DNA of 64,000 nucleotides from Collinsella aerofaciens. GTDB taxonomy: Bacteria > Actinomycetota > Coriobacteriia > Coriobacteriales > Coriobacteriaceae. The notes under the pieces are model-generated. The model was not told the origin of the DNA, searched no databases, and saw only the letters and a list, made by a program, of their open reading frames with translations. Positions 1 to 64,000 of the stretch are shown in pieces. The stretch is from assembly GCF_963360655.1 (NCBI RefSeq), contig NZ_OY725717.1:682001-746000 (forward strand). The letters run 5' to 3'. Positions within the stretch are counted from its first letter, which is position 1; the number at the start of each line of letters is the position of its first letter. The position numbers and the translations under genes were made by a program.

Positions 1-1001
1 TGTGCGTTGTCGCAGCTTACAAGCATCGAGGCAGCAAGTGCGCGATGGTACGACTCGTCGTCAAAGCCCAGCGATCCGTTAATGCGGCGCAGCGCGTCGG
101 CCAAGAACGTCGACATGGCGCCCTGCTTGGTCTCGGAGCCAACCTCCTCATTATCAAAGCAGCAAAAGACCGAAACGTCGTGCGCGTTCTCGGCACCCAA
201 AAATGCCTGCAGCGAGGTATAGGCGCAGGCCAGGTCGTCGAGCTTGGGCGTCGAGATAAACTCGTCGGCCCAGCCCCAAATGCACGCATCCTGACGATTG
301 ACCAGGAACAGATCGCGGCCCAGAATCTGATCGGGCTCAACGTCCAGCTCGTCGGCGATCAGAGCATCAAAGTCGCCCTGCTTAAGCTCGCCAGCGCTGA
401 TGAGCGGGCACAGGTCGACGGCTCGGTTGGGAGCAAAGCCCTCGTTAACGCCGCGGTTCATGTGGATGGCAAGGCTCGGAATGATAGCGACCTCGCGCTC
501 GGTGGCAAGCAGACGGCTCTCAATACGGTCGCCTTCGCATACCAACACGCGGCCCGCGAGCGCCAGCGGGCGGTCGAACCAGGTGTAGTCGATCATGCCG
601 CCGTAGGCCTCGGTGTTCAGGCGCAGCGTCTCGCCTGCGCCGTCGAGCTCGGGCACGGCCTTGACCTTAAACGTCGGCGAATCGCTGTGCGACGCCGTGA
701 GCTGAAAATGATAGTCACCGGCAACGCCGTCCTCGCCCCACGTCGCGGTCAGGTCCTCGCCCACCTTAAAGGCAATAACGCTCGAGGTATTGCGCTGCGT
801 GTAATAACGCCCGCCCGGCTCGATGTCCCACGCCGCGTTCTCGGGCAGGTAGGTAAAGCCCGCCTCGTCGAGCTCGGCCATAATGGTCGCCGCCGTATGG
901 AACATGCTGGGACATGCCTCGATAAAGTCGATGAGGTCGTTGGCGGCCTCGATATCGTCGGCCGTCACATGCGCGCGCTCGGGCGTTTCCTGATCCGTCA
1001 T
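1..1001 (-). CDS. M18 family aminopeptidase (3' end cut off by window)
   Basis: Cytosolic zinc aminopeptidase of family M18 (aspartyl aminopeptidase type), which removes N-terminal, often acidic, residues from peptides. The minus strand is open from the ATG at 999-1001 to the window edge. The family metal motif SHSDSP lies near residue 104-109 and FDNEEVGS near residue 300, and MNRGVN lies between them. About 333 residues are visible of roughly 430-460 expected, so the C-terminus is missing. It is transcribed divergently from the amide hydrolase at 1163, sharing a short intergenic promoter region. The family call is firm; substrate preference is not visible. Confidence 0.9.
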   Translation of the reverse strand, partial: MTDQETPERAHVTADDIEAANDLIDFIEACPSMFHTAATIMAELDEAGFTYLPENAAWDIEPGGRYYTQRNTSSVIAFKVGEDLTATWGEDGVAGDYHFQLTASHSDSPTFKVKAVPELDGAGETLRLNTEAYGGMIDYTWFDRPLALAGRVLVCEGDRIESRLLATEREVAIIPSLAIHMNRGVNEGFAPNRAVDLCPLISAGELKQGDFDALIADELDVEPDQILGRDLFLVNRQDACIWGWADEFISTPKLDDLACAYTSLQAFLGAENAHDVSVFCCFDNEEVGSETKQGAMSTFLADALRRINGSLGFDDESYHRALAASMLVSCDNA

Positions 1002-1162
1002 GCTCTCCCCTTTCGCTGGGTTGATGGTCCCCTCCAGCATACCCCGCCACGCCAGCGCCGCACTCTTCATTCCATGTTTAATCCCGCGCCGCTCACCAAG
1101 TTGAGCCATCATGCCCGCGCTCCTTTTGCGACAATTACGCTAACAGGACGAGAGGAGCCGTC

Positions 1163-2248
1163 ATGAAGCCGCGTAACATTGCCATCGCCTGCGGTGTCGC
1201 GGGAGTCGCCGTCGGCCTTGCCGCTGCCACCGGTATCGTTTACCGCAAGCAAATCAAGTCCGCCGCGTCGCTCAAACGCTTGACCGGCTACGCGGATAGC
1301 TATGACCTGTACGCAATCGACATCGCCTACGACTACGATCTTGATCGCATCATCGCCGCTGGCGTGCGCGACGACCAGGGCTACATCGATGCCGTGGTGG
1401 CGCAGGTGCTGCCCGGTGTGCCGGTACATGTCCAGGCGCCCCAGTTTGCCTGCAGCGCTTTTGTCGCCGTAGATGCCGAAGGCCGCGTGCGCACCGGTCG
1501 CAATTACGACTTTAAGGACGACACCTCGGCGCTGCTGGTGCGCAATCACCCACGTGGCGGCTATGCCTCCATCGGGTTTGCCGCCCTTAACAACCTGGGC
1601 GATAACACTCCGCTTGACTCCGTCGCCGGACGTGCCGCCGCACTCATGGGCCCGTTTGCCCAGCTCGACGGTGTTAACGAATGCGGCGTGTCCATTGCCG
1701 TACTCACTCTGGATTCCAAGCCCTGTGACCAGGACGCGCAACGCCCCGTCATCAATACCTCGCTCGCCATCCGTCTGGTGCTCGACCGTGCCGCCACCAC
1801 GCAAGAAGCTGTCGACCTGCTTTCCGCCTACGACATGCACGCCATGGCAGGACGCGATTACCACTTCTTTATCAACGACGCCGCCGGTGACGCGCGCGTA
1901 GTAGAGTGGGATCCGCGCGATCCGGACCGTGCTTTCAAAGCGACTCCTGTACGCCAGGTTACGAACTTCTACGCCTGCTATGGCGACGAAGTGCTGCCCA
2001 ACCAAAAGAATGGCGAGCTGGGCCATGGTAAAGAGCGCGCCATCGCAATCGCCGATGTCCTTGACGCCCATGTCGGTGCCCAGGACGAGGCAGTCGCTTG
2101 GAAGGCCCTACGCGCTGCAGCGCAAGAACCCAATCCGAAAGACATCACCAGCAATACGCAATGGTCGGTCGTCTTTGACAATACCGAACCCGCCGCCGCC
2201 ATTACGCTGCGCCGCCACTGGGGCGACGTCGACGCCTTCGCACTGTAA
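1163..2248 (+). CDS. Linear amide C-N hydrolase, choloylglycine hydrolase/C45-like Ntn hydrolase
   Basis: 361 residues. Residues 5-25 form a hydrophobic segment that looks like a signal anchor. The Ntn nucleophile candidate is Cys97 in FACSAF, followed by RTGRNYDF (about residues 110-117), the arrangement seen in choloylglycine hydrolases and acyl-CoA:6-APA acyltransferase-like enzymes. In bile salt hydrolases the Cys is residue 2; here it would have to be freed by internal cleavage, or the first 96 residues would stay attached. Such enzymes cut linear amides (bile acid conjugates, acyl-amino acids, penicillin V); the substrate here is unknown. The start is supported by GAGAGGAG just upstream of the ATG. 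Confidence 0.8.
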   Translation: MKPRNIAIACGVAGVAVGLAAATGIVYRKQIKSAASLKRLTGYADSYDLYAIDIAYDYDLDRIIAAGVRDDQGYIDAVVAQVLPGVPVHVQAPQFACSAFVAVDAEGRVRTGRNYDFKDDTSALLVRNHPRGGYASIGFAALNNLGDNTPLDSVAGRAAALMGPFAQLDGVNECGVSIAVLTLDSKPCDQDAQRPVINTSLAIRLVLDRAATTQEAVDLLSAYDMHAMAGRDYHFFINDAAGDARVVEWDPRDPDRAFKATPVRQVTNFYACYGDEVLPNQKNGELGHGKERAIAIADVLDAHVGAQDEAVAWKALRAAAQEPNPKDITSNTQWSVVFDNTEPAAAITLRRHWGDVDAFAL

Positions 2249-2315
2249 GGACCCAGGCTCGTCGACCTTACGCTCGCCTGACGTTGTTTACATTTCTATA
2301 CGCTTGAGCTAACAC

Positions 2316-2351
2316 GTTTTACCCCCGTATCAACAGTGTGCGGGGGTAAAC
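2316..2351. promoter_or_regulatory. Inverted repeat in the leader before phosphofructokinase
   Basis: GTTTTACCCCCG and CGGGGGTAAAC form an 11-bp GC-rich stem around a 13-nt loop in the 140-bp gap between the amide hydrolase and the phosphofructokinase gene. There is no following T run, so a factor-independent terminator is not obvious; a leader structure or operator is equally possible. Confidence 0.4.
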
Positions 2352-2388
2352 TTATGCGCATGTTATAACTTGCCCGGAAGGATTCATC

Positions 2389-3468
2389 ATGCTTAGGATC
2401 GGTCTTCTTACCAGTGGCGGCGACTGCCAAGCGCTCAACGCCACCATGCGCGGCATCGTCAAAACGCTTATGACCAATAGCAAAGAACCTATCGAGATCT
2501 ATGGTTTTGAGGACGGCTACCAGGGCCTTATCTACAGCAGGTTCCGCGTCATGACGCCCGCCGATTTTAGCGGTATCCTCACCCGCGGCGGCACCATCCT
2601 GGGCACGAGCCGTACGCCGTTCAAGCGCCTGGATATTCCCGAGGCCGACGGCGTCGAGAAGGTGCCGGCAATGGTCCACACCTATCATAAGCTGCAGCTC
2701 GACTGCCTGTTTATGCTGGGCGGCAACGGCTCCACCAAGACCGCCAACCGTCTGCGCGAAGAGGGCCTCAACGTTATCGCCCTGCCTAAGACCATCGATA
2801 ACGACACCTGGGGCACCGAGCTGACGTTTGGCTTTACGAGCGCCATCGACGTCGCCACCAAGTGCATCGACGACATTCACACCACCGCTTCGAGCCACGG
2901 CCGCGTGTTCGTTATCGAGATCATGGGCCACAAGGTTGGCTGGATACCGCTATACGCCGGCGTCGCGGGCGGCGCGGATGTCATCTTGATTCCCGAGATC
3001 CCCTACGACATGGATAACGTCATCAAGACCATCGAGCATCGCATGGAGACCGGCAGCCGCTTTACCATCGTGGCCGTCGCCGAGGGCGCTATCTCCAAGG
3101 AGGACGCGGCGCTGTCCAAGAAGGAGTACAAGAAGAAACTCGCCGAGCGCACGAGCCCGTCGATCGTCTACGACATCGCCAAGGAGATCGAGGCCAAGAC
3201 CGGTCGCGAGACCCGCGTCGCCATCCCCGGCCACACGCAGCGCGGCGGCCAGCCCAACGCCCAAGACCGCATCTTTGCGACCCAGTGCGGCGTCGAGGCG
3301 GCGCTGGGCTGTCTACGCGGCGAGTTTGGCTACATGATCGCCCTGCGTGACGGCAAGATGTGTCACATGCCGCTCGAGGATGTCGCCGGCAAGCTCAAGT
3401 ATGTCGATCCCCAGAGCGATCTGGTGCGCGAGGCCAAGGCGTTGGGCATCAGCTTCGGCGACGAATAG
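2389..3468 (+). CDS. pfkA: 6-phosphofructokinase (mixed-type PFK-A family)
   Basis: Phosphorylates fructose 6-phosphate to fructose 1,6-bisphosphate in glycolysis; cytosolic. 359 residues, longer than the 320 of the E. coli-type enzyme. Seen: TSGGDCQALNA at residues 8-18, GGNGS at 111-115, PKTIDND at 133-139 and a C-terminal PGHTQRGG region. Residues equivalent to E. coli 104/124 are Gly and Lys. From family knowledge Gly104 goes with ATP use and Lys124 is common in the PPi/mixed group, so the donor cannot be settled by reading. Asn replaces the usual Asp of GGDGS. A GGAAGG Shine-Dalgarno precedes the ATG. The stop codon lies inside the arm of a large palindrome. Confidence 0.93.
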   Translation: MLRIGLLTSGGDCQALNATMRGIVKTLMTNSKEPIEIYGFEDGYQGLIYSRFRVMTPADFSGILTRGGTILGTSRTPFKRLDIPEADGVEKVPAMVHTYHKLQLDCLFMLGGNGSTKTANRLREEGLNVIALPKTIDNDTWGTELTFGFTSAIDVATKCIDDIHTTASSHGRVFVIEIMGHKVGWIPLYAGVAGGADVILIPEIPYDMDNVIKTIEHRMETGSRFTIVAVAEGAISKEDAALSKKEYKKKLAERTSPSIVYDIAKEIEAKTGRETRVAIPGHTQRGGQPNAQDRIFATQCGVEAALGCLRGEFGYMIALRDGKMCHMPLEDVAGKLKYVDPQSDLVREAKALGISFGDE

Positions 3469-3642
3469 CCTCGGCCGAAACTGCTCTCATCGGAGACCCC
3501 AGGGCTTACCTCCCAAATCGTCCTCGGACATGTCAGGATCCCGCCGTGCGCTTCGCGCGGCGGGATCCTTCCGTCCTGCGGAAAGATTTGGGAGGTAAGC
3601 CCTAGGGCCTCCTGCGGTGACTGGGGAGGCCGAGACTATTCG
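3462..3642. repeat. Nested palindrome, family 1, copy 1
   Basis: Copy 1 of a five-copy family. Outer arms pair CGAATAG (3462-3468, including the pfkA stop codon) with CTATTCG (3636-3642), then a long arm ending CCTCCCAAAT (to 3518) with ATTTGGGAGG (from 3586). Conserved unpaired strands CGTCCTCGGACATG and GTCCTGCGGAAAG flank an inner GC-rich hairpin with a TTCG loop (about 3534-3569). Other copies: 14632-14743, 15661-15786, 28104-28226 and 49681-49807. Arms differ between copies but stay complementary. Confidence 0.85.
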
Positions 3643-3911
3643 TCTTCTTGCTGCGGGTGCCTGGGGTAGGATGCGGCGTGCATTTTTGGGAGTATTCAGC
3701 AGCCGAGGGTGCCTGCATACTGGATTTTGGGCGAAAGGCAGGCACCATGGGCCGCATCCTGTAAAAAAACGAGCGGCTCTAGAGGCGTTGGGACTCAGAA
3801 TCGGGGCTTTCAGCGCAGTTTTGCACCCCCGCCCCCGCGCCCGCGGACCCCGGGACGCTGAATACTCCGGAATTTGCACGGCGCCCCCTGGGGTACCTGT
3901 GGGCAAAAAGC
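3643..3911. other. Intergenic stretch without recognised gene
   Basis: Between the family 1 palindrome and the minus-strand terminator. It contains inverted stretches of GGATGCGGC...GCCGCATCC type (about 3669 and 3753), but no reading frame with a ribosome site or a recognisable product. It looks non-coding. Confidence 0.4.
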
Positions 3912-3948
3912 AACCGCCCCGTCAAAGTATGCATTTGGCGGGGCGGTT
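3912..3948 (-). terminator. Terminator of the 4010-7482 ABC operon
   Basis: AACCGCCCCG (3912-3921) pairs with CGGGGCGGTT (3939-3948). Read on the minus strand the stem is followed by a GCTTTTTG T-rich tract, as expected downstream of the ABC permease stop at 4010. Confidence 0.75.
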
Positions 3949-4009
3949 TATGCAAAAATGCTGCTGCGGGCGCGTCGGCAGCTCGCTAGAACTTGAATCC
4001 CAGGGCAGG

Positions 4010-6775
4010 TTACTCGGCGCTTTTGAGGGCGCCGACCATGTCGATCTTGTTGAGGGTACGATTGGTGGCGAGGTTGACGATAAACGTAAAGCCAAAGGAA
4101 AGCACCACGGCGAGCACGTAGCTTAGCGGCTCGACCTCAACATCAAAGTACAGCGACGGCATCTGCAAAATGTACGTAAAACTCTCGGCCAGCAAGCCGC
4201 CCAGTGGCACGCCCAGCGCGGCGCCAATTGCCGTGAGGATCAACGTCTCCTTGTTGACGTAATGGTGCACCTCGCCACGGCGGAAACCAAGCACCTTGAT
4301 GGTCGCCAGCTCGCGCTCGCGCTCGGAGATATTCGTGTTGGACAGCGTAAACACCACCACAAACGACAGGCACGCCGCCATAAAGGTCACGAGCACCACG
4401 ACGGAATTGATAATAGTGAAGTTCGCCTCAAAGTTCTCCCAATGCTCGGCCGTGCTCGAAATCGAAAGCCAGCCGTCACTCTTAAGCTTCTTGCTAAACG
4501 CAATCTGGTCGGCCGACGAACCCTTGAGCAGCGCAAAGATGCCATTGAGGCGAACGCTGCGCCCAAACGCGCGCTCATAGGTGCTCTGCGTCATGTAAAG
4601 CGTGTTGCCCAGATAGTTAAGCGAAATGTCGCTGACCTTGACCTTGGCGACGTTGAGTGACGAATCCTGGACGTGCGCCGTATCGCCCGGTTGAATCCCC
4701 AGCACCAGCTGTGAACTCTTACTCAGATACACGTCTCCGTCACGCAAAGACAGTGGCTCTTTGGACTCATCCTCAAGGCGAACATAGTCGTCCAGATCGT
4801 TCGTGCGGTCATCGGGCACCACGATCAGCTGCACGGTCTCGCTCTTTCCGCCGAATGTAAAGGTGACGTTGTCGGTCATGATCGGCAGCGTCGAAGTTAC
4901 GGTCACACCGGAATCCTTGACCGCGCTTCGCTCGTCGAGCGCCGCGCACGTCTGCGAAAAATCGTCGGGATTGGCAACCGCCAGCAGGTCGTAGCGTGTG
5001 ATGTGGCCGTACTGCTTGGGCGAAAGCGCGACCGACGTATCACGAATGCCCATGCCGCAGATCACGAGCGCCGTGCAGCCGGCGATGCCGAAGATGGTCA
5101 TAAAGGCGCGCTTTTTGTAGCGGAACAGGTTACGCGCTGCCACCTTGTTCAAAAAGCCCATGCGGCGCCAGATAAATCCGATACGCTCGAGCAGAATGCG
5201 TGAGCCGGCACGCGGCGCCTTGGGGCGCATGAGCGAGGCAGGGGTCTCGGCCATCTCGTGGCGGCAGGCGATAATCGTGGCGCCCACCACGCCCACGGCA
5301 AACAGCGCCACCGAAACGATCGAGGACACGATGTCGTACGAAAGTAGCATCTGGGGCAGTGAGTACATGTCGTCGAACACCGTAAACAGGAACAGCGGCA
5401 GGCCCACAAATCCGATGATGTTGCCGAGCACGCCGCCGATCAGACAAGCCCACAGCGCATAGTCCACGTATTTGGACAGGATGCGCCCGCGCGAATAGCC
5501 GAGCGCCTTATACAGGCCGATGAGCGTGCGCTCCTCCTCGACCATACGCGTGGCGGTGGTAAGGCTGATGAGCACGGCGACGATAAAGAAGATGAACGGG
5601 AACACCGTGGCGATAGCCTCAATTGACGAGCTATCGCTCTCCACGCTCGAGTAGCTTGCGATATTGCCGCGGTCCTGGATGTACCAGGTGCATTCGCCCA
5701 GATCGGAAAGCTCGGCGCGGGCATCGGCAAACTGCTGGTCGGCGGCGGCGCGGCGCTGATCCAGGTCGGTCTGCGCTTGCACGCGCTCCTCGCTGCCCTC
5801 TGCCATGCGATTGATGTTGTCCTGCTCAATCCCAAAGAGCATATTCGCCTGACGCTCAGCCGCGTCCAAGCTCGCCGGCGTGTCGACCGTCAGCTCCTGG
5901 GCGCGCGCCTTCTCACGCTCCTCGCGGATCTTCTCGATATTGCCCTTGACCTCATTGATCTTTGCCGCGTAGGAATCCGAATAGGAGTTGAGGCTCTTGG
6001 CTCCCTCGACGATCACGTGGACCGCGGAGTAGGAAGAAGATGTCGCGGCGTCCTCGCTCACATAGAACTTATAGTCCGCCGCCGAAGCAGCGCGAAAGGC
6101 GTTGACTGTCGAGTCAGAACTTACATCAGTGGGGTCGAGGACCTCAGCCGTAATGGTGTAATCGCCCGCGGCAAACTGGTCCTTGGCGCTTTGATTGGAC
6201 GAGCTCGCGTCATTGGCGGCAAAACTCACCGTATCGCCGATTTTCTTGCCCGATGCCTTCAGGAACTTCGAAGTCACCGCGACTTCATCGGCGCTCTCGG
6301 GCAAATCGCCGTTCACGAGCACCGGCTGATCGATGTTCTCCTTGGAGAGACTCTGCACGACCACGCGCTCGCGCGTTGTGCCCACGGCGGTGTAGGCGGT
6401 CTCGGTGTAGATGCCCTCGGCCGTTTCGACGCCATCGACCTCTTGTATGGCGTCGAGATCATCGTCAGTCAGGCCATAGGTCGACTGCACGTTAATGTCA
6501 TAGACATTTTGCTGGTCGAAGTAGGCATCAACCGAATCACACAGGTCCTCGCAACCCGCCTTAAGGCCGCACATCACGCTCACGCCAAGCGCGGTGATGA
6601 CCACGATTGACAAAAAGCGCTTAAGACTGCCTCGGATTGTGCGGTAGATGCCACGGCGAAAAACCGTCGGCACCATATCGTTTGAGCTTTGGGCAGTGCG
6701 GTAGGTCGTAAAATCCTGCTCGCGCTCCGTGTTCTGCGCGTCGCGGCGTAGGCTGTTTTGGCGGTCTTGGTCCAT
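4010..6775 (-). CDS. ABC transporter permease, FtsX/MacB-like
   Basis: About 921 residues. One membrane helix near residue 45-65 is followed by a large extracytoplasmic domain (about 70-380) rich in Asp/Ser and containing a charged, coiled-coil-prone stretch (about 270-340). Then come an FtsX-like block of three to four helices, a second soluble domain, and a final FtsX block near the C-terminus. This two-block layout is that of large FtsX permeases that export lipoproteins, peptides or drugs or sense antimicrobial peptides. It overlaps the ATPase stop region at 6781-6787; a GTG at 6787 is an alternative start, and I prefer the ATG at 6775. Substrate unknown. Confidence 0.85.
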   Translation of the reverse strand: MDQDRQNSLRRDAQNTEREQDFTTYRTAQSSNDMVPTVFRRGIYRTIRGSLKRFLSIVVITALGVSVMCGLKAGCEDLCDSVDAYFDQQNVYDINVQSTYGLTDDDLDAIQEVDGVETAEGIYTETAYTAVGTTRERVVVQSLSKENIDQPVLVNGDLPESADEVAVTSKFLKASGKKIGDTVSFAANDASSSNQSAKDQFAAGDYTITAEVLDPTDVSSDSTVNAFRAASAADYKFYVSEDAATSSSYSAVHVIVEGAKSLNSYSDSYAAKINEVKGNIEKIREEREKARAQELTVDTPASLDAAERQANMLFGIEQDNINRMAEGSEERVQAQTDLDQRRAAADQQFADARAELSDLGECTWYIQDRGNIASYSSVESDSSSIEAIATVFPFIFFIVAVLISLTTATRMVEEERTLIGLYKALGYSRGRILSKYVDYALWACLIGGVLGNIIGFVGLPLFLFTVFDDMYSLPQMLLSYDIVSSIVSVALFAVGVVGATIIACRHEMAETPASLMRPKAPRAGSRILLERIGFIWRRMGFLNKVAARNLFRYKKRAFMTIFGIAGCTALVICGMGIRDTSVALSPKQYGHITRYDLLAVANPDDFSQTCAALDERSAVKDSGVTVTSTLPIMTDNVTFTFGGKSETVQLIVVPDDRTNDLDDYVRLEDESKEPLSLRDGDVYLSKSSQLVLGIQPGDTAHVQDSSLNVAKVKVSDISLNYLGNTLYMTQSTYERAFGRSVRLNGIFALLKGSSADQIAFSKKLKSDGWLSISSTAEHWENFEANFTIINSVVVLVTFMAACLSFVVVFTLSNTNISERERELATIKVLGFRRGEVHHYVNKETLILTAIGAALGVPLGGLLAESFTYILQMPSLYFDVEVEPLSYVLAVVLSFGFTFIVNLATNRTLNKIDMVGALKSAE

Positions 6776-6780
6776 GGGCG

Positions 6781-7482
6781 CTACCACTCGATCGTCTCGA
6801 TAGGCACGGGATTTTGCTGGACCGTCTCGCTCTCCACGCGACCGTTCTTAAAGCGGATCAGGCGATCGGCCATGGGCGCCAGCGCGGAGTTGTGGGTGAT
6901 GATGATGACCGTAATGCCCTGCTTGCGGCAAGTGTCCTGCAGCAGCTGCAAGATCTGCTTGCCGGTTTTATAGTCAAGTGCGCCCGTGGGCTCGTCGCAT
7001 AAAAGCAGCTTGGGGTTCTTTGCCAGTGCGCGGGCAATGGACACGCGCTGCTGCTCGCCGCCCGAAAGCTGCGCGGGGAAGTTGGCGAGGCGCTCACCCA
7101 AGCCAACCTGGCAAAGCGTTTGCTCGGCATCGAGCGAATCAGGGCAGATTTGCGCCGCAAGCTCAACATTTTCGAGCGCCGTCAGGTTGGGGACCAGATT
7201 GTAGAACTGGAAGACAAAGCCGACGTCGGCGCGGCGGTATTCCACGAGCTGCGCCTCGTTAGCGGAGCTCACATCGCGCCCGTCCACCGTCACGGTGCCG
7301 GAAGTCGCCGTATCCATGCCGCCCAGAATGTTGAGCGCCGTGGTCTTGCCGGCACCCGAAGCACCCAAAATGATGGCGAGCTCGCCGCGCTCGACCGTAA
7401 AGCTCGCGCCGTCGAGTGCGTGAATGCGGGCGTCGCCCTCGCCGTATGCCTTGATGACGTCTTTGAATTCGATATAAGCCAT
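6781..7482 (-). CDS. ABC transporter ATP-binding protein, MacB/LolD type
   Basis: 233 residues. Walker [10 protein letters not shown] (about 40-48), Q-loop VFQFYNLVP, signature LSGGEQQR, Walker B LLLCDEP and the H-loop ITHN are all present, so it should be an active nucleotide-binding subunit. It is the first gene of a two-gene minus-strand operon with the permease that overlaps its end. The LolD/MacB subgroup powers FtsX permeases from the cytosolic face. Confidence 0.92.
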
Positions 7483-7531
7483 CGATCGGTTCCCATCTGG
7501 TCGGATAACTCTTTAGTATTACCCATTTCAC

Positions 7532-7590
7532 ACCGACTAAAAAGGGACGGGTTTATTTTGGCAGGTTCTATATGGGGAAACGGCAGCTAT
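7532..7590. repeat. Family 3 hairpin repeat, copy A (degenerate)
   Basis: Carries the family core GGTTTATTTTGGCAGGTT followed by a degenerate TATCTGGGCAAACG-like tail. Related copies lie at 38330-38388 (inverted), 39963-40017 and 44546-44598. The left stem strand AACCTGCCAAAA is eroded here to ACCGACTAAAAA. Confidence 0.6.
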
Positions 7591-7683
7591 AGATGAGGCG
7601 CCGGGGAGGCAGAGAAATCATCGATGGGGTCAGGCCGACCGCCAAACACAACGCACGCATCTCAATCTGTCAGCCAAATCATT

Positions 7684-7697
7684 CGAACAGCTGTTCG
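7684..7697. promoter_or_regulatory. LexA-type SOS box upstream of the GyrI-like gene
   Basis: CGAACAGCTGTTCG is a perfect 14-bp palindrome that fits the Gram-positive/actinobacterial LexA pattern CGAAC-N4-GTTCG. It lies just upstream of a -10-like TATGAT at 7702-7707, where a repressor would block polymerase, and 57 bp before the ATG at 7754. Inference only; the ten-base string ATTCGAACAG also occurs upstream of lacA, so the half-site alone is not specific. Confidence 0.55.
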
Positions 7698-7753
7698 TTT
7701 CTATGATATGATTCAGCTATCTAAGTAGGCCAATACGCAGAAAGGCGGCCAAC

Positions 7754-8392
7754 ATGGCGTTCGACTTTAAGAAGGAATGCAAGGAGCTCTACAGACCTGC
7801 GAGCAAGCCGAGTATCGTAACTGTCCCGCCTATGAGCTACGTTGCCGTTCGCGGAAAGGGCGACCCAAATACCGAAGGTGGCGAGTATCAAAATGCCCTG
7901 CCGCTGCTTTACGGCATCGCCTATACCGTCAAGATGTCAAAGAAAGGCTCAAGGAGTATCGAGGGCTATTTCGACTTTGTGGTACCGCCGCTCGAGGGCT
8001 TCTGGTGGCAAGACTCCCCGAGCGGCGACATCGATTATGTACGCAAGGACGATTTCAACTTTATCTCGTGCATCCGCCTGCCCGATTTCGTCACTCAGGA
8101 TGACTTTGACTGGGCGGTCGCGGAAGCCACGGCCAAAAAGAAACTGGACTTTTCTGCCGTCGAGCTGCTTAAAGTTGACGAGGGTCTCTGCGTTCAATGC
8201 ATGCATACCGGACCCTACGACAGCGAGCCGGCAACCGTAGACGCCATGCATGAATATGCGACCGAGCAGGGCTATGTCCCCGACTTCTCAGACACCCGTT
8301 TACATCACGAAATCTATCTTTCCGATCCACGCAAGTGTGCGCCGGAGAAACTTAAGACTGTGGTTCGTCATCCTATCAAGCGCGCTGAATAG
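7754..8392 (+). CDS. GyrI-like small-molecule-binding domain protein
   Basis: 212 residues, cytosolic. It matches the GyrI-like family of stand-alone SHS2-type ligand-binding proteins (COG4832 type): N-terminal PPMSYVAVRGKGDPN, a central GFWWQDSP and C-terminal HTGPYDSEPAT and LHHEIYLSDPR. Members bind or hydrolyse amphipathic small molecules; the E. coli relative SbmC/GyrI inhibits gyrase and is SOS-induced. Upstream AGAAAGG gives a good ribosome site, and a LexA-like palindrome overlaps the promoter region. It is monocistronic. Function beyond the family is not visible. Confidence 0.85.
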   Translation: MAFDFKKECKELYRPASKPSIVTVPPMSYVAVRGKGDPNTEGGEYQNALPLLYGIAYTVKMSKKGSRSIEGYFDFVVPPLEGFWWQDSPSGDIDYVRKDDFNFISCIRLPDFVTQDDFDWAVAEATAKKKLDFSAVELLKVDEGLCVQCMHTGPYDSEPATVDAMHEYATEQGYVPDFSDTRLHHEIYLSDPRKCAPEKLKTVVRHPIKRAE

Positions 8393-8562
8393 CGTGGAGC
8401 GTCATTTCACGCGCTGGGTTTTAAGCCAGCCAACCAGCCGCCTCCTAGGCCGTCCGGTAATTATCTTGACGCGGCCCGTCGCATCTTATAAGTTTGTTTT
8501 GCTAAAGCTGGAAAGCCTCTCAACGATGCGCAACTCCAGCTCTTTTTCTATCAAGAGGCTTA

Positions 8563-8919
8563 ATGAAATACCAGAAGTCGCGGATATCCATCAACGAACA
8601 AATAGCACTATTGACAGAAAACAAGGGTCTTAAGTGCTCTGATCAAAGCGAACTCGAGCGAGCTTTGGTCGAAGCCAACCACTACAGACTGTCGGCCTAC
8701 TGGTTTCCCTACAAAACCAAATGCAAGTCCGGGATTACCATCTTTCGCGAAGGCACAACATTCGAAACCATCATCTACACGTATGAATTTGACCGAGCCC
8801 TCCGGCAGTTAATGTTTGATGCGGTCGGCAGTGCGGTCGGCAGAATTGAGATCTACCTCAGAAGCAGAATTGCCTATCTTGCCTCTGAGGAACGCGGGCC
8901 TTTCTGTTACCCAGATGTC
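8563..8919 (+). pseudogene. Abi family (Abi_2/AbiD-F-like) protein, 5' fragment
   Basis: The first ~118 codons match the N-terminal half of Abi_2 proteins (phage abortive infection): NEQIALLTENKGL, NHYRLSAYWFPYK, FDRALRQLMF and RIEIYLRSRIAYLA. Full-length members are about 300 residues. After GPFCYPDV the frame runs into unrelated low-complexity codons to a stop at 9186, while a different frame from about 8913 encodes the end of a ClC channel. A 12-bp in-frame tandem duplication (GCGGTCGGCAGT/GCGGTCGGCAGA, 8821-8844) adds AVGS/AVGR. A ribosome site (AAGAGG) precedes the ATG. Probably non-functional. Confidence 0.75.
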
Positions 8920-9137
8920 GCCATAACGAGGCTCAACTCGGCATGCCCGTCGAGCTCTGCGCCGCACTGGGCTACGCAGCCGTCTTTGGCAGCGCCACCA
9001 ATACGCTGCTCGCACCCATCCTTATTGGCTGCGAAGTCTTCGGCTTTGGTAACTTGCCGATGTTCATTATTGTCTGCGTTGTGGCTTACCTGTTCAACAT
9101 GGATAAGTCCATCTACGCCCTGCAGGAGCGGGCGTAG
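8913..9137 (+). pseudogene. ClC-type voltage-gated chloride channel, 3' fragment
   Basis: Read in the frame of 8943, the segment gives NEAQLGMPVELCAALGY then GSATNTLLAPILIGCEVFG, closing with a YLFNMDKSIYALQE-like tail. That is the last ~70 residues of bacterial ClC channels of the clostridial/actinobacterial type (family pattern: ATNTPLA..iMGiElFG). The rest of the gene is absent; upstream is the Abi fragment in another frame. A deletion between the two genes explains both truncations. An ATG at 8943 could start a 64-residue peptide, but no ribosome site is evident. Confidence 0.75.
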
Positions 9138-9192
9138 ATCGATGTCCAGGCAGGTGGTCTCAGCCGGAAACGGTGTCCCACTCTGAGGCTGT

Positions 9193-9316
9193 ATTCCGGG
9201 ACACGGTTTCCGCTTGGAACGCCATTCGGAAAGCGCATCCCGCTTTAAAACGGAATTCCGGGACGTAGTTTCCGTCTGAGCCTCCATTCGGAAAGCATGT
9301 CCCGTTCTTTCACGGC
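9193..9316. repeat. 62-bp direct tandem repeat, two imperfect copies
   Basis: Copies at 9193-9254 and 9255-9316 share ATTCCGGGAC, GTTTCCG, CATTCGGAAAGC and TCCCG blocks at a constant 62-bp offset. They lie between the ClC remnant and the 3' end of ogt. No coding role is seen. Confidence 0.7.
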
Positions 9317-9343
9317 ATCTTGGCTATGCAAAGCGCTCGAGTG

Positions 9344-9922
9344 TTACTCCTCGTACGCGCCCTCAAGCCGAAGCAGCCACTCCTTGCGATCAAGCCCGCC
9401 GGCATATCCGTTAAGCGAGCCGTCGGCCGCCACCACGCGATGGCATGGCACAATAATCGAAACAGGGTTGCGAGCGACCGCGGCCCCCACGGCACGGGGA
9501 GACACAACGGGTGTCTCATTTCCCGGCACACGATGTCGAGCCGCAACACGCTGGGCGATCTCGCCATACGTAGCGACCTCGCCACGCGGAATAGAAAGCA
9601 GCTCGTACCAAACTTCACGCTGAAACGCCGTGCCAATCAAATGCAACGGCGGCGTAAACCGAGGTTCCTGCCCTGCATAATAAGCATTCAGCCAAGCCCA
9701 CGAACGCTCAAGCACCGAAGAAGCCGCACCATTTGCAGGACTCACCGACGACATGCCGCCAGCACCAGAAACTGCATCGGCGCCTTCAACATGTTCAGGA
9801 TCTTCTTTGAGAAGCGTGGAGCCAAAATGCTCCTGTCCCTCAAACCAAAGCCCCGTCAGACCGCGGCCATCAGCGGCAAGCAAGATTTCGCCCAAAGGCG
9901 AAGCAAACGTCGTCGTGACCAC
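9344..9922 (-). CDS. ogt: Methylated-DNA-[protein]-cysteine S-methyltransferase
   Basis: Suicide repair enzyme that moves the methyl group from O6-methylguanine (or O4-methylthymine) to its own cysteine. The active-site motif PCHRV is present in IIVPCHRVVAADGSL near residue 150, followed by GYAGGLDRKEWLL. 192 residues is slightly longer than Ogt (about 170), with an extra Ala/Ser-rich insert around residues 40-70. The start is GTG at 9920-9922 behind AAAGGAGC. Transcribed toward the deletion scar. Confidence 0.92.
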   Translation of the reverse strand: MVTTTFASPLGEILLAADGRGLTGLWFEGQEHFGSTLLKEDPEHVEGADAVSGAGGMSSVSPANGAASSVLERSWAWLNAYYAGQEPRFTPPLHLIGTAFQREVWYELLSIPRGEVATYGEIAQRVAARHRVPGNETPVVSPRAVGAAVARNPVSIIVPCHRVVAADGSLNGYAGGLDRKEWLLRLEGAYEE

Positions 9923-10175
9923 CAGCGGCTCCTTTCAAAACTCCGCAACATAATACCGCGAATTGTGCAGACAACCCCAATCGACCCCAAAGTCACCCAA
10001 GGCAGCAGGCGCGCAGCGCCGAGGCCGCCGCCGGGACCAGGGCCCGCAACAGCCACGCGCCCCCACATCAGCCCAGCGGCCTCAACCAACAACGACCCCA
10101 TCGCAGGCCGCTTGCAGCAGCGTCACCGCAGGCGGGGGCCGGGCTCAGTTTTCAGAACACTCCGCAGACCAGTGT
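9923..10175. other. Intergenic, no gene recognised
   Basis: GC-rich stretch between ogt and the homopolymer tract. A minus-strand open frame here shows no ribosome site or family. It ends with TCAGTTTTCAGAAC (10145-10158), whose reverse complement GTTCTGAAAACTGA reappears at 10286-10299 on the far side of the G tract. Confidence 0.4.
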
Positions 10176-10328
<153 letters not shown>

Positions 10329-10343
10329 GCCGGACAGGTCACA

Positions 10344-11369
10344 CTACTCGCAGAGCAGCTTAGCGATCTGGACGGCGTTGGTTGCCGCGCCCTTACGGAT
10401 TTGGTCACCGCAGCACCAGAAGGTAATGCCACGCGCGGCCTCCGGGTTCGAGATGTCGCGGCGCACGCGACCGACCCAAATCAGGTCCTGATCGGACGTA
10501 TCCATCGGCATGGGGAAGCGGTCGTGCGCATCCTCGGCGCTCATGTCGTCAACCAGCTTCACGCCCGGAGCGGCAGCCAGCGCAACACGGGCCTCGTCAA
10601 CCGTAATGTCACGCTCGAACTCGAGCGTAATGCTCTCGGAGTGCGAGCGCAGCACAGGCACGCGCACGCAGGTGCAGTTCACGCGCAGCTCGGGCAGGTG
10701 CATGATCTTACGGCCCTCGTTTTGTAGCTTCATCTCCTCAGAGGTAAAGCCCTCCTCCTTGACGCCGCCAATCTGCGGAATCAGGTTGCTCGCCAGCTGG
10801 GCGGCAAATGCGCGCGGCTCGGGAATCTCCTCGCCACGGCCCAGGGCAGCAAGCTGCGCTTCGAGCTCGGCCATACCGGGAGCACCGGCACCAGAAGCCG
10901 CCTGATACGTCGAGACGATCATGCGCTTCACGCCGGCAAGCTGATGCAGCGGCCACGTGGGAACCAGGCCGATGATGGTCGCGCAGTTGGGGTTGGCGAT
11001 AAGGCCGTGATGCCACTTGATGTCGTCGGCATTGATCTCGGGCACGACCAGCGGCACCTCGGGATCCATGCGGAAGGCATGGCTGTTGTCGACCACGACG
11101 GCGCCGCGCTTTACGGCCTCGGGCAGCAATTCCTTGGCGATATCGTCGCCGGCAGCGCCAAGCACAATGTCACAGCCCTCAAAGGCCTCGGGGCAAGCCT
11201 CTTCGATCACGATTTGCTCGCCGCGGAACTCGACGGTCTTGCCCGCGGAGCGTGCGCTTGCCAACAGCTTGAGCTTGCCGACCGGGAACTCCTGCTCGTT
11301 GAGGCACTCGAGCATCTGGGTGCCCACGGCTCCCGTCGCGCCCAAAATAGCAACCGTGTACTGTTTCAT
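10344..11369 (-). CDS. asd: Aspartate-semialdehyde dehydrogenase
   Basis: Reduces aspartyl-4-phosphate to aspartate semialdehyde with NADPH, the second step toward threonine, methionine, lysine and diaminopimelate. The start is the ATG at 11367-11369 (MKQYTVAILGATG) preceded by AAAGGGGGA; the frame continues upstream but without a ribosome site. NADP motif GATGAVG at residues 10-16, active-site Cys129 in ANPNCATI, substrate-binding TYQAASGAG. 341 residues is normal. It lies downstream of lysC on the same strand, separated by two hairpins, so the genes may be expressed separately. Confidence 0.95.
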   Translation of the reverse strand: MKQYTVAILGATGAVGTQMLECLNEQEFPVGKLKLLASARSAGKTVEFRGEQIVIEEACPEAFEGCDIVLGAAGDDIAKELLPEAVKRGAVVVDNSHAFRMDPEVPLVVPEINADDIKWHHGLIANPNCATIIGLVPTWPLHQLAGVKRMIVSTYQAASGAGAPGMAELEAQLAALGRGEEIPEPRAFAAQLASNLIPQIGGVKEEGFTSEEMKLQNEGRKIMHLPELRVNCTCVRVPVLRSHSESITLEFERDITVDEARVALAAAPGVKLVDDMSAEDAHDRFPMPMDTSDQDLIWVGRVRRDISNPEAARGITFWCCGDQIRKGAATNAVQIAKLLCE

Positions 11370-11446
11370 GCTTCCCCCTTTAAAGGTTGTGGCTTTTGCC
11401 CGCACGCCGAGCAGGCCGATTATTGTTGCCAGTTTATACAAGAACA

Positions 11447-11467
11447 GGGCGGGCATGAAACCCGCCC
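11447..11467 (-). terminator. Hairpin between lysC and asd
   Basis: GGGCGGG, loop CATGAAA, CCCGCCC. A GC-rich stem without a strong T tract, 78 bp before the asd start; a weak terminator or leader structure. Confidence 0.4.
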
Positions 11468-11500
11468 CGTCGAAACGAAACCGAAACGAAACGCCCCGCC

Positions 11501-11532
11501 GTAGATTTTTGAGACATGACCCAAAAATCTAC
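11501..11532 (-). terminator. Likely terminator after lysC
   Basis: GTAGATTTTTG pairs with CAAAAATCTAC, 11 bp downstream (minus sense) of the lysC stop at 11543. The U-rich strand of the stem itself could support termination. Confidence 0.5.
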
Positions 11533-11542
11533 CGAGCAGTCG

Positions 11543-12931
11543 CTACTTTTTGAGCGCGGCCAGAGCGGGATCGACCGGCGCGGGAGCCTCCAGGTCGGAG
11601 ACCTTCACAATGCCGTTCTCATCGGAGAAGGCACGGTAAATGGTCCGAATCGCTAGGTCGAAGTCCTTCTCCTCGACACCGATAATGATGTTGATCTCGT
11701 CACAGCTCTGCGAAATCATACGCACGCTCACGCCGGCCTGGCCGAGCATGCCAAACAGATGGCCCGAGATACCTGCACGACCGCGCAGGTTGCGGCCGAC
11801 GGTAGCGATGAGCGCCAAGCCCTCGACAACCTCGATCTCGAGCGGTTCGACCTCCTGCTGGATGTCGCCCACGAGTGAGTACAGTGAATCGTGCACATCC
11901 TGCTCCTGCACCACGGCGCCAAAGCGGTCGACACCGGTGGGCATGTGCTCGACGGAAACGTCATAGCGCTCGAACACCGAAAGCGCACGGCGCATAAAGC
12001 CGACGCGGGGCTTGGTGCGGTCGCGGGCGACGTTGATGGCGACAAAACCGCGCTTGCCGGTCACGCCGGTAATGATGGGCTCCGCCTCGCCTTCATCAGC
12101 CGTCTCGCTAATGATGGTGCCGGGGTCCTGCGGCGCATTGGTGTTCTTGATGACCAGCGGAATGCCTGCCTCGCGCACGGGAAACACGGCTTCCTCGTGC
12201 AGGACGCTTGCGCCCATGTACGAAAGCTCGCGCAGCTCCTCGTAGGTAACGCGCGCAATGGGCTGAGCCTCCGGAACAATACGCGGATCCGCAGAATAGA
12301 AACCCGAGACGTCGGTCCAGTTCTCGTATAGGTCGGCGCCCAGGCACTTAGTCAAAATCGAGCCCGAGATATCGCCGCCGCCACGATCGAGCAGCTTGAT
12401 CTGGCCCTCGCGCGTCGCGCCGTAGAAGCCAGGCATAACGAAGCCGCCCTGCTGGCCATACTCCTGCACCAGCTCGGAGGTGCGATTCATGCTGAGCGTA
12501 CCGTCGTGATGGAACGCCACAACCGTCGCGGCGTCCAGGAACGGTAGGCCCAGGTACTCAGCCATCAGGCGAGCGGTAAAGTACTCGCCACGGCTCACAA
12601 GCTCCTCGGTGGAGTAGCCGCCCGAGCGGGCGCGCTCGGCAAAGGCCGCGAACTCCTCACGGATGGGATAGGTGAGCTCCAACTCATCAGCGATATCAAA
12701 ATAGCGCTGGCCGATGTCCTCGAGCAGCTCCTCACACGACACGTGGTACTTAACGTGCGCATTGACCAGATAGAGCAGGTCGGTCACCTTGGTGTCGCCC
12801 TTAAAGCGGCGGCCGCAGGCGGAAACCACCACAAAACGGCGGGCAGGGTCGGCGTCGACGATGGCCTTGATCTTTTTGAAGTGTTCGGCGTCGGCGACCG
12901 ACGAGCCGCCAAACTTGGCAATCTTAATCAT
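11543..12931 (-). CDS. lysC: Aspartate kinase
   Basis: First committed step of the aspartate family: phosphorylates aspartate. 462 residues. Kinase N-terminus IAKFGGSSVADAEHF (residues 3-17), FYGATREGQIKLLDRGGGD nucleotide/aspartate region, then two C-terminal ACT regions (about 315-450) that bind the inhibitory amino acid; the segment GLALIATVGRNLRG is typical. No homoserine dehydrogenase domain is fused. It is divergent from thrC with about 100 bp between, so the two arms of the pathway share a promoter region. Homoserine dehydrogenase is not in this window. Confidence 0.95.
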   Translation of the reverse strand: MIKIAKFGGSSVADAEHFKKIKAIVDADPARRFVVVSACGRRFKGDTKVTDLLYLVNAHVKYHVSCEELLEDIGQRYFDIADELELTYPIREEFAAFAERARSGGYSTEELVSRGEYFTARLMAEYLGLPFLDAATVVAFHHDGTLSMNRTSELVQEYGQQGGFVMPGFYGATREGQIKLLDRGGGDISGSILTKCLGADLYENWTDVSGFYSADPRIVPEAQPIARVTYEELRELSYMGASVLHEEAVFPVREAGIPLVIKNTNAPQDPGTIISETADEGEAEPIITGVTGKRGFVAINVARDRTKPRVGFMRRALSVFERYDVSVEHMPTGVDRFGAVVQEQDVHDSLYSLVGDIQQEVEPLEIEVVEGLALIATVGRNLRGRAGISGHLFGMLGQAGVSVRMISQSCDEINIIIGVEEKDFDLAIRTIYRAFSDENGIVKVSDLEAPAPVDPALAALKK

Positions 12932-13035
12932 GGGCTGGAGGTTACCTTTCTAAAAAGCCTCTGCGAACCTATTTTGCGCGCTCTGATACCATGGTTTCAC
13001 CGATTGGGACCAAGGCATCCGAGGAGCAGTGTTAT

Positions 13036-14553
13036 ATGGGAACTTATCATAGTACACGAGGACGCACTTTATCGTGCTCAAGTAAGGTGGCAATCCGTAC
13101 CGGCATCGCTCCCGACGGGGGTTTGTTTGTCTCGGACGAGCTCGGCACCCAGCAGGTCGATATCAGCTCGCTTGCAGATAAATCGTACTTTGAAATCGCT
13201 CAAGATGTGTTGGGAATGTTACTGAATGATTACACGGCCGAAGAAATTTCGGCGTGTGTCGACGAGGCATACCGCGGCACGTTCGCGAGTGAAGAGGTTA
13301 CGCCACTCGTCAAACTCGACGCTGCGCCGGGCGCTGACGCCCCTCAGACCTATGTGATGGAGCTCTTTGGCGGTCCCACGAGCGCCTTCAAGGACGTCGC
13401 CCTGCAGATGCTCCCCCGCTTGATGGCCCGCACTTCCGCCAAGGACGGCGGCGCCGAGCGCATCATGATCGTCACCGCCACGTCGGGCGACACAGGCAAG
13501 GCAGCACTCGCCGGCTTTGCCGACGCCCCGGGCACGGGCATCACCGTCTTTTATCCCGAGGGCAAGGTCAGCCGCGTGCAGAATCTGCAGATGTCCACGC
13601 AGGAGGGCGGCAACGTCGCCGTCTGCGGCATCCGCGGCAACTTCGACGACGCCCAGAGTGCCGTCAAGCGCATCTTTGCCGATAAGGAGCTGGCCGAGCG
13701 CCTGGAGGCCGCCGGCACCGTGCTTTCGAGCGCCAACTCCATCAACGTCGGCCGCCTGGTGCCGCAGGTCGTCTACTACTTTGCCGCCTATGCGCAGCTG
13801 CTGCGCGCCGGCGCCATCGAGGCCGGCGATGCCGTGGAGTTCTGCGTACCGACCGGCAACTTTGGCGATATCCTGGCCGGCTACTACGCCAAGCGCATGG
13901 GTCTGCCCGTCGCCAAACTCGTCGTGGCCAGCGACAAGAACAACGTGCTCGCTGACTTCCTGACCACCGGCGTCTACGACCGCAACCGTCCGTTCTTCAC
14001 GACCATTTCGCCGTCGATGGACATCCTTATTAGCTCTAATCTGGAGCGCATGCTCTACTTCCTGTCCGACGGCGACTGCGAGCTCGTTGCCGGCCTTATG
14101 GAGCAGCTTGCCCAGACCGGTCGCTACGAGGTGCCTGCCGAGCTGCTGGCCAAGATCCAGAGCGTATTTGGCTGCGGCTGGGCCAGCGAGGACGAGGTTC
14201 GCGCCGCCATCAAGAGCTGCTGGGATGTCAACGGCTACGTGATCGACCCGCACACCGCTTGCGGCTATCACGTCTTTGAGCAGGTCGCCCCCACCGAGGG
14301 CGCCAAGGCCCGCGTGCTGCTTTCGACCGCCAGCCCCTACAAGTTCCCGCGCGCCTGCTGCGATGCCCTGGGCCTCGACGTTCCCGAGGACGACTTTGAG
14401 GCCATGCGCGTGCTCGAGCAGGCAACCAACACGGTCGCCCCAGCCCAGCTCGCCGAACTCGAGTCCAAGCCCGTCTGCTTCGAAGACGTCTGCGACGTCG
14501 ATGAGATGGCCAGCTACGTAGAGCAGGCTGCAAAAAAGATAGCAACCAACTAA
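13036..14553 (+). CDS. thrC: Threonine synthase
   Basis: PLP enzyme converting O-phosphohomoserine to threonine. I place the start at the ATG at 13036 (MGTYHSTRG) because GAGGAG lies 9 bp upstream; a further upstream ATG at 12991 lacks a site. The PLP lysine is in GGPTSAFKDVALQ; TATSGDTGKAALAGF is the phosphate-binding region. About 505 residues, matching the longer bacterial class. Followed by a strong terminator at 14563, so thrB just downstream is probably transcribed separately. Confidence 0.95.
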   Translation: MGTYHSTRGRTLSCSSKVAIRTGIAPDGGLFVSDELGTQQVDISSLADKSYFEIAQDVLGMLLNDYTAEEISACVDEAYRGTFASEEVTPLVKLDAAPGADAPQTYVMELFGGPTSAFKDVALQMLPRLMARTSAKDGGAERIMIVTATSGDTGKAALAGFADAPGTGITVFYPEGKVSRVQNLQMSTQEGGNVAVCGIRGNFDDAQSAVKRIFADKELAERLEAAGTVLSSANSINVGRLVPQVVYYFAAYAQLLRAGAIEAGDAVEFCVPTGNFGDILAGYYAKRMGLPVAKLVVASDKNNVLADFLTTGVYDRNRPFFTTISPSMDILISSNLERMLYFLSDGDCELVAGLMEQLAQTGRYEVPAELLAKIQSVFGCGWASEDEVRAAIKSCWDVNGYVIDPHTACGYHVFEQVAPTEGAKARVLLSTASPYKFPRACCDALGLDVPEDDFEAMRVLEQATNTVAPAQLAELESKPVCFEDVCDVDEMASYVEQAAKKIATN

Positions 14554-14562
14554 ACCCCTTAT

Positions 14563-14596
14563 AAGGCGCCGGCGAAAGCCGGCGCACCTTCTTTTA
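14563..14596 (+). terminator. Terminator after thrC
   Basis: GGCGCCGGC, loop GAAA, GCCGGCGCACC followed by TTCTTTTAT. Classic factor-independent terminator 10 bp after the thrC stop. Confidence 0.85.
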
Positions 14597-14631
14597 TCAG
14601 ATACCTACCGGGATGATGACGAACGTGCATA

Positions 14632-14743
14632 GCGTGCCTGGCTGTTTAGTTCGTCGCGAGTTCCGCACGCAAAGGAAAGCACTTAATGTGCTTTCCGTCT
14701 TGCGCAGGACTGCCCGAGCAGCGAACTAAACAGCCAGGCACGC
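14632..14743. repeat. Nested palindrome, family 1, copy 5 (thrB leader)
   Basis: Perfect 22-bp outer arms (14632-14653 and 14722-14743, GCGTGCCTGGCTGTTTAG.. and complement), conserved unpaired TTCCGCA and TGCCCGAG strands, and inner stem GGAAAGCAC/GTGCTTTCC. It ends 1 bp before the AGGAGG ribosome site of thrB, so the folded RNA would sit against the translation start. Confidence 0.7.
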
Positions 14744-14756
14744 CAGGAGGACTCAC

Positions 14757-15638
14757 ATGATCAAGATCACCGTCCCAGCAACAAGCGCCAACTTGGGCAT
14801 TGGCTACGATACCCTCGGCATGGCCGTCAGCCTCTACTCGCACTTCACCTTCGAGCGCGCCGACAAACTCACCATCACGGGCTGCCCCGAGGAATTCCAA
14901 AACGAGAACAACCTGGTCTACGTGAGCTTTGTCGATGCACTGGCTGCATGGGACGAGCCGGCTTTTCCCGTTGCCATCGACATCCAGACCGACGTGCCCG
15001 TCGCCCGCGGCCTGGGCTCCAGCTCCACCTGCGTCGTCGCCGGCATTATGGCCGCCGCCGCACTGACAGGCCACACCGTCGACCGCGCCGAGCTGGTTCG
15101 CATTGCCACCGAAGTCGAGGGCCATCCCGATAACGTCGCCCCCGCTATCCTGGGCGGCGCCGTCTGTTCCTTTACGCCGACCGATTCGCTCCCCCAGTGC
15201 CTGCGCTACGAGGTGAGCGATCGCCTGCGTTTTATTACCGTGATTCCGCCCTACGAGGTGCATACGAGCGAGGCGCGCAAGGTTGTGCCGCAGGAGATTC
15301 CACTCTCCACCGCCGTGTGGCAGATGGGCCGCATCGCCGGCATGACGCGCGGCTTGGAGACTGGTGACCTCGACCTGATTGCCGCCGCCAATGACGACCG
15401 CATCCAGGAACCCTATCGTCGCCGTCTGATTCCCGACTACAACGCCGTGCGCGACACCTGCCTTAACGGCGGCGCCAAGACCATCTGGATCAGCGGCTCG
15501 GGCTCGACTCTCATGGCCGTGACTGACGACACCATCGTGGCAAAGTTCCTGCAGGTCAAGCTGCGCGAGCAGTTCCCTAAGTGTGATACGCATATTCTGA
15601 CGTGCGACACGGAAGGCGCCCAGATCGAATACCTGTAG
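14757..15638 (+). CDS. thrB: Homoserine kinase
   Basis: GHMP-family kinase that makes O-phosphohomoserine for threonine synthase. 293 residues. Residues 1-25 carry PATSANLGIGYDTLG, and the ATP-binding GHMP loop is PVARGLGSSSTCVVAG at about 81-96, with the C-terminal GSGSTLMA motif. AGGAGG 6-7 bp before the ATG. It follows thrC but is separated by a terminator and the palindrome at 14632-14743, which may control it. A second family 1 palindrome begins about 22 bp after its stop. Confidence 0.95.
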   Translation: MIKITVPATSANLGIGYDTLGMAVSLYSHFTFERADKLTITGCPEEFQNENNLVYVSFVDALAAWDEPAFPVAIDIQTDVPVARGLGSSSTCVVAGIMAAAALTGHTVDRAELVRIATEVEGHPDNVAPAILGGAVCSFTPTDSLPQCLRYEVSDRLRFITVIPPYEVHTSEARKVVPQEIPLSTAVWQMGRIAGMTRGLETGDLDLIAAANDDRIQEPYRRRLIPDYNAVRDTCLNGGAKTIWISGSGSTLMAVTDDTIVAKFLQVKLREQFPKCDTHILTCDTEGAQIEYL

Positions 15639-15660
15639 TCGCCGTCCCGTATACTCGCCG

Positions 15661-15786
15661 GGGAGGCCAGGGGGCTTTGCCCCCAAATCGTCCTCGGACA
15701 TGGCAGGACCCCCGCTGCGCACTTCGTGCGGCGGGGGTCCTGCCGTCCTGCGGAAAGATTTGGGGGCAAAGCCCCCTGGCCTCCTC
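15661..15786. repeat. Nested palindrome, family 1, copy 2
   Basis: Outer arms of 26 nt pair almost perfectly (GAGGCCAGGGGGCTTTGCCC... with its complement ending GGCCTC). Conserved strands CGTCCTCGGACATG and CCGTCCTGCGGAAAG flank an inner stem GGCAGGACCCCCGC/GCGGGGGTCCTGCC. It may end thrB transcription. The rest of the gap to 15924 holds no recognised gene. Confidence 0.85.
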
Positions 15787-15924
15787 TATGTTAACTTCGC
15801 CGGCGGCGGCTACAGGGACCTACGCTCTGGAAAGTCGCCGGGCTGATAGTTTGGCTTTTTATTGGTAGGGGCTCTTGCTAGGCTGGAGCACTTCCTAGAG
15901 GCGGGCATCGGCTGCGTGCCTGGT

Positions 15925-16623
15925 TTAGGCGGCGCTGGTTTCTTTGTATTCGAAGACTGGTTCTAGGAGGTCTTCGATGTTACAGTGGAGGGCTTTTGCT
16001 ATAGCTCTTACGGTTGTTACCGAGGCTTCGTTGATGTTTCGTTGGCGCTGTTCGTACATTTGGATTGAGCGGAGCGATACGCCTGATTCGTATGCCAGGT
16101 CTTGTTGGGTTTTCTTAAGCTTCTTTCTTGCTAACGCAAGTTTTGTTTGCCTGGACGCTTTCTTCGCCATATCGCAGACGAGGCGAACCACACGTTCCTC
16201 CGAGGCTTCGTGCCAGGGGTAGTACAGACTGCGTAGCACATCAAATGGAACGACATGCAGCAAATCTTCGAAAGACTCTCCTAGGCGCCACTGAAGGTAT
16301 GCCAATATCCAGCCTGCCCAATATTCCGGTGTCTTTTCGAATCGGTAGGTTCGATTTGGCATCGGCCTTGATTGATAGCCCGACCTTTCGGCGATAAGCG
16401 CGAACAGCTCAACGCCCGATTTTCCCGACACTACCCATGCGTTGCCGCGTTCGAACTCGCGAGCTACGCCGCTCAGGCAAAAGAGTTCCGCAACTTCCGA
16501 TCCTTCTGCTCCATAATCGTTAACGGCATAGTCAAAGCAGTCGCCGAGGTTGTTCATTGCATCCTCGAGGTAGTAGACGGGATATGTCCTACTCGGCCCA
16601 CGATCTGTTAACTCTTGGATCAT
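15925..16623 (-). CDS. HTH (Xre-type) regulator, putative antitoxin
   Basis: 232 residues in two parts. Residues ~1-130 form an uncharacterised domain (NNLGDCFDYAVNDYG, then an FCLSG and a GKSGVELF motif). The C-terminal ~70 residues form an Xre-type HTH (ARKKLKKTQQDLAYESGVS, LRSIQMYEQ). The layout matches HTH partners encoded next to DUF3990 proteins. The gene overlaps the upstream ADP-ribosyltransferase-like gene by 35 bp and has its own GGGAGG site inside it, so the two are co-translated. Likely an antitoxin and autorepressor acting on the double palindrome at 17289-17335. Function inferred from context. Confidence 0.65.
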   Translation of the reverse strand: MIQELTDRGPSRTYPVYYLEDAMNNLGDCFDYAVNDYGAEGSEVAELFCLSGVAREFERGNAWVVSGKSGVELFALIAERSGYQSRPMPNRTYRFEKTPEYWAGWILAYLQWRLGESFEDLLHVVPFDVLRSLYYPWHEASEERVVRLVCDMAKKASRQTKLALARKKLKKTQQDLAYESGVSLRSIQMYEQRQRNINEASVTTVRAIAKALHCNIEDLLEPVFEYKETSAA

Positions 16624-17272
16624 TTAAATCAACCCTCCCTGCCATTAAATCCCTAATGTCGATACCTTCGGAATCGAACCCATTGACCGTATCCAAATAT
16701 TTGCGTCGAGCATTCTGCTCTCGCTCAAAACGCTTGGGATAATACTCAGGCCCCGAAGCCTGCTTCCAATCGCGGAACCTAATCGCCGAGAACGCACGCT
16801 CACTCATAAGCGCATATTGAATGCCCAAATCCCCCAAAAACATAATGCGCTGCAATTGCCTGAGCGAAATCATGCCGTTGACAAACTGTCTTGCAAACGA
16901 GAAATAGGAATCGTCTGCACGATAGCCTCGAATAACGTCATAAGGAGATGTATCAATTAAACAGTTATCAAGTAGATAACGAAGCCCCTCGCGTGCTACT
17001 GGCGTCGAAACATTGAACTCTCTGTTGTTCGCCAGAATTGCAAGCCAATTGAGGATTGAAAACTCCCCAGACTCCAAATCCAAGACCGAAAGGCCATCTA
17101 AATCAAGCTCATATCGATTGGCAACGCCATCAGACTCGGTCCGGCATGCCCATTCCATCGCCATTTCCTCATGTGGCGTGCAATAAAACCCGCGCCCATA
17201 GTCATTGAATTGTCTGCATTTATCCAACGACGGACGTTCGACAACAACCTCCGACCCGTGCCAAAGCTCCAT
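16589..17272 (-). CDS. DUF3990-like putative ADP-ribosyltransferase, possible toxin
   Basis: About 227 residues. N-terminal MELWHGSEVVVERP, then DYGRGFYCTPHEEMAMEWA, resembles DUF3990, predicted to have an ADP-ribosyltransferase fold (His in WHGS, aromatic GFYCT, later acidic residue). The ATG at 17270-17272 with GGAGG 5-6 bp upstream is a better start than the in-frame TTG at 17284. It is the first gene of a two-gene operon with an HTH protein, preceded by two palindromic operator sites. The arrangement suggests a toxin-antitoxin or defence module; catalytic activity is not proved by reading. Confidence 0.65.
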   Translation of the reverse strand: MELWHGSEVVVERPSLDKCRQFNDYGRGFYCTPHEEMAMEWACRTESDGVANRYELDLDGLSVLDLESGEFSILNWLAILANNREFNVSTPVAREGLRYLLDNCLIDTSPYDVIRGYRADDSYFSFARQFVNGMISLRQLQRIMFLGDLGIQYALMSERAFSAIRFRDWKQASGPEYYPKRFEREQNARRKYLDTVNGFDSEGIDIRDLMAGRVDLNDPRVNRSWAE

Positions 17273-17288
17273 ATCGACCTCCAAAAAA

Positions 17289-17335
17289 ATATCACCTCAG
17301 TGATAGTTTACCAATAACTATCACTGAGGTGATAT
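17289..17335. promoter_or_regulatory. Double operator upstream of the DUF3990/HTH pair
   Basis: Two perfect 20-nt inverted arms (17289-17308 and 17316-17335) around a 7-nt spacer. Each arm itself contains a palindrome, TATCAC-N4-GTGATA (17290-17305 and 17319-17334), 29 bp apart centre to centre. This fits cooperative binding by two HTH dimers just ahead of the first gene's ribosome site. Confidence 0.7.
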
Positions 17336-17366
17336 AGATGAGAGCTTTTGAGGGGTTGCAGCCCGA

Positions 17367-17963
17367 TTAGAGGCAAGCCTCAGCGATGCGCTTTTTGAGT
17401 TCGTCGATGCCGGTACCGGTTTGGGAGCTTGTGATGATTACGTTCTCGGCCGGGACGTTGAGCTGCTTTTTGATGGCTGCTGCCTGGCGGGCCTGCTGGG
17501 TGCGGCTGAGCTTGTCGGCCTTGGTGAGGCAGACGATAAAGTTGAACTCGTTGCCCTGCAGGTAGTCGATCATGTCATGGTCGAGCTTACTGGGATCGTG
17601 GCGAATGTCCACCAGCGATACAACCAGGTTAAAGCTGCGCTCGGAGTCGAAGAAGTCGCCGATAAGTTCTGCCCAGCGGTCACGCTCGGCCTTGGAACGG
17701 CGAGCGAAACCGTAGCCCGGCAGGTCCACAAAGTGCACGTCGTCGGCCTCGAAGAAATTGATATTGCTCGTTTTGCCCGGCGTGCTCGAAACCTTGACGA
17801 GGTTCTTGCGGCCGAAGAGCTTGTTCATGATGGAGGACTTGCCCACGTTGGAGCGGCCCACAAAGCTCACCTCGGGACAGGTGGACTCGGGGATCTGCGA
17901 AACCTTGCCATAGCTGGCGACGAACTTGGCAAGCTGGTAGTTAATGGAATCGGCCATGGACAC
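17367..17963 (-). CDS. engB: Ribosome biogenesis GTPase EngB/YsxC
   Basis: 198 residues, single G domain, needed for large ribosomal subunit assembly. G1 GRSNVGKSS (about 32-40), G3 DLPGYGFA, G4 LTKADK, G5 ITSSQTG are all present. It starts with the ATG at 17961-17963 behind AAGGAG. It is followed on the same strand by nothing but the TA region, and preceded by mtnN; the 36-bp gap suggests mtnN-engB cotranscription. Confidence 0.95.
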   Translation of the reverse strand: MSMADSINYQLAKFVASYGKVSQIPESTCPEVSFVGRSNVGKSSIMNKLFGRKNLVKVSSTPGKTSNINFFEADDVHFVDLPGYGFARRSKAERDRWAELIGDFFDSERSFNLVVSLVDIRHDPSKLDHDMIDYLQGNEFNFIVCLTKADKLSRTQQARQAAAIKKQLNVPAENVIITSSQTGTGIDELKKRIAEACL

Positions 17964-17999
17964 TCCTTGGTCGTAGGTTTTTACAAAACGGGCGCGCTA

Positions 18000-18737
18000 T
18001 TACGCGGCGGCGATACGACGAACGATGTCAAGCGTGATGCCGCTCGCGGTACGGGCGTACTCATCCAGATCGAACTCGCGCTCGCAAATTGCATCGTACG
18101 CCTCGTCACAATTATCGCTGATAGCGCGCAACACCAGGCAATCGACACCATTTTTGGTTGCGACATGGGCAATTGCCGCGCCCTCCATGCCGACACAATC
18201 GGCATGCGTCGCCTCGATAGCGTCGTTGCGCATGGTGGCGCCCGTCACAAAGCGGTTACCCGTGGCAATCGTGCCGACCAGGAACTGCTTGGTGCCCTCA
18301 TTCGAAGCGACTGCATTTGTCGAAGCGTCAACAAACCCACGCTCAGCAAGCACTTCGGCGGCAATATCGACCAGCGCGGGCGTCGAGCCAAACTCCTCGA
18401 GCCCCGGTGCGGACTCGGCGATAAGCGCGGTATCGGTATCCAGATAGCGCAGGCGTTTGCCAATGACCACGTCGTCGATATGGAGCTTGGGGTTCAAACC
18501 GCCCGCAATGCCCGAAAACACAACAGCCTGCGGAGCATACTTGCTAATGAGGTGCTGTGTTGCAGCGGCGGCGTTCACCGTGCCCATGCCCGCCGTTGTG
18601 GCGACAACTGTCAGGCCGTCGAGCTCACCGCTCACAACGGTCAAGCCTGCCTCCCGTGCCTCGCAAACGTCGCTCAGCTCTTCCTTAATCTGCATGATCT
18701 CTTTTTCGAGCGCACCGATAATCGCAATGGTAGCCAT
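18000..18737 (-). CDS. mtnN: 5'-methylthioadenosine/S-adenosylhomocysteine nucleosidase
   Basis: Cleaves MTA and SAH to adenine plus the thioribose, clearing inhibitors of methylation and making the AI-2 precursor. Begins MATIAIIGALEKEI (E at the family position), VVFSGIAGGLNP in the middle and VLRAISDNCDE near the C-terminus with the catalytic Asp region. 245 residues from the ATG at 18735-18737; a TTG four codons upstream is less likely. It lies directly upstream of engB. Confidence 0.93.
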   Translation of the reverse strand: MATIAIIGALEKEIMQIKEELSDVCEAREAGLTVVSGELDGLTVVATTAGMGTVNAAAATQHLISKYAPQAVVFSGIAGGLNPKLHIDDVVIGKRLRYLDTDTALIAESAPGLEEFGSTPALVDIAAEVLAERGFVDASTNAVASNEGTKQFLVGTIATGNRFVTGATMRNDAIEATHADCVGMEGAAIAHVATKNGVDCLVLRAISDNCDEAYDAICEREFDLDEYARTASGITLDIVRRIAAA

Positions 18738-18815
18738 GCCATTCCCCAAACCTATTCGAAATTCTCAACCACGGTATGGTACCAGCATTTTGTTTGACCT
18801 CGTCAAACGAACACG

Positions 18816-19973
18816 CTAAGCCAGTGCAGCTCGCGTATCAAACAGAGCCTTTGCAATCGCGGCCGTAACCTCGCTCGAGCGGTCGCTCCACGGCATCGAT
18901 GTCATGATACCCATGACATAGGTACAGCCATCGATGTCGATAAGGCCCGCATCGCATGTCGAGTAGTAACCATCCTCGCTAATCCAGCCTGCCTTGTTGC
19001 GCACCAAAACCTGCTCGTCCGCAATGCCATCGCGAATAAACGAGCGCGATGTTGATGCCAGAAGGCCCGACAACCACTGTGAAGTCTCGGTATCCATGCT
19101 CAGATACTCGCTCATCTCACGCCATAACCTCGCAGAAGTGCGCGGGCAGTAGGTCGGAAAATCACTCATCGGATTCAGTGCCGTTTCGTCATCAACACCC
19201 AGATTGGCAATCCAATCCTCATAGCCATCATGGTCAAACGCCGCGCGTAACGCGATAAACGAATCGTTGTCCGAGTTGACGACCGCGGCCTCGATAAGGT
19301 CACGCACTGTCTGCCAGCCCATGCTGTAACCACCATACGTGGCTAAAGGCCCATCGAGCGACACCTGCCCCGATTCGACCAACATCTCGCAAATATAGAG
19401 TGCATACAGCGCCTTATAACTGCTCGCTCCATACACCTCAACATCGGCGTTATACGTCACGCCCCTACCACTCGATAGGTCGTAGAACACTACACCCACG
19501 TCGCCCAGCTCCTGCGCCCGACACAGGGCATCCTGGAGCGAGGCAAGGCTCTCATCCTCCAAGGCAGGAGTCTTGTTATCCACCAACGAGAAGGTCCGAA
19601 CGGTATCACCCGAAGGGATATCGTTGAAGTCCGCCTTCGAAAGTCTCGTCTTGAGATCTGCCGTCGACAGAGCTTGATCTGCCGACGCTTTGGACTTTGA
19701 AACCTTCTCGTTTTGCAGCTGTACCGTTGACGCATCTGGGCGCCCCGTTCGCTCCGAGGCGTAGGTTTTAACGGTAATTCCGAGGATAATAACCGCCGAC
19801 GTTAGCATCCCAATAGCGGCAATCTTCCTCACGCGGATGCGAGCGCCGGCAAGGCCACGCGAAGACGTGCCCTTCGTCTTATATCTGCTGCCATGCTGCG
19901 GCACATACTCGTCCCGCGATGCGATGTTTCGCACGTGGTCTCCTGACTGCCACCGTTTATATACGAGCAGCAT
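18816..19973 (-). CDS. Membrane-anchored serine hydrolase, class A beta-lactamase-like
   Basis: 385 residues. Cytosolic basic N-terminus, one membrane helix at about 52-70, then a Ser/Lys-rich linker and an extracytoplasmic serine hydrolase domain. Motifs: S184-S185-Y186-K187 (SxxK), NSDND near 242 (SDN-like) and NKAGW near 335 (KTG-like). This is the penicillin-binding-protein/class A lactamase fold, but the third motif KAG and the membrane anchor fit a cell-wall enzyme or unknown hydrolase rather than a secreted lactamase. The exact start is uncertain, since the first ~45 residues may be shortened. No neighbours suggest its role. Confidence 0.7.
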   Translation of the reverse strand: MLLVYKRWQSGDHVRNIASRDEYVPQHGSRYKTKGTSSRGLAGARIRVRKIAAIGMLTSAVIILGITVKTYASERTGRPDASTVQLQNEKVSKSKASADQALSTADLKTRLSKADFNDIPSGDTVRTFSLVDNKTPALEDESLASLQDALCRAQELGDVGVVFYDLSSGRGVTYNADVEVYGASSYKALYALYICEMLVESGQVSLDGPLATYGGYSMGWQTVRDLIEAAVVNSDNDSFIALRAAFDHDGYEDWIANLGVDDETALNPMSDFPTYCPRTSARLWREMSEYLSMDTETSQWLSGLLASTSRSFIRDGIADEQVLVRNKAGWISEDGYYSTCDAGLIDIDGCTYVMGIMTSMPWSDRSSEVTAAIAKALFDTRAALA

Positions 19974-20092
19974 GATACCGAGCAGGCATTTCTTTCCAAA
20001 GATATTCAGCAGCGTTTAAGGTGTCTTTAAAGAAACCACAAGCGTATTTATCCAAATGGCACGATTCTGTTGCGCATCTCTACCCAAAACGA

Positions 20093-20159
20093 AGTTGCGG
20101 TGAAATGGTTCCTGTTTGGGCGACATGGGCCTAAAAACAAGAACTATTCCACCGCAACT
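20093..20159. repeat. Family 4 inverted repeat, copy 1
   Basis: AGTTGCGGTG... pairs with ...CACCGCAACT; arms of about 27 nt around a short loop, between the serine hydrolase and pflA. A second copy begins at 63955 and runs off the window. Confidence 0.75.
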
Positions 20160-20195
20160 CAGCTGGGAACGAGGGGATATGAGGGCTATGGCATG

Positions 20196-21014
20196 CTATC
20201 CGATAGCGTTTTTGAGCTCCGCACGGCGCTTTTTCATACCGGCCATAACGGCATTGCGCAGCTCGGGCATGCGCGCGGTATCCATCTGGGGCACGCCCTC
20301 GAGCTTATAGGGAATGCCCAGTTGCTCGTACTTGACGACACCCATCGTGTGATACGGCAGCATTTCCAGGCCCACCACGTTGTGCCATGGAGCGATGAGG
20401 CGACCGAGCTTCTCGCACTCCTCCGCCGTGTCGGTAATGCCCGGCACAACCACGTGGCGGATAACGACCTTGATATTGCGACGTGCAAGCTCATCGCCAA
20501 ACGCCAGGATGCGTGCGGGATCACAACCGGTCAGCTTTTTATGCTCGACCGGGTCGGCATGCTTAATATCGAGCAGTACCATGTCGGTCTCGTTGAGCAC
20601 GGCATCGAACTTCTCGGGATGCTGAGGGTCGAAGGCGTAGCCACAGCTATCCAGGCAGGTATGCACACGACCATCGGGGTTGTTGTGCATTGCACGGAAC
20701 AGGTCGGCCAAAAACTCGGGCTGCAGAAGCGGCTCGCCGCCCGAAACGGTAATGCCACCGCTGCGGTAAAACTCATGGTTGCTCTGGAACTCGTCCATCA
20801 GATGCTCGACGGTCACCATGGTGCCGCCGTTAACCGACCAGGTATCGGGATTGTGGCAATACGCGCAGCGCATGGGACAGCCTTGGACAAACACTACGAA
20901 GCGGATGCCGGGACCGTCAACCGTACCCATCGTCTCGATCGAATGTACGCGGCCCAGGGCAAACGCGGAGTCCTCGGGACGAGCGTCCACACCCTCGAGC
21001 GTCATCTCAGCCAT
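20196..21014 (-). CDS. pflA: Pyruvate formate-lyase activating enzyme
   Basis: Radical-SAM enzyme that installs the glycyl radical on pyruvate formate-lyase under anaerobic conditions. The 4Fe-4S motif CPMRCAYCHN (CxxxCxxC) follows GRVHSIETMGTVDGPGIRF, as in PflA; the GGE-type motif SGGEPLLQPEF is present. About 272 residues from the ATG at 21012-21014; an ATG at 21033-21035 is an alternative. It is not adjacent to pflB (28.6-30.6 kb) here, with 7.5 kb of sugar genes between. Its partner's glycyl domain is a separate polypeptide in this genome. Confidence 0.92.
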   Translation of the reverse strand: MAEMTLEGVDARPEDSAFALGRVHSIETMGTVDGPGIRFVVFVQGCPMRCAYCHNPDTWSVNGGTMVTVEHLMDEFQSNHEFYRSGGITVSGGEPLLQPEFLADLFRAMHNNPDGRVHTCLDSCGYAFDPQHPEKFDAVLNETDMVLLDIKHADPVEHKKLTGCDPARILAFGDELARRNIKVVIRHVVVPGITDTAEECEKLGRLIAPWHNVVGLEMLPYHTMGVVKYEQLGIPYKLEGVPQMDTARMPELRNAVMAGMKKRRAELKNAIG

Positions 21015-21135
21015 TCCCGCTACCTTGCCTCTCATTGGTTTTAGTTACATAAATGCCAGAGCCATTCTAGCCCATACATATGATGGCGAAACGGTTTAGA
21101 GGTCAATTAGGTCGTCCTATTTGACTCCACGCAAA

Positions 21136-21171
21136 AGCGGCGGGAGGGTTATCGCAACCCGCCCACCGCCG
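21136..21171 (-). terminator. Terminator after degV
   Basis: GCGGCGGGAGGGTT and AACCCGCCCACCGC pair around ATCGC; on the minus strand the stem is followed by TTTTGCG, 30 bp past the degV stop. Confidence 0.65.
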
Positions 21172-21200
21172 AGGCAATAGAAATCGATAGACTCCAGGCC

Positions 21201-22055
21201 TTACGCCTTAAGCGTGAGCACCGCGCCGAAGGCGGTCGGGCCGCAATGGCTCGAGATGACGCCGCCGACCTGAGTCCAGGTAATGTCCTTAAAGCCAAGA
21301 TCGTGTGCATAGACTTCCATGTCGTCGCGCAGCTCCTCGGAAAGACCTACCGAATACGCCAGGCCAATGTGCGAGTAGTCAATCTCGCCCTTGGCAACCA
21401 TGTGATCAATAAAGGCGCGGGCGCACTTGAGCATAGAGCCGCGGAACTTCTTGGTTGCCACGAACTTGCCGCCCGTTACCTCAATGCAGGGCTTAATCTT
21501 GAGCAGATGGGCGCCCAGGAACGCGACGTTGGACAAGCGACCGCCCGCCTTAAGGAAGGCAAGGTCCGTAGGAACAAAGCCCAACAGCACGCGGTCCATG
21601 ACGGAGTTCGCGAAGGCGAAGATCTCGTCGACGGTGGCATCGGGGTGAGCCTCGATGTATTTGGCGGTCTCGACGACAACAAGCGACTGGCCTACCGAGA
21701 CAAAGCGCGTGTCCATGGAGAACACGTAGTCGCGCCCCTGGGCCGCAATCTTTGAGGACTGATGCGAACAGGTCGTGGCCTCGGAATATGCAAGATGCAA
21801 AATAGTCGCGTCGGGCTGCTCAGCGTGAATGCGGTCGTACACGTGAGCAAAATCCGCAGGCGCACAGCCACTGGTCTTGGGCATCACGCCAAACTCGTTG
21901 CAGCGCGAGTAAATCTCGAGCGGATCGATGGAGCCGTCCTCGACGGTCTCGTCACCAATCGTGACATGCATGGGCACGCGCACGATGCCGTAGCGCTCGC
22001 AGAGCTCCGGCGTCACATCCGACCCAGACTCAACCACGATTACGTACTTGCCCAT
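21201..22055 (-). CDS. DegV family fatty-acid-binding protein
   Basis: 284 residues from MGKYVIVVESGSDV. DegV proteins (FakB type) bind a fatty acid and present it to the kinase FakA. Typical features: SGSDVTPEL near the start, PKTSGCAPADF, ILHLAYSEATTCSHQSS, GGRLS in the lid region, and the C-terminal HCGPTAFGAV. The reading frame extends upstream to 22166, but the added residues look non-native. No fakA gene is in the window. Confidence 0.88.
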   Translation of the reverse strand: MGKYVIVVESGSDVTPELCERYGIVRVPMHVTIGDETVEDGSIDPLEIYSRCNEFGVMPKTSGCAPADFAHVYDRIHAEQPDATILHLAYSEATTCSHQSSKIAAQGRDYVFSMDTRFVSVGQSLVVVETAKYIEAHPDATVDEIFAFANSVMDRVLLGFVPTDLAFLKAGGRLSNVAFLGAHLLKIKPCIEVTGGKFVATKKFRGSMLKCARAFIDHMVAKGEIDYSHIGLAYSVGLSEELRDDMEVYAHDLGFKDITWTQVGGVISSHCGPTAFGAVLTLKA

Positions 22056-22142
22056 TATTATCACGACCCATCTCGACATTGGCTTTTCAATACATGACAC
22101 GCGCCGCCGCACTGTTGCACAACAGCATCCAAGCACCAAAGA

Positions 22143-22182
22143 GACGCCGCCCCTTGCACACAACAAAGGACAGCGTCTCCCT
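22143..22182 (-). terminator. Possible terminator of the sucrose operon
   Basis: GAGACGC and GCGTCTC pair around a 25-nt loop containing CCTTTG/CAAAGG-like pairing, about 150 bp past the scrB stop, with a T-rich end on the minus strand. Weak. Confidence 0.4.
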
Positions 22183-22331
22183 GGAAAACTCCGTGCTTAA
22201 CTGAGATTTTACACGGTTTATAAATGAGTGTTACTTATCCCGCAAACGGTCGCTATACGCGATAAACGGTAGTTCGCTGCGGCAACTGCGACACATTCCG
22301 CCCGGCAAGTCCAATCGTGCTCCACGCACGG

Positions 22332-23774
22332 TTAATGCGCGAGGCGGTAGAAATCCATCGACGCCGCACCCTCGGCATGCAACCCCATCGCCGAAACCGC
22401 CGGCGAATAGGTACGGCTCGTAAGTGCCGCCTCGCCGCTGTTGGCAAAAATCTCGACCATCGTAGTGTCCGAAAGCACGCGCAGGTCGCGAAGCTCGCTG
22501 AGCTCGATCGACCTTTGGTCGCGCCCATAGCCTTCGTCACCCATGTCGAGGGTAAGCATCCCGTCCGCATAACGTACAAAGACACCCTTGCGGATTTCGA
22601 GCTCGACCATCTTGGCGCCCTCACAGGAAACCACAAGATCAAACAGGCGTCCCGGCTCCTCAACGGTTTCACCGCCTGTCGCGCGAACGCAGTCGCCGCG
22701 CATCCTCTCAATCTCGTGCGCCGGCTGCTGGCAGAGCTTACCATCGCGCATGCTCAGCTCTCGCGGCACCGTCAACGCGCACTGCCACCCGCGCGCCACC
22801 GTCGGGTTTTCTGCCGTCGCATCGGGGCAACCCGACCATCCGATCATCAAACGCCGGCCTGCAGCATCCTCAAAGGACTGCGGAGCATAGAAATCAAAAC
22901 CGGCATCGACCATCGGGGGCATGCCCTGCCCGACGATTTTAAAGCTCGGCGCCTCCCAATCGGCCTCGATGGGGAACCACACGCACTGATGCGGATTGCG
23001 GTAACGCCAACCATCGGCAGGCACACCCTGCGGACAGCAAACGAGAATAAGCTCGCCATCGAGCTCAAACAGATCGGGGCACTCCCACATAAAGCCAAAC
23101 TTCTCGCCCAACTCAATGCGCGTCGCATAGCTCCAGTCCTCAAGATTGCGCGAGGTATAGACAAGCACGCAGCCACGGTCGTCTTTCGTACGAGCGCCCA
23201 GAACCATGTAGTAGATACCATCGTGCTCAAGGATCTTGGGGTCGCGCACGTGCGTACCGATATCGTCGGGGTAATCGACCGGTCCAACAGCTATGCACTT
23301 CTCGCCCAATTCGTCGGGATTCTCGGCAACCATATGAATCTGGTTTTGCTCACGGCCCGTCAACACGTAGTCGTAATCATCGCGGTCAAAATGCTTGACG
23401 TTGCCGGTATAGAAGTAGTGAATCTTGCCATCGCGTACAAAGGCAGAACCAGAATACGCTCCGTTCGAATCCAAATCGGAATCGGGGAACAGCGCGGGGC
23501 CGTGATTCTCGTACGTCACAAAATCCTTTGTCGTCAGATGGTTCCAAAGCACTGGACCGCCATGCGCAGCATCGAACGGATCGTATTGATGATAGATGTG
23601 ATACGTATCACCAATCTGAACCAAACCGTTGGGGTCGTTGAGCCAGCCAAGCTCAGGCTCCACATGGAACAGGAGCCTATCGGGGTCGGACGCGATGCGA
23701 CCCGCCGTCTCATCCTGTCCGGCACGCCACTGCTCATAGTCCGCGCGTGTCACCTTATTTTTTTGATTAAACAT
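22332..23774 (-). CDS. scrB: Sucrose-6-phosphate hydrolase (GH32)
   Basis: 480 residues. Hydrolyses sucrose 6-phosphate from the PTS to glucose 6-phosphate and fructose. GH32 block A with the nucleophile Asp is WLNDPNGLVQ (about residue 40-49), RDP region HVRDPKILEHDG, and the acid/base motif WECPDLF. The C-terminal beta-sandwich includes the MVEIFANSGE motif. It is the last gene of the sucrose operon after the PTS gene; a hairpin lies in the 100-bp gap. The call is firm for GH32 and likely for ScrB by context. Confidence 0.92.
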   Translation of the reverse strand: MFNQKNKVTRADYEQWRAGQDETAGRIASDPDRLLFHVEPELGWLNDPNGLVQIGDTYHIYHQYDPFDAAHGGPVLWNHLTTKDFVTYENHGPALFPDSDLDSNGAYSGSAFVRDGKIHYFYTGNVKHFDRDDYDYVLTGREQNQIHMVAENPDELGEKCIAVGPVDYPDDIGTHVRDPKILEHDGIYYMVLGARTKDDRGCVLVYTSRNLEDWSYATRIELGEKFGFMWECPDLFELDGELILVCCPQGVPADGWRYRNPHQCVWFPIEADWEAPSFKIVGQGMPPMVDAGFDFYAPQSFEDAAGRRLMIGWSGCPDATAENPTVARGWQCALTVPRELSMRDGKLCQQPAHEIERMRGDCVRATGGETVEEPGRLFDLVVSCEGAKMVELEIRKGVFVRYADGMLTLDMGDEGYGRDQRSIELSELRDLRVLSDTTMVEIFANSGEAALTSRTYSPAVSAMGLHAEGAASMDFYRLAH

Positions 23775-23796
23775 CGCCGTTGACTTTCTCGTCTAT

Positions 23797-23838
23797 GGGG
23801 AAGGACGCTCGACTCACACGAGTCGAACGCCCTTCCCC
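23797..23838 (-). terminator. Intercistronic hairpin between PTS and scrB
   Basis: GGGGAAGGACGCTCGACTC and GAGTCGAACGCCCTTCCCC pair around ACAC. No T run, so more likely an mRNA processing or stability element, or partial attenuator, lowering scrB relative to the PTS gene. Confidence 0.55.
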
Positions 23839-23875
23839 AAATGGACTTATCCTCAGATTACGCTGAACGGCTCAA

Positions 23876-25327
23876 CTAGAAGCTGACATCGAAGCCAGCA
23901 CCAGCGCCCTCTTCATCAGTGGTCGGCACGCCCTTTGCCTTGTTGTAGGCAAAGATCAAGACGATCGGCACGATAAAGGCGATGAGATTGCCAGCCACAT
24001 ACCACACGAGCGTCTCGGGCGTGACGATGAGCAGGCCAAGCACGCCGGTCAGACCCTGACCGATGGCGCGCACCTCAAAGAGCTTCACGAAGGCACCGCC
24101 GCAGCCTGCACCGATGCAAGCGCAGATGAACGGGATGATCGAGTAGCGCATGTTTGCAGCAAAGATTGCGGGCTCGGAGATACCGACCAGCGTCGGGATA
24201 AAGGACGACATGCAGATGTTGCGCTCTTTGGAATGCTTCTTGTGAATGAGGTACATGCCGATGGCGCCACCGCCCTGGGCGATGATGGAAACCGACCAGA
24301 TTGCCTGGATGTAGTTGAAGCCAGTCGTGGCAACGAGGTTGGCCTCGATACCCTGGATGAACTGATGCGTACCGGTAACGACGAGCGGCTGCAGGAACGC
24401 GGCAAAGACAAAGGCGCCAAAGACGCCCATCCTGTTGTACAGGACATCGATTACGCCAGCGAGGACGTCGCCGATCAGGTTGCCGAGCGGGCCGAACACG
24501 GTGAACAGGGCAACGTTAGCAAGAATCAGGGTAACGGTCGGGACAAAGACAAACGAGACGACCTCGGGGATGTACTTCTGGGCAATCTTTTCGACCTTGG
24601 CCATAAACCAGGCAGTCAGGATTGCAGGGAACACGCCGCCCTGGAAAGCAACCATGGGGATGGAGAGCGGACCGAAGTTCCAGTACTCAGCACCCGACGG
24701 ATCCATAACGAACGCGTTACGGTTCATAAGGCTCGGGTGAACCATGACGATACCGACGAGGATGCCCAGAATCGGGTTACCGCCAAAACGCTTCACCGCG
24801 CTGTACATAACCAGGACAGGCAGGTAGTCAAACGTGGTGGCGATAATGGCAAAGAAGCTTGCGAGGTTCTTGAGGAACTCGCTGTGGTCGGCAAGGCTGC
24901 CCTCCATGCCAAAGAGGCCGTTGGCAACGATCAGCGACTTAAGGCCGATGATGATAGCAGCGCCGACGAAAGCGGGAATGATGGGGATAAAGATATCCGA
25001 GAATACCTTGAGGACCGAGAAGAACTTGCCCTTCTTGTCCGCCTCGGCGCCCTTGACCTCGGAAGCGCTGATCTCCTTAACGCCCGTCAGAGCCATAAAC
25101 TCATCGTAGACCTTGTTGACGGTACCGGTACCGAAGATGATCATGAGCTGGCCGCTGTTGTACAGCACGCCCTTGACGCCATCGATGTTCTCGAGCTCGG
25201 CCTTGTTGTACTTGCTCGTATCCTTGAGCACCAGACGCAGACGCGTAACGCAATGCGTGGCGCCCTCGATGTTCTCCAGACCGCCGACGTTATCGACGAC
25301 TTGCTGAGACACTACTTTGTAGTCCAT
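23876..25327 (-). CDS. scrA: PTS sucrose-type transporter subunit EIIBC
   Basis: Takes up and phosphorylates sucrose (or a related beta-glucoside/trehalose). 483 residues: EIIB at 1-90 with the phosphorylated Cys in THCVTRLRLVL, then an EIIC domain with about ten membrane segments. No EIIA domain is fused, so EIIA must come from elsewhere. The start at 25327 is favoured over the ATG at 25339 because GGAGAGG precedes it. It lies between two GH32 genes; a palindrome AAAACGTTTT (25356-25365) lies 29 bp upstream. Confidence 0.88.
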   Translation of the reverse strand: MDYKVVSQQVVDNVGGLENIEGATHCVTRLRLVLKDTSKYNKAELENIDGVKGVLYNSGQLMIIFGTGTVNKVYDEFMALTGVKEISASEVKGAEADKKGKFFSVLKVFSDIFIPIIPAFVGAAIIIGLKSLIVANGLFGMEGSLADHSEFLKNLASFFAIIATTFDYLPVLVMYSAVKRFGGNPILGILVGIVMVHPSLMNRNAFVMDPSGAEYWNFGPLSIPMVAFQGGVFPAILTAWFMAKVEKIAQKYIPEVVSFVFVPTVTLILANVALFTVFGPLGNLIGDVLAGVIDVLYNRMGVFGAFVFAAFLQPLVVTGTHQFIQGIEANLVATTGFNYIQAIWSVSIIAQGGGAIGMYLIHKKHSKERNICMSSFIPTLVGISEPAIFAANMRYSIIPFICACIGAGCGGAFVKLFEVRAIGQGLTGVLGLLIVTPETLVWYVAGNLIAFIVPIVLIFAYNKAKGVPTTDEEGAGAGFDVSF

Positions 25328-25355
25328 GTTCCTCTCCATTCCCTTACGAAATCAT

Positions 25356-25365
25356 AAAACGTTTT
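25356..25365. promoter_or_regulatory. LacI-type operator candidate before the PTS gene
   Basis: ATAAAACGTTTTGAT contains the palindrome AAAACGTTTT with the central CG of LacI-family sites. It resembles the GAAAACGTTTG sites before the upstream GH32 gene. Confidence 0.5.
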
Positions 25366-25372
25366 GATGCCA

Positions 25373-26755
25373 TTACAGAGACGCGATCGTTGCATTTGCG
25401 CACTTGAGCGTACCGTCGGTGACCGTCAGTGCCACACCCTGGCCCTGCTTATTGCAGAAGCGCGCGTTAAGCGCAACATCATCGACAAAGATGGTCGCGA
25501 TATCGTCGTCAACGACCAGGCGCACATGATGAGTGCCCTCGCCCTTAAAGAACAACGGACGCTCGAGGCCCATGTTGTTGACCTGGAACCACGGATACTG
25601 GGGGGCCGCCGTAAACTCGAGCTTGCCCTCACGCAGGTTGGCGCGGAACTCATAGGCAAGACCGGACTCGGCGTCCTCGGCAAGCTTCACCGAGAAGCCG
25701 GCAGCGTCACCGGCGAGCTCGATGTCGGCATCGAGCATATAGGTGGAACCGGCATCCGCGGCGAGCACCTGCTCGACCTTGCCCGACTCGCAGGAAAGCT
25801 CAAAGGCCTCGACTGCCTTAGCCTCGCCAAAGGCGCCAAGCATGCTGTCAGGGAGCTTGGTGCCGAGCGTTCCGTCGGCACGCTGAACGATCTCGAGAGG
25901 CATAAAGGTGCCACCCCACAGGTAAGAGCTGGGGTCGCCGCCCTCGTCACGCGTAGGAACCCAACCAAAGAGAACGCGGCGCTCGCCATCAAATGCGGTA
26001 CGCGCGGCATAGTACGCGCGGCCATCGAAGGAATCGTCCGCAGGAGTGATCCAAGGACCGTTGATAGAGCGAGACATGCGGTAACGGGTCTTGTTGCCAT
26101 CACTGTACTCGGAGAACACCAGATACCACCAGTCGCCCATCTTAAAGAGATCAGGCATTTCGAACATGGTGTACAGGCCCGGATTCCACCAGTCGCCCTG
26201 GAACTCCCAGGTATCCAGGTCCTTGGAGGTGAACTTGACCAGACGACCGGTCATCAGACGCTTGTCCTCGCCCACACGCGTGCCGAGGATGAGCATGTAC
26301 TCTTCGTTCTCCTCATCCCAAAGCACAAAGGGATCGCGCCAGTTGCGGTCATCGTAACCCTCCTGGGGCGGAAGCAGCGTCTCGGCGATGTTCTTCTCCC
26401 ACTTGACGGCGTCGTCACTCGTTGCGTGAAGAAGAACCTGCTTCATCAAGCGTGCCTTGACCTTATCGCGATTGCAACCAGTGTAGAGCGCATGGTACTT
26501 GTCGCCCACCTTAAACACCGTGCCGGCATAAACATACTGGTCGACTTCCTCGTCGCCGCCACGCTCAAGGCTCTCGCCAAAGTCTTTGTAATTGACGAAG
26601 TCCTTGGTTGTCGCGAGTGCCCAGCCAAACGGCTCTCCGAAAGGTCCGGGGTTTCGCGTGTCACGCTGATGATAGAGATAGAACGTGCCGTCCTCGCCGT
26701 ACGGCATGATGTCGCCTACCCAAATTCCCTCAGGCTGGTAATACACCTTGTGCAT
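25373..26755 (-). CDS. GH32 family glycoside hydrolase, divergent
   Basis: 460 residues. Related to GH32 fructosidases but with changed block A: instead of WxNDPNG it reads WVGDIMPYGEDGTFYLYHQ (about residues 12-30), keeping an Asp that may be the nucleophile. WRDPFVLW is the RDP motif, and FEMPDLF replaces the ECPD acid/base motif (Glu kept, Cys lost). It is the first structural gene of the sucrose operon, downstream of LacI-like operators. Possibly acts on a fructo-oligosaccharide or phosphorylated variant; function uncertain, family good. Confidence 0.8.
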   Translation of the reverse strand: MHKVYYQPEGIWVGDIMPYGEDGTFYLYHQRDTRNPGPFGEPFGWALATTKDFVNYKDFGESLERGGDEEVDQYVYAGTVFKVGDKYHALYTGCNRDKVKARLMKQVLLHATSDDAVKWEKNIAETLLPPQEGYDDRNWRDPFVLWDEENEEYMLILGTRVGEDKRLMTGRLVKFTSKDLDTWEFQGDWWNPGLYTMFEMPDLFKMGDWWYLVFSEYSDGNKTRYRMSRSINGPWITPADDSFDGRAYYAARTAFDGERRVLFGWVPTRDEGGDPSSYLWGGTFMPLEIVQRADGTLGTKLPDSMLGAFGEAKAVEAFELSCESGKVEQVLAADAGSTYMLDADIELAGDAAGFSVKLAEDAESGLAYEFRANLREGKLEFTAAPQYPWFQVNNMGLERPLFFKGEGTHHVRLVVDDDIATIFVDDVALNARFCNKQGQGVALTVTDGTLKCANATIASL

Positions 26756-26798
26756 CCGAGACTTCCTTTCTCACGAGATACTAACTCGGTACAACTGC

Positions 26799-26836
26799 AA
26801 GATATGTCAATCGTTTTCATATGTCAAACGTTTTCA
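26799..26836 (-). promoter_or_regulatory. Sucrose operon promoter with two LacI-type sites
   Basis: Minus strand: TTGACA (26822-26827), 17-bp spacer, TATCTT (26799-26804). The repeated sites TGAAAACGTTTGACA (26822-26836) and TGAAAACGATTGACA (26805-26819) overlap it at a 17-bp offset, so repressor binding would cover the promoter. A similar CAAACGGTTGACATATG lies at about 26872-26888. Confidence 0.6.
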
Positions 26837-26939
26837 CACCAATACGTCTTTTCGCAGTTCCAGTCGTCGGCAAACGGTTGACATATGCCGGCGAACGGTC
26901 ATCAGAGGTGTTTGAGGAATTCTTTTGGCACGGGATGAA

Positions 26940-27950
26940 CTACGCGGTTTTACCCTCAATGAGTTCAACGGGGAGCTTGATATTCGATTCGGGCTTTTCG
27001 CCGTTAATAAGAGCAATGATGGATTGCGCCGCGAGCTCTCCGATGCGATCGATATCTTGGCGAACGGTTGTTAAGTCAGGCATAAACGTCATAGTGCGGC
27101 GGGCACCATCCGCGCCCACGACCTTAATATCGCCCGGAGCGCTCAAGCCGCGCTGCTTCATCACGTTAAGACAGATAGCCGCCATCGTGTCGTCTCCCGC
27201 AAAGATGCCGTCAATATCGGGGTTCTCATCGAGGATCTTCGCAACGACCGCGCTCTTTTCGTCGTCGGGCTTAACGAACTCGACCTCACGGACAAGCGCG
27301 GGCAAACCGGCCTGCTCAACAACATCGAGGTAGGCATCGGTACGCTTATTGGCAGGCATGCGCATGCGGCTATTGCTGCGCAGGCACAGGATGCGCGAAC
27401 ACCCGTCATCGATCAGGCGACGCGTGGCAAGTTCGCCGATACTATAGCTGTCGCTCGCAATCTGAACAGAGGCCTCGCCAAGGTCGCAGTCGATACCAAC
27501 CAGACTCAAACCCATCTCGGCATACGCCTCGGCACCGATATTAAGCGAGTTGACGATGACGCCATCAACCATATTGCGTCGAAGCATGTCGATATAAGAG
27601 CGCTCAAGCTCGGGTCGATTGGCGCTATTGCACAGCAGCATCTTAAAACCGTTTTCGGCCAGGGTATGCTCAATGACTTGAACCACTTGGGCATGAAACG
27701 GACTGCTGACATAGGGGACGATCATACCGATAAGATTCAGGCGACCGTTGAGCATGGCACGGGCGATATCGTTGGGCGTATAGTTGATGCGCTTCATCGC
27801 GGCATGGACCTTATCGCGGGTCTCTTGGCTAATATAGCCGCGATTATTAAGCACGCGAGATACCGTAGTAGGCGAAACCCCCGCCACCGCCGCAACTTCC
27901 TTGATGCCAGGCTTAGCCGTATCCTTAGAACGAGCACTCTCGCGAGCCAT
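26940..27950 (-). CDS. scrR: LacI family regulator of the sucrose operon
   Basis: About 336 residues from the ATG at 27948-27950 behind GGGGGAGGG. N-terminal HTH IKEVAAVAGVSPTTVSRVLNN, then a periplasmic-binding-like effector domain (LIGMIVPYVSSPF to the C-terminus). It lies directly upstream of the GH32-PTS-GH32 genes on the same strand, and operator-like AAACG/CGTTT repeats lie between. The ligand is probably a sucrose-derived sugar phosphate; inference from position. Confidence 0.88.
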   Translation of the reverse strand: MARESARSKDTAKPGIKEVAAVAGVSPTTVSRVLNNRGYISQETRDKVHAAMKRINYTPNDIARAMLNGRLNLIGMIVPYVSSPFHAQVVQVIEHTLAENGFKMLLCNSANRPELERSYIDMLRRNMVDGVIVNSLNIGAEAYAEMGLSLVGIDCDLGEASVQIASDSYSIGELATRRLIDDGCSRILCLRSNSRMRMPANKRTDAYLDVVEQAGLPALVREVEFVKPDDEKSAVVAKILDENPDIDGIFAGDDTMAAICLNVMKQRGLSAPGDIKVVGADGARRTMTFMPDLTTVRQDIDRIGELAAQSIIALINGEKPESNIKLPVELIEGKTA

Positions 27951-28103
27951 AGCACCCTCCCCCATCAACATGTCATACGTTTACATACGAACAAAGCATA
28001 CCCCAACAAGAGCGGGAAGACGGTAACAGTACAAGTAAGTAAACGACTCATCCAAATAATTAGGAGAGTTCCGCCTAAAGGGTGACTCCAAAGGACCCCA
28101 CAT

Positions 28104-28226
28104 GGCCGGTTTTGGGTTATTTTCCAAAACATCCCGCAGGACGCAAAGAGGCTCCGCCGCGCAACGCGCGCAGCGGAGCCTCTTTGCATGTCCGAGGACG
28201 TTTTGGGAAATAACCCAAAACCGGCC
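28104..28226. repeat. Nested palindrome, family 1, copy 3
   Basis: Outer arms GGCCGGTTTTGGGTTATTTT.. (28104-28130) and its complement (28200-28226). Conserved strands TCCCGCAGGACGCAAA and TTTGCATGTCCGAGGACG flank the inner stem GAGGCTCCGC/GCGGAGCCTC. It is downstream of the split pfl genes and upstream of scrR. The rest of the 27951-28253 gap shows no gene. Confidence 0.85.
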
Positions 28227-28253
28227 CCAGTAATCCTACAGGAGTTGAACCCT

Positions 28254-28505
28254 TTAGAACTTGTCGTGGAAGGTACGCGAAATGACCTCGTCCTGCTGCT
28301 CCTTGGTGAGCGTGTGGAAGTTCACGGCATAGCCGGAAACGCGGATGGTCAGCTGCGGGTACTTCTCGGGGTGAGCCTGAGCGTCGAGCAACGTCTCACG
28401 GTTGAAGACGTTGATGTTCAGGTGGTGGCCACCCTTCTCGGCGTAAGCGTCGAGCATGTGGACCAGGTTATCGGCCTGAGTCTCGGAAACTTCAGAAACC
28501 TTCAT
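28254..28505 (-). CDS. Free-standing glycyl radical domain of pyruvate formate-lyase
   Basis: 83 residues that equal the C-terminal end of Pfl[35 protein letters not shown] with the radical Gly58, and [15 protein letters not shown]. In ordinary PflB this is fused; here it follows the 683-residue PflB body after an 85-bp gap, with its own AAGGAG ribosome site and ATG. E. coli GrcA (YfiD) is a stand-alone spare of the same domain, but here the main enzyme lacks the domain, so this subunit must supply the radical. Activated by PflA (20196-21014). Confidence 0.9.
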
Positions 28506-28590
28506 AATGTGTCTCCTTCGATTAATAGGCGCCGGCCGAAACCGGCGCGCTAATCAGTAATCGTTATTGTTAGTATAGCACTAACAATAG
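28506..28590 (-). promoter_or_regulatory. Two hairpins between pflB body and glycyl radical gene
   Basis: Minus strand: TATTGTTAGTGCTATACTAACAATA (an AT-rich stem) then GCGCCGGTTTCGGCCGGCGC, then the ribosome site of the small gene. The GC-rich stem lacks a T run. Could set the ratio of the two subunits by processing or partial termination. Confidence 0.6.
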
Positions 28591-30642
<2,052 letters not shown>

Positions 30643-31036
30643 TGTGTAACCACGCTCCTAGTTACGTGTAATGCGGCGCTCTCTCACACCGCTACTTATT
30701 GAATTCTTGAATTATCGGCTTGCACTACCGGCTTCTTCCGTTCTTCACCACACGTTGGTACAGGGAAAAACGTTTGTCCACCTTGGAACTGCAACCCAAA
30801 ACCCAAGATTTCACCCGTTTGAGAAGGATAACATAGCCACCCCCTTCATCAGGGCTGTTATATGTTTCTTTTTTTATACCATTAGGGCATTTTTAACAAA
30901 TCCGCAGGAAATGCGAGCGTGAACAACTACCGTTCACCGATTTGTTTGGTTTTTTCCTTGCCTTTGTACGACGTTCACTCTAGCTGTTATGCCAGCTTTA
31001 TCAGGGTAAAGTGTCCCAAAGACCCTACAGAAACTG
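30643..31036. promoter_or_regulatory. Long pflB upstream region
   Basis: About 390 bp, AT-richer than its neighbours, without a gene. It contains TGAACAACTACCGTTCAC (30920-30937), an 18-bp inverted repeat that matches TGAACAAATACCGTTCAC upstream of lacA in 17 of 18 bases, and an imperfect palindrome ATAACATAGCC...GGCTGTTAT (about 30828-30861). Likely carries the pflB promoter and a redox or carbon regulator site. Confidence 0.5.
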
Positions 31037-31070
31037 CAGGGCGGCCACGGGATCCCCCGTGGCCGCCCTG
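31037..31070 (-). terminator. Terminator after the KdgT-like gene
   Basis: CAGGGCGGCCACGGG pairs with CCCGTGGCCGCCCTG around a GATC-containing loop, about 40 bp past the stop at 31109. Confidence 0.65.
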
Positions 31071-31108
31071 TGGCGTAGCTAGTTTTTAGCTTTGATTACC
31101 GTTTGGCA

Positions 31109-32125
31109 TTAGGCGGCTGCGGAGGCCTTGTCGGTCGTTGCCTTGCCGTTGCTCTGCTGGCCCTCAAAATGCTTGTAGCACCAGCTGGTGACCAGCGGGG
31201 TCAAAATAGCCGTAACGATTGCGCAGGCAGCAACCTGTGCCGTGGCCGTCGCGAGCACCGCGCCGCCGTACATGGCCTCGTTGACGCTTGCCATGGCAGC
31301 AGGCGTGGCCACATTGGCTCCGGCGCAGCTCGAAATGGCCGCACCTGCGACACCCGTACCGCCCGTGAGCTTATCGACCGCGATGACGGGAATTGCAAAG
31401 ATCACCGAGCAGATCACGCCGAGCAGGATGCCGGGAAGACCGCCGTTGATAAGCTGGCCAAAAGTCATGGTCGAGCCCATGGCAAAGAAGACGAGCACGA
31501 TGATGGCGGAAAGTGCCGGTGCCATCATCTTCTTAAAGCTGGGGAACAGGTTACCCAGAATAATGCCGACGACGATCGGCAGAATGGCGCCCACGAGCGA
31601 CCAGCCGATCGGGGCCTGGCCGGCAGCGCCGAGCACGATCATCGTGACCGGAGGGCCGACAACCAGCGTGGTGATGGCGACAGCGCCACGCTCAGCCTCG
31701 TTGCCCATGGTACCCATCAGCCCAGCGTACATAGCGTTGTTGGCGCCGGTGCAAGCCGCCAGCATCACCATGGCAGAGATGCCAAACAAGTTGTCGTTGA
31801 ACACATAAAGGATGAGCAGCGACATGGCAACGACCACGATCTGCTTGACGGCGATGATGATGGCGCCGCGGGCAGCGGCGGCAGGAGCGCTCTTAAACGA
31901 AATCGTCGTACCGACGATGAGCAAAAAAGCGCCCACGAGCGGGCCAGCGCCCTGCTGGGTCATGCCAAGCGTAAAGCTGCCGAGCGTTTTGAACAGGTCA
32001 GGGAATAGCGTGTTGAGCAGGCAGCCCAGCAAAAGCGGCACCAAAATATTGGCACCCGGGATGGAGGACATCTTAAAGAACGGCTCCTTTGCCGCCGGCG
32101 CCTCCACCGCAGTCGATTCACTCAT
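31109..32125 (-). CDS. kdgT: 2-keto-3-deoxygluconate permease
   Basis: About 338 residues, starting MSESTAVEAP at 32123-32125 behind AAAGGAGA. About ten hydrophobic segments; SIPGANILVPLLLGCLLNT and SCAGANVATPAAMASVNE resemble the KdgT family, which imports 2-keto-3-deoxygluconate from pectin or uronate breakdown. The upstream SDR gene on the same strand, 108 bp away, fits a KduD-like enzyme of the same pathway. KDG kinase and aldolase are not in the window. Confidence 0.85.
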   Translation of the reverse strand: MSESTAVEAPAAKEPFFKMSSIPGANILVPLLLGCLLNTLFPDLFKTLGSFTLGMTQQGAGPLVGAFLLIVGTTISFKSAPAAAARGAIIIAVKQIVVVAMSLLILYVFNDNLFGISAMVMLAACTGANNAMYAGLMGTMGNEAERGAVAITTLVVGPPVTMIVLGAAGQAPIGWSLVGAILPIVVGIILGNLFPSFKKMMAPALSAIIVLVFFAMGSTMTFGQLINGGLPGILLGVICSVIFAIPVIAVDKLTGGTGVAGAAISSCAGANVATPAAMASVNEAMYGGAVLATATAQVAACAIVTAILTPLVTSWCYKHFEGQQSNGKATTDKASAAA

Positions 32126-32233
32126 ATATATCTCCTTTGGATGCATGCGAATCGTAGCCGCACGCGCCTATGTCAGAAAGAAGGCGACGGTCCCGAGTCG
32201 CAGGAGCCGTCGCCAAATAATCGTCGCGGGGTA

Positions 32234-32983
32234 TTACCCGTCCAGGACGATGCCGCCGTCGCAGTCACCGATCTCGCCGTTCACGAAGCTGGCGAGATCG
32301 GAAGCGAAGAACAGCACCATCTGCGCAGGCTCGCTGGCCTGGGCGGCGCGGCCCAGAGGAATACCGTTGATGATGCGCTGAGAGTTCTCGTCAGAGAGAA
32401 TCGAGGTCATATCAGTAAGGGTGAGCGACGGGCACACGGCGTTGCAGCGAACGCCAAACTTGCCGCCTTCCTTGGCGACTGCCTTGGTTAGACCGTTAAC
32501 ACCGGCCTTGGAGCTCGCGTAGGCCGCGGTGCCGAGCAGGCCACCGCCGATCTTGCCAGCAACGGAACTCACGTTGACGATAGTGCCGGCATGGGCCGCC
32601 TTAAAGTGCGGGTACACGGCGTTCATCATGGTAAAGGTGCCGTTGAGGTTGATGTCGATGGTGCGACGCCACTCGGTGTCATCGATCTCATCGAACTTCT
32701 TGGTGCTGATGACGCCAGCGCAGTTGATCAGGATGTTGGTTTGCGGCAGGTCCGTAAAAATCTGCTCGACAGTCTCGCGCGCCTTGGGTGCATCGGCGAC
32801 ATCGAGCTGATAGAACTTGTTGCCCTCGCCAAGCTCGGCCACCGCGGCCTCGCCCTTAGCAGCGTTCCTTGCGATGAGCGCGACATGTCCGCCGCCCGCG
32901 ACGATGCCCTTGGCGATCTCGAGGCCAATGCCCTGAGTGCCGCCCGTGACAATCGCGGTCTTGCCCGTGAAGTCAAATGCCAT
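32234..32983 (-). CDS. SDR family oxidoreductase, KduD-like
   Basis: 249 residues from MAFDFTGKTAIVTGGTQGIG (ATG at 32981-32983, GGAG upstream). Rossmann motif TGGTQGIG, NCAGV, catalytic Ser in NVSSVAG and YASSK. Classical short-chain dehydrogenase. Because kdgT follows, 2-deoxy-D-gluconate 3-dehydrogenase or a related uronate dehydrogenase is the best guess; a 3-oxoacyl reductase cannot be excluded. Confidence 0.82.
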   Translation of the reverse strand: MAFDFTGKTAIVTGGTQGIGLEIAKGIVAGGGHVALIARNAAKGEAAVAELGEGNKFYQLDVADAPKARETVEQIFTDLPQTNILINCAGVISTKKFDEIDDTEWRRTIDINLNGTFTMMNAVYPHFKAAHAGTIVNVSSVAGKIGGGLLGTAAYASSKAGVNGLTKAVAKEGGKFGVRCNAVCPSLTLTDMTSILSDENSQRIINGIPLGRAAQASEPAQMVLFFASDLASFVNGEIGDCDGGIVLDG

Positions 32984-33195
32984 GACTCCATCCCCCTTTA
33001 TATAAGGTGTCTCCTCGCGGGAAGTTGGAGCATCGCACGTGGCGATTATATGAGTCCCAGTCGTCATGGTGGTGACAACCCCTCGCCTAACCGCGGGCAT
33101 GATAGTTCTTTGAAACGCTTTAGCAATTGAATGATTTTAAGTCTTAATGAGCTCTTAATATTGCCTACTGTATGAGGCCCGCGTATGGGGGTATC

Positions 33196-33244
33196 ATCTT
33201 CCACCGAAAATAGTTTCTAGTGTTAGGGGTTTTCGGTGGAAGAT
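33196..33244. promoter_or_regulatory. Palindrome overlapping the marR start codon
   Basis: ATCTTCCACCGAAAA (33196-33210) and TTTTCGGTGGAAGAT (33230-33244) are perfect 15-nt inverted arms 19 bp apart. The right arm covers the GTG start at 33236 and the next codons. Likely the autoregulatory site of the MarR repressor. Confidence 0.6.
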
Positions 33245-33685
33245 ACCGATTTCCATGAGCTTGGGCGTCAGCTCTTAACTGAGTTTGGCAGCATGCATCA
33301 GCGAATTTCGCGCTTTGCGGACAAAGCTCTCGGCGGCGAGATGGCCGTCATGCGCGCCCTCATGCGCGCCGGCGGCTCACTCACACCGAGCGAACTCGCC
33401 GATCGTGCCTGGGTTTCGAGCGCCCGTATCGCCAATATCCTGCGCGCCCTCGAGGCCAAGGGTTGGGTCGAGCGCGAGCACTCAAAGACCGACCGTCGTC
33501 GCGTACACGTCACGGTGACCGACAAGGGATTCCAGGTCATCGAAATCAAACGCCGGGAATTCGAGGACCGCACCGCGGCCTTCCTCGAGCAGCTCGGCGA
33601 AACAGATACCCAAGAGATGGTGCGCCTTCTAAGACGTGCCAACGAAATTATCGACCGCAATCAAGAAAGGAGAGATGCCGAGTGA
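33236..33685 (+). CDS. MarR family transcriptional regulator
   Basis: 149 residues, GTG start behind AGGGG. Winged-helix core: LTPSELADRAWVSSARIANILRALEAKGWVEREHSKTDRRRVHVTVTDKG. It heads an operon with two ABC half-exporters (stop of marR and start of the first overlap by 4 bp), the usual layout for a drug-responsive repressor controlling an efflux pump. It is divergent from the SDR-kdgT operon. Confidence 0.9.
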   Translation: MEDTDFHELGRQLLTEFGSMHQRISRFADKALGGEMAVMRALMRAGGSLTPSELADRAWVSSARIANILRALEAKGWVEREHSKTDRRRVHVTVTDKGFQVIEIKRREFEDRTAAFLEQLGETDTQEMVRLLRRANEIIDRNQERRDAE

Positions 33686-36048
33686 GGATTCTCAAGCTCT
33701 TTAAAAAGCATATCCTGGCACTACTCGCAGCTATCGTACTCATCGTAATCAGCTGCAACGCCGATCTGGCGCTGCCTACCTATATGAGCGACATCGTCGA
33801 CGTGGGCGTGCAGCAAGGCGGTATTGCCTCGCCCGTGCCCGACACCATTCGCGCCGAATCGCTCGACGACCTCGAACTCTTTATGAGCGCCAAGGACGCC
33901 AAGGCTGTGGAGGCCGTGTTTAGCAAGGCTGGCAAAAACGGCATTCGAGCGTACAAGGGCACCGAGGAAGAGCGTGCCGATGGAGGCAAGATTGCCGACA
34001 TTATGAGCCTGCCCGAGACTGTCGTACTTTCGTTCAACCAGGGCATTGACGCCGACTCCATGGGCGACATGACCGGCACGTCCGGCGAAAAAGACAGCGA
34101 CGCCGCCCAGGCCATGCCCACGCCCGAGCAAATGGCAGCGATGACGCCCGAGCAGCTCGCCGAGATGCAGCAGAAGGCCGCAGCGGCGCAGAATATGCAA
34201 AAGCAGATCGACGCCGACGGCGGCAAGATCACCATGAAGAGCCTGCGCCTGGGTGTCGAGGGCGGTCTGGTAGGCCAAAGCAAGCTCGTCGAGGGCGCCA
34301 ACGAAATGGCGGACAAAATGGGCTCCATGTCGGGCTCCATCGTCACCCAGCGCGCCGTGAGCTATGTACAGGACGAGTACAAGGCGCAGGGCATCGACCC
34401 CGCCGACGTGCAGAACGCCTACCTGGGCCGCATGGCGACCACGATGTTTGGTCTGTGTCTGGTGTCGCTGGTCGCCACCATCCTGACCGGTGCCGTGGCC
34501 TCGCGCACCGCCTGCTCCATCGCCCGCGACCTGCGCCGCGAGACCTTCAACAAGGTTATGCACTTCTCGCCGGCCGAGGTGGGCAAGTTTAGCCAGGCCT
34601 CGCTCATCACCCGCTGCACCAACGACATTCAGCAGATCCAGATGGCCGCAACCCTGTTTATCCGCATGTGTCTGATGGCCCCCGTCATGGGCATCGTCGC
34701 CGTCATGCGCGTCCTGGCCAACCATACCGGCCTAGAGTGGACCATCGCCGTGGCCATCATCGCGGTCTCGGCCGTCGTCGGCGTGCTTATGGGCCTCACC
34801 ATGCCCAAGTTCAAAAAGATGCAGAGCTTTGTGGACCGTGTGAACCTTACCGCCCGCGAGCTGCTCGACGGCCTTATGCCTATCCGTTCGTTCAACCGCG
34901 AAGAGCATGAGCTCGAGCGTTTTGACAAGGCTTCGCTCGACCTGATGACCACACAGCTCTACACCAACCGCGCCATGAGCTTTATGATGCCGCTCATGAT
35001 GCTCGTCATGAACTGCATCACCGTGCTTATCGTCTGGTTTGGCGCGCAGGGCGTGTCCGACGGCGTGATGCAGGTCGGCAACATGATGGCGTTTATCTCC
35101 TACACCATGCAGATCGTCATGGCGTTTATGATCCTCACCATGGTTTCGGTCATCCTGCCCCGTGCCGAGGTCGCAGCCGAGCGCGTGGAAGAGGTCATCA
35201 CCTGCCCCACGAGCATCAACGACCCTGTCTCACCCAAATTGCCTGCTGCCAGCGCGCCGCGCGGTGAGCTCACCTTCCGTGACGTGAGCTTCCAGTATCC
35301 CGATGCCCGCGCCGACGTCATTAGCGGCGTAAACTTCACCACGCACGCCGGCCAGATGCTCGGCATTATTGGCTCAACGGGTTCGGGCAAGTCCACGCTT
35401 GTACAGTTGATTCCGCGCCTGTACGACGTCACGGGCGGCAGCATTTCGCTCGACGGCATCGACGTGCGCGACATGACCCTTTCCGAGCTGCGCCGCCGTA
35501 TTGGTTACATCCCGCAGCAGGGGCGCCTGTTCTCGGGCACCGTCGAGAGTAACCTCAAGTTTGCCGGCGACATGGTGAGCGACGAGGACATGCACCGGGC
35601 GGCACGCATCGCCCAGGCCGAGGACTTTATCGCCGAGCGCGAGGACGGGTACGACTCCCCTATCAGCCAGGGTGGCTCCAATGTTTCGGGTGGTCAGCGC
35701 CAGCGTCTGGCCATCGCCCGCGCGTTGGCTAAAAAGCCCGAGGTCGTGGTGTTCGATGACTCGTTTAGCGCCCTCGACTACAAGACCGACGCGCGCCTGC
35801 GCGAGGAGCTGGCAAAAAACGTTACCGACGCCGCACTCGTGGTCGTAGCCCAGCGCATCGCGACCATCATGCACGCCGACCAGATCATCGTGCTCGACGA
35901 CGGCCACGTAGTGGGCACCGGCACGCACGAGGAGCTGCTGCGCAGCTGCCCGGCGTACCTGGAGATCGCACAGTCGCAGCTTTCCGCCGAGGAGCTGGGG
36001 CTTACCCAAAAAGAAATTGCAGCCGTCATGGAAGGAGGCGAGCGCTAA
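33682..36048 (+). CDS. ABC exporter half-transporter, multidrug type (subunit 1)
   Basis: About 788 residues from GTG at 33682, overlapping the marR stop. The transmembrane domain has a long extracytoplasmic insert between helices 1 and 2 (about residues 45-240; Met/Gln/Ala-rich, with PEQMAAMTPEQLAEMQQ), then the nucleotide-binding domain: Walker A GSTGSGKST, signature VSGGQRQR, and Walker B VVVFDDS with Asp where the catalytic Glu normally sits. The lost catalytic Glu marks this as the degenerate half of a heterodimeric exporter. The partner follows with a 1-bp overlap. Confidence 0.9.
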   Translation: MRILKLFKKHILALLAAIVLIVISCNADLALPTYMSDIVDVGVQQGGIASPVPDTIRAESLDDLELFMSAKDAKAVEAVFSKAGKNGIRAYKGTEEERADGGKIADIMSLPETVVLSFNQGIDADSMGDMTGTSGEKDSDAAQAMPTPEQMAAMTPEQLAEMQQKAAAAQNMQKQIDADGGKITMKSLRLGVEGGLVGQSKLVEGANEMADKMGSMSGSIVTQRAVSYVQDEYKAQGIDPADVQNAYLGRMATTMFGLCLVSLVATILTGAVASRTACSIARDLRRETFNKVMHFSPAEVGKFSQASLITRCTNDIQQIQMAATLFIRMCLMAPVMGIVAVMRVLANHTGLEWTIAVAIIAVSAVVGVLMGLTMPKFKKMQSFVDRVNLTARELLDGLMPIRSFNREEHELERFDKASLDLMTTQLYTNRAMSFMMPLMMLVMNCITVLIVWFGAQGVSDGVMQVGNMMAFISYTMQIVMAFMILTMVSVILPRAEVAAERVEEVITCPTSINDPVSPKLPAASAPRGELTFRDVSFQYPDARADVISGVNFTTHAGQMLGIIGSTGSGKSTLVQLIPRLYDVTGGSISLDGIDVRDMTLSELRRRIGYIPQQGRLFSGTVESNLKFAGDMVSDEDMHRAARIAQAEDFIAEREDGYDSPISQGGSNVSGGQRQRLAIARALAKKPEVVVFDDSFSALDYKTDARLREELAKNVTDAALVVVAQRIATIMHADQIIVLDDGHVVGTGTHEELLRSCPAYLEIAQSQLSAEELGLTQKEIAAVMEGGER

Positions 36049-37904
36049 TGGCAGACGAGACCAAGACTCAGATTCCCAAGCCCACCCGCCAGCGTGGTCC
36101 CATGGGCCGCATGGGTGGCATGCGCCGCGGCGAAAAGGCCAAGGACTTTAAGGGCACCATGAGGCAGCTGCTCGGCTATATCGGCCAGCACAAGATTGCC
36201 GTGTTTGCCGCCGTCGCCTTTGCCGTGTGCTCGGTCATCTTTAACATTGTGGGACCCAAGGTGCTCGGCCAGGTTACGACCAAGCTGTTCGAAGGCCTGG
36301 TCGCAAAGGTCAACGGTACCGGCGACGTTGACTTTGACTGGATCGCCAAGACGCTCGGCTTTTTGCTCTGCCTGTATCTGGCGAGCTCTGTCTGCAGCCT
36401 CATCCAGGGCTGGCTCATGACCGGCGTCACGCAAAAGATCTGCTACCGCATGCGCAAGGAAATCGCCGCCAAGATTGCCGTCGTGCCGATGAGTTACTTC
36501 AACGGCCACAGCAAGGGAGACGTACTCAGCCGCATCACCAACGACGTCGATACGCTGGGTCAGTCGCTCAACCAGAGCGTGACGCAGCTCATCACGTCGG
36601 TGACGCAGATTATCGGCGTGCTCGTCATGATGCTTTCGATCAGCCTACCGCTTACCGGCGTCACCGTGCTCACGCTGCCGGCCGCCGCGATTATCTTGAC
36701 CGTGATGATTCACTTCTCGCAGCCGTACTTCCGCGAGCAACAGCAGGTTCTGGGCGCCGTCAACGGCATTATCGAGGAGGACTTTGCCGGCCAGAACGTC
36801 ATTCAGGTGTTCGACCGCGCCGAGGCCTCGATCGAGGAGTTCGACCGCCAAAACGACCGTCTCTTTATTAGTGGCTGGCGCTCGCAGTTCCTGTCGGGTC
36901 TGATGATGCCGCTTATGAGCTTGGTGGGCAACATGGGCTACGTGGGCGTCGTCGTGGTGGGTGCACAGCTCGCGCTGACCGGCAATGCCACGCCCGGCGA
37001 CATTCAGAGCTTTATCCAGTACGTTCGCAACTTTACGCAACCCGTGCAGCAGCTGGGCAACGTGAGCAACACGATGCAGTCGATGGCAGCTGCCACCGAG
37101 CGTGTGTTTGAGTTCCTGGCCGCGCCCGAGGAGGAGCAGAAGGCCGACGCGCAGATTCCCGAGAAGCGCCCCGGCCACGTGGAGTTTGACCATGTCAAGT
37201 TTGGCTACACGCCCGACAAGACCATCATCCACGACTTTAGCTGCGAGGCGCAGCCCGGCCAGACCATCGCCATCGTCGGCCCCACCGGCGCCGGCAAGAC
37301 CACGCTCATCAAGCTGCTGCAGCGCTTCTACGATGTGGACGACGGCTCGCTGCGTGTCGAGGGCGTCGACGTGCGCGACTGGGACCGCGCGGCGCTGCGC
37401 GGCGAGTTTGCCATGGTGCTGCAGGATACCTGGCTGTTTAACGGCACCATCCGCGAAAACATCCGCTACGGACGCCCCGATGCGAGCGATGCCGAAGTCG
37501 AGGCCGCCGCACGCGCCGCACGCTGCGACCACTTTATCCATACGCTCGCCGGCGGTTACGACTTTATGATCAACGAGGAGGGCACCAACCTGTCGCAGGG
37601 TCAGCGCCAGCTCGTGACCATCGCCCGCGCCATTTTGGCCGACCGTCCGGCGCTAATTCTCGACGAGGCGACCTCCAACGTTGACACTCGTACCGAGGAG
37701 CTTATTCAGCGTGCCATGGATGCGCTGATGCAAGGCCGCACCAGCTTTGTTATCGCACATCGCCTGTCCACGATTCGCAACGCCGACGTGATCTTGGTAA
37801 TCCGCGACGGCGACATCGTCGAGAAGGGCACACACGACGAGTTGCTCGCCCAGGGTGGCTTCTACGCCGACCTGTACAACTCGCAGTTCGACGAGGCGGC
37901 GTAA
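36048..37904 (+). CDS. ABC exporter half-transporter, multidrug type (subunit 2)
   Basis: 618 residues. Six-helix exporter domain, then Walker A GPTGAGKTT, NLSQGQRQL signature and Walker B LILDEATSNVD with the intact catalytic Glu, and H-loop VIAHRLST. Together with the upstream subunit (DDS instead of DEA) it should form a heterodimeric pump with one active ATP site. The basic N-terminus has a Gly/Met/Arg-rich stretch (RGPMGRMGGMRRG). Followed by a strong terminator. Confidence 0.92.
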   Translation: MADETKTQIPKPTRQRGPMGRMGGMRRGEKAKDFKGTMRQLLGYIGQHKIAVFAAVAFAVCSVIFNIVGPKVLGQVTTKLFEGLVAKVNGTGDVDFDWIAKTLGFLLCLYLASSVCSLIQGWLMTGVTQKICYRMRKEIAAKIAVVPMSYFNGHSKGDVLSRITNDVDTLGQSLNQSVTQLITSVTQIIGVLVMMLSISLPLTGVTVLTLPAAAIILTVMIHFSQPYFREQQQVLGAVNGIIEEDFAGQNVIQVFDRAEASIEEFDRQNDRLFISGWRSQFLSGLMMPLMSLVGNMGYVGVVVVGAQLALTGNATPGDIQSFIQYVRNFTQPVQQLGNVSNTMQSMAAATERVFEFLAAPEEEQKADAQIPEKRPGHVEFDHVKFGYTPDKTIIHDFSCEAQPGQTIAIVGPTGAGKTTLIKLLQRFYDVDDGSLRVEGVDVRDWDRAALRGEFAMVLQDTWLFNGTIRENIRYGRPDASDAEVEAAARAARCDHFIHTLAGGYDFMINEEGTNLSQGQRQLVTIARAILADRPALILDEATSNVDTRTEELIQRAMDALMQGRTSFVIAHRLSTIRNADVILVIRDGDIVEKGTHDELLAQGGFYADLYNSQFDEAA

Positions 37905-37935
37905 ATTCTGCCGCAGGGAACGAATAACGCCCGAG

Positions 37936-37972
37936 AACGGGGGCGCAGGACAACCTGCGCCCCCGTTTTGTT
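37936..37972 (+). terminator. Terminator after the MarR-ABC operon
   Basis: AACGGGGGCGCAGG and CCTGCGCCCCCGTT pair around ACAA and are followed by TTGTTTTG. Confidence 0.85.
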
Positions 37973-38023
37973 TTGCAGCCCTCGAAACGCCTTCCCTGAG
38001 ACCTCATTGACGGCGCTTTCCAG

Positions 38024-38263
38024 ACCCTGTGGGCAAAAAATGGCAAATATGAGTACTGTTACCTTTTTGGTAACAGCCAAAACCGCCTCAAACGACCTCC
38101 TTGCGGCCTCTATACGCCTTCAAATTAATCAAAACGCCCGTTAGCGGGCTTCTGCGTGCCAACGTTAATGAACATATTTTTCACTTTGTCTATTATCTTG
38201 CTAGACCGATATGTTACTAGGTTAGCAACCGTACTCATATTTGGCATTTTTTGCCCACAGGGT
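38024..38263. mobile_element. 240-bp MITE-like element with 33-bp terminal inverted repeats
   Basis: Left end ACCCTGTGGGCAAAAAATGG.. (38024-38056) and right end (38231-38263) match as inverted repeats in 32 of 33 positions. The interior holds a small hairpin (GTTACC/GGTAAC) and no gene. No clear target-site duplication was seen. It lies between the exporter operon and the DAHP synthase gene and could carry that gene's promoter. Confidence 0.65.
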
Positions 38264-38329
38264 GTTTCCTGGGGAACCGACAACAGCCTTAGGGTCGCGC
38301 GCGGCGCCACTCCCTCCCCGACATCCGCC

Positions 38330-38388
38330 GACGTTTACCCAGATAAAACCTGACAAAATAAACCTGTCCCTATTTGGTAGGTTTCGGG
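38330..38388. repeat. Family 3 hairpin repeat, copy B (inverted)
   Basis: Carries CGTTTACCCAGATAAAACCT followed by a stem-loop AACCTGTCC..., the reverse of the copies at 39963 and 44546. It lies about 95 bp before the DAHP synthase start. Confidence 0.65.
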
Positions 38389-38482
38389 GTGACAAGGGCT
38401 TGCACTTTAGCGTGCGACAGCGGATAATGCCGAACACTCGACAATACGCTTATTGCTCTTTCTATAGATTGAGGAGGCCCTT

Positions 38483-39514
38483 ATGGCCATGGAATTCAAA
38501 CGCAGGCTGCCGATCCCCATGGAGATCCGCGAGGAAATGCCGCTTTCTGCCGAGCTTACCGCCAAAAAGCAGGCATTTGACGCCGAGGTCGCCAAAGTCT
38601 TTACCGGCGAGGACGCACGCAAGGTGCTCATCATCGGCCCGTGCTCTGCCGACCGCGAGGATTCGGTGCTTGAGTACATGAACCGACTGGCCAAGACCGC
38701 CGAAGAGGTCAAGGACAAGCTCATCATCATTCCGCGCGTCTACACCAATAAGCCGCGCACCAAGGGCACCGGCTACAAGGGCCTGCTGCACAACCCCAAC
38801 CCCGAGGCTCCCGACGACCTGCTCGAGGGCGTCAAGGCCATCCGCCATATGCACCTGCGCGTTATTAAGGAAACAGGCTTCTTCACCGCCGACGAGATGC
38901 TCTATCCGTCCAACTACCAGTACCTCGTTGACCTGCTGAGCTATGTGGCCGTGGGCGCACGCTCGGTCGAAAACCAGGAGCATCGCCTGGTGTCGAGCGG
39001 CATTTCGGTACCCGTCGGCATGAAGAATCCCACTGCCGGTTCCACCACCGTTATGCTCAACTCCATTTACGCCGCGCAGGCGCACCAGAGCTTCATCTTC
39101 CGCAACTGGGAGGTCGAGTGCGACGGCAATCCGCTCGCGCACGCCGTTATGCGTGGCTACATCGGTCTCGACGGTCGCACCTACCCCAACTACCACTACG
39201 AGCACCTCGAGCGCCTGGCCGAGCGCTACACCGAGCACGCCGGCTATGCCAACCCGGCAGCGGTCATCGACTGCAACCACGACAACTCGGGTAAGCGCCC
39301 GCTTGAGCAGTATCGCATTTGCAAGGAGGTGCTCGACAGCTGCCGCCGCAACGAGTCCATCTCCAAGCTGGTCAAGGGCTTTATGATCGAGTCCTACCTG
39401 GAAGACGGCAACCAGCCGGTCGACGGCGGCGTCTTTGGCAAGTCGATCACCGACCCGTGCCTGGGCTGGGAAAAGACCGACTACCTCATCCACGAGATCG
39501 CGGAGCGGATTTAG
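38483..39514 (+). CDS. aroG: 3-deoxy-7-phosphoheptulonate synthase (type I)
   Basis: 343 residues. Condenses PEP and erythrose 4-phosphate, the first step of the shikimate pathway. Motifs: IIGPCSADREDSVLEY, IIPRVYTNKPRTKGTGYKG (PRTxxGWKG-like), IDCNHDNSGKRP, and GKSITDPCLGWE at the end. It belongs to the AroF/G/H class; which amino acid inhibits it cannot be read. GAGGAGG-like site before the ATG. Monocistronic, with a family 2 element starting on the last base of its TAG stop. Confidence 0.94.
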   Translation: MAMEFKRRLPIPMEIREEMPLSAELTAKKQAFDAEVAKVFTGEDARKVLIIGPCSADREDSVLEYMNRLAKTAEEVKDKLIIIPRVYTNKPRTKGTGYKGLLHNPNPEAPDDLLEGVKAIRHMHLRVIKETGFFTADEMLYPSNYQYLVDLLSYVAVGARSVENQEHRLVSSGISVPVGMKNPTAGSTTVMLNSIYAAQAHQSFIFRNWEVECDGNPLAHAVMRGYIGLDGRTYPNYHYEHLERLAERYTEHAGYANPAAVIDCNHDNSGKRPLEQYRICKEVLDSCRRNESISKLVKGFMIESYLEDGNQPVDGGVFGKSITDPCLGWEKTDYLIHEIAERI

Positions 39515-39660
39515 TTACGCGGTTTTACCAAACCGCGTAACGGCTCGACGCTGCAAACCCGCCAGGGCGGCAATCTGCCTTTCAACTTCGGCGGCATGAT
39601 CAAAAGATCAATGCCGCCTCGTTTCAAGGCACCTTGCTCGCTCTGGCGGGCTTTCGCTGA
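39514..39660. repeat. Family 2 stop-codon-anchored element, copy a
   Basis: Hairpin GTTACGCGGTTT/AAACCGCGTAAC (39514-39541) begins on the last base of the aroG stop. A nested palindrome follows, with outer arms CCCGCCAG/CTGGCGGG (39558-39565 and 39643-39650) and inner arms GGCGGCAT/ATGCCGCC. Conserved segments shared with copy b: TCGACGCTGC-like, CAATCTG..TTCAACTTC and TCGTTTCA..CACCTTGC. Confidence 0.75.
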
Positions 39661-39685
39661 CTTTTGCTCTACCTGCGGTGTTGGC

Positions 39686-39725
39686 GGGGTAGCTAATTTA
39701 GGATGGGGCTCTTTTAGCTACCCGC
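39686..39725. repeat. GGGTAGCTAATTT inverted motif
   Basis: GGGGTAGCTAATTT (39686-39699) and TTTTAGCTACCC (39714-39725) form a short hairpin. The same motif forms the terminal repeats of the element at 47977-48113 and occurs singly at 57485-57497. Confidence 0.6.
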
Positions 39726-39728
39726 AAA

Positions 39729-39786
39729 GTAGTCGCTGGGGACGTTCTTAAATAACTAGTCGTTTAAGAACGTCCCCAGCGACTAC
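39729..39786. repeat. Perfect 24-bp-arm palindrome
   Basis: GTAGTCGCTGGGGACGTTCT.. (39729-39752) and its exact complement (39763-39786) around a 10-nt spacer. The right arm runs into the first codons of the luxR remnant. Confidence 0.8.
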
Positions 39787-39957
39787 AAGCTCTCCAACCG
39801 TGAGGCCGAGGTTTTGCGTCTGGTTGTACTGGGCAAATCGAACCAAGAGATCGCTGACGAGCTATTCCTTGCCGTGGGCACCGTCAAGACCCACATCCTC
39901 AACATCCTGGTCAAAACTGAGCAGCAAAACCGCACGACGCTCATCCTCCACTTCTGA
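39781..39957 (+). pseudogene. LuxR-type HTH gene, 3' remnant
   Basis: Fifty-eight codons encode the end of a LuxR/GerE-type DNA-binding domain: LSNREAEVLRLVVLGKSNQ, EIADELFLAVGTVKTHILN, ILVKTEQQNRTTLILHF. No start or ribosome site; the 5' part is gone and replaced by a palindrome. It ends at TGA where the related copy at 44511-44546 reads TGG and continues WER-stop, so this end carries a nonsense change. Confidence 0.75.
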
Positions 39958-40060
39958 AAGCGCTAACCTGCCAAAAAGAGACAGGTTTATTTTGGCAAGT
40001 TTTATCTGGGCAAACGCCAACCGCCGCGGGGAAGTTGTCTCCCTTCGCGGCGGTTTTTGG
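39934..40060. repeat. Left direct repeat of the LuxR/ABC cassette
   Basis: About 125 bp matching 44513-44643 in the same orientation: end of the luxR reading frame (CTCATCCTCCACTTCTG), family 3 hairpin (39963-40017) and a terminator-like stem (AACCGCCG...CGGCGGTTTTTGG). The two copies bracket 4.5 kb of accessory genes. Confidence 0.75.
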
Positions 40061-40077
40061 TTCATGATTTCATTCGC

Positions 40078-40212
40078 CTCAATCTGTAACGCGTAGAGGA
40101 CAAATCGCCGTCTTACTGTTACAGATCGAGACGAGTTATAGAGTGCGCGTCGAATAGTCTCAATCTGTAACAGGTAGAGACGTTTTTGCCAGCCAGGTGT
40201 TACAGATTGAGA
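40078..40212. repeat. Two inverted-repeat units with TCAATCTGTAAC arms
   Basis: Unit 1: CTCAATCTGTAAC (40078-40090) and GTTACAGATCGAG (40118-40130). Unit 2: TCTCAATCTGTAAC (40158-40171) and GTTACAGATTGAGA (40199-40212). About 80 bp apart, inside the left edge of the cassette. No gene. Confidence 0.7.
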
Positions 40213-40283
40213 TGAACGAAGGGGCAGCAGCGTTAAACAAGTCCGCCGCAAAGTAATTCGGAGAGATCCGATCCTAGAGTTAT

Positions 40284-40643
40284 CTACCAGGTACGATATG
40301 TGCACTGATATTTTGTCTCAAACCCGGGCATCCCGTTGCCGCGCGGGCTTAACGCTGCACCCGTATAGAGAATCGTTTGCCCCGTACGAGAATACGAAGT
40401 TTTAAATGACAGCCTCTTGTATGTCTGATCGAAGCAATCAATATTCTCGCTCGGGTGGTTTGCAGTGGAGAACGATTTGTAGGTGTCCAAGACATCCGCC
40501 GTCACAAGACGACAAGGTGCAACAGAACCTGCATCTGGTTGCGCCGACGCATAAGTGGGAATTACGGCCATCGACAGAGCGAACATAATACATGCGCACA
40601 TTGCCTTCACATAGTTCTTCGCTACATTTCGCTTCATGGTCAT
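40284..40643 (-). CDS. Small secreted protein of unknown function
   Basis: 119 residues. Signal peptide at about 1-34 (basic MTMKRN start, hydrophobic MCACIMFALSMAVIP, likely cleavage after ASA). The mature part of about 85 residues has three Cys (APCRL, IDCFD, YQCTYR) and is rich in Thr/Ser/Tyr. I do not recognise a family. It is the last gene of the cassette, 9 bp after the fused ABC gene, so it may be that transporter's cargo or an accessory such as an immunity or bacteriocin-like protein; this is inference. AT-richer than the genome average. Confidence 0.65.
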   Translation of the reverse strand: MTMKRNVAKNYVKAMCACIMFALSMAVIPTYASAQPDAGSVAPCRLVTADVLDTYKSFSTANHPSENIDCFDQTYKRLSFKTSYSRTGQTILYTGAALSPRGNGMPGFETKYQCTYRTW

Positions 40644-40652
40644 CTTCCTTTC

Positions 40653-42563
40653 CTAGTTTTTGTTATCGTTCGTCTTGAAAAGCTGCGCGTACACATTACC
40701 GATCCATTTCGAATCACCTCCCATTTCTCGGGTAACGACACGAGAGCCATCTCGTGTGAACAATACGGAAGCATCACAAAGCGATTCGAGATTTCCGATT
40801 AGATGAGAAGAGATAATGACATGCGCCCCCCTGCCCGCATCGTCTCTAAGAGCATTCGAAACGATTGCGACGTGTCTCACATCAAGTGCATTCATGGGCT
40901 CATCCAAAAGGACGACTTCGCAATAGGACATATACGCCATCGCCACATTGAGTAATTGTCTATTTCCATCAGACAGCCTAGATACGGGCGTATTCTTCAA
41001 CCCAGTCAAGTCAAAGCGATCAAGCACTTGGTCCAAAGTGCGAGGTGAATGCCAAATTCGCCTGCATCGGTCGAGATGGAAAGCGACTGTCATGTATGGA
41101 ATCAATAGAGACGGCCCATTCGGAACCAAGAAGAATTCCTTTCTCATTTCCTCACTGTCGACACATGCTTTTGCATGAAAACAGAGAGAACCTGACACGC
41201 GCACTGATGGCCCAGCGTCTCCCCAAAGAGCATTAAGTAACGTAGTCTTGCCATATCCATTTGGCGCGACAAGACCCCATATCTGGCCAGCGGGCATATC
41301 AAACTGCAATCCCTTTGCCAGCTGGTTTTTTCCAACCGTCAACACATCCAACGACAGAGAGAGCAAGCTTTTCTCGCCCAAACTATCCGGACTAATATGG
41401 TTCCAGGCCCAGCGATTCTTGCTTTTTAGGCGCGAAAACGAGATGATTCCCAACGCACAGACAACAAGCATGCCCATTACGGCAAAGAAACAGTGCAGCG
41501 CACTGGCTTCAGGAACGAGTGATACCTCAGCTCCATTGGCGTAAGAAGCGCCGCCGAGTGCAAGCGAAGAGACAGAATAGCTCGGCACCATATACGGCAG
41601 CAACGCATGCCATGGAGCATCTTTGCTCGCATAAAACGGAAGCTGGCTTATGCCCCCCACAAGAGCGACCACCATGGACGAAATGGCCCTGCTTCTGCTT
41701 CCTGCGTATACGCACACGCCCAAACAAGCAAACATCATAGACAACGCAACCTCAAAGACAGCAAATAGCCCAAGCTGAACTAACACAGTTCTTTCGACCA
41801 CGTCACCATACTGAATGAATACGACTGGGTACTCCGTCTGACCGGCACCGTTAAGCACCGTTGCCAATACAAAACAGGGAGCCAACGCCAGAACCAAAAC
41901 CGTCATCGATGCAATGCCAGAGACGAGAACGCGGCATGCATTCATCTCTAACTTTGACAACAAAGCCCGATCGTAGAACCGCTTTCCATCCCCCTCAAGC
42001 GACATATAGAGGACGAGAACCGGAACTAAAAGCCACGCTATTGCAGGAACAGCGCCGCAATAATATGCAAGAAGAATCATCCCAGGCATTTTTGTTGTTG
42101 AGCCGTACGATTCCGGATGGGGCAGCATTGCTATGGCTCGGGGAAGACGCTCTTGGGCCTCAAGCGATAGCTCCGAATCAACGCCATTCAAATAACCGAG
42201 TCGGTATTCCTTGAGCAATAGATTGTCATAATCGGCAATCGCATCGTAATACCCTCTGGAGTCTGTCTTACTTTTAAGCGCTCTATCAAGACACGCCCTT
42301 TCGTCGGCAATGATGCTGTTAAGCTCCTGTGGGGCAGTGTCATAAACGCCGTCAGAGACTTGAGAGACCAACAATGCCCTCTGCTCCTTGATGGAACCTC
42401 TGCCATATAGATAATCTGCTCCCGTTGGAACGGATAGAAAAACCGGGATGCAGAATACGAGCGCGAGCAGCGCCGTCAGCAACATAATTCCCCGGTTTCG
42501 CGCAAGAACTTCTAAATTAAGTCGTACATATGCGAGGCAATCACAAGTCTTCACGGCAAGCAC
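40653..42563 (-). CDS. ABC transporter, fused permease and ATPase
   Basis: 636 residues. N-terminal permease with a helix at about 25-45, an extracytoplasmic loop (about 50-155) and five or six more helices to about residue 390; C-terminal ATPase with Walker A APNGYGKTT, signature LSDGN (LSGGQ degenerate), Walker B VVLLDEP and H-loop ISSHL. Fusion in the order permease-ATPase is unusual for this ABC-2-like class, which normally uses separate genes. It lies between a membrane LuxR regulator and a secreted protein. Export or immunity role suspected. Confidence 0.75.
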   Translation of the reverse strand: MLAVKTCDCLAYVRLNLEVLARNRGIMLLTALLALVFCIPVFLSVPTGADYLYGRGSIKEQRALLVSQVSDGVYDTAPQELNSIIADERACLDRALKSKTDSRGYYDAIADYDNLLLKEYRLGYLNGVDSELSLEAQERLPRAIAMLPHPESYGSTTKMPGMILLAYYCGAVPAIAWLLVPVLVLYMSLEGDGKRFYDRALLSKLEMNACRVLVSGIASMTVLVLALAPCFVLATVLNGAGQTEYPVVFIQYGDVVERTVLVQLGLFAVFEVALSMMFACLGVCVYAGSRSRAISSMVVALVGGISQLPFYASKDAPWHALLPYMVPSYSVSSLALGGASYANGAEVSLVPEASALHCFFAVMGMLVVCALGIISFSRLKSKNRWAWNHISPDSLGEKSLLSLSLDVLTVGKNQLAKGLQFDMPAGQIWGLVAPNGYGKTTLLNALWGDAGPSVRVSGSLCFHAKACVDSEEMRKEFFLVPNGPSLLIPYMTVAFHLDRCRRIWHSPRTLDQVLDRFDLTGLKNTPVSRLSDGNRQLLNVAMAYMSYCEVVLLDEPMNALDVRHVAIVSNALRDDAGRGAHVIISSHLIGNLESLCDASVLFTRDGSRVVTREMGGDSKWIGNVYAQLFKTNDNKN

Positions 42564-42678
42564 CTCCGGTTCGCAACGTACGGATCGTCGGACCCGTTGT
42601 CCGGAAGTATCGCCTTCATCGTCTGAACTGTCTGTAGACGTATGGGATGGACTTGTGACCTTGTTTGTCTACAGGCTT

Positions 42679-44412
42679 CTACCTGCCATTTTCTAAAACA
42701 TCAGCTATAAGACAAAATACCTTATCTCTAAGTTCACGCTCCGAGTGAACTCCAAGCAAGGCATAGCTCTTGCTCTTAGCCTCTTTGACGGTTCCCCGAG
42801 CAACGTTAAGATGTGCGCAAATCTCGGTGGATCCACTGCCATCAAGAACGCATGCCATGATGTCAGCATAAAGTGGCGTAAAGCCAAGCTTCAAGAAAAC
42901 CTCGCGTGCGGCATCGCGTCGATTACCCGCCGGGACTGCATCTTTCGCACGCAAGGATAGCAGCGAATAAGTCAGAAGGATAAGTACGACAAGGAACGCG
43001 GTCACGCGTAAAGCAGGCAAAAGGCCGTCAACGGCCTCACCGCTCCCAACGGACTCAAAGAAAATGTACAGTCGACTTACCACATCGTGAACCCAGAACG
43101 TTGCCCCAGCACCCACAGACACCGAAGAAAGAGTAAGTTCGGGCGAAAGGCACAAATGCATTTCAGACATCCACCGTATAGCCGCATGGCAACACAGGGC
43201 CAAAAGCACTATAGCTATCGACAGGATTATCACATCATGCTCAAAGCCGAAGCATATGAGGATTTCCTCGATGCCCATTCCAGACGCATACATAAACAGG
43301 AAGCAGGCGAAGACTATCCTGCAGCTCCGATTGGACGATAAGGACCTCAGTGATTCTGAACGGTGATCATGGCCTTTTGTTGCGTCGAAATGCCACGTAT
43401 CCTTTGACAAAAGAAGTCCAGCTGTCGCCTCTGAAATGCTTTTATATCCGGTTTTAGTCAAGGCCCGCGACAAATAGGTACGGGCGGTAGACGGGGAAAT
43501 ATCCAAGGCAGAAGCAATCTCCTCGTACGTTTTTCCCTCTATCCTCATAGAGAAAACCGCGGACTCCCTTTGAGAAAAACCCAAAGTCGCAGGGATATCG
43601 GCAACTGCAGAGCGTTTTCCTCCTAATTTGGCATCCGCAGAAAAAGCGCTCGTTAAGTCGGGTAAGGATCGCATTATGGCCCTGACAAGGATGCTGCCCA
43701 AGACAGTCACCAGAAGCAGTGCGATCTCTTGATGCCCACCAAAGCTCAGGAGCACAGCACCGATGTTTATATTGCGCGAAAACAAACAATCCAAATCAAG
43801 AACAACGGCAGCATTACCAAACGCAAGAGGTTCGACGAGCGAGGCAGCAACCCCCATCTCGGCGTTAACGGAAAGGAAAGAACCGACGGACTCCATCAAC
43901 GGGGCGAGAAGAAACTGAAGGCCAACAAGCAAAGCAATCAAGAGTACAACGGGGCTGTAAAGGGCGAGCTCAGGATACCCATGGAGAACAGGGCCATCGA
44001 CTACATGTTTCCCCGTTGATCCCGCACGCATGTTTGCGAATTCACCGCCAAGCGCCCAAGAACAGCAAGCGACAAGCAAGGGGGCTAGCAACAACAAAAT
44101 GAACGCGAGCGCCGAAACCACACCATGAAATTGATGAAACACATTAAGAGATACCGTGAACATCGCAAGAAGTGCAATATCTACGAGCATAAGTCCAAAA
44201 AGCCGTTTGGAAATACCCGGTCTCACGGGGCGAGAGATGAGACCCACACAGAAGCCCGAAAGCAGATGCAGGCCGATAAGAACGGTGCCAGAAAGGCCCG
44301 CATAAATACTTGGCGCCATACAATACAGACCAGCCGCCCCTATAAACAACATAATTGAATGCCAGAGGAACGAGCGCTTCACGTTTTGTAGATTAGCCGC
44401 CTCGATTGCCAT
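42679..44412 (-). CDS. Membrane LuxR regulator with two HTH domains
   Basis: About 577 residues from MAIEAANLQ (ATG 44410-44412, AGGAG upstream). Six or seven membrane segments (about 15-245), a LuxR/GerE HTH at about 277-337 (LGFSQRESAVFSMRIEGKTY, EEIASALDISPSTARTYLSR), four more membrane segments (about 365-490), and a second, more divergent HTH at about 509-575 (TEICAHLNVARGTVKEAKSK). Coriobacteria have many membrane LuxR proteins with one C-terminal HTH; an internal one as well is unusual. Likely controls the ABC/secreted-protein genes downstream. Confidence 0.75.
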   Translation of the reverse strand: MAIEAANLQNVKRSFLWHSIMLFIGAAGLYCMAPSIYAGLSGTVLIGLHLLSGFCVGLISRPVRPGISKRLFGLMLVDIALLAMFTVSLNVFHQFHGVVSALAFILLLLAPLLVACCSWALGGEFANMRAGSTGKHVVDGPVLHGYPELALYSPVVLLIALLVGLQFLLAPLMESVGSFLSVNAEMGVAASLVEPLAFGNAAVVLDLDCLFSRNINIGAVLLSFGGHQEIALLLVTVLGSILVRAIMRSLPDLTSAFSADAKLGGKRSAVADIPATLGFSQRESAVFSMRIEGKTYEEIASALDISPSTARTYLSRALTKTGYKSISEATAGLLLSKDTWHFDATKGHDHRSESLRSLSSNRSCRIVFACFLFMYASGMGIEEILICFGFEHDVIILSIAIVLLALCCHAAIRWMSEMHLCLSPELTLSSVSVGAGATFWVHDVVSRLYIFFESVGSGEAVDGLLPALRVTAFLVVLILLTYSLLSLRAKDAVPAGNRRDAAREVFLKLGFTPLYADIMACVLDGSGSTEICAHLNVARGTVKEAKSKSYALLGVHSERELRDKVFCLIADVLENGR

Positions 44413-44512
44413 AAATTCAAAGCTCCTAGATAGCATTTTGGCTATTTTAACATCGTCCCCAGCGTTAAAAAACTGTTACCCGAATTAATCAATATGCCCC
44501 CTCCGCTAAAAG

Positions 44513-44643
44513 GCACCACGCTCATCCTCCACTTCTGGGAGCGCTAACCTGCCAAAAAGGAACAGGTTTATTTTGGCAGGTTTTATCTGGGCAAACGTCC
44601 AAACCGCCGTAAGGGAGTTGCCTTCCCTCGCAGCGGTCTTCTA
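44513..44643. repeat. Right direct repeat of the LuxR/ABC cassette
   Basis: Matches 39934-40060: CTCATCCTCCACTTCTGGGA (encodes the luxR C-terminal TTLILHFWER-stop), family 3 hairpin AACCTGCCAAAA...TTTTGGCAGGTT (44546-44583) with its TATCTGGGCAAACG tail, and the weaker GCCGTAAGGG...GCAGCGGT stem. Confidence 0.75.
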
Positions 44644-44653
44644 GCAGAAAAAC

Positions 44654-44774
44654 CAAGTGAGTAGGCTTTTTGCAGAAGGCCGAGCACGCCCTAAAACGCC
44701 ACAGCTCTGACCTGCAGTTTTATAGATCATTTGTCGCGATGTGCTCGGCAGGTTCAAAAAAGTCTACTCACTTG
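44654..44774. mobile_element. 121-bp element with terminal inverted repeats
   Basis: CAAGTGAGTAGGCTTTTT and AAAAAAGTCTACTCACTTG form near-perfect ends; an inner stem GCCGAGCAC/GTGCTCGGC lies within. Non-coding, MITE-like or a structured RNA. Confidence 0.6.
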
Positions 44775-44800
44775 TATCTGAGACGCGCCAGATTGGCAAA

Positions 44801-44838
44801 AACCGCCGCGAAAGGGCCCCTGGTCCCTTCGCGGCGGT
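44801..44838 (-). terminator. Terminator after the Bce-type permease
   Basis: ACCGCCGCGAAAGGG and CCCTTCGCGGCGGT pair around CCCCTGGT; the minus strand continues TTTTTGCC. Confidence 0.8.
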
Positions 44839-44875
44839 CATACGCCTCTGATTTTGCGACGGTTTTGTCCGCTTG

Positions 44876-47098
44876 TTACTCGCTGTAGCGGGTGGCAATG
44901 GCGGCTCGCACCATGCCGGTGCTCATGAGGTAGGTCACCAGGAAGTAGCCACCGTATGCTGCCAGGAAGATTGCACAGGTGAGGCCCACGGTGCCGCCGA
45001 TGCTCATATTTCCGAAAATGCTCACCAGCTCGATGATCACCTTAAGTGCCACAAAGGAGTGCGCCAGGCCCACTGCCAGCGGGAACAGGAAGAATACCGC
45101 TTGCTGCGCCATCACCGAATGACGAATCTGGCGGTCCTCACAGCCGATCTGTGCCAGCACACGATAGCTGCGGCTGCCGTCGGCCACGTTGGAGAGTTGC
45201 TGGATCGACAGAATCGCCGCGCATGCAACGACCAATACAAAGCCGATGTAGATGGCTAGGTAGCTAATAAGACCGTTCATTTGCGCTGCTTGCGTGTACA
45301 TCTCGGAGCGTGTGATGAAGGTTCCCCACGACCCCGACTCCTTGCCGTCAACGAGCAGATTGTCGAGCACAGTGTATTTAATGCTCTCGTCTGCCTCGGT
45401 CGTATCCATCCCCTGTTTGTAGTTAACGAGCAGGCTACTGGAATACGGCTGCAGATTAAGTTGGGACAACAGCTCGTCGGCAACGACGACGGTACCCGGA
45501 TTACTGCCCATCGCCGAGTTGGCGATGGCCGCCGTATCTTCGTCCGACTTATCGGTTGCGGGCTTGAGCGTATGCCCGCCCAAGGTAAGGGCATGGCCGC
45601 CAGCCATATACTTGGTGTACAGGTCGACCAGCTCGCCGCCCATATCACATGTGAGCAGATACTGGTCGTGACCGATGTGCACCGGCTCCTCGCCCATCAT
45701 CTGACGCAGTTTGTTGTACTGGCTCGCCGGCGTCACAAACAGACCCATCGTATCGGCATTGCTACCCCCGAACGCCTTGGGGAGCTTTTCGCCCATGGTC
45801 TTGCACATCTCACTTGGAGTCACCGATGGATCCGAACCGCCAAACGGGTAACTCAGATACGAATCGATCTGCACATGCTCACCGGCAACATCGGCAATAT
45901 TGACCTTCTTGCCGGTCTCGTCGTTGTTGTCCGCCGACTTGCCCTTACGATCGCCGTGCCATGGATCGCCGTGCCATGCGGAGTACAAATCGACCGTACT
46001 ATCGGCCAGCACCATGCGATCGGCTTCAGACGGATTGATGTACTCTTTGTAGTAGTCGAGCGTATCGGGCGTGTAATAGACATACGTCTGTGACACGTCA
46101 ACAGGGTTATAGCGCTCCAGGTTTTCGTTCATCACATTGGCAATCGACATACCGCACGTCACCGAGGTGATGGCCAAAAACAGGAGCATCGCGATGACGC
46201 CCATCGAAAAGCACACCGTGTTGACCTTGGCCGCAAGCTGGCGCACGGTAAACATGTTGAGGCCGCGCCAATACACGCCGCGCAGGCTCTGCAGCAGCTT
46301 GATGAGCATGCCCGAGAGTCCCCAGAACAGGGCAAAGGTGCCCACGGTAACCATAGCGGTCGTAATACCAAACTGGTTCATGGCCTCTTGCAGCTTGCTG
46401 TCCGTCGCGGTTAGCGGGAACCCATCACGTAGCAGACGGTAATAGGCCACGCCCACCAGCAACACGCCCACGGTAAAGATGGCAATCGCGATCCAGGGGT
46501 TGCGTGTCTTGATGCTCTCGTTGCGACGCTCGGCACCCATAAGCTCGATGAGTTTGGTACGACGTACGGCGCGAAGGTTCAGCAGTAGCGTGAGCACAAA
46601 CATTACGAGCATGCAGGCAAGGGTCAGATTGAACGCATGCACCGAGAAAAAGAAGTGGAAATTGGCGATCTGTGTCTTAAAGAGCGAGGCCGTAAAGAAC
46701 GTCATGAGCTGGGAGAGTCCCACACCCAGCACAATGCCGGCGACAAAGGCCACGACCGATACTATCACGGTCTCGAGCGCCATGATCGTGGCGACGCGCC
46801 CACGCCCCATGCCGAGCACCTGGTACAGGCCAAACTCCTTCTTGCGGCGTTTCATGATGAAGTTATTGGCATACACCATCAAAAAGGCCATGACACCGGC
46901 CAAAAAGTACGTCAGGTCGCCGAGTATGCTGCCCATAACCTGCGCCAAGCCCTCTTCATCGATGCCGGCGATGTCGACCTGCATCGAGATGGTGTTAAAG
47001 GCATAGAAGACCGTGACGCCCAGGGTGAGCGTCAAAAGGTAGACGAGGTAGTCGCGGCCGGCGCGGCGGACGTTACCCCAAGCGAGTTTACAGAGCAT
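44876..47098 (-). CDS. ABC transporter permease, BceB-like
   Basis: About 740 residues from [20 protein letters not shown]. FtsX block of helices at about 15-300, then a large extracytoplasmic domain (about 330-590), then three C-terminal helices. This ten-helix layout with one big external loop is that of BceB-type permeases that sense or remove peptide antibiotics such as bacitracin. No two-component system is adjacent, although BceAB pumps often have one. It overlaps the ATPase gene end by 11 bp. Confidence 0.85.
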   Translation of the reverse strand: MLCKLAWGNVRRAGRDYLVYLLTLTLGVTVFYAFNTISMQVDIAGIDEEGLAQVMGSILGDLTYFLAGVMAFLMVYANNFIMKRRKKEFGLYQVLGMGRGRVATIMALETVIVSVVAFVAGIVLGVGLSQLMTFFTASLFKTQIANFHFFFSVHAFNLTLACMLVMFVLTLLLNLRAVRRTKLIELMGAERRNESIKTRNPWIAIAIFTVGVLLVGVAYYRLLRDGFPLTATDSKLQEAMNQFGITTAMVTVGTFALFWGLSGMLIKLLQSLRGVYWRGLNMFTVRQLAAKVNTVCFSMGVIAMLLFLAITSVTCGMSIANVMNENLERYNPVDVSQTYVYYTPDTLDYYKEYINPSEADRMVLADSTVDLYSAWHGDPWHGDRKGKSADNNDETGKKVNIADVAGEHVQIDSYLSYPFGGSDPSVTPSEMCKTMGEKLPKAFGGSNADTMGLFVTPASQYNKLRQMMGEEPVHIGHDQYLLTCDMGGELVDLYTKYMAGGHALTLGGHTLKPATDKSDEDTAAIANSAMGSNPGTVVVADELLSQLNLQPYSSSLLVNYKQGMDTTEADESIKYTVLDNLLVDGKESGSWGTFITRSEMYTQAAQMNGLISYLAIYIGFVLVVACAAILSIQQLSNVADGSRSYRVLAQIGCEDRQIRHSVMAQQAVFFLFPLAVGLAHSFVALKVIIELVSIFGNMSIGGTVGLTCAIFLAAYGGYFLVTYLMSTGMVRAAIATRYSE

Positions 47099-47873
47099 CG
47101 GAGCCCTCACCGCCCATCATGGCAACGACCTCCATAATGCGGTCGAAGAACTCTCGGCGGTCGGTGTCGCCGCGGCGCAGCTCGGTGAAGATCTTGCCGT
47201 CGCGGATAAACAGCACGCGGCTCGTGTAGCTGGCAGCAAAGCTGTCGTGCGTGACCATGAGCACGGTGGCGCGCAGGCGGCGGTTAAGGGCCTCCAGGCT
47301 CTCGAGCAGCAGACGGGCGCTCTTGGAATCGAGGGCGCCGGTGGGCTCATCGGCCATAATCATGGTGGGGTCGGTGACGAGCGCGCGACAGGCGGCAACG
47401 CGCTGCTGCTGGCCGCCGGACATCTGGTAGGGATATTTGTCGAGCACCTGGCTCACGGACAGGCGCGCTGCCACATCCTGCACGCGAGTCGAAATCTCTG
47501 CCGAGTTTGTGCGGGCGATAGTGAGCGGCAGGGCGATGTTCTCGCGTGCCGTGAGCGTATCGAGCAGGTTAGAATCCTGGAAGATAAAGCCGAGCTCCTC
47601 GCGGCGGAACTGCGAAAGCTTAGCCTGCTTCATGCGTGTTACGTCCTGCCCGTTGATGCGGATCGTGCCACTTGTGGCGCTATCGATGGTCGACACGCAG
47701 TTGAGCAACGTTGACTTGCCCGAGCCCGAAGCACCCATGATGCCAACGAATTCGCCGCGGTTGACGGTAAAGCTGACGTCGTTGAGCGCACGGGTCACGT
47801 TGCCCAGCGCTCCGTATACCTTTTCGAGATGCGCGACCTCCAGTACCGGGGTCGCCATGTGCGTGGTTTGCAT
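47088..47873 (-). CDS. ABC transporter ATP-binding protein, BceA-like
   Basis: 261 residues. Walker [11 protein letters not shown]-loop [11 protein letters not shown], signature MSGGQQQR, Walker [13 protein letters not shown] and H-loop [13 protein letters not shown] and the following [13 protein letters not shown] are typical of BceA. The ATG at 47873 has AAAGGA 7 bp upstream; MATPVLEV at 47858 is an alternative. First gene of the two-gene operon. Confidence 0.92.
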
Positions 47874-47976
47874 ACCGAGTCCTTTCTTGCGATTAGTCTA
47901 CGGCATCTATAGTCGCAAGAAGACGAGTCGGCTACCATCGATATGGCCTACGCTTGCCTTACCGTTGTGTAAGGTA

Positions 47977-48113
47977 GGGGTAGCTAATTTGCCAATGATT
48001 TTTCTGGGACGGGGATTAAAAAATCATTTTGTGCCGAATGATTTTTTAATCCCCGTCCCAGAAAAATCATCGCAAAGGTAGTCAAAATAGACACGTCCCA
48101 AATTAGCTACCCC
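47977..48113. mobile_element. 137-bp MITE-like element with perfect 14-bp terminal repeats
   Basis: GGGGTAGCTAATTT (47977-47990) and AAATTAGCTACCCC (48100-48113). A long interior palindrome, ATGATTTTTCTGGGACGGGG and onward with its complement (about 47995-48070), fills the left part. It ends 31 bp before the MutT-Vsr start, so it likely supplies or disrupts that gene's promoter. Confidence 0.75.
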
Positions 48114-48144
48114 GTCGATTGTCGCCGTTGAGAAAGGACTCCTG

Positions 48145-49134
48145 TTGAAGACCGTTCATGTTGCTGCTGGGATCATTCGCAAGGATGGGTCCGACGAGCT
48201 GCTGGCCGTGCAGCGCGGCTATGGCGACATGCAAGGACTTTGGGAGTTCCCCGGTGGCAAGCTCATGCGCGGTGAGACGCCTGAGGATGCCGTGCGCCGC
48301 GAGCTTATGGAAGAGCTGCAGGTAAAAGTCACCAACCTGCGCGATTTCTATACCGTTGAGTATGACTACCCCGATTTTCATCTCTCCATGGAGTGCTATT
48401 ACTGCTCGCTGGCCGATGAGTCCGGCGAGCCCCAGAAACACGACCGGCAGCTCGATATCCGCTGGATTCCGCGCACCTCGCTTGCCACGGTTGAGTGGAT
48501 GCCCGCCGACAAAGGGCTTATCGATGCTCTGATTGAGTTGAAGGAAGATCGGCTTGAGGCCAACGGCACTGCCAACGACGCCGAGGCCACCACGAACGAC
48601 GAGCCCGCTTCCAGGCCCAAGCGCGCACCTAAGCGCCGCAGCAAAAAGCGTCCCAAACCAGGTCTGCTCGACGGCATCGATACCTCGGACCTCTCCGCTG
48701 ACGAGCGCGAACTCGTGCGCCGTCGCGCCGCTATAAAAAAGTCCATGAAGGGCAACAAGCGTGCAAACACCAAGCCCGAGCTGCTCGTTCGCCAGCGCTT
48801 GCGCGCAGCGGGCCTTACGGGTTATCGCTTGGAATGGAAGGTTCCTGGCAAGCCCGACATCGCCTTTCCCGGCCGCAAGATCGCCATCTTCGTCAACGGT
48901 TGCTTTTGGCACCGCTGCCCCAAGTGCAACCCGAGCCAGCCTAAGCGCAACGTTGAGTTTTGGGAGGCAAAGTTCCGTCGCAACGTCGAGCGCGATCGCG
49001 CCGCGGTGGCAGCGCTCACTCAAATGGGCTGGACACCCATAACCATCTGGGAATGCGAACTCAAAAAAGACCGCATCGACGCCACCATGGAAAAGGTCAT
49101 CGAGCAGGTGCGCGCCGCAGAGCCGCAGCGCTAG
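48145..49134 (+). CDS. Fusion of Nudix (MutT-like) hydrolase and Vsr endonuclease
   Basis: 329 residues, TTG start behind AGAAAGGA. Residues 1-135 are a MutT-type Nudix domain: PGGKLMRGETPEDAVRRELM then EEL (box at about 38-60, last Gly replaced by Gln), which would destroy 8-oxo-dGTP. Residues 136-172 are a basic, low-complexity linker. Residues 195-325 match very-short-patch repair endonuclease Vsr: NTKPELLVRQRLRAAG, PGKPDIAF (catalytic Asp238), NGCFWHRCPKC (zinc Cys253/258/261) and IWECEL (Cys304). Vsr nicks at T:G mismatches left by 5-methylcytosine deamination. No dcm-like methyltransferase is adjacent. Confidence 0.9.
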   Translation: MKTVHVAAGIIRKDGSDELLAVQRGYGDMQGLWEFPGGKLMRGETPEDAVRRELMEELQVKVTNLRDFYTVEYDYPDFHLSMECYYCSLADESGEPQKHDRQLDIRWIPRTSLATVEWMPADKGLIDALIELKEDRLEANGTANDAEATTNDEPASRPKRAPKRRSKKRPKPGLLDGIDTSDLSADERELVRRRAAIKKSMKGNKRANTKPELLVRQRLRAAGLTGYRLEWKVPGKPDIAFPGRKIAIFVNGCFWHRCPKCNPSQPKRNVEFWEAKFRRNVERDRAAVAALTQMGWTPITIWECELKKDRIDATMEKVIEQVRAAEPQR

Positions 49135-49388
49135 GAACGAGCCATCCACACGCCCCACACAGGCGAGCCACATCCGCGCCACAAACCTTAGAAAGCCCTT
49201 AAGCCCAAAACCTTTCAAAAGTGTTATTCGATACCTCTGACCTGCAGCTTCATCGTAACACCAAACCAGGTTAAGCCTTTCTTTAGCGCTTCTTTGCAGC
49301 AGCCGCGGCATAATACTGCCAACGCACGGGACCTAGCAGCATACCCCGAGCGCAATCTATTGGTGGACATCGAGGAGGCCGCATAAGC
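49135..49388. other. Intergenic, no gene recognised
   Basis: Between the MutT-Vsr stop and a doubtful small open frame. Contains a GAGGAGG at about 49372-49378, but nothing else supportable. Confidence 0.4.
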
Positions 49389-49598
49389 ATGCATTCTTCC
49401 AATGACGCAGCACAGCAGCCATCCCTAAAATATGCAAACCTTTTCTCCTTCCCCCCGACACAGAGAAACGGTCTCCTCGACTCCCCCACCACAAAAACCA
49501 AGCGCTCAGCCGATCAGAGCCTCAACTTACGAGCATCCTTCGAAAAGCTCCAAGCATCCCTAGACAAAACCTTCCCCAACCAAGCCCGGGCATACTAA
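49389..49598 (+). CDS. Small hypothetical protein (doubtful)
   Basis: 69 codons from an ATG preceded by GAGGAGG at about 11 bp. The product is polar, Ser/Lys/Asn-rich, with LNLRASFEKLQASLDKTF forming a possible helix. No family recognised, no membrane segment. It could be a chance frame in an intergenic region that ends in a family 1 palindrome. Confidence 0.3.
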   Translation: MHSSNDAAQQPSLKYANLFSFPPTQRNGLLDSPTTKTKRSADQSLNLRASFEKLQASLDKTFPNQARAY

Positions 49599-49680
49599 TC
49601 CCCCATCAGCAAAGAAGCCCTAACGCCCCACCCATTTCCGCCCTAACGCCACAAGGGCGACGATCTCGAGCAGGTCACCT

Positions 49681-49807
49681 TGGGAGGGAGGAGGGCTTAG
49701 TTCCCCAATCTTTCCGCAGGGGGCAAAAAGCCTCGCCGCACGAAGTGTGCAGCGAGGCTTTTTGCATGCCCGAGGACGATTGGGGAACTAAGCCCTCGTC
49801 CCTCCCC
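49681..49807. repeat. Nested palindrome, family 1, copy 4
   Basis: Outer arms GGGAGGGAGGAGGGCTTAGT.. (from 49682) and complement (to 49807), conserved strands TTTCCGCAGGGGGCAAA and TTTGCATGCCCGAGGACG, inner stem AAAAAGCCTCGC/GCGAGGCTTTTT. It lies 33 bp past the stop of the aldolase gene on the minus strand. Confidence 0.85.
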
Positions 49808-49839
49808 GGGATATGTAGCGAGTCGGAGTACCCTTGCTG

Positions 49840-50697
49840 TTACTCTGCCTTGCCCACAGAGTTAAGGTTGGTCATGCGGATCTTAACCAGCTCGGTGATC
49901 TCACGCATACCCTCCTTGGCCGGCTTCTTAGGATCGAAGCAGGCGGGGTTCTCGGCCATGTAGGCCATGAAGCCCTTGGTGTAAGCCTGACGCAGCTCGG
50001 TGGCGTAGTTAACCTTGCAGATGCCGTTCTTCACGGCCTCGGCGACCTGCTCATCGGGCACACCGGAAGTGCCGTGCAGAACCAGCGGCACGTCGACGGC
50101 GTCGCGGATGGCCTTGACCACGGACTGCTCGATGTGCGGATCGCTCGTGTACACACCGTGGCTGGTGCCAACGCCAATAGCGAGAGAGGTGCAGCCGGTG
50201 CGCTCGACGAACTCCTTGGCCTCGGCCGGATCGGTGTAGGGGCTCTCGCCCTCAACCGCGGGACCGTCGTCCTCCTTGCCGCCAACCTTGCCGAGCTCGG
50301 CCTCGACGGGCACGCCCATGGCGCGGCCAGCGTCGGCGACGGACTTGGTCAGGGCGATGTTGTCCTCGAAGGACTCGTGCGAGCCGTCGATCATGACAGA
50401 GGTGTAGCCCGTGCGGAAAGCCTGCATGCAGCGGTCATAGCCATCGCCGTGATCGAGGTGCAGAGCGACGGGCACGGAAGCGCGCTCGGCGGCAGCCTTG
50501 ACCATGCCGTAGAAGTAGTCCAGACCAGCGGTCTTGATGGTGCCCGGGGTGGTCTGCATGATGACGGGGGACTTGGTCTCCTCGGCAGCGGCCAGAACGG
50601 CCATAACAAACTCGAGGTTCTCGACGTTGAAAGCGCCAACAGCGTAGTGGCCGGCCTGAGCGTCCTTGAGCATCTTTTCGGTGGTAACAAGTGCCAT
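49840..50697 (-). CDS. fba: Class II fructose-bisphosphate (or tagatose-bisphosphate) aldolase
   Basis: 285 residues from MALVTTEKMLKDA (ATG 50695-50697, GAGAGGAG upstream). Zinc class II fold: HLDHGDGYDRC, VEAELGKVGGKEDD, GTSHGVYTS (family zinc His region) and LHGTSGVPD. Length is close to the GatY/KbaY tagatose-bisphosphate aldolases as well as class II Fba. With lacABC in this window and no lacD, it may cleave tagatose 1,6-bisphosphate as well as fructose 1,6-bisphosphate. The DeoR regulator is divergent, 335 bp away. Confidence 0.9.
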   Translation of the reverse strand: MALVTTEKMLKDAQAGHYAVGAFNVENLEFVMAVLAAAEETKSPVIMQTTPGTIKTAGLDYFYGMVKAAAERASVPVALHLDHGDGYDRCMQAFRTGYTSVMIDGSHESFEDNIALTKSVADAGRAMGVPVEAELGKVGGKEDDGPAVEGESPYTDPAEAKEFVERTGCTSLAIGVGTSHGVYTSDPHIEQSVVKAIRDAVDVPLVLHGTSGVPDEQVAEAVKNGICKVNYATELRQAYTKGFMAYMAENPACFDPKKPAKEGMREITELVKIRMTNLNSVGKAE

Positions 50698-51032
50698 GAG
50701 CGTTTGCTCCTCTCCCTCGCCCGCATCTGGACATCGGGCGTAGTTGTTCACAAGGCATTTTACCTTGCGTTTTGCTGCGCTCATTGTATGAAATTCAGCA
50801 GCTTTGCACGTGCGAGATATTGAGCCCATGCAGGTCAATACAGTCATTTTTGAAAAGCAAACGGAAGAAATTTGAGCCGAGTGAACATGTTCGATATTGA
50901 ATTTTGGGCGTTCAGCGTCTTTCTTTTATAGAAAAGATAAGTAATCGAAAGGTGTTTTCTTACTCAAAAAGAAAATGAACGAAAATAGAGTCAACACAAT
51001 TCCTGCAAATTTCAGACGATGATGGAGCAGAT
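50698..51032. promoter_or_regulatory. Aldolase/DeoR divergent intergenic region
   Basis: AT-rich. Contains GTGAACATGTTC (about 50890), similar to the inverted GTGAAC..GTTCAC sites at pflB and lacA, and AAAGAAAATGAACGAAAATA near 50970-50990, a candidate DeoR-family binding region. Confidence 0.45.
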
Positions 51033-51836
51033 ATGGCCCACGCAACAACCCGAGCTTTCGCCGACGAACGCCGTACCGCCATTATGGAAATGCTCGATCA
51101 TAATGCCTCGGTGCAGGTAGCAGAAATCGCCCAGACCTTTGGCGTGTCCTCCGTCACCGCCCGCGCCGACCTGGACGCGCTCGCCGAAGCAGGCAAGCTG
51201 CGCCGCACGCACGGCGGTGCCGTATCACTCCACAAACGTCTGACCGTCTCCACGCAGGATCGCCGCATCAATGTCAACGTCGCCGCCAAGCAGGCCATCG
51301 CGCAAAGCGCCATCGAGCTCGTCAATGACGGCGACACGCTGCTCGTCGACTCGGGCACCACGGCGCTCGAGTTCGTCCGGCTCCTCGATCAACGCGACGG
51401 TATCACCGTCATCACAGCAGACATTACCATTGCCGATTACATCGACGAGAGCATGCCCTCGGTCGATGTCGTCATGCTGGGCGGGGCGTTGCGCAAAGGC
51501 CATCGTTATTTGTACGGACCGCTCACTATGCAAGCGCTCCAAATGGTCCATGCCGATCTTGCCGTCATGTGCCCTGGCGCTTTTGTCCCCAGCTGCGGCT
51601 TTACGACCGACTTTCCCCAGATGGCCGAGACTAAAACGGCTATGATCGCCGCGGCCCATCAAAGCGTCGCCCTCATGGACGCCAGTAAGGTCAACGGACG
51701 CGGCATGTACCGTTTTGCCGAGCTTGCCGACGTTGACACCATCGTGATGGACCGTGATCCCGACGATGCCGTCGCCACATCAATCGCCGAAGCCACTGAC
51801 AGCGCACGTCCAGCCCTCGTCATCGCCCGCATCTAA
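51033..51836 (+). CDS. DeoR/GlpR family transcriptional regulator
   Basis: 267 residues. N-terminal HTH: ERRTAIMEMLDHNASVQVAE, then TFGVSSVTARADLDALAEAG, with HGGAV closing the domain; C-terminal sugar-phosphate sensor with VDSGTTALEFVR, CPGAF and VALMDASKVNGRG. Divergent from the aldolase gene, which it probably controls; lacA/lacB are also candidates because LacR of lactic acid bacteria is of this family. Effector likely a sugar phosphate. Followed by a terminator. Confidence 0.9.
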   Translation: MAHATTRAFADERRTAIMEMLDHNASVQVAEIAQTFGVSSVTARADLDALAEAGKLRRTHGGAVSLHKRLTVSTQDRRINVNVAAKQAIAQSAIELVNDGDTLLVDSGTTALEFVRLLDQRDGITVITADITIADYIDESMPSVDVVMLGGALRKGHRYLYGPLTMQALQMVHADLAVMCPGAFVPSCGFTTDFPQMAETKTAMIAAAHQSVALMDASKVNGRGMYRFAELADVDTIVMDRDPDDAVATSIAEATDSARPALVIARI

Positions 51837-51841
51837 AAACA

Positions 51842-51882
51842 AAAACCACCACAAAGGTGCCTGTCCCCTTTGTGGTGGTTTG
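51842..51882. terminator. Bidirectional terminator
   Basis: AAAACCACCACAAAGG and CCTTTGTGGTGGTTT pair around a short loop, with A-rich and T-rich flanks on both sides. Serves the DeoR gene and the convergent flavodiiron gene. Confidence 0.8.
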
Positions 51883-51904
51883 AGCGTCAAAAGTGAAAGT
51901 GTCG

Positions 51905-53065
51905 CTACTTGGACAGCTCGTCGGCGAGAACCTCGATCTGAGCGCGCGAGGCGTCGTTGAGCGAGCCCAGCACGGTCACCTTGTTCTGCGCCAGGGTGAT
52001 GTCCTTCATGCCCTCGAGCTCCTTGGTCATAACCTTGGCAGCGGTGGGCGCCCAGGAGCCGGCCTCAACGAGCGCCACCGTACGGTTCTGATAGGCGTGC
52101 TCGGCAAGCGTGTGGATAAAGGTGCTCATGAACGGGAAGATCTCGCCCTGATAGGTGATGGAGGCGAGCACCAGACGGTCATAGCGGAACGCATCCTCAA
52201 CGGCCTCGGCCATGTCGTCGCGAGCCAAGTCAAAGACGGAAACCTTCTGGCCGCGGGCCTCGAGCGCAGATGCAAGCTCCTCAACGGCGGCCTTCAGATG
52301 GCCGTACACGCTCGCATAGGCAATCGTGACGCCCTCGTCCTCGGGCTGATAGCTCGACCAGGTGTTGTAGGTGTCGAGGTAATAGCCCAGATTCTCGGTA
52401 AGAACAGGACCATGGAGCGGACAGATGATCTGGATATCCAGATCGGCGGCCTTCTTGAGCACGGTCTGCACGAATTTGCCGAACTTACCGACGATGCCAA
52501 AGTAGTAGCGGCGCGCTTCGCAAGCCCAGCCTTCCGGGTCCTCGATGTCGTTGGCGCCGAACTTGCCAAAGCCGTCGGCACTAAAGAGCACCTTGTCGGT
52601 AGACTCGTAGGAGAAAATCACCTCGGGCCAGTGAACGTTGGGAGCGCCGACAAACGTTAGGCTGTGACCGCCCAGATCGAGCACGTCGCCCTCTTTGACG
52701 ACCATCTTGCGCTCGGGGTAGTCGGTGCCAAAGTAGTTGACCATCATGCGGAAGGCACCCATGCTGGCCACAATCTGTGCCTGGGGGTAGCGCTCCATAA
52801 AGGCGGCGATGCCAGCAGAGTGATCGGGCTCCATGTGATGGATAACCAGGTAGTCGGGCGTACGTCCATCGAGCGCGGCCTCGAGGTTGCCGAGCCACTC
52901 GTCGACAAAACCACCGTCGACCGAATCGGCGACAGCGATCTTCTCGCCCAAGATAACGTAGCTGTTGTATGCCATACCATTCTCGGACACATCGTACTGG
53001 CCCTCGAACAGGTCAATGTCGTGATCGTCGACGCCAACGTAGCGGATATCCTTGGTGATCTCCAT
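51905..53065 (-). CDS. FprA family A-type flavodiiron protein
   Basis: 386 residues from MEITKDIRYVGVDDHD (ATG 53063-53065, AGGAGG upstream). N-terminal beta-lactamase-like diiron domain with HHMEPDHSAG, PNVHWPE, SADGFGKFG and PLHGPVL supplying the His/Glu/Asp ligands; C-terminal flavodoxin domain (about 250-386; ASVYGHLKAAVEELA, ASITYQGEIFPF). Such proteins reduce O2 to water or NO to N2O, protecting anaerobes such as PFL users. Monocistronic. Confidence 0.93.
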   Translation of the reverse strand: MEITKDIRYVGVDDHDIDLFEGQYDVSENGMAYNSYVILGEKIAVADSVDGGFVDEWLGNLEAALDGRTPDYLVIHHMEPDHSAGIAAFMERYPQAQIVASMGAFRMMVNYFGTDYPERKMVVKEGDVLDLGGHSLTFVGAPNVHWPEVIFSYESTDKVLFSADGFGKFGANDIEDPEGWACEARRYYFGIVGKFGKFVQTVLKKAADLDIQIICPLHGPVLTENLGYYLDTYNTWSSYQPEDEGVTIAYASVYGHLKAAVEELASALEARGQKVSVFDLARDDMAEAVEDAFRYDRLVLASITYQGEIFPFMSTFIHTLAEHAYQNRTVALVEAGSWAPTAAKVMTKELEGMKDITLAQNKVTVLGSLNDASRAQIEVLADELSK

Positions 53066-53194
53066 CAGGCAAAGCCTCCTAGATAGACAAAATAACCCGT
53101 CTATCATAGCACTCGGCAGCATTCCAACTGTTATCTGCCGGCATCCTTACCGATTGTTATTGAAATACGATAAATCGCCGTTTACCTGCGCAAA

Positions 53195-54226
53195 CTATGA
53201 GCGTGGTATCGCCGTGCTATGTCGAATAATGAGCTGGCCGGGAATACGAATGGCAACGGTTTTGCCCGCCGTACCCGCCTCGGGAACCGCATGCTCGAAT
53301 ACCTCGCGTCCGCGCTGATGCAAATCGAATCGAACGGTCGTGAGCTCGTTATGCGCGACAAAATCATCGAGCGAATCGTCGACACCCACCACGCTCACGT
53401 CCTCGGGCACGCGCAGGCCGCTATCGCGCAGCGCTGCAATCGCGCCATTTGCCATCTGGTCGTTTGCCGCGTAAATCGCCGTCATGGTGCAATCGTGCTC
53501 GGCCAGGTACCTGCCGGCCTCGTAGCCGCTGTTGGCAGACCAGTCGCCCTCGAGCGGCTCTGCCGGCTCGATGTGTTTACGCTCGAGCGCATCCTGCCAA
53601 CCGGCTCGACGAAATTGCTCGTCGACCGAGAACGACGGGCCGCCAATATAGCGAATCTGCCCGTGCCCCAGCTTAAACAGGTGATTCATAAGCAAGAGCG
53701 AGCAGCCGTAATGGTCGGAATCGACCGTAGTCACGCGCGGATGCGCGTACATGGTAACGATGACCGTTCCAATGCCCGGCAGTGGATCAAACGTCTCAAA
53801 ATCGGGCGCCATGCGGCTCATGCCGATGATGATGCCGTCCACCGGCAATGCGGCCATACGACGCGTGGCCTCGGCAAGCGAGAATTCCTCAGTCTTGGAC
53901 ATCTCGACCAGCGTGATGGCGCAATTATGCTCGCGAGCAGCGCTGGCGATGCCGTCGATCATTGAGAGGTTGCCAAACTTGGTGACATCGTTGATGCATA
54001 GGCCGACCGAATGGTAACGGCCGTCGCGCAGCGAGCGACCGGCGTAACTCGGACGAAAGCCGAGCTCTTGCATAGCAGCCTGCACGCGCTGGCGCGTCTG
54101 CTCGTTAACGTTGGGCAAGCCGTTGGCGACGCGCGAAACCGTCTGCTGCGAAACGCCGGCAGCGCGGGCGACGTCAGCCATGGAGACCGGACGCGTACCT
54201 GTATCGTTGGACGGGCGCCTTGCCAC
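53195..54226 (-). CDS. galR: LacI family regulator, likely of galK-galT
   Basis: 343 residues, GTG start behind AAGGTGAT. HTH MADVARAAGVSQQTVSRVANGL, then ligand-binding domain (HSVGLCINDVTKFGNLS to the C-terminus, IYAANDQMANGAIAALRD). Divergent from galK with a 338-bp region that contains three GTTAACGTACTC motifs, the expected form of a LacI-type operator. Galactose or a derivative as inducer is inferred. Confidence 0.88.
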   Translation of the reverse strand: MARRPSNDTGTRPVSMADVARAAGVSQQTVSRVANGLPNVNEQTRQRVQAAMQELGFRPSYAGRSLRDGRYHSVGLCINDVTKFGNLSMIDGIASAAREHNCAITLVEMSKTEEFSLAEATRRMAALPVDGIIIGMSRMAPDFETFDPLPGIGTVIVTMYAHPRVTTVDSDHYGCSLLLMNHLFKLGHGQIRYIGGPSFSVDEQFRRAGWQDALERKHIEPAEPLEGDWSANSGYEAGRYLAEHDCTMTAIYAANDQMANGAIAALRDSGLRVPEDVSVVGVDDSLDDFVAHNELTTVRFDLHQRGREVFEHAVPEAGTAGKTVAIRIPGQLIIRHSTAIPRS

Positions 54227-54320
54227 AGGATCACCTTCACCCTTGCGAGATTTGAATAGCGTGAATGCCGGCCCGGGCAGAAATACATCCCGCGCCGAGG
54301 CCCGCTATCGTCGGACGCAT

Positions 54321-54524
54321 GTTAACGTACTCTACTTTTTCTATCTGCATCTCTTCTGCTTTATAAGTCCATACGGCAGTACCGTTCACGGCTGTATTTC
54401 TACCGATTACCAGATTCTCAAAAAGTGACAAGCGATGTGTTATGAGTACGTTAACATAGCCCGTAACGTGCGGTATCGTGAACACTTGGTTCATACCGCT
54501 ACAAGTTGTTAACGTACTCATAAC
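54321..54524. promoter_or_regulatory. Three LacI-type operators between galR and galK
   Basis: GTTAACGTACTC at 54321-54332 and 54508-54519, and its complement GAGTACGTTAAC at 54445-54456. The last two form extended inverted arms TGTTATGAGTACGTTAACA / TGTTAACGTACTCATAAC about 50 bp apart, suitable for DNA looping. TACCGTTCAC also occurs at 54380-54389. Confidence 0.65.
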
Positions 54525-54564
54525 GACGCAAAACCCACCCGGGCGCGCCAAGGAAAGGACTCCC

Positions 54565-55770
54565 ATGACCACCCCCGACGAAAAGACATTCGCCACGCTC
54601 ACCAAGCTGTTCGAAGAGGAGTTTGGCCCCATCGGCGACCGCCAGGTGCTCTACGTGCACGCGCCCGGCCGCTCCGAGATCAGCGGCAACCACACTGACC
54701 ACGAGGGTGGCCACGTTATCGCCGGCTCGCTCGATGTCGCCGTTGACGGCATCGCCGTGGCAACCGATTCCAACAAGGTTCGCGTAGCCGACGAGGGCTA
54801 TCCCACGTTTGAAATCGCGCTCGACACGCTAGACGTTCAGGAGTCCGAGAAGGGCACGTCCGCGAGCCTCGTCCGCGGCATGGCCCACGAAATCGCTGCT
54901 CTGGGCGTTGAGCCCCAGGGCTTCGACTTCGCCTTCACCTGCTCTGTCCCCTCGGGCGGCGGCCTTTCCAGCTCCGCTGCTGTCGAGGCGGCATACGGTC
55001 GCGCCATGGAGACGCTCTGGGGAGCACCCGCCATCGAGCCCGTCGCGCTCGCCCAGATGAGCCAGCGCACCGAGAACAACTATTACGGCAAGCCCTGCGG
55101 TCTGATGGACCAGGCCGCCGTTTGCTTGGGCGGCCTCGCCTACATGGACTTTGAGGATCAGGCTCAGCCTAAAACCCAGAAGCTCGAGCTCAACTTTGAG
55201 GATCACGGTTATGCTCTCGTGCTCGTTAAGGTCGGTGCCGACCACGTGGCCGCCACCGAAGACTACGCCGCCGTTCCGCGCGAGATGCAGGACGTCGCCG
55301 CCGAGTTTGGCAAGGCACGCCTGTGCGAGGTAAACGTGGCGGACTTTGACGCCAAGCTCCCCGAGCTGCGCGCCAAGCTGGGCGACCGCGCCTGCCTGCG
55401 CGCCGTTCACTACTGGTACGAAAACGGCCTGGTCGATAAGCGCTGGGCTGCCCTGAACGCCGGCGACATCGATCAGTTCCTGGTCCTGACGCGCGAGTCC
55501 GGCGCCAGCTCTGCCATGTACCTACAGAATGTCGTTGCCAAGCTGGGCTCCGAGCAGCCCTCGATGTATGCCCTGGCACTGGCCGAGCACGTGCTCGACG
55601 GCCGTGGCGCCGTCCGTATCCACGGTGGCGGCTTTGGTGGCACCATCCAGGCCTTCGTGCCGCTCGACCTGGTCGACACCTTTATCACCAAGATGAACGG
55701 CTGGCTGGGCGAGGGCTCTGCCCGCCACTACGCAATTTCTGACAAGGGGGCTTACGCGGCATGGCTGTAA
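54565..55770 (+). CDS. galK: Galactokinase
   Basis: GHMP kinase phosphorylating galactose to galactose 1-phosphate. 401 residues from MTTPDEKTFATLTKLF (ATG at 54565; AAGGAAAGGA upstream). Signature GRSEISGNHTDHEGGHV (usual GRVNLIGEHTDYNDG), ATP loop PSGGGLSSSAAVE, and C-terminal HGGGFGGTIQAFV. The signature departs from the canonical LIGEHTDY, yet the galactose-binding His-Thr-Asp is kept. galT overlaps its end. Confidence 0.93.
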   Translation: MTTPDEKTFATLTKLFEEEFGPIGDRQVLYVHAPGRSEISGNHTDHEGGHVIAGSLDVAVDGIAVATDSNKVRVADEGYPTFEIALDTLDVQESEKGTSASLVRGMAHEIAALGVEPQGFDFAFTCSVPSGGGLSSSAAVEAAYGRAMETLWGAPAIEPVALAQMSQRTENNYYGKPCGLMDQAAVCLGGLAYMDFEDQAQPKTQKLELNFEDHGYALVLVKVGADHVAATEDYAAVPREMQDVAAEFGKARLCEVNVADFDAKLPELRAKLGDRACLRAVHYWYENGLVDKRWAALNAGDIDQFLVLTRESGASSAMYLQNVVAKLGSEQPSMYALALAEHVLDGRGAVRIHGGGFGGTIQAFVPLDLVDTFITKMNGWLGEGSARHYAISDKGAYAAWL

Positions 55771-57389
55771 TGACTGACGTGCGCGAGGCCGCGCAGAACC
55801 TGATCGAGTACGCTATCCACCGATCGATGATCGGCCAGGACGATCGCATCTGGGCGTATAACACCATTCTCGAGTGCATCGGTGCTACGGGCCCGGCGCT
55901 CGACATGGCCTGGGCGCTCCAGGCCGAAAAACTCTCGCTCTTGCACCCCGACACCCTGCCCAACTTTGACCTTGAAGGCACACTTGCCGCGCTTGCCGAG
56001 GCGGCTGTTGCCAACGGCGCCGCCGAGGACACGGCATCGGGCCGCGACCGCATCGCCATGCGCATCATGGGCGCGCTCATGCCAAGGCCTTCGGTTGTAA
56101 ACGAGGAGTTCAACGGACGCATGGGCGTCAACGAGCCCCGCGCCGCGACCGACTGGTTCTACGGCCTGTGCTGCGACGCCGGCTACGTGCGCCGTGCCGC
56201 CATCGCGCGCAACATCAAATGGAGCACCCCCACCAACTGGGGCGACCTCGAGATTACCATCAACCTGTCAAAGCCCGAAAAGGACCCGCGCGATATTGCC
56301 GCGGCCGGCGCCGCCAAAAACACGGGCGAGAAGTATCCCGCCTGCCAGCTCTGCATCGAAAACGAAGGCTATCCCGGACGCTCCGCTGCAGCCGACGGCG
56401 GCGCCCATCCCGCCCGCCAGAATCTGCGCGTTATCCCCATTAAGCTCGACGGCGAGCGCTGGGGCTTCCAGTACAGCCCGTACGCGTACTTTAACGAGCA
56501 CTGTATTGCTATGAGCTCCGAGCATCGACCGATGCACGTGGACCGCAAGGGCCTGACCTGCCTGCTCGATTTTGTGGACCTGTTCCCGCACTACTTCATC
56601 GGTTCCAACGCCGACCTGCCCATCGTGGGCGGCTCGATCTTGTCGCACGACCACTTCCAGGGCGGCGCGCACGAGTTCCCCATGATGCATGCCGCCGAGG
56701 TCACGCAGTTTAGCGTGCCCGGCTTTGACCAGGTCAGCGGCACCGTGTTGCAGTGGCCGCTTTCGGTGCTGCGACTGCGCTCGCACAACCGCACCCAGCT
56801 GCTCGACGCCGCCGAGAAGATTATCCTCGCCTGGCGCGAGTGGACCGATGAGCCTGCGGGCGTCATCGCGCACACAGCCGACGGCGTAGCGCACAACACC
56901 GTGACGCCCGTCATCCGCCGCGTCGACTCTCGCGGAAATGCCGGCGGCGAAATCTACGAGGCCTACCTGGCGCTTCGCTGCAACATCACGACTGACGAGC
57001 ATCCGCTGGGCGTATTCCACCCGCATGCCGAGTACCACCACATTAAGAAGGAGAACATCGGCCTGATCGAGGTCATGGGCCTGGCCATTTTGCCGCCACG
57101 CCTGGTTCCCGAGCTCGGCGCCGTCCGCGAGCACCTGCTGGCCGCCAAGGTCGACGCAAGCTACGACCTTGGCGCCGCACTCGAGGGCGACGACCTTTGC
57201 CGCAGCCACGCCGCATGGGCCGAGGACGTCTTTGCACGCCGCTCCGATGAACTTACGACCGACAACGCCATCGATATCCTGCACGAGGAGGTGGGCGTGG
57301 TGTTTGGCCACGTGCTCGACAACGCCGGCGTCTTTAAATGGGACGAGGCAGGACGCGCCGCCCAGCAGCGCTTTATCGACTCGCTGTAG
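55761..57389 (+). CDS. galT: UTP-hexose-1-phosphate uridylyltransferase (GalT type 2)
   Basis: 542 residues, the long form used by Firmicutes and actinobacteria (family 2, not the 350-residue E. coli GalT). Transfers UMP between UDP-glucose and galactose 1-phosphate. Typical blocks: NIKWSTPTNWGDLEITINLS, YFNEHCIAMSSEHRPM, GGSILSHDHFQGG (active-site region) and IGLIEVMGLAILPPRLVPE. It overlaps galK by 10 bp (or uses the TAATG junction at 55768-55772). UDP-galactose 4-epimerase is not in the window. Confidence 0.93.
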   Translation: MAVMTDVREAAQNLIEYAIHRSMIGQDDRIWAYNTILECIGATGPALDMAWALQAEKLSLLHPDTLPNFDLEGTLAALAEAAVANGAAEDTASGRDRIAMRIMGALMPRPSVVNEEFNGRMGVNEPRAATDWFYGLCCDAGYVRRAAIARNIKWSTPTNWGDLEITINLSKPEKDPRDIAAAGAAKNTGEKYPACQLCIENEGYPGRSAAADGGAHPARQNLRVIPIKLDGERWGFQYSPYAYFNEHCIAMSSEHRPMHVDRKGLTCLLDFVDLFPHYFIGSNADLPIVGGSILSHDHFQGGAHEFPMMHAAEVTQFSVPGFDQVSGTVLQWPLSVLRLRSHNRTQLLDAAEKIILAWREWTDEPAGVIAHTADGVAHNTVTPVIRRVDSRGNAGGEIYEAYLALRCNITTDEHPLGVFHPHAEYHHIKKENIGLIEVMGLAILPPRLVPELGAVREHLLAAKVDASYDLGAALEGDDLCRSHAAWAEDVFARRSDELTTDNAIDILHEEVGVVFGHVLDNAGVFKWDEAGRAAQQRFIDSL

Positions 57390-57432
57390 CACGCGAGCTC
57401 GAACGCACGCACTTAACAAATAGCGCCCACAC

Positions 57433-57476
57433 GACAACGGCGCCCGCCGGCAACATCGCCGACGGGCGCCGTTTTC
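57433..57476 (+). terminator. Terminator after galT
   Basis: AACGGCGCCCGCCGGC and GCCGACGGGCGCCGTT pair around AACATC, followed by TTCTG. Confidence 0.8.
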
Positions 57477-57484
57477 TGATGCAT

Positions 57485-57543
57485 GGGTAGCTAATTTGCA
57501 CCAAAACAAGGAGTGTCCCAAACTGCCGGCAGAAAAGGAACGT
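57485..57543. repeat. GTAGCTAATTT motif and left direct repeat of the ATPase gene
   Basis: GGGTAGCTAATTT at 57485-57497, then AAGGAGTGTCCCAAACTGCC to 57543. The latter is repeated at 59020-59054, after the ATPase gene. Confidence 0.65.
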
Positions 57544-57565
57544 CCCCAGGTGCCGACCTAAACCA

Positions 57566-57657
57566 CCACATTATTCGATGGAAAAACGTGGTTGTCTCCC
57601 ACATTATTCGATGGAAAAACGTGGTTTACTCCCACATTTTTCGATGGAAAGACCAAG
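57566..57657. promoter_or_regulatory. Three tandem 33-bp repeats before the ATPase gene
   Basis: CCACATTATTCGATGGAAAA.. at 57566-57591 and 57599-57624, and a degenerate copy at 57632-57657, at an exact 33-bp period (about three helical turns). Each intact copy is an imperfect palindrome (CCAC...GTGG). The third copy overlaps the -35 region of a promoter with -10 TATACT at 57665-57670, so these look like operators. Confidence 0.75.
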
Positions 57658-57693
57658 ACGGTCTTATACTAACCATGATCGTTAGGAGGCAGT

Positions 57694-58995
57694 ATGCAGC
57701 GACAGCTAATGGACGCACTCATCGCTTGGAAATCTAGGGCAAACCGCAAGCCCCTCCTGCTTAAGGGGGCCCGCCAGACGGGAAAAACCTGGCTTCTCAA
57801 CGAATTCGCAGGCCAGCAGTATCAAAACGTCATCCGTTTTGACTTTATGCTCGAACCGGGCGCACGTTCGCTGTTCGACGGAAGCCTTGACCCCAAACGC
57901 ATCATCTCCCAGATAGAGCTCCTGCGCGGCCAGACCATAACGCCGACAGACACACTCATCATCTTCGACGAAATCCAAGAGGCACCGCGTGGCATCACCT
58001 CGCTCAAATACTTCAACGAGCTGGCGCCGGAATACCATATCGTGGCAGCCGGCTCCTATATGGGGCTCGCGCTCCGACGCGAAAACGAGTCGTTCCCCGT
58101 CGGCAAGATTGACCAGCTTACCATGCGCCCCATGGGGTTTGTCGAGTTCGTTCGTGCCGTCGATGGCGATCCGCTCGCAGATGCCATCCTTGCCGCAGAC
58201 ATGGACCTGCTGGCAAACGTTTCCGAAAAGCTCGAGCGCCTGCTCAAGGAATACCTCGTTGTCGGTGGCATGCCAGAAGTTGTCTCCGCTTTCGCCGCCT
58301 CCCACGATTTCATCGAGGCCCGCAGGCTTCAGCAGCAAATCATCGAAGCTTACGAATCCGATTTTGGCAAGCATGCGCCAGCCCGCATCGTCGAGCGCAT
58401 GAGGCTGGTTTGGAAATCCCTTCCCGGCCAGCTCGCAAAGGAAAACAAGAAGTTCGTCTACGGCGTGCTTCGTCCCGGGGCGCGCGCACGCGATTTTGAG
58501 GAAAGCCTCCAGTGGCTCATGGACTATGGAATCGTTCATAAGGTACCACGTGTTTCCGCCCTAAGAGCACCGCTCACAAGCTACGAGGATCTCTCGGGCT
58601 TCAAGCTGTTCTGCATCGACACCGGCATCCTCGGAGCACTCTCCGGCCTCACGCCAGCCATTGTTCTGAACGGGCCCGCTGTTTTTACGGAGTTCAAAGG
58701 CTCGCTGACCGAGCAATACGTCGCACAGGAGCTTTTGCTCCAAGGCAAAACTCCCGCGTATTGGTCATCCTCCTCCGGCAATGCAGAGACTGACTTTGCC
58801 ATCGACCATACGGGGACCGTGCTTCCGCTCGAGGTCAAGGCGGCAGAGAATCTCAAAGCAAAGAGCCTGAGGATTGCCTGCGAGAAGTTCAAGCTCGAGC
58901 GCTGCGTGAGAACATCGTTAGCGGCATATAGAGACGAGGGCACGCTCGTCAATATTCCGCTCTGGGAGATTGGGCAAATCGACAAGCTGGCATAG
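57694..58995 (+). CDS. AAA-family ATP-binding protein with DUF4143 domain
   Basis: 433 residues, ATG behind AGGAGG. Residues 1-130: AAA_14 ATPase with Walker A GARQTGKT (25-32) and Walker B LIIFDEIQE; residues about 200-380: DUF4143; the C-terminus carries the PD-(D/E)xK-like SGNAETDFAI...LPLEVKAAENLKAKSL. This family is widespread in gut anaerobes and archaea and its function is not established; nuclease or NTPase defence roles are speculative. Bounded by 35-bp direct repeats and preceded by tandem operators, so it looks like an inserted, self-regulated gene. Confidence 0.85.
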   Translation: MQRQLMDALIAWKSRANRKPLLLKGARQTGKTWLLNEFAGQQYQNVIRFDFMLEPGARSLFDGSLDPKRIISQIELLRGQTITPTDTLIIFDEIQEAPRGITSLKYFNELAPEYHIVAAGSYMGLALRRENESFPVGKIDQLTMRPMGFVEFVRAVDGDPLADAILAADMDLLANVSEKLERLLKEYLVVGGMPEVVSAFAASHDFIEARRLQQQIIEAYESDFGKHAPARIVERMRLVWKSLPGQLAKENKKFVYGVLRPGARARDFEESLQWLMDYGIVHKVPRVSALRAPLTSYEDLSGFKLFCIDTGILGALSGLTPAIVLNGPAVFTEFKGSLTEQYVAQELLLQGKTPAYWSSSSGNAETDFAIDHTGTVLPLEVKAAENLKAKSLRIACEKFKLERCVRTSLAAYRDEGTLVNIPLWEIGQIDKLA

Positions 58996-59019
58996 GCGCT
59001 GTGGAGGGGGGTGCCCCGT

Positions 59020-59054
59020 AAGGAGTGTCCCAAACTGCCGGCAAAAAGGAACGT
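59020..59054. repeat. Right direct repeat of the ATPase gene
   Basis: AAGGAGTGTCCCAAACTGCC and on to 59054, matching 57508-57543 with one deletion and one substitution. Confidence 0.7.
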
Positions 59055-59089
59055 CTCTATCTGCCGCATTCCCAAAGCAAGGCAACGCC

Positions 59090-59250
59090 GATGTTTTGGC
59101 AACGGCAGCGAGCGGGCCGCATTTGAGGCAAGGTGACGTGAAACGAAAGGGCGCTGACCTTCCGGTCGCGCCCTTGAAGTTGAACGTCAGATTGTCCAAA
59201 TGCGGCCCGCGCAGCGTCGGCCGGTTACGGCGTTTGTAAAACGCCGTAAC
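59090..59250. repeat. Family 2 stop-codon-anchored element, copy b
   Basis: On the minus strand it starts 1 bp after the lacC stop: hairpin GTTACGGCGTTT/AAACGCCGTAAC (59224-59250), then arms GCGGGCCGCATTTG/CAAATGCGGCCCGC and inner AAGGGCGC/GCGCCCTT. Shares CGACGCTGC, CAATCTGACGTTCAACTTC and TCGTTTCACGTCACCTTGC with copy a. Confidence 0.75.
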
Positions 59251-59251
59251 C

Positions 59252-60187
59252 CTAAAGCTCCGTGACCTCAACGCTGTCGTAGACCTCGTCCCAGCGATCC
59301 ATGACCAGGTGACCGGTCTTGGGATCCATGGCGTTGAGCTTGCCGCAGGTATTGGCGGTCTTGAGCACGGTGACGTCGTCGGCGCCGGCAGCAATGGCAT
59401 GCGCAAAGCCGGCGATGGTCGAGTCACCGGAACCCGTCGCGTTCACGGCCGCAATCGCGGGCGTCTTGGCGCGGAACGCACGGCCCTCATGGAAGCCCAC
59501 CGAACCGGCAGCGCCCATCGAAACGACAACCCAGGGAATACCGGCAAAGCGGCCATCGGCGGCAAGCGCCTCGCGCAGGGCATCGACATCATCGGTCGTA
59601 AAGGACGTACCCAGCAGGCCGTTGATCTCGGTCAGGTTGGGCTTTACGAGCTCAGGCTTAGCGTCGGACTCCAGCGCGGCCCCCAGCGATGCACCCGAGG
59701 TGTCGAGCAGCACCTTGGCGCCCGCCTCCTCGGCGATCTTGACGAGCTCGGCATAGTAGCCGGCATCGACGCCGCGCGGCAGCGAGCCCGAAAGCGTCAC
59801 AACGTCCGCCTTCGCTGCAAGCTCGGCAAACTTGGCCGTAAAGGCCTCGAGCTCGGCCGGGGCGATCTGCGGGCCGCTCTCCAGCAGCTCGGTCTGATTA
59901 CCCTCGTGCAGGATATTCAGGCAAATGCGCGTCTCACCGGCGATGGGCACAAAGTCATTCTTGACGCCATCGGCATCCATAAGCTCGGCCATATAGGCAC
60001 CCATGTGGCCGCCGAGCAGACCGGTCGCGAGCACATCGTCACCCAGCTGCAGCAGCACGCGACTCACGTTGAGGCCCTTGCCGCCAGCGGTCTTTTCGGG
60101 CGTCACACGGTTCACGTCGTCGATGATCAGCTTGTCGAGCTGATAGCGCGTATCAATCGACGGGTTCATGGTAACGGTCAGAATCAT
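59252..60187 (-). CDS. lacC: Tagatose-6-phosphate kinase / 1-phosphofructokinase (PfkB family)
   Basis: 311 residues from MILTVTMNPSIDTRY (ATG 60185-60187; AGGAGTT upstream). PfkB sugar kinase: TAGGKGLNVSRVL near residue 40, SGSLPRG, and NATGSGDSTIAGF with the catalytic Asp. Both LacC and FruK share these; because lacA and lacB are on the same strand just upstream, tagatose 6-phosphate is the likely substrate. No fruA-type PTS gene is adjacent. A galM gene precedes it by 53 bp, suggesting co-transcription. Confidence 0.85.
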   Translation of the reverse strand: MILTVTMNPSIDTRYQLDKLIIDDVNRVTPEKTAGGKGLNVSRVLLQLGDDVLATGLLGGHMGAYMAELMDADGVKNDFVPIAGETRICLNILHEGNQTELLESGPQIAPAELEAFTAKFAELAAKADVVTLSGSLPRGVDAGYYAELVKIAEEAGAKVLLDTSGASLGAALESDAKPELVKPNLTEINGLLGTSFTTDDVDALREALAADGRFAGIPWVVVSMGAAGSVGFHEGRAFRAKTPAIAAVNATGSGDSTIAGFAHAIAAGADDVTVLKTANTCGKLNAMDPKTGHLVMDRWDEVYDSVEVTEL

Positions 60188-60240
60188 GTTGAACTCCTGT
60201 TCCGGGGCGGCATAACCCGCCCCAAACATACGATAACTCG

Positions 60241-61122
60241 TTAAAGGATCTCGATCTCAAAGCCGCGGGTGACGGTCTCTCCCGGCTTGGCCACCAGGCA
60301 GCCACGCTTGTGCTCCAGAATATCGTCCTCGTCGGAGCAGGTGGACAGACCACCCCACGGTTCAACAGCCACAAAGTCGCCCTCGGGCTTGCTCCATACA
60401 ATCAGGTACGGCATATCGGGGAACGTCAGGCGCACGCCCTTGTCCTCGGTTTTCTTGGTCAACGTAACCACGCGGCTCTCGAGCACGTCAAAGATGGTCT
60501 CCGCGAAGTCGAAGAGTTCGTGGGTAAGCGGCAGGTCATGGCCGATCATGGGGTTCTTGCTGCGATGCTCAACATCAATCAGGCCCGTCGAGGGAACGGC
60601 AGTACAGAGCTCGGCGGCCTCGCGCTGCTCAAAACGAAGCTCATAATCGTCATAGGACTCGCCCTCGTCGAGCGGGCACTTAAAGCCGGGGTGGCCGCCC
60701 ACAAAAAACGGCATGTCCTCGGTGCCCTCATTGGTCACCTCGTACGACACGGCCACCTTCTCCGCATCGATCGTGTAACGAGCAACGATCTTAAACGGAT
60801 ACGGGTACTGCTCGAGCAACTCGGCATGGTCGGCAGAGCTTAAGCTCAGCGCAACCATGTTGTCGCTCTGCTCCTCGAGCTTCCACTCCTGTTTGCGCGC
60901 AAAGCCGTGACGGGCGAGCTTGACCTCGCGGCCGCCCATGGTCATTGCGCGACCGTCACGAAGGCCGCCGCAGATCGGGAAACAAATGGGTGCCTGGCCC
61001 GACCAGACCGCCGGGTCACCCTGCCACAGGTACTCACGGCCGTAGGCCGCAATAGAAGTGAACGACCCGCCCGCCGTGCTCAGTGCTACGCGGATAGAAC
61101 CGTTATCAAGAACAAACTCCAT
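60241..61122 (-). CDS. galM: Aldose 1-epimerase family protein (GalM/LacX-like)
   Basis: 293 residues from MEFVLDNGSIRVAL (ATG at 61120-61122). Mutarotase fold with GGHPGFKCPL (catalytic His region) and the C-terminal FVAVEPWGGLSTC; the start GSFTSIAAYGREYLWQGDP is typical of the LacX/YihR subgroup. It probably supplies the alpha or beta anomer of galactose or a phosphate ester to the Lac pathway. Upstream of lacC on the same strand. Confidence 0.85.
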   Translation of the reverse strand: MEFVLDNGSIRVALSTAGGSFTSIAAYGREYLWQGDPAVWSGQAPICFPICGGLRDGRAMTMGGREVKLARHGFARKQEWKLEEQSDNMVALSLSSADHAELLEQYPYPFKIVARYTIDAEKVAVSYEVTNEGTEDMPFFVGGHPGFKCPLDEGESYDDYELRFEQREAAELCTAVPSTGLIDVEHRSKNPMIGHDLPLTHELFDFAETIFDVLESRVVTLTKKTEDKGVRLTFPDMPYLIVWSKPEGDFVAVEPWGGLSTCSDEDDILEHKRGCLVAKPGETVTRGFEIEIL

Positions 61123-61344
61123 AGGAGCCTTCTCTTTCTTACGACAGCCCGCCAAGTCAATAGGGCTGATAGAAAACCGGCCCGCGCCCCCTCACAGAAA
61201 CGCGAGCCGTCAATTGAAAAGCTGCAAATCGCCAAGTACAGCCAAGAGCGAAGCACTCAAGCCAAGCAAGCAAACGTGTTATCGGAGCAGCTCGCCGTAC
61301 CAGAACACTTCGCAACAACAGGGGCGATCTCACAGGTCACTCAA

Positions 61345-61495
61345 ACGTCAGCGAGCGGCGCTCAGGTGCCCCAGGTCGCCGCGAAAGAGGAGCGACGCGT
61401 ACTTCATGTACGCGAGCGACGGTTTGAGCGGCGAGATGGGGTGCCTGGGCGGCGCGCAGCGTCGACCCGTTACGCGGTTTGGTAAACCGCGTAAC
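61345..61495. repeat. Family 2 stop-codon-anchored element, copy c
   Basis: On the minus strand it starts 4 bp after the lacB stop: GTTACGCGGTTTGGTAAACC hairpin (61469-61495), GTCGACGCTGC block, outer arms CAGGTGCCCC / GGGGTGCCTG, and inner stem GCGTAC/GTACGC. More diverged from copies a and b inside the arms. The remaining gap to 61123 shows no gene. Confidence 0.65.
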
Positions 61496-61499
61496 CTCC

Positions 61500-62024
61500 T
61501 TAGTCGTGGTACTCGCCGCGGTCCCACTTCTCAAGGAACTCGTCAAAGAAGTGCGGGTCAGCCTGAGCCTCGGCGTCGGCCTTATTGCAGGCATCGATCT
61601 TGGCGATCAGGGCGTCGTGCTCGGGAGTCTTCTCGTAGGGCTCCTCCAGGAAGGCAAGCATGATATCGGCCATCAGGAACTCGCCGGTGATCTTGCCACC
61701 AAAGCCCACGATGTTGGCGTTGAGCTCGCGACGGGCATAGAGGGCAGAGGTCATGTCGCGGACCAGGGCGCAACGGGCGCCGGGAACCTTGTTGACGGCG
61801 TTGGTGATACCAATGCCGGTGCCGCACAGGGCCACACCAAAGTCGGCCTTGCCGCTGGCAACTGCCTCGCCCACGGCCTTACCGTAGATGGGATAGTGCG
61901 TACGGGTGTGGCTGTAGGTGCCGCAGTCGAGCACCTTGTAGCCAGCCTGCTCCAGGCGGTCGGCCAGATAGATCTTCTCGTCCGTAACGATATGGTCGCA
62001 ACCGATTGCGATGGTCTTCTTCAT
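61500..62024 (-). CDS. lacB: Galactose-6-phosphate isomerase subunit LacB
   Basis: 174 residues. RpiB/LacAB fold: [20 protein letters not shown] at the start, [16 protein letters not shown] (active-site Cys region) and [19 protein letters not shown]. With LacA it converts galactose 6-phosphate to tagatose 6-phosphate; LacB carries the Cys and LacA completes the site. It follows lacA by 63 bp on the minus strand. Length and the [13 protein letters not shown] block fit LacB rather than RpiB. Confidence 0.9.
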
Positions 62025-62087
62025 CAGAACGTCCTTTCGTCTGAATTCACAAGTTGAGGTAGAAGTTCGAGTTCTCGGTGGCTCTCG

Positions 62088-62516
62088 TTAGGCCATCTTG
62101 TTGAGCATGTCGACACGGATCTGGTGACGGCCGCCGGCGTACTGGGCACGCAGGAACTCACGGGCGATCTTCTTAGCGACCTCGGTGCCCACAACGCCCG
62201 GGCCCATGGTGACCATGCGCGAGCCGTTGTGCTCGCGGGTCATGTAAGCGGAACGCTCGTCGGAAATGTTGGCGACGACCATGCCCTTGATCTTGACGGC
62301 GGCCATATAGGAGCCGACGCCGTACTTATCGAATGCGAAGCCCTGGGAATCCTTGTGCTCCAGCAGGTCCTTGGCAACGGCGGTCGCGGAATCGACAAAG
62401 TCCGCGGCAGGGGTCTCGGAATAGTCGACGACCTCGTGACCGTCGGCGATGAGCATCTCCTTGATGGACTCCTTCATCGACATACCGTCGGCATCGGAAG
62501 CGATTACAACCCTCAT
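62088..62516 (-). CDS. lacA: Galactose-6-phosphate isomerase subunit LacA
   Basis: 142 residues, the usual LacA size. RpiB/LacAB fold: MRVVIASDADGMSMKESIKE, then VDSATAVAKDLLEHKDSQGF, AFDKYGVGSYMAAVKIKGMV, and MTREHNGSRMVTMG. The catalytic Cys of RpiB is replaced, as in LacA. First gene of the lacAB unit; its upstream region contains DeoR/LacR-like TTGTTC/GAACAA repeats. The lac PTS and phospho-beta-galactosidase are not in the window, so galactose 6-phosphate must come from elsewhere. Confidence 0.9.
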   Translation of the reverse strand: MRVVIASDADGMSMKESIKEMLIADGHEVVDYSETPAADFVDSATAVAKDLLEHKDSQGFAFDKYGVGSYMAAVKIKGMVVANISDERSAYMTREHNGSRMVTMGPGVVGTEVAKKIAREFLRAQYAGGRHQIRVDMLNKMA

Positions 62517-62609
62517 GACATCCTCCTTGAGAGATACGCAGGTGCGTAGTTTCTGTTTGGAAGTGTTGAATCGCGTTCAGGTCCGGGCATCTGAATGTGC
62601 GGTTCTTCA

Positions 62610-62700
62610 CTGTTCATGTTTATTTGAACACATTCGAACAGTAACTGCAACAACTATTTGTTTATCTTTGTTCTTTTTTGAACAAATACCGTTCACAGAT
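62610..62700. promoter_or_regulatory. lacA upstream operator cluster
   Basis: Contains GTTTATTTGAACACATTCG, then TTTGTTTATCTTTGTTC and TTTTTTGAACAAATACCGTT; repeated TTGTTC/GAACAA units are the form of DeoR-family (LacR) sites. TGAACAAATACCGTTCAC (62679-62696) also matches a site upstream of pflB. Confidence 0.55.
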
Positions 62701-62756
62701 GATTGCTGACCGTTTGGACCGGGCGCGGACGTAGCGACCATGTGTTCAACAAACAA

Positions 62757-62790
62757 AAGGGCGGCCGAGAACGTGTCTCGGCCGCCCTTC
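62757..62790 (-). terminator. Terminator after the membrane protein gene
   Basis: AAGGGCGGCCGAGA and TCTCGGCCGCCCTT pair around ACGTG; the minus strand continues TTTTGTTTG. Confidence 0.8.
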
Positions 62791-62823
62791 GGCGGTATTC
62801 CCCGGTATATACAGCTGTTTTAG

Positions 62824-63837
62824 CTACTCGGACTGCCCGCCCTTTTTGGCGTGCTTGGACGGAGCGCTCAGAAAGCGACCCGTCAAATAGTTCGCCGGGC
62901 CGGAAATATCAATCCCCAGCAGGGTGTGCCCCAGCCACAAAAACGCCGCGAGCACCAGCAATGGAATCACGCACGAGGTCACGATCATCACGATGACGCC
63001 TTCGATAAGGTCGGTCACCTGCTGCACGATCTCGTCGGTCATCTGCTTGGCACCACTGGTTACCGACGTGACCAGGCTTGAGGCACCGTCGGCAAGCTGC
63101 TCAAGCACGTTCTTGGACTCTGTGGACTCGGTCTTTTTCTTGCTTGCTTTGGAGCTATCACTATTTGCCGTACCCGCAGCGTCGGCCGCCTTTTGCTCGG
63201 CCGCTTCGATGCTCACTCGATACGTTTCGTCGACCTTTTGCGACACCCATACGCTTGCAGGCACCAACGCCATGCCGATCGTGGCGACCACCAGCACGCG
63301 AGTCGCCACGCGGCGCAGGACGGCGCTCGTGCTCCAGCGCCCGTGAATGCCGAGCGACACCGCAAGGAGCACCAGCGCAAACGGGATCAGGATGCCCAGG
63401 CCAACCGACCACAAAATGGTCAGCAGGTATTTCTCGAGGTAGAGCACGGCAAGCACGATGCCCAAGTTACCCGAAAGCTGCGCGAGCTGCTCGGCAACCG
63501 GCGTTCCCGTATCGCCCGGCAGCGCAGTGATACCCGCAGATAGGGCGACGCACGAGGTCGTGAGCGCCAAAACATTGCCCTTCTTTTGATCGATGACCTC
63601 GATGGTGGAGTCCCAAGTCTTGGTATCGGCGAAATGCGGACGAGCTACAAAGCCCGACAGCAGCGCCAGTACCACGAGCGCAACGATAAAGCCAATCTGC
63701 AGCTTTTTGTTTGCGCACACGACATCGGACAGACTGGGCTGCAGCTCGGTTACCGTCGTGTGCTCGGTTATCTGGACAGGACGCCCATGAGCCATCTCGT
63801 GCGCGTCTCTTTTTTGTATTGACCCGTTATCCGGCAT
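62824..63837 (-). CDS. Integral membrane protein of unknown function
   Basis: 337 residues. A polar N-terminus of about 45 residues, then about six helices: 47-65, 88-108, 122-142, 148-172, 180-202 and 275-300. Between the fifth and sixth lies a charged Ala/Lys/Ser-rich segment (about 205-260; KKKTESTESKNVLEQL) that may be a coiled coil. The segment WDSTIEVIDQKKGN after helix 1 looks extracytoplasmic. No family recognised; no obvious partner gene. RBS not checked beyond AGGAGG about 10 bp before the ATG. Confidence 0.7.
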   Translation of the reverse strand: MPDNGSIQKRDAHEMAHGRPVQITEHTTVTELQPSLSDVVCANKKLQIGFIVALVVLALLSGFVARPHFADTKTWDSTIEVIDQKKGNVLALTTSCVALSAGITALPGDTGTPVAEQLAQLSGNLGIVLAVLYLEKYLLTILWSVGLGILIPFALVLLAVSLGIHGRWSTSAVLRRVATRVLVVATIGMALVPASVWVSQKVDETYRVSIEAAEQKAADAAGTANSDSSKASKKKTESTESKNVLEQLADGASSLVTSVTSGAKQMTDEIVQQVTDLIEGVIVMIVTSCVIPLLVLAAFLWLGHTLLGIDISGPANYLTGRFLSAPSKHAKKGGQSE

Positions 63838-63954
63838 TTGGATACCTCCTCAGTCCGGGGCTTAATGCGAAAGGAAGTATACCCACCGAGCAAAAAACGA
63901 ACGGGAAGACGAACAGAGCGCACCAAGACTGTCCCCAATGACTATCTCCGGATG

Positions 63955-64000
63955 AGTTGCGGTGGAATAGGGATTGTTTTGCGCCCGTCGGCCCCTATTC
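63955..64000. repeat. Family 4 inverted repeat, copy 2 (cut by window end)
   Basis: AGTTGCGGTGGAATAGGG opens the repeat; the right arm CCCCTATTC begins at 63992 and the window ends before the expected CACCGCAACT. Compare 20093-20159. Confidence 0.6.

Follow-up and report, generated by a model that had tools for sequence, protein, structure and literature searches.

What does a small AT-rich group of genes do, and how did it come to lie between two copies of the 3' end of a luxR gene? We have addressed this question for a locus of Collinsella aerofaciens, working within a window, by which we mean the whole 64,000-nucleotide stretch of DNA that was analysed (G000:C6:682001-746000, in a genome of 2.3 Mb). 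We somewhat favour reading the locus as a horizontally moved, self-regulated secreted-peptide/ABC module at a luxR 3' end, most likely a bacteriocin/immunity system. The strongest of our claims are that the module was inserted, that it belongs to a family of modules and that its regulator is paired with an operator.

An earlier note on this DNA had described three genes between the repeats, for a double-HTH LuxR, a fused ABC protein and a small protein, and open reading frames (ORFs) together with Pfam searches recovered all three as described. With the inverted repeat at the left cassette edge, they are:

40069-40220, no strand: imperfect inverted repeat with 64-nt arms, at the left cassette edge
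40284-40643, minus strand: 119-aa small protein, with no family in Pfam; its own family is profiled in alignment A2
40653-42563, minus strand: 636-aa fused ABC permease-ATPase (ABC_tran, E 4.5e-20), with Walker A, signature, Walker B and H-loop
42679-44436, minus strand: 585-aa membrane LuxR in the order TM-HTH-TM-HTH, with two GerE stretches and ~10 hydrophobic segments

No integrase or recombinase was found among the three cassette proteins. The cassette had also been called AT-richer than its flanks, and a check of GC and codon bias bears this out, its genes combining low GC (0.49-0.50 against 0.594 +/- 0.035 in the 42 other ORFs of the window), low GC3 (0.51-0.55 against 0.72 +/- 0.09 in the same 42) and atypical codon use (codon-bias values of 0.55-0.61 against 0.349 +/- 0.103, again in those 42).

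The surrounding slot is bounded by an aroF-type and an ftsX-type gene and holds several repeats:

38338-38383, minus strand: inverted copy of the hairpin element (89% to the hairpin), upstream (5') of aroF and inside the interval of the aroF inversion in relatives
38483-39514, plus strand: DAHP synthase (aroF-type), left anchor; Pfam DAHP_synth_1, 5.9e-42; in 37 of 43 genus genomes
39729-39786, no strand: near-perfect palindrome with 29-nt arms, abutting the luxR relic
39781-39957, plus strand: luxR relic, HTH domain only (GerE, E 2.6e-17; alignment to the complete luxR of eight relatives)
39924-40062, plus strand: left direct repeat, comprising luxR 3' end, hairpin and terminator
about 39965-40012 (to ~40020), no strand: dispersed hairpin element ('family 3'), with 35 genome matches
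44505-44640, plus strand: right direct repeat, comprising the last luxR codons, hairpin and terminator, and running on into the resident right flank
44654-44774, no strand: imperfect inverted repeat with 34-nt arms in the right flank, recurring inside the islands of five relatives
44876-47110, minus strand: FtsX-type ABC permease, right anchor; Pfam FtsX, 3.4e-16; matched in 43 of 43 genus genomes

The proposal that the luxR end, hairpin and terminator form a direct repeat around the cassette is confirmed on alignment. The two copies (39924-40062 and 44505-44640) share 85% identity over 139 nt (E 4.5e-37), including 93 ungapped nucleotides at 90% identity (39924-40016 and 44505-44597), and a genome-wide search gave full-length matches at these two places only. 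The hairpin within them, AACCTGCCAAAAAGGGACAGGTTTATTTTGGCAGGTTTTATCTGGGCAAACG, occurs at 39965-40012 of the window and at about 34 other places in the genome, often directly 3' of a gene; since this part is dispersed, the sequence peculiar to the repeat pair is limited to the luxR-coding tail and the terminator. An Rfam search of the hairpins at a permissive threshold gave chance microRNA matches only and no Rfam family. Extended homology at one further locus (L012, C1:1237816) was considered as another luxR tail and rejected, as there is no LuxR reading frame there.

The left luxR end does read TGA at the position where the right copy reads TGG, as the earlier note had it; the relatives also read TGG, so that three residues are lost from the relic, which starts within the palindrome 39729-39786. 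The core of this palindrome, CGTCCCCAGCG, occurs once more in the window, at 44454-44464, just upstream of the membrane LuxR near the right repeat, and is maybe a trace of the same palindrome element.

Comparison across genomes, suggested earlier as a search for a site with one empty repeat, found such sites in other species of the genus. In eight congeners (G025, G003, G034, G018, G002, G004, G020 and G011) there is one copy of the luxR 3' end, hairpin and terminator, continuous with the right flank and ftsX, and the luxR is complete, with a reading frame of 321-326 aa (243 aa in G025). This complete luxR closes an agmatine-type island, up to 18 kb long; judged by sequence motifs, its ORFs would encode an agmatine deiminase, an antiporter and a carbamoyltransferase. 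Within five islands (L115, L116, L117, L119 and L125) the unit of hairpin, terminator and right flank occurs a second time. The genes aroF and ftsX are 0.4-0.8 kb apart in G005, G008, G031 and G023; five species have 3.6-4.7 kb between them, and others 13-18 kb. The palindrome is at the deletion junction in G005, where it is fused directly to 44613, and a variant of it is found in G008. In four species (G030, G018, G033 and G034; loci L205, L202, L203 and L204, compared with 38262-39786 of the window) aroF is inverted relative to its neighbours, one junction falling within 38262-38398, the interval of the inverted hairpin copy, and the second beside the palindrome or the hairpin. The aroF-ftsX slot is a repeat-rich rearrangement hot spot, and it is natural to infer that the repeats drive the rearrangement.

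Set against these relatives, the alignments show that in the window the island is gone, luxR is reduced to an HTH relic and the module stands between two copies of the luxR tail. The claim that the module was inserted stands, on two grounds: its 585-aa regulator has no ortholog in 42 congeners and none elsewhere among 65 family genomes, and relatives carry a single repeat with a complete luxR. The locus thus has direct repeats of a gene end here and a single copy in empty sites, as an integrative element does. We envisage that the three-gene accessory module would have been inserted at the 3' end of the luxR that closes the agmatine-type island, by homologous recombination through the luxR tail, hairpin and terminator with DNA from another lineage, and that the agmatine-type island would have been deleted separately. 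Repeat-mediated change at the site, also claimed earlier, finds support in the aroF inversions and the variable contents of the slot; the exact route to the direct repeat is the part of that claim that we can only infer.

The two tails agree at 35 of 41 positions, which is the divergence seen between orthologs of different species, and the direct repeat is therefore not a fresh duplication of its target. The left tail matches relatives at 36-38 of 41 positions and the right tail at 33-36, and the right terminator is mostly closer to the relatives than the left one; this pattern would be expected if both copies were hybrids of resident and incoming DNA, formed by homologous recombination at the tail, and as it consists of differences of 2-4 nt in related sequences it is weak evidence on the recombination route. 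The same 35 of 41 would also suit a history in which the site once held two luxR paralogs in tandem, the second of which lost its body to the cassette; the repeat would then not record insertion at a single gene end. No tandem pair of this luxR is present at the site in any relative examined, and we regard such a history as unlikely. An assembly artefact at the repeats, which a repeat-rich region might invite, is extremely improbable for a site inside a 900-kb contig of a genome that is 99.94% complete, with ~130-nt repeats whose 85% identity makes them easily resolved and a module found again in other genomes.

What the inserted genes encode bears on their function. The 119-aa protein has a basic/hydrophobic N-terminal segment and a single N-terminal hydrophobic stretch, followed by a predicted signal-peptidase-like site (ASA|Q), as expected of Sec-type export. 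It had been described as a secreted three-Cys protein; three Cys do follow the predicted signal, but they are not conserved across the 24 family members of alignment A2, and we have rejected them as a family-defining feature. The features that A2 does show are the signal peptide, V-DTY, TYK-L-Y and an aromatic C-terminus such as YxCNYRxW. A database search of the protein, also suggested earlier, found no family: against Pfam and NCBIfam at E up to 10 there were two chance-level matches to bleomycin-binding protein only, and four of its relatives matched no bacteriocin model in the same two collections at the same limit. A single-sequence structure model had low confidence (mean pLDDT 38.6), and a search of solved structures gave no relative.

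Relatives of the small protein occur in many Coriobacteriales, with none outside the order among 296 sampled genomes of the phylum and none in a plasmid search. Some fifteen single copies have a fused or split ABC gene within tens of bases, and at L192, L195, L196 and L200 two different small proteins form tandem pairs without a nearby ABC gene; many members have no adjacent regulator. Contig C7 of the window genome holds three further members, namely one beside a fused ABC gene (L152 6747-7100), an arrangement that many species of the genus share, and two different small proteins in tandem without ABC (L200 7830-8228 and 8207-8668).

A search of the class with the ABC protein led to G013, in which a two-HTH LuxR, a small protein and a 633-aa ABC protein stand together, and where the small protein is conserved with that of the window at about 55% and the ABC protein at 35%. 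Scans of the genome collection with the ABC or the LuxR protein as single query gave no relatives; as such scans require exact peptide words, this negative is weak. The G013 small-protein gene (L143 5519-5890, that is G013:C14:20521-20892, minus strand), which encodes the closest relative of the window protein, has TGA at the position of window Cys44 (TGT). Selenocysteine was considered at this codon and put aside, tRNA-Sec having reached the cut-off in G000 only and not in G013, so that a nonsense mutation is the simpler and probable explanation; with a stop codon in the small protein of this nearest module, the peptide may be dispensable there.

Two-HTH LuxR genes are found at four small-protein loci (the window, G013, G495 and G076), and OmpR-type two-component genes lie beside three. 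The comparison of loci shows, at the level of gene order and predicted products, that the system recurs in Coriobacteriales: the gene of a small secreted protein of the Sec type adjoins that of an ABC transporter, and often a membrane LuxR with two HTHs, or else a two-component system, is encoded alongside.

The 585-aa regulator is a LuxR protein by its two GerE stretches (E 3.9e-16), arranged as ~8 hydrophobic segments, an HTH (287-338), two more segments and a second HTH at the C-terminus. As described in an excerpt of PMC9734109, the Coriobacteriia membrane LuxR proteins DadR, HcdR and CadR have 10-12 N-terminal TM helices and one C-terminal HTH. The 585-aa protein departs from this layout and represents a variant architecture, a two-HTH form that we did not find described in the same excerpt. 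The protein resembles this class in joining a membrane region to a GerE HTH, in its place beside presumed target genes and in belonging to a type abundant in Coriobacteriia; it differs in the order TM-HTH-TM-HTH and in its neighbours, an ABC/secreted-peptide operon rather than metabolic enzymes.

Self-regulation, which the earlier note had thought plausible, is supported by a conserved candidate operator:

42629-42673, minus strand: candidate operator TGTAGAC-N27-GTCTACAGACA, upstream of the ABC gene

In relaxed form the dyad occurs once in the window, against an expectation of 0.01. Inspection of upstream regions placed the same dyad before the ABC genes of G013 and G495; it is absent from those of G058, G528, G006 and G002, beside whose modules no two-HTH LuxR was found, and also at G076, where a two-HTH LuxR is present in another arrangement. 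Across 387 genomes of the order the exact pattern, TGTAGAC-N27/29-GTCTACAGACA, gave four matches in three genomes (the window, G495 and twice in G013), all directly upstream of ABC operons at two-HTH LuxR loci, and the reversed control pattern gave zero. The fourth match, not known before the search, lies in G013 between a 781-aa two-HTH LuxR and a five-gene ABC operon. All four sites have a spacer of 27 or 29, and in all four an xAxxxT motif (GATACT, GACGCT, TAGCGT, CATGGT) stands 17 bp past the CAGACA of the right half; on our reading of these four sequences the right half-site may therefore hold a -35 region, as in LuxR-type activation.

Two further loci touch on this arrangement. The second two-HTH LuxR of G013:C14 (L218 757-7152) is followed by the operator and the five-gene ABC operon, in which no small protein was recognised. 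In G014 (L145) a two-HTH LuxR and ABC genes have a similar layout, the operator being absent.

On the reading that we favour, the membrane LuxR would sense an envelope or peptide signal, bind the dyad and switch on the ABC-peptide operon; the peptide would leave by the Sec route and act on competitors, and the ABC transporter would clear it, or similar peptides, from the producer membrane. Gene layout, patchy occurrence and the parallel with bacteriocins exported by the Sec route point, as the most likely reading, to an antimicrobial role of the small protein, with the ABC protein as its immunity. Among such bacteriocins, those of the lactococcin 972 type are class IId, with a 91-aa Sec-dependent precursor (PMC7248182); the window protein is likewise small, predicted to be Sec-exported, of similar length and encoded in a tight operon, and differs in having no Pfam or NCBIfam bacteriocin match and a different regulator. 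TIGR03740, the model for the LanFEG transporters of lantibiotic self-protection, is the top or second ATPase match for two transporters of related modules, with scores of 60.9 to 95 bits against a cut-off of 309.75, and the ABC proteins fall below the cut-off of every named immunity subfamily. They also differ from LanFEG/TIGR03740 in the fusion of permease to ATPase, with no lanthipeptide enzyme recognised nearby.

Transporters of the BceAB or LanFEG type expel envelope-acting peptides or antibiotics, and the same could hold here: the ABC protein would remove foreign compounds of this kind, the LuxR would sense the threat and the small protein would be a decoy, sensor or accessory rather than a toxin. 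Regulator/ABC pairs do occur without a small protein, as with the second LuxR and operator of G013 and in G014. Two-component systems flank other copies, as they do in peptide-detoxification modules, which couple a BceAB-like ABC transporter to a two-component system, for example YsaDCB/TCS-G (PMC7438565). The modules share with these the coupling of ABC to a membrane-signal regulator, by OmpR-type two-component genes at the three loci, and differ in the fused transporter, the co-encoded secreted protein and, in four cases, the two-HTH membrane LuxR. Against detoxification stand the better conservation of the small protein than of the ABC protein between the window and G013 and the paired small-protein genes without a nearby ABC gene, and we consider it somewhat unlikely. 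Peptide signalling, with the small protein as autoinducer, the ABC protein helping export or retrieval and the membrane LuxR reading the signal, would account for regulator, operator, transporter and secreted protein forming one unit. It is quite improbable, however, as the mature region, of ~80 residues and with aromatic positions conserved, would make a long pheromone and many family members have no neighbouring regulator.

We give about even chances to a wider proposal, namely that these modules make up an undescribed, apparently Coriobacteriales-restricted class of secreted-peptide systems. Each would combine a small Sec-type protein, or two of them, with its own ABC transporter and with a membrane regulator that carries two HTH domains on a single polypeptide and acts on a wide dyad (half-sites 34-36 bp apart), and the whole would move between species as a cassette. 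To our knowledge, little is known of competition among gut Coriobacteriales, and the inducers and operators of the transmembrane LuxR class are mostly unknown. Through this locus an orphan family of secreted proteins is tied to a transporter, to a regulator and to a candidate binding site of exact sequence, and the aroF-ftsX slot offers an example of the reshaping of accessory slots in the genus by dispersed hairpins and repeats of gene ends. A membrane LuxR with two HTHs would widen the known transmembrane LuxR class, and is a case in which a single membrane protein could hold both operator halves.
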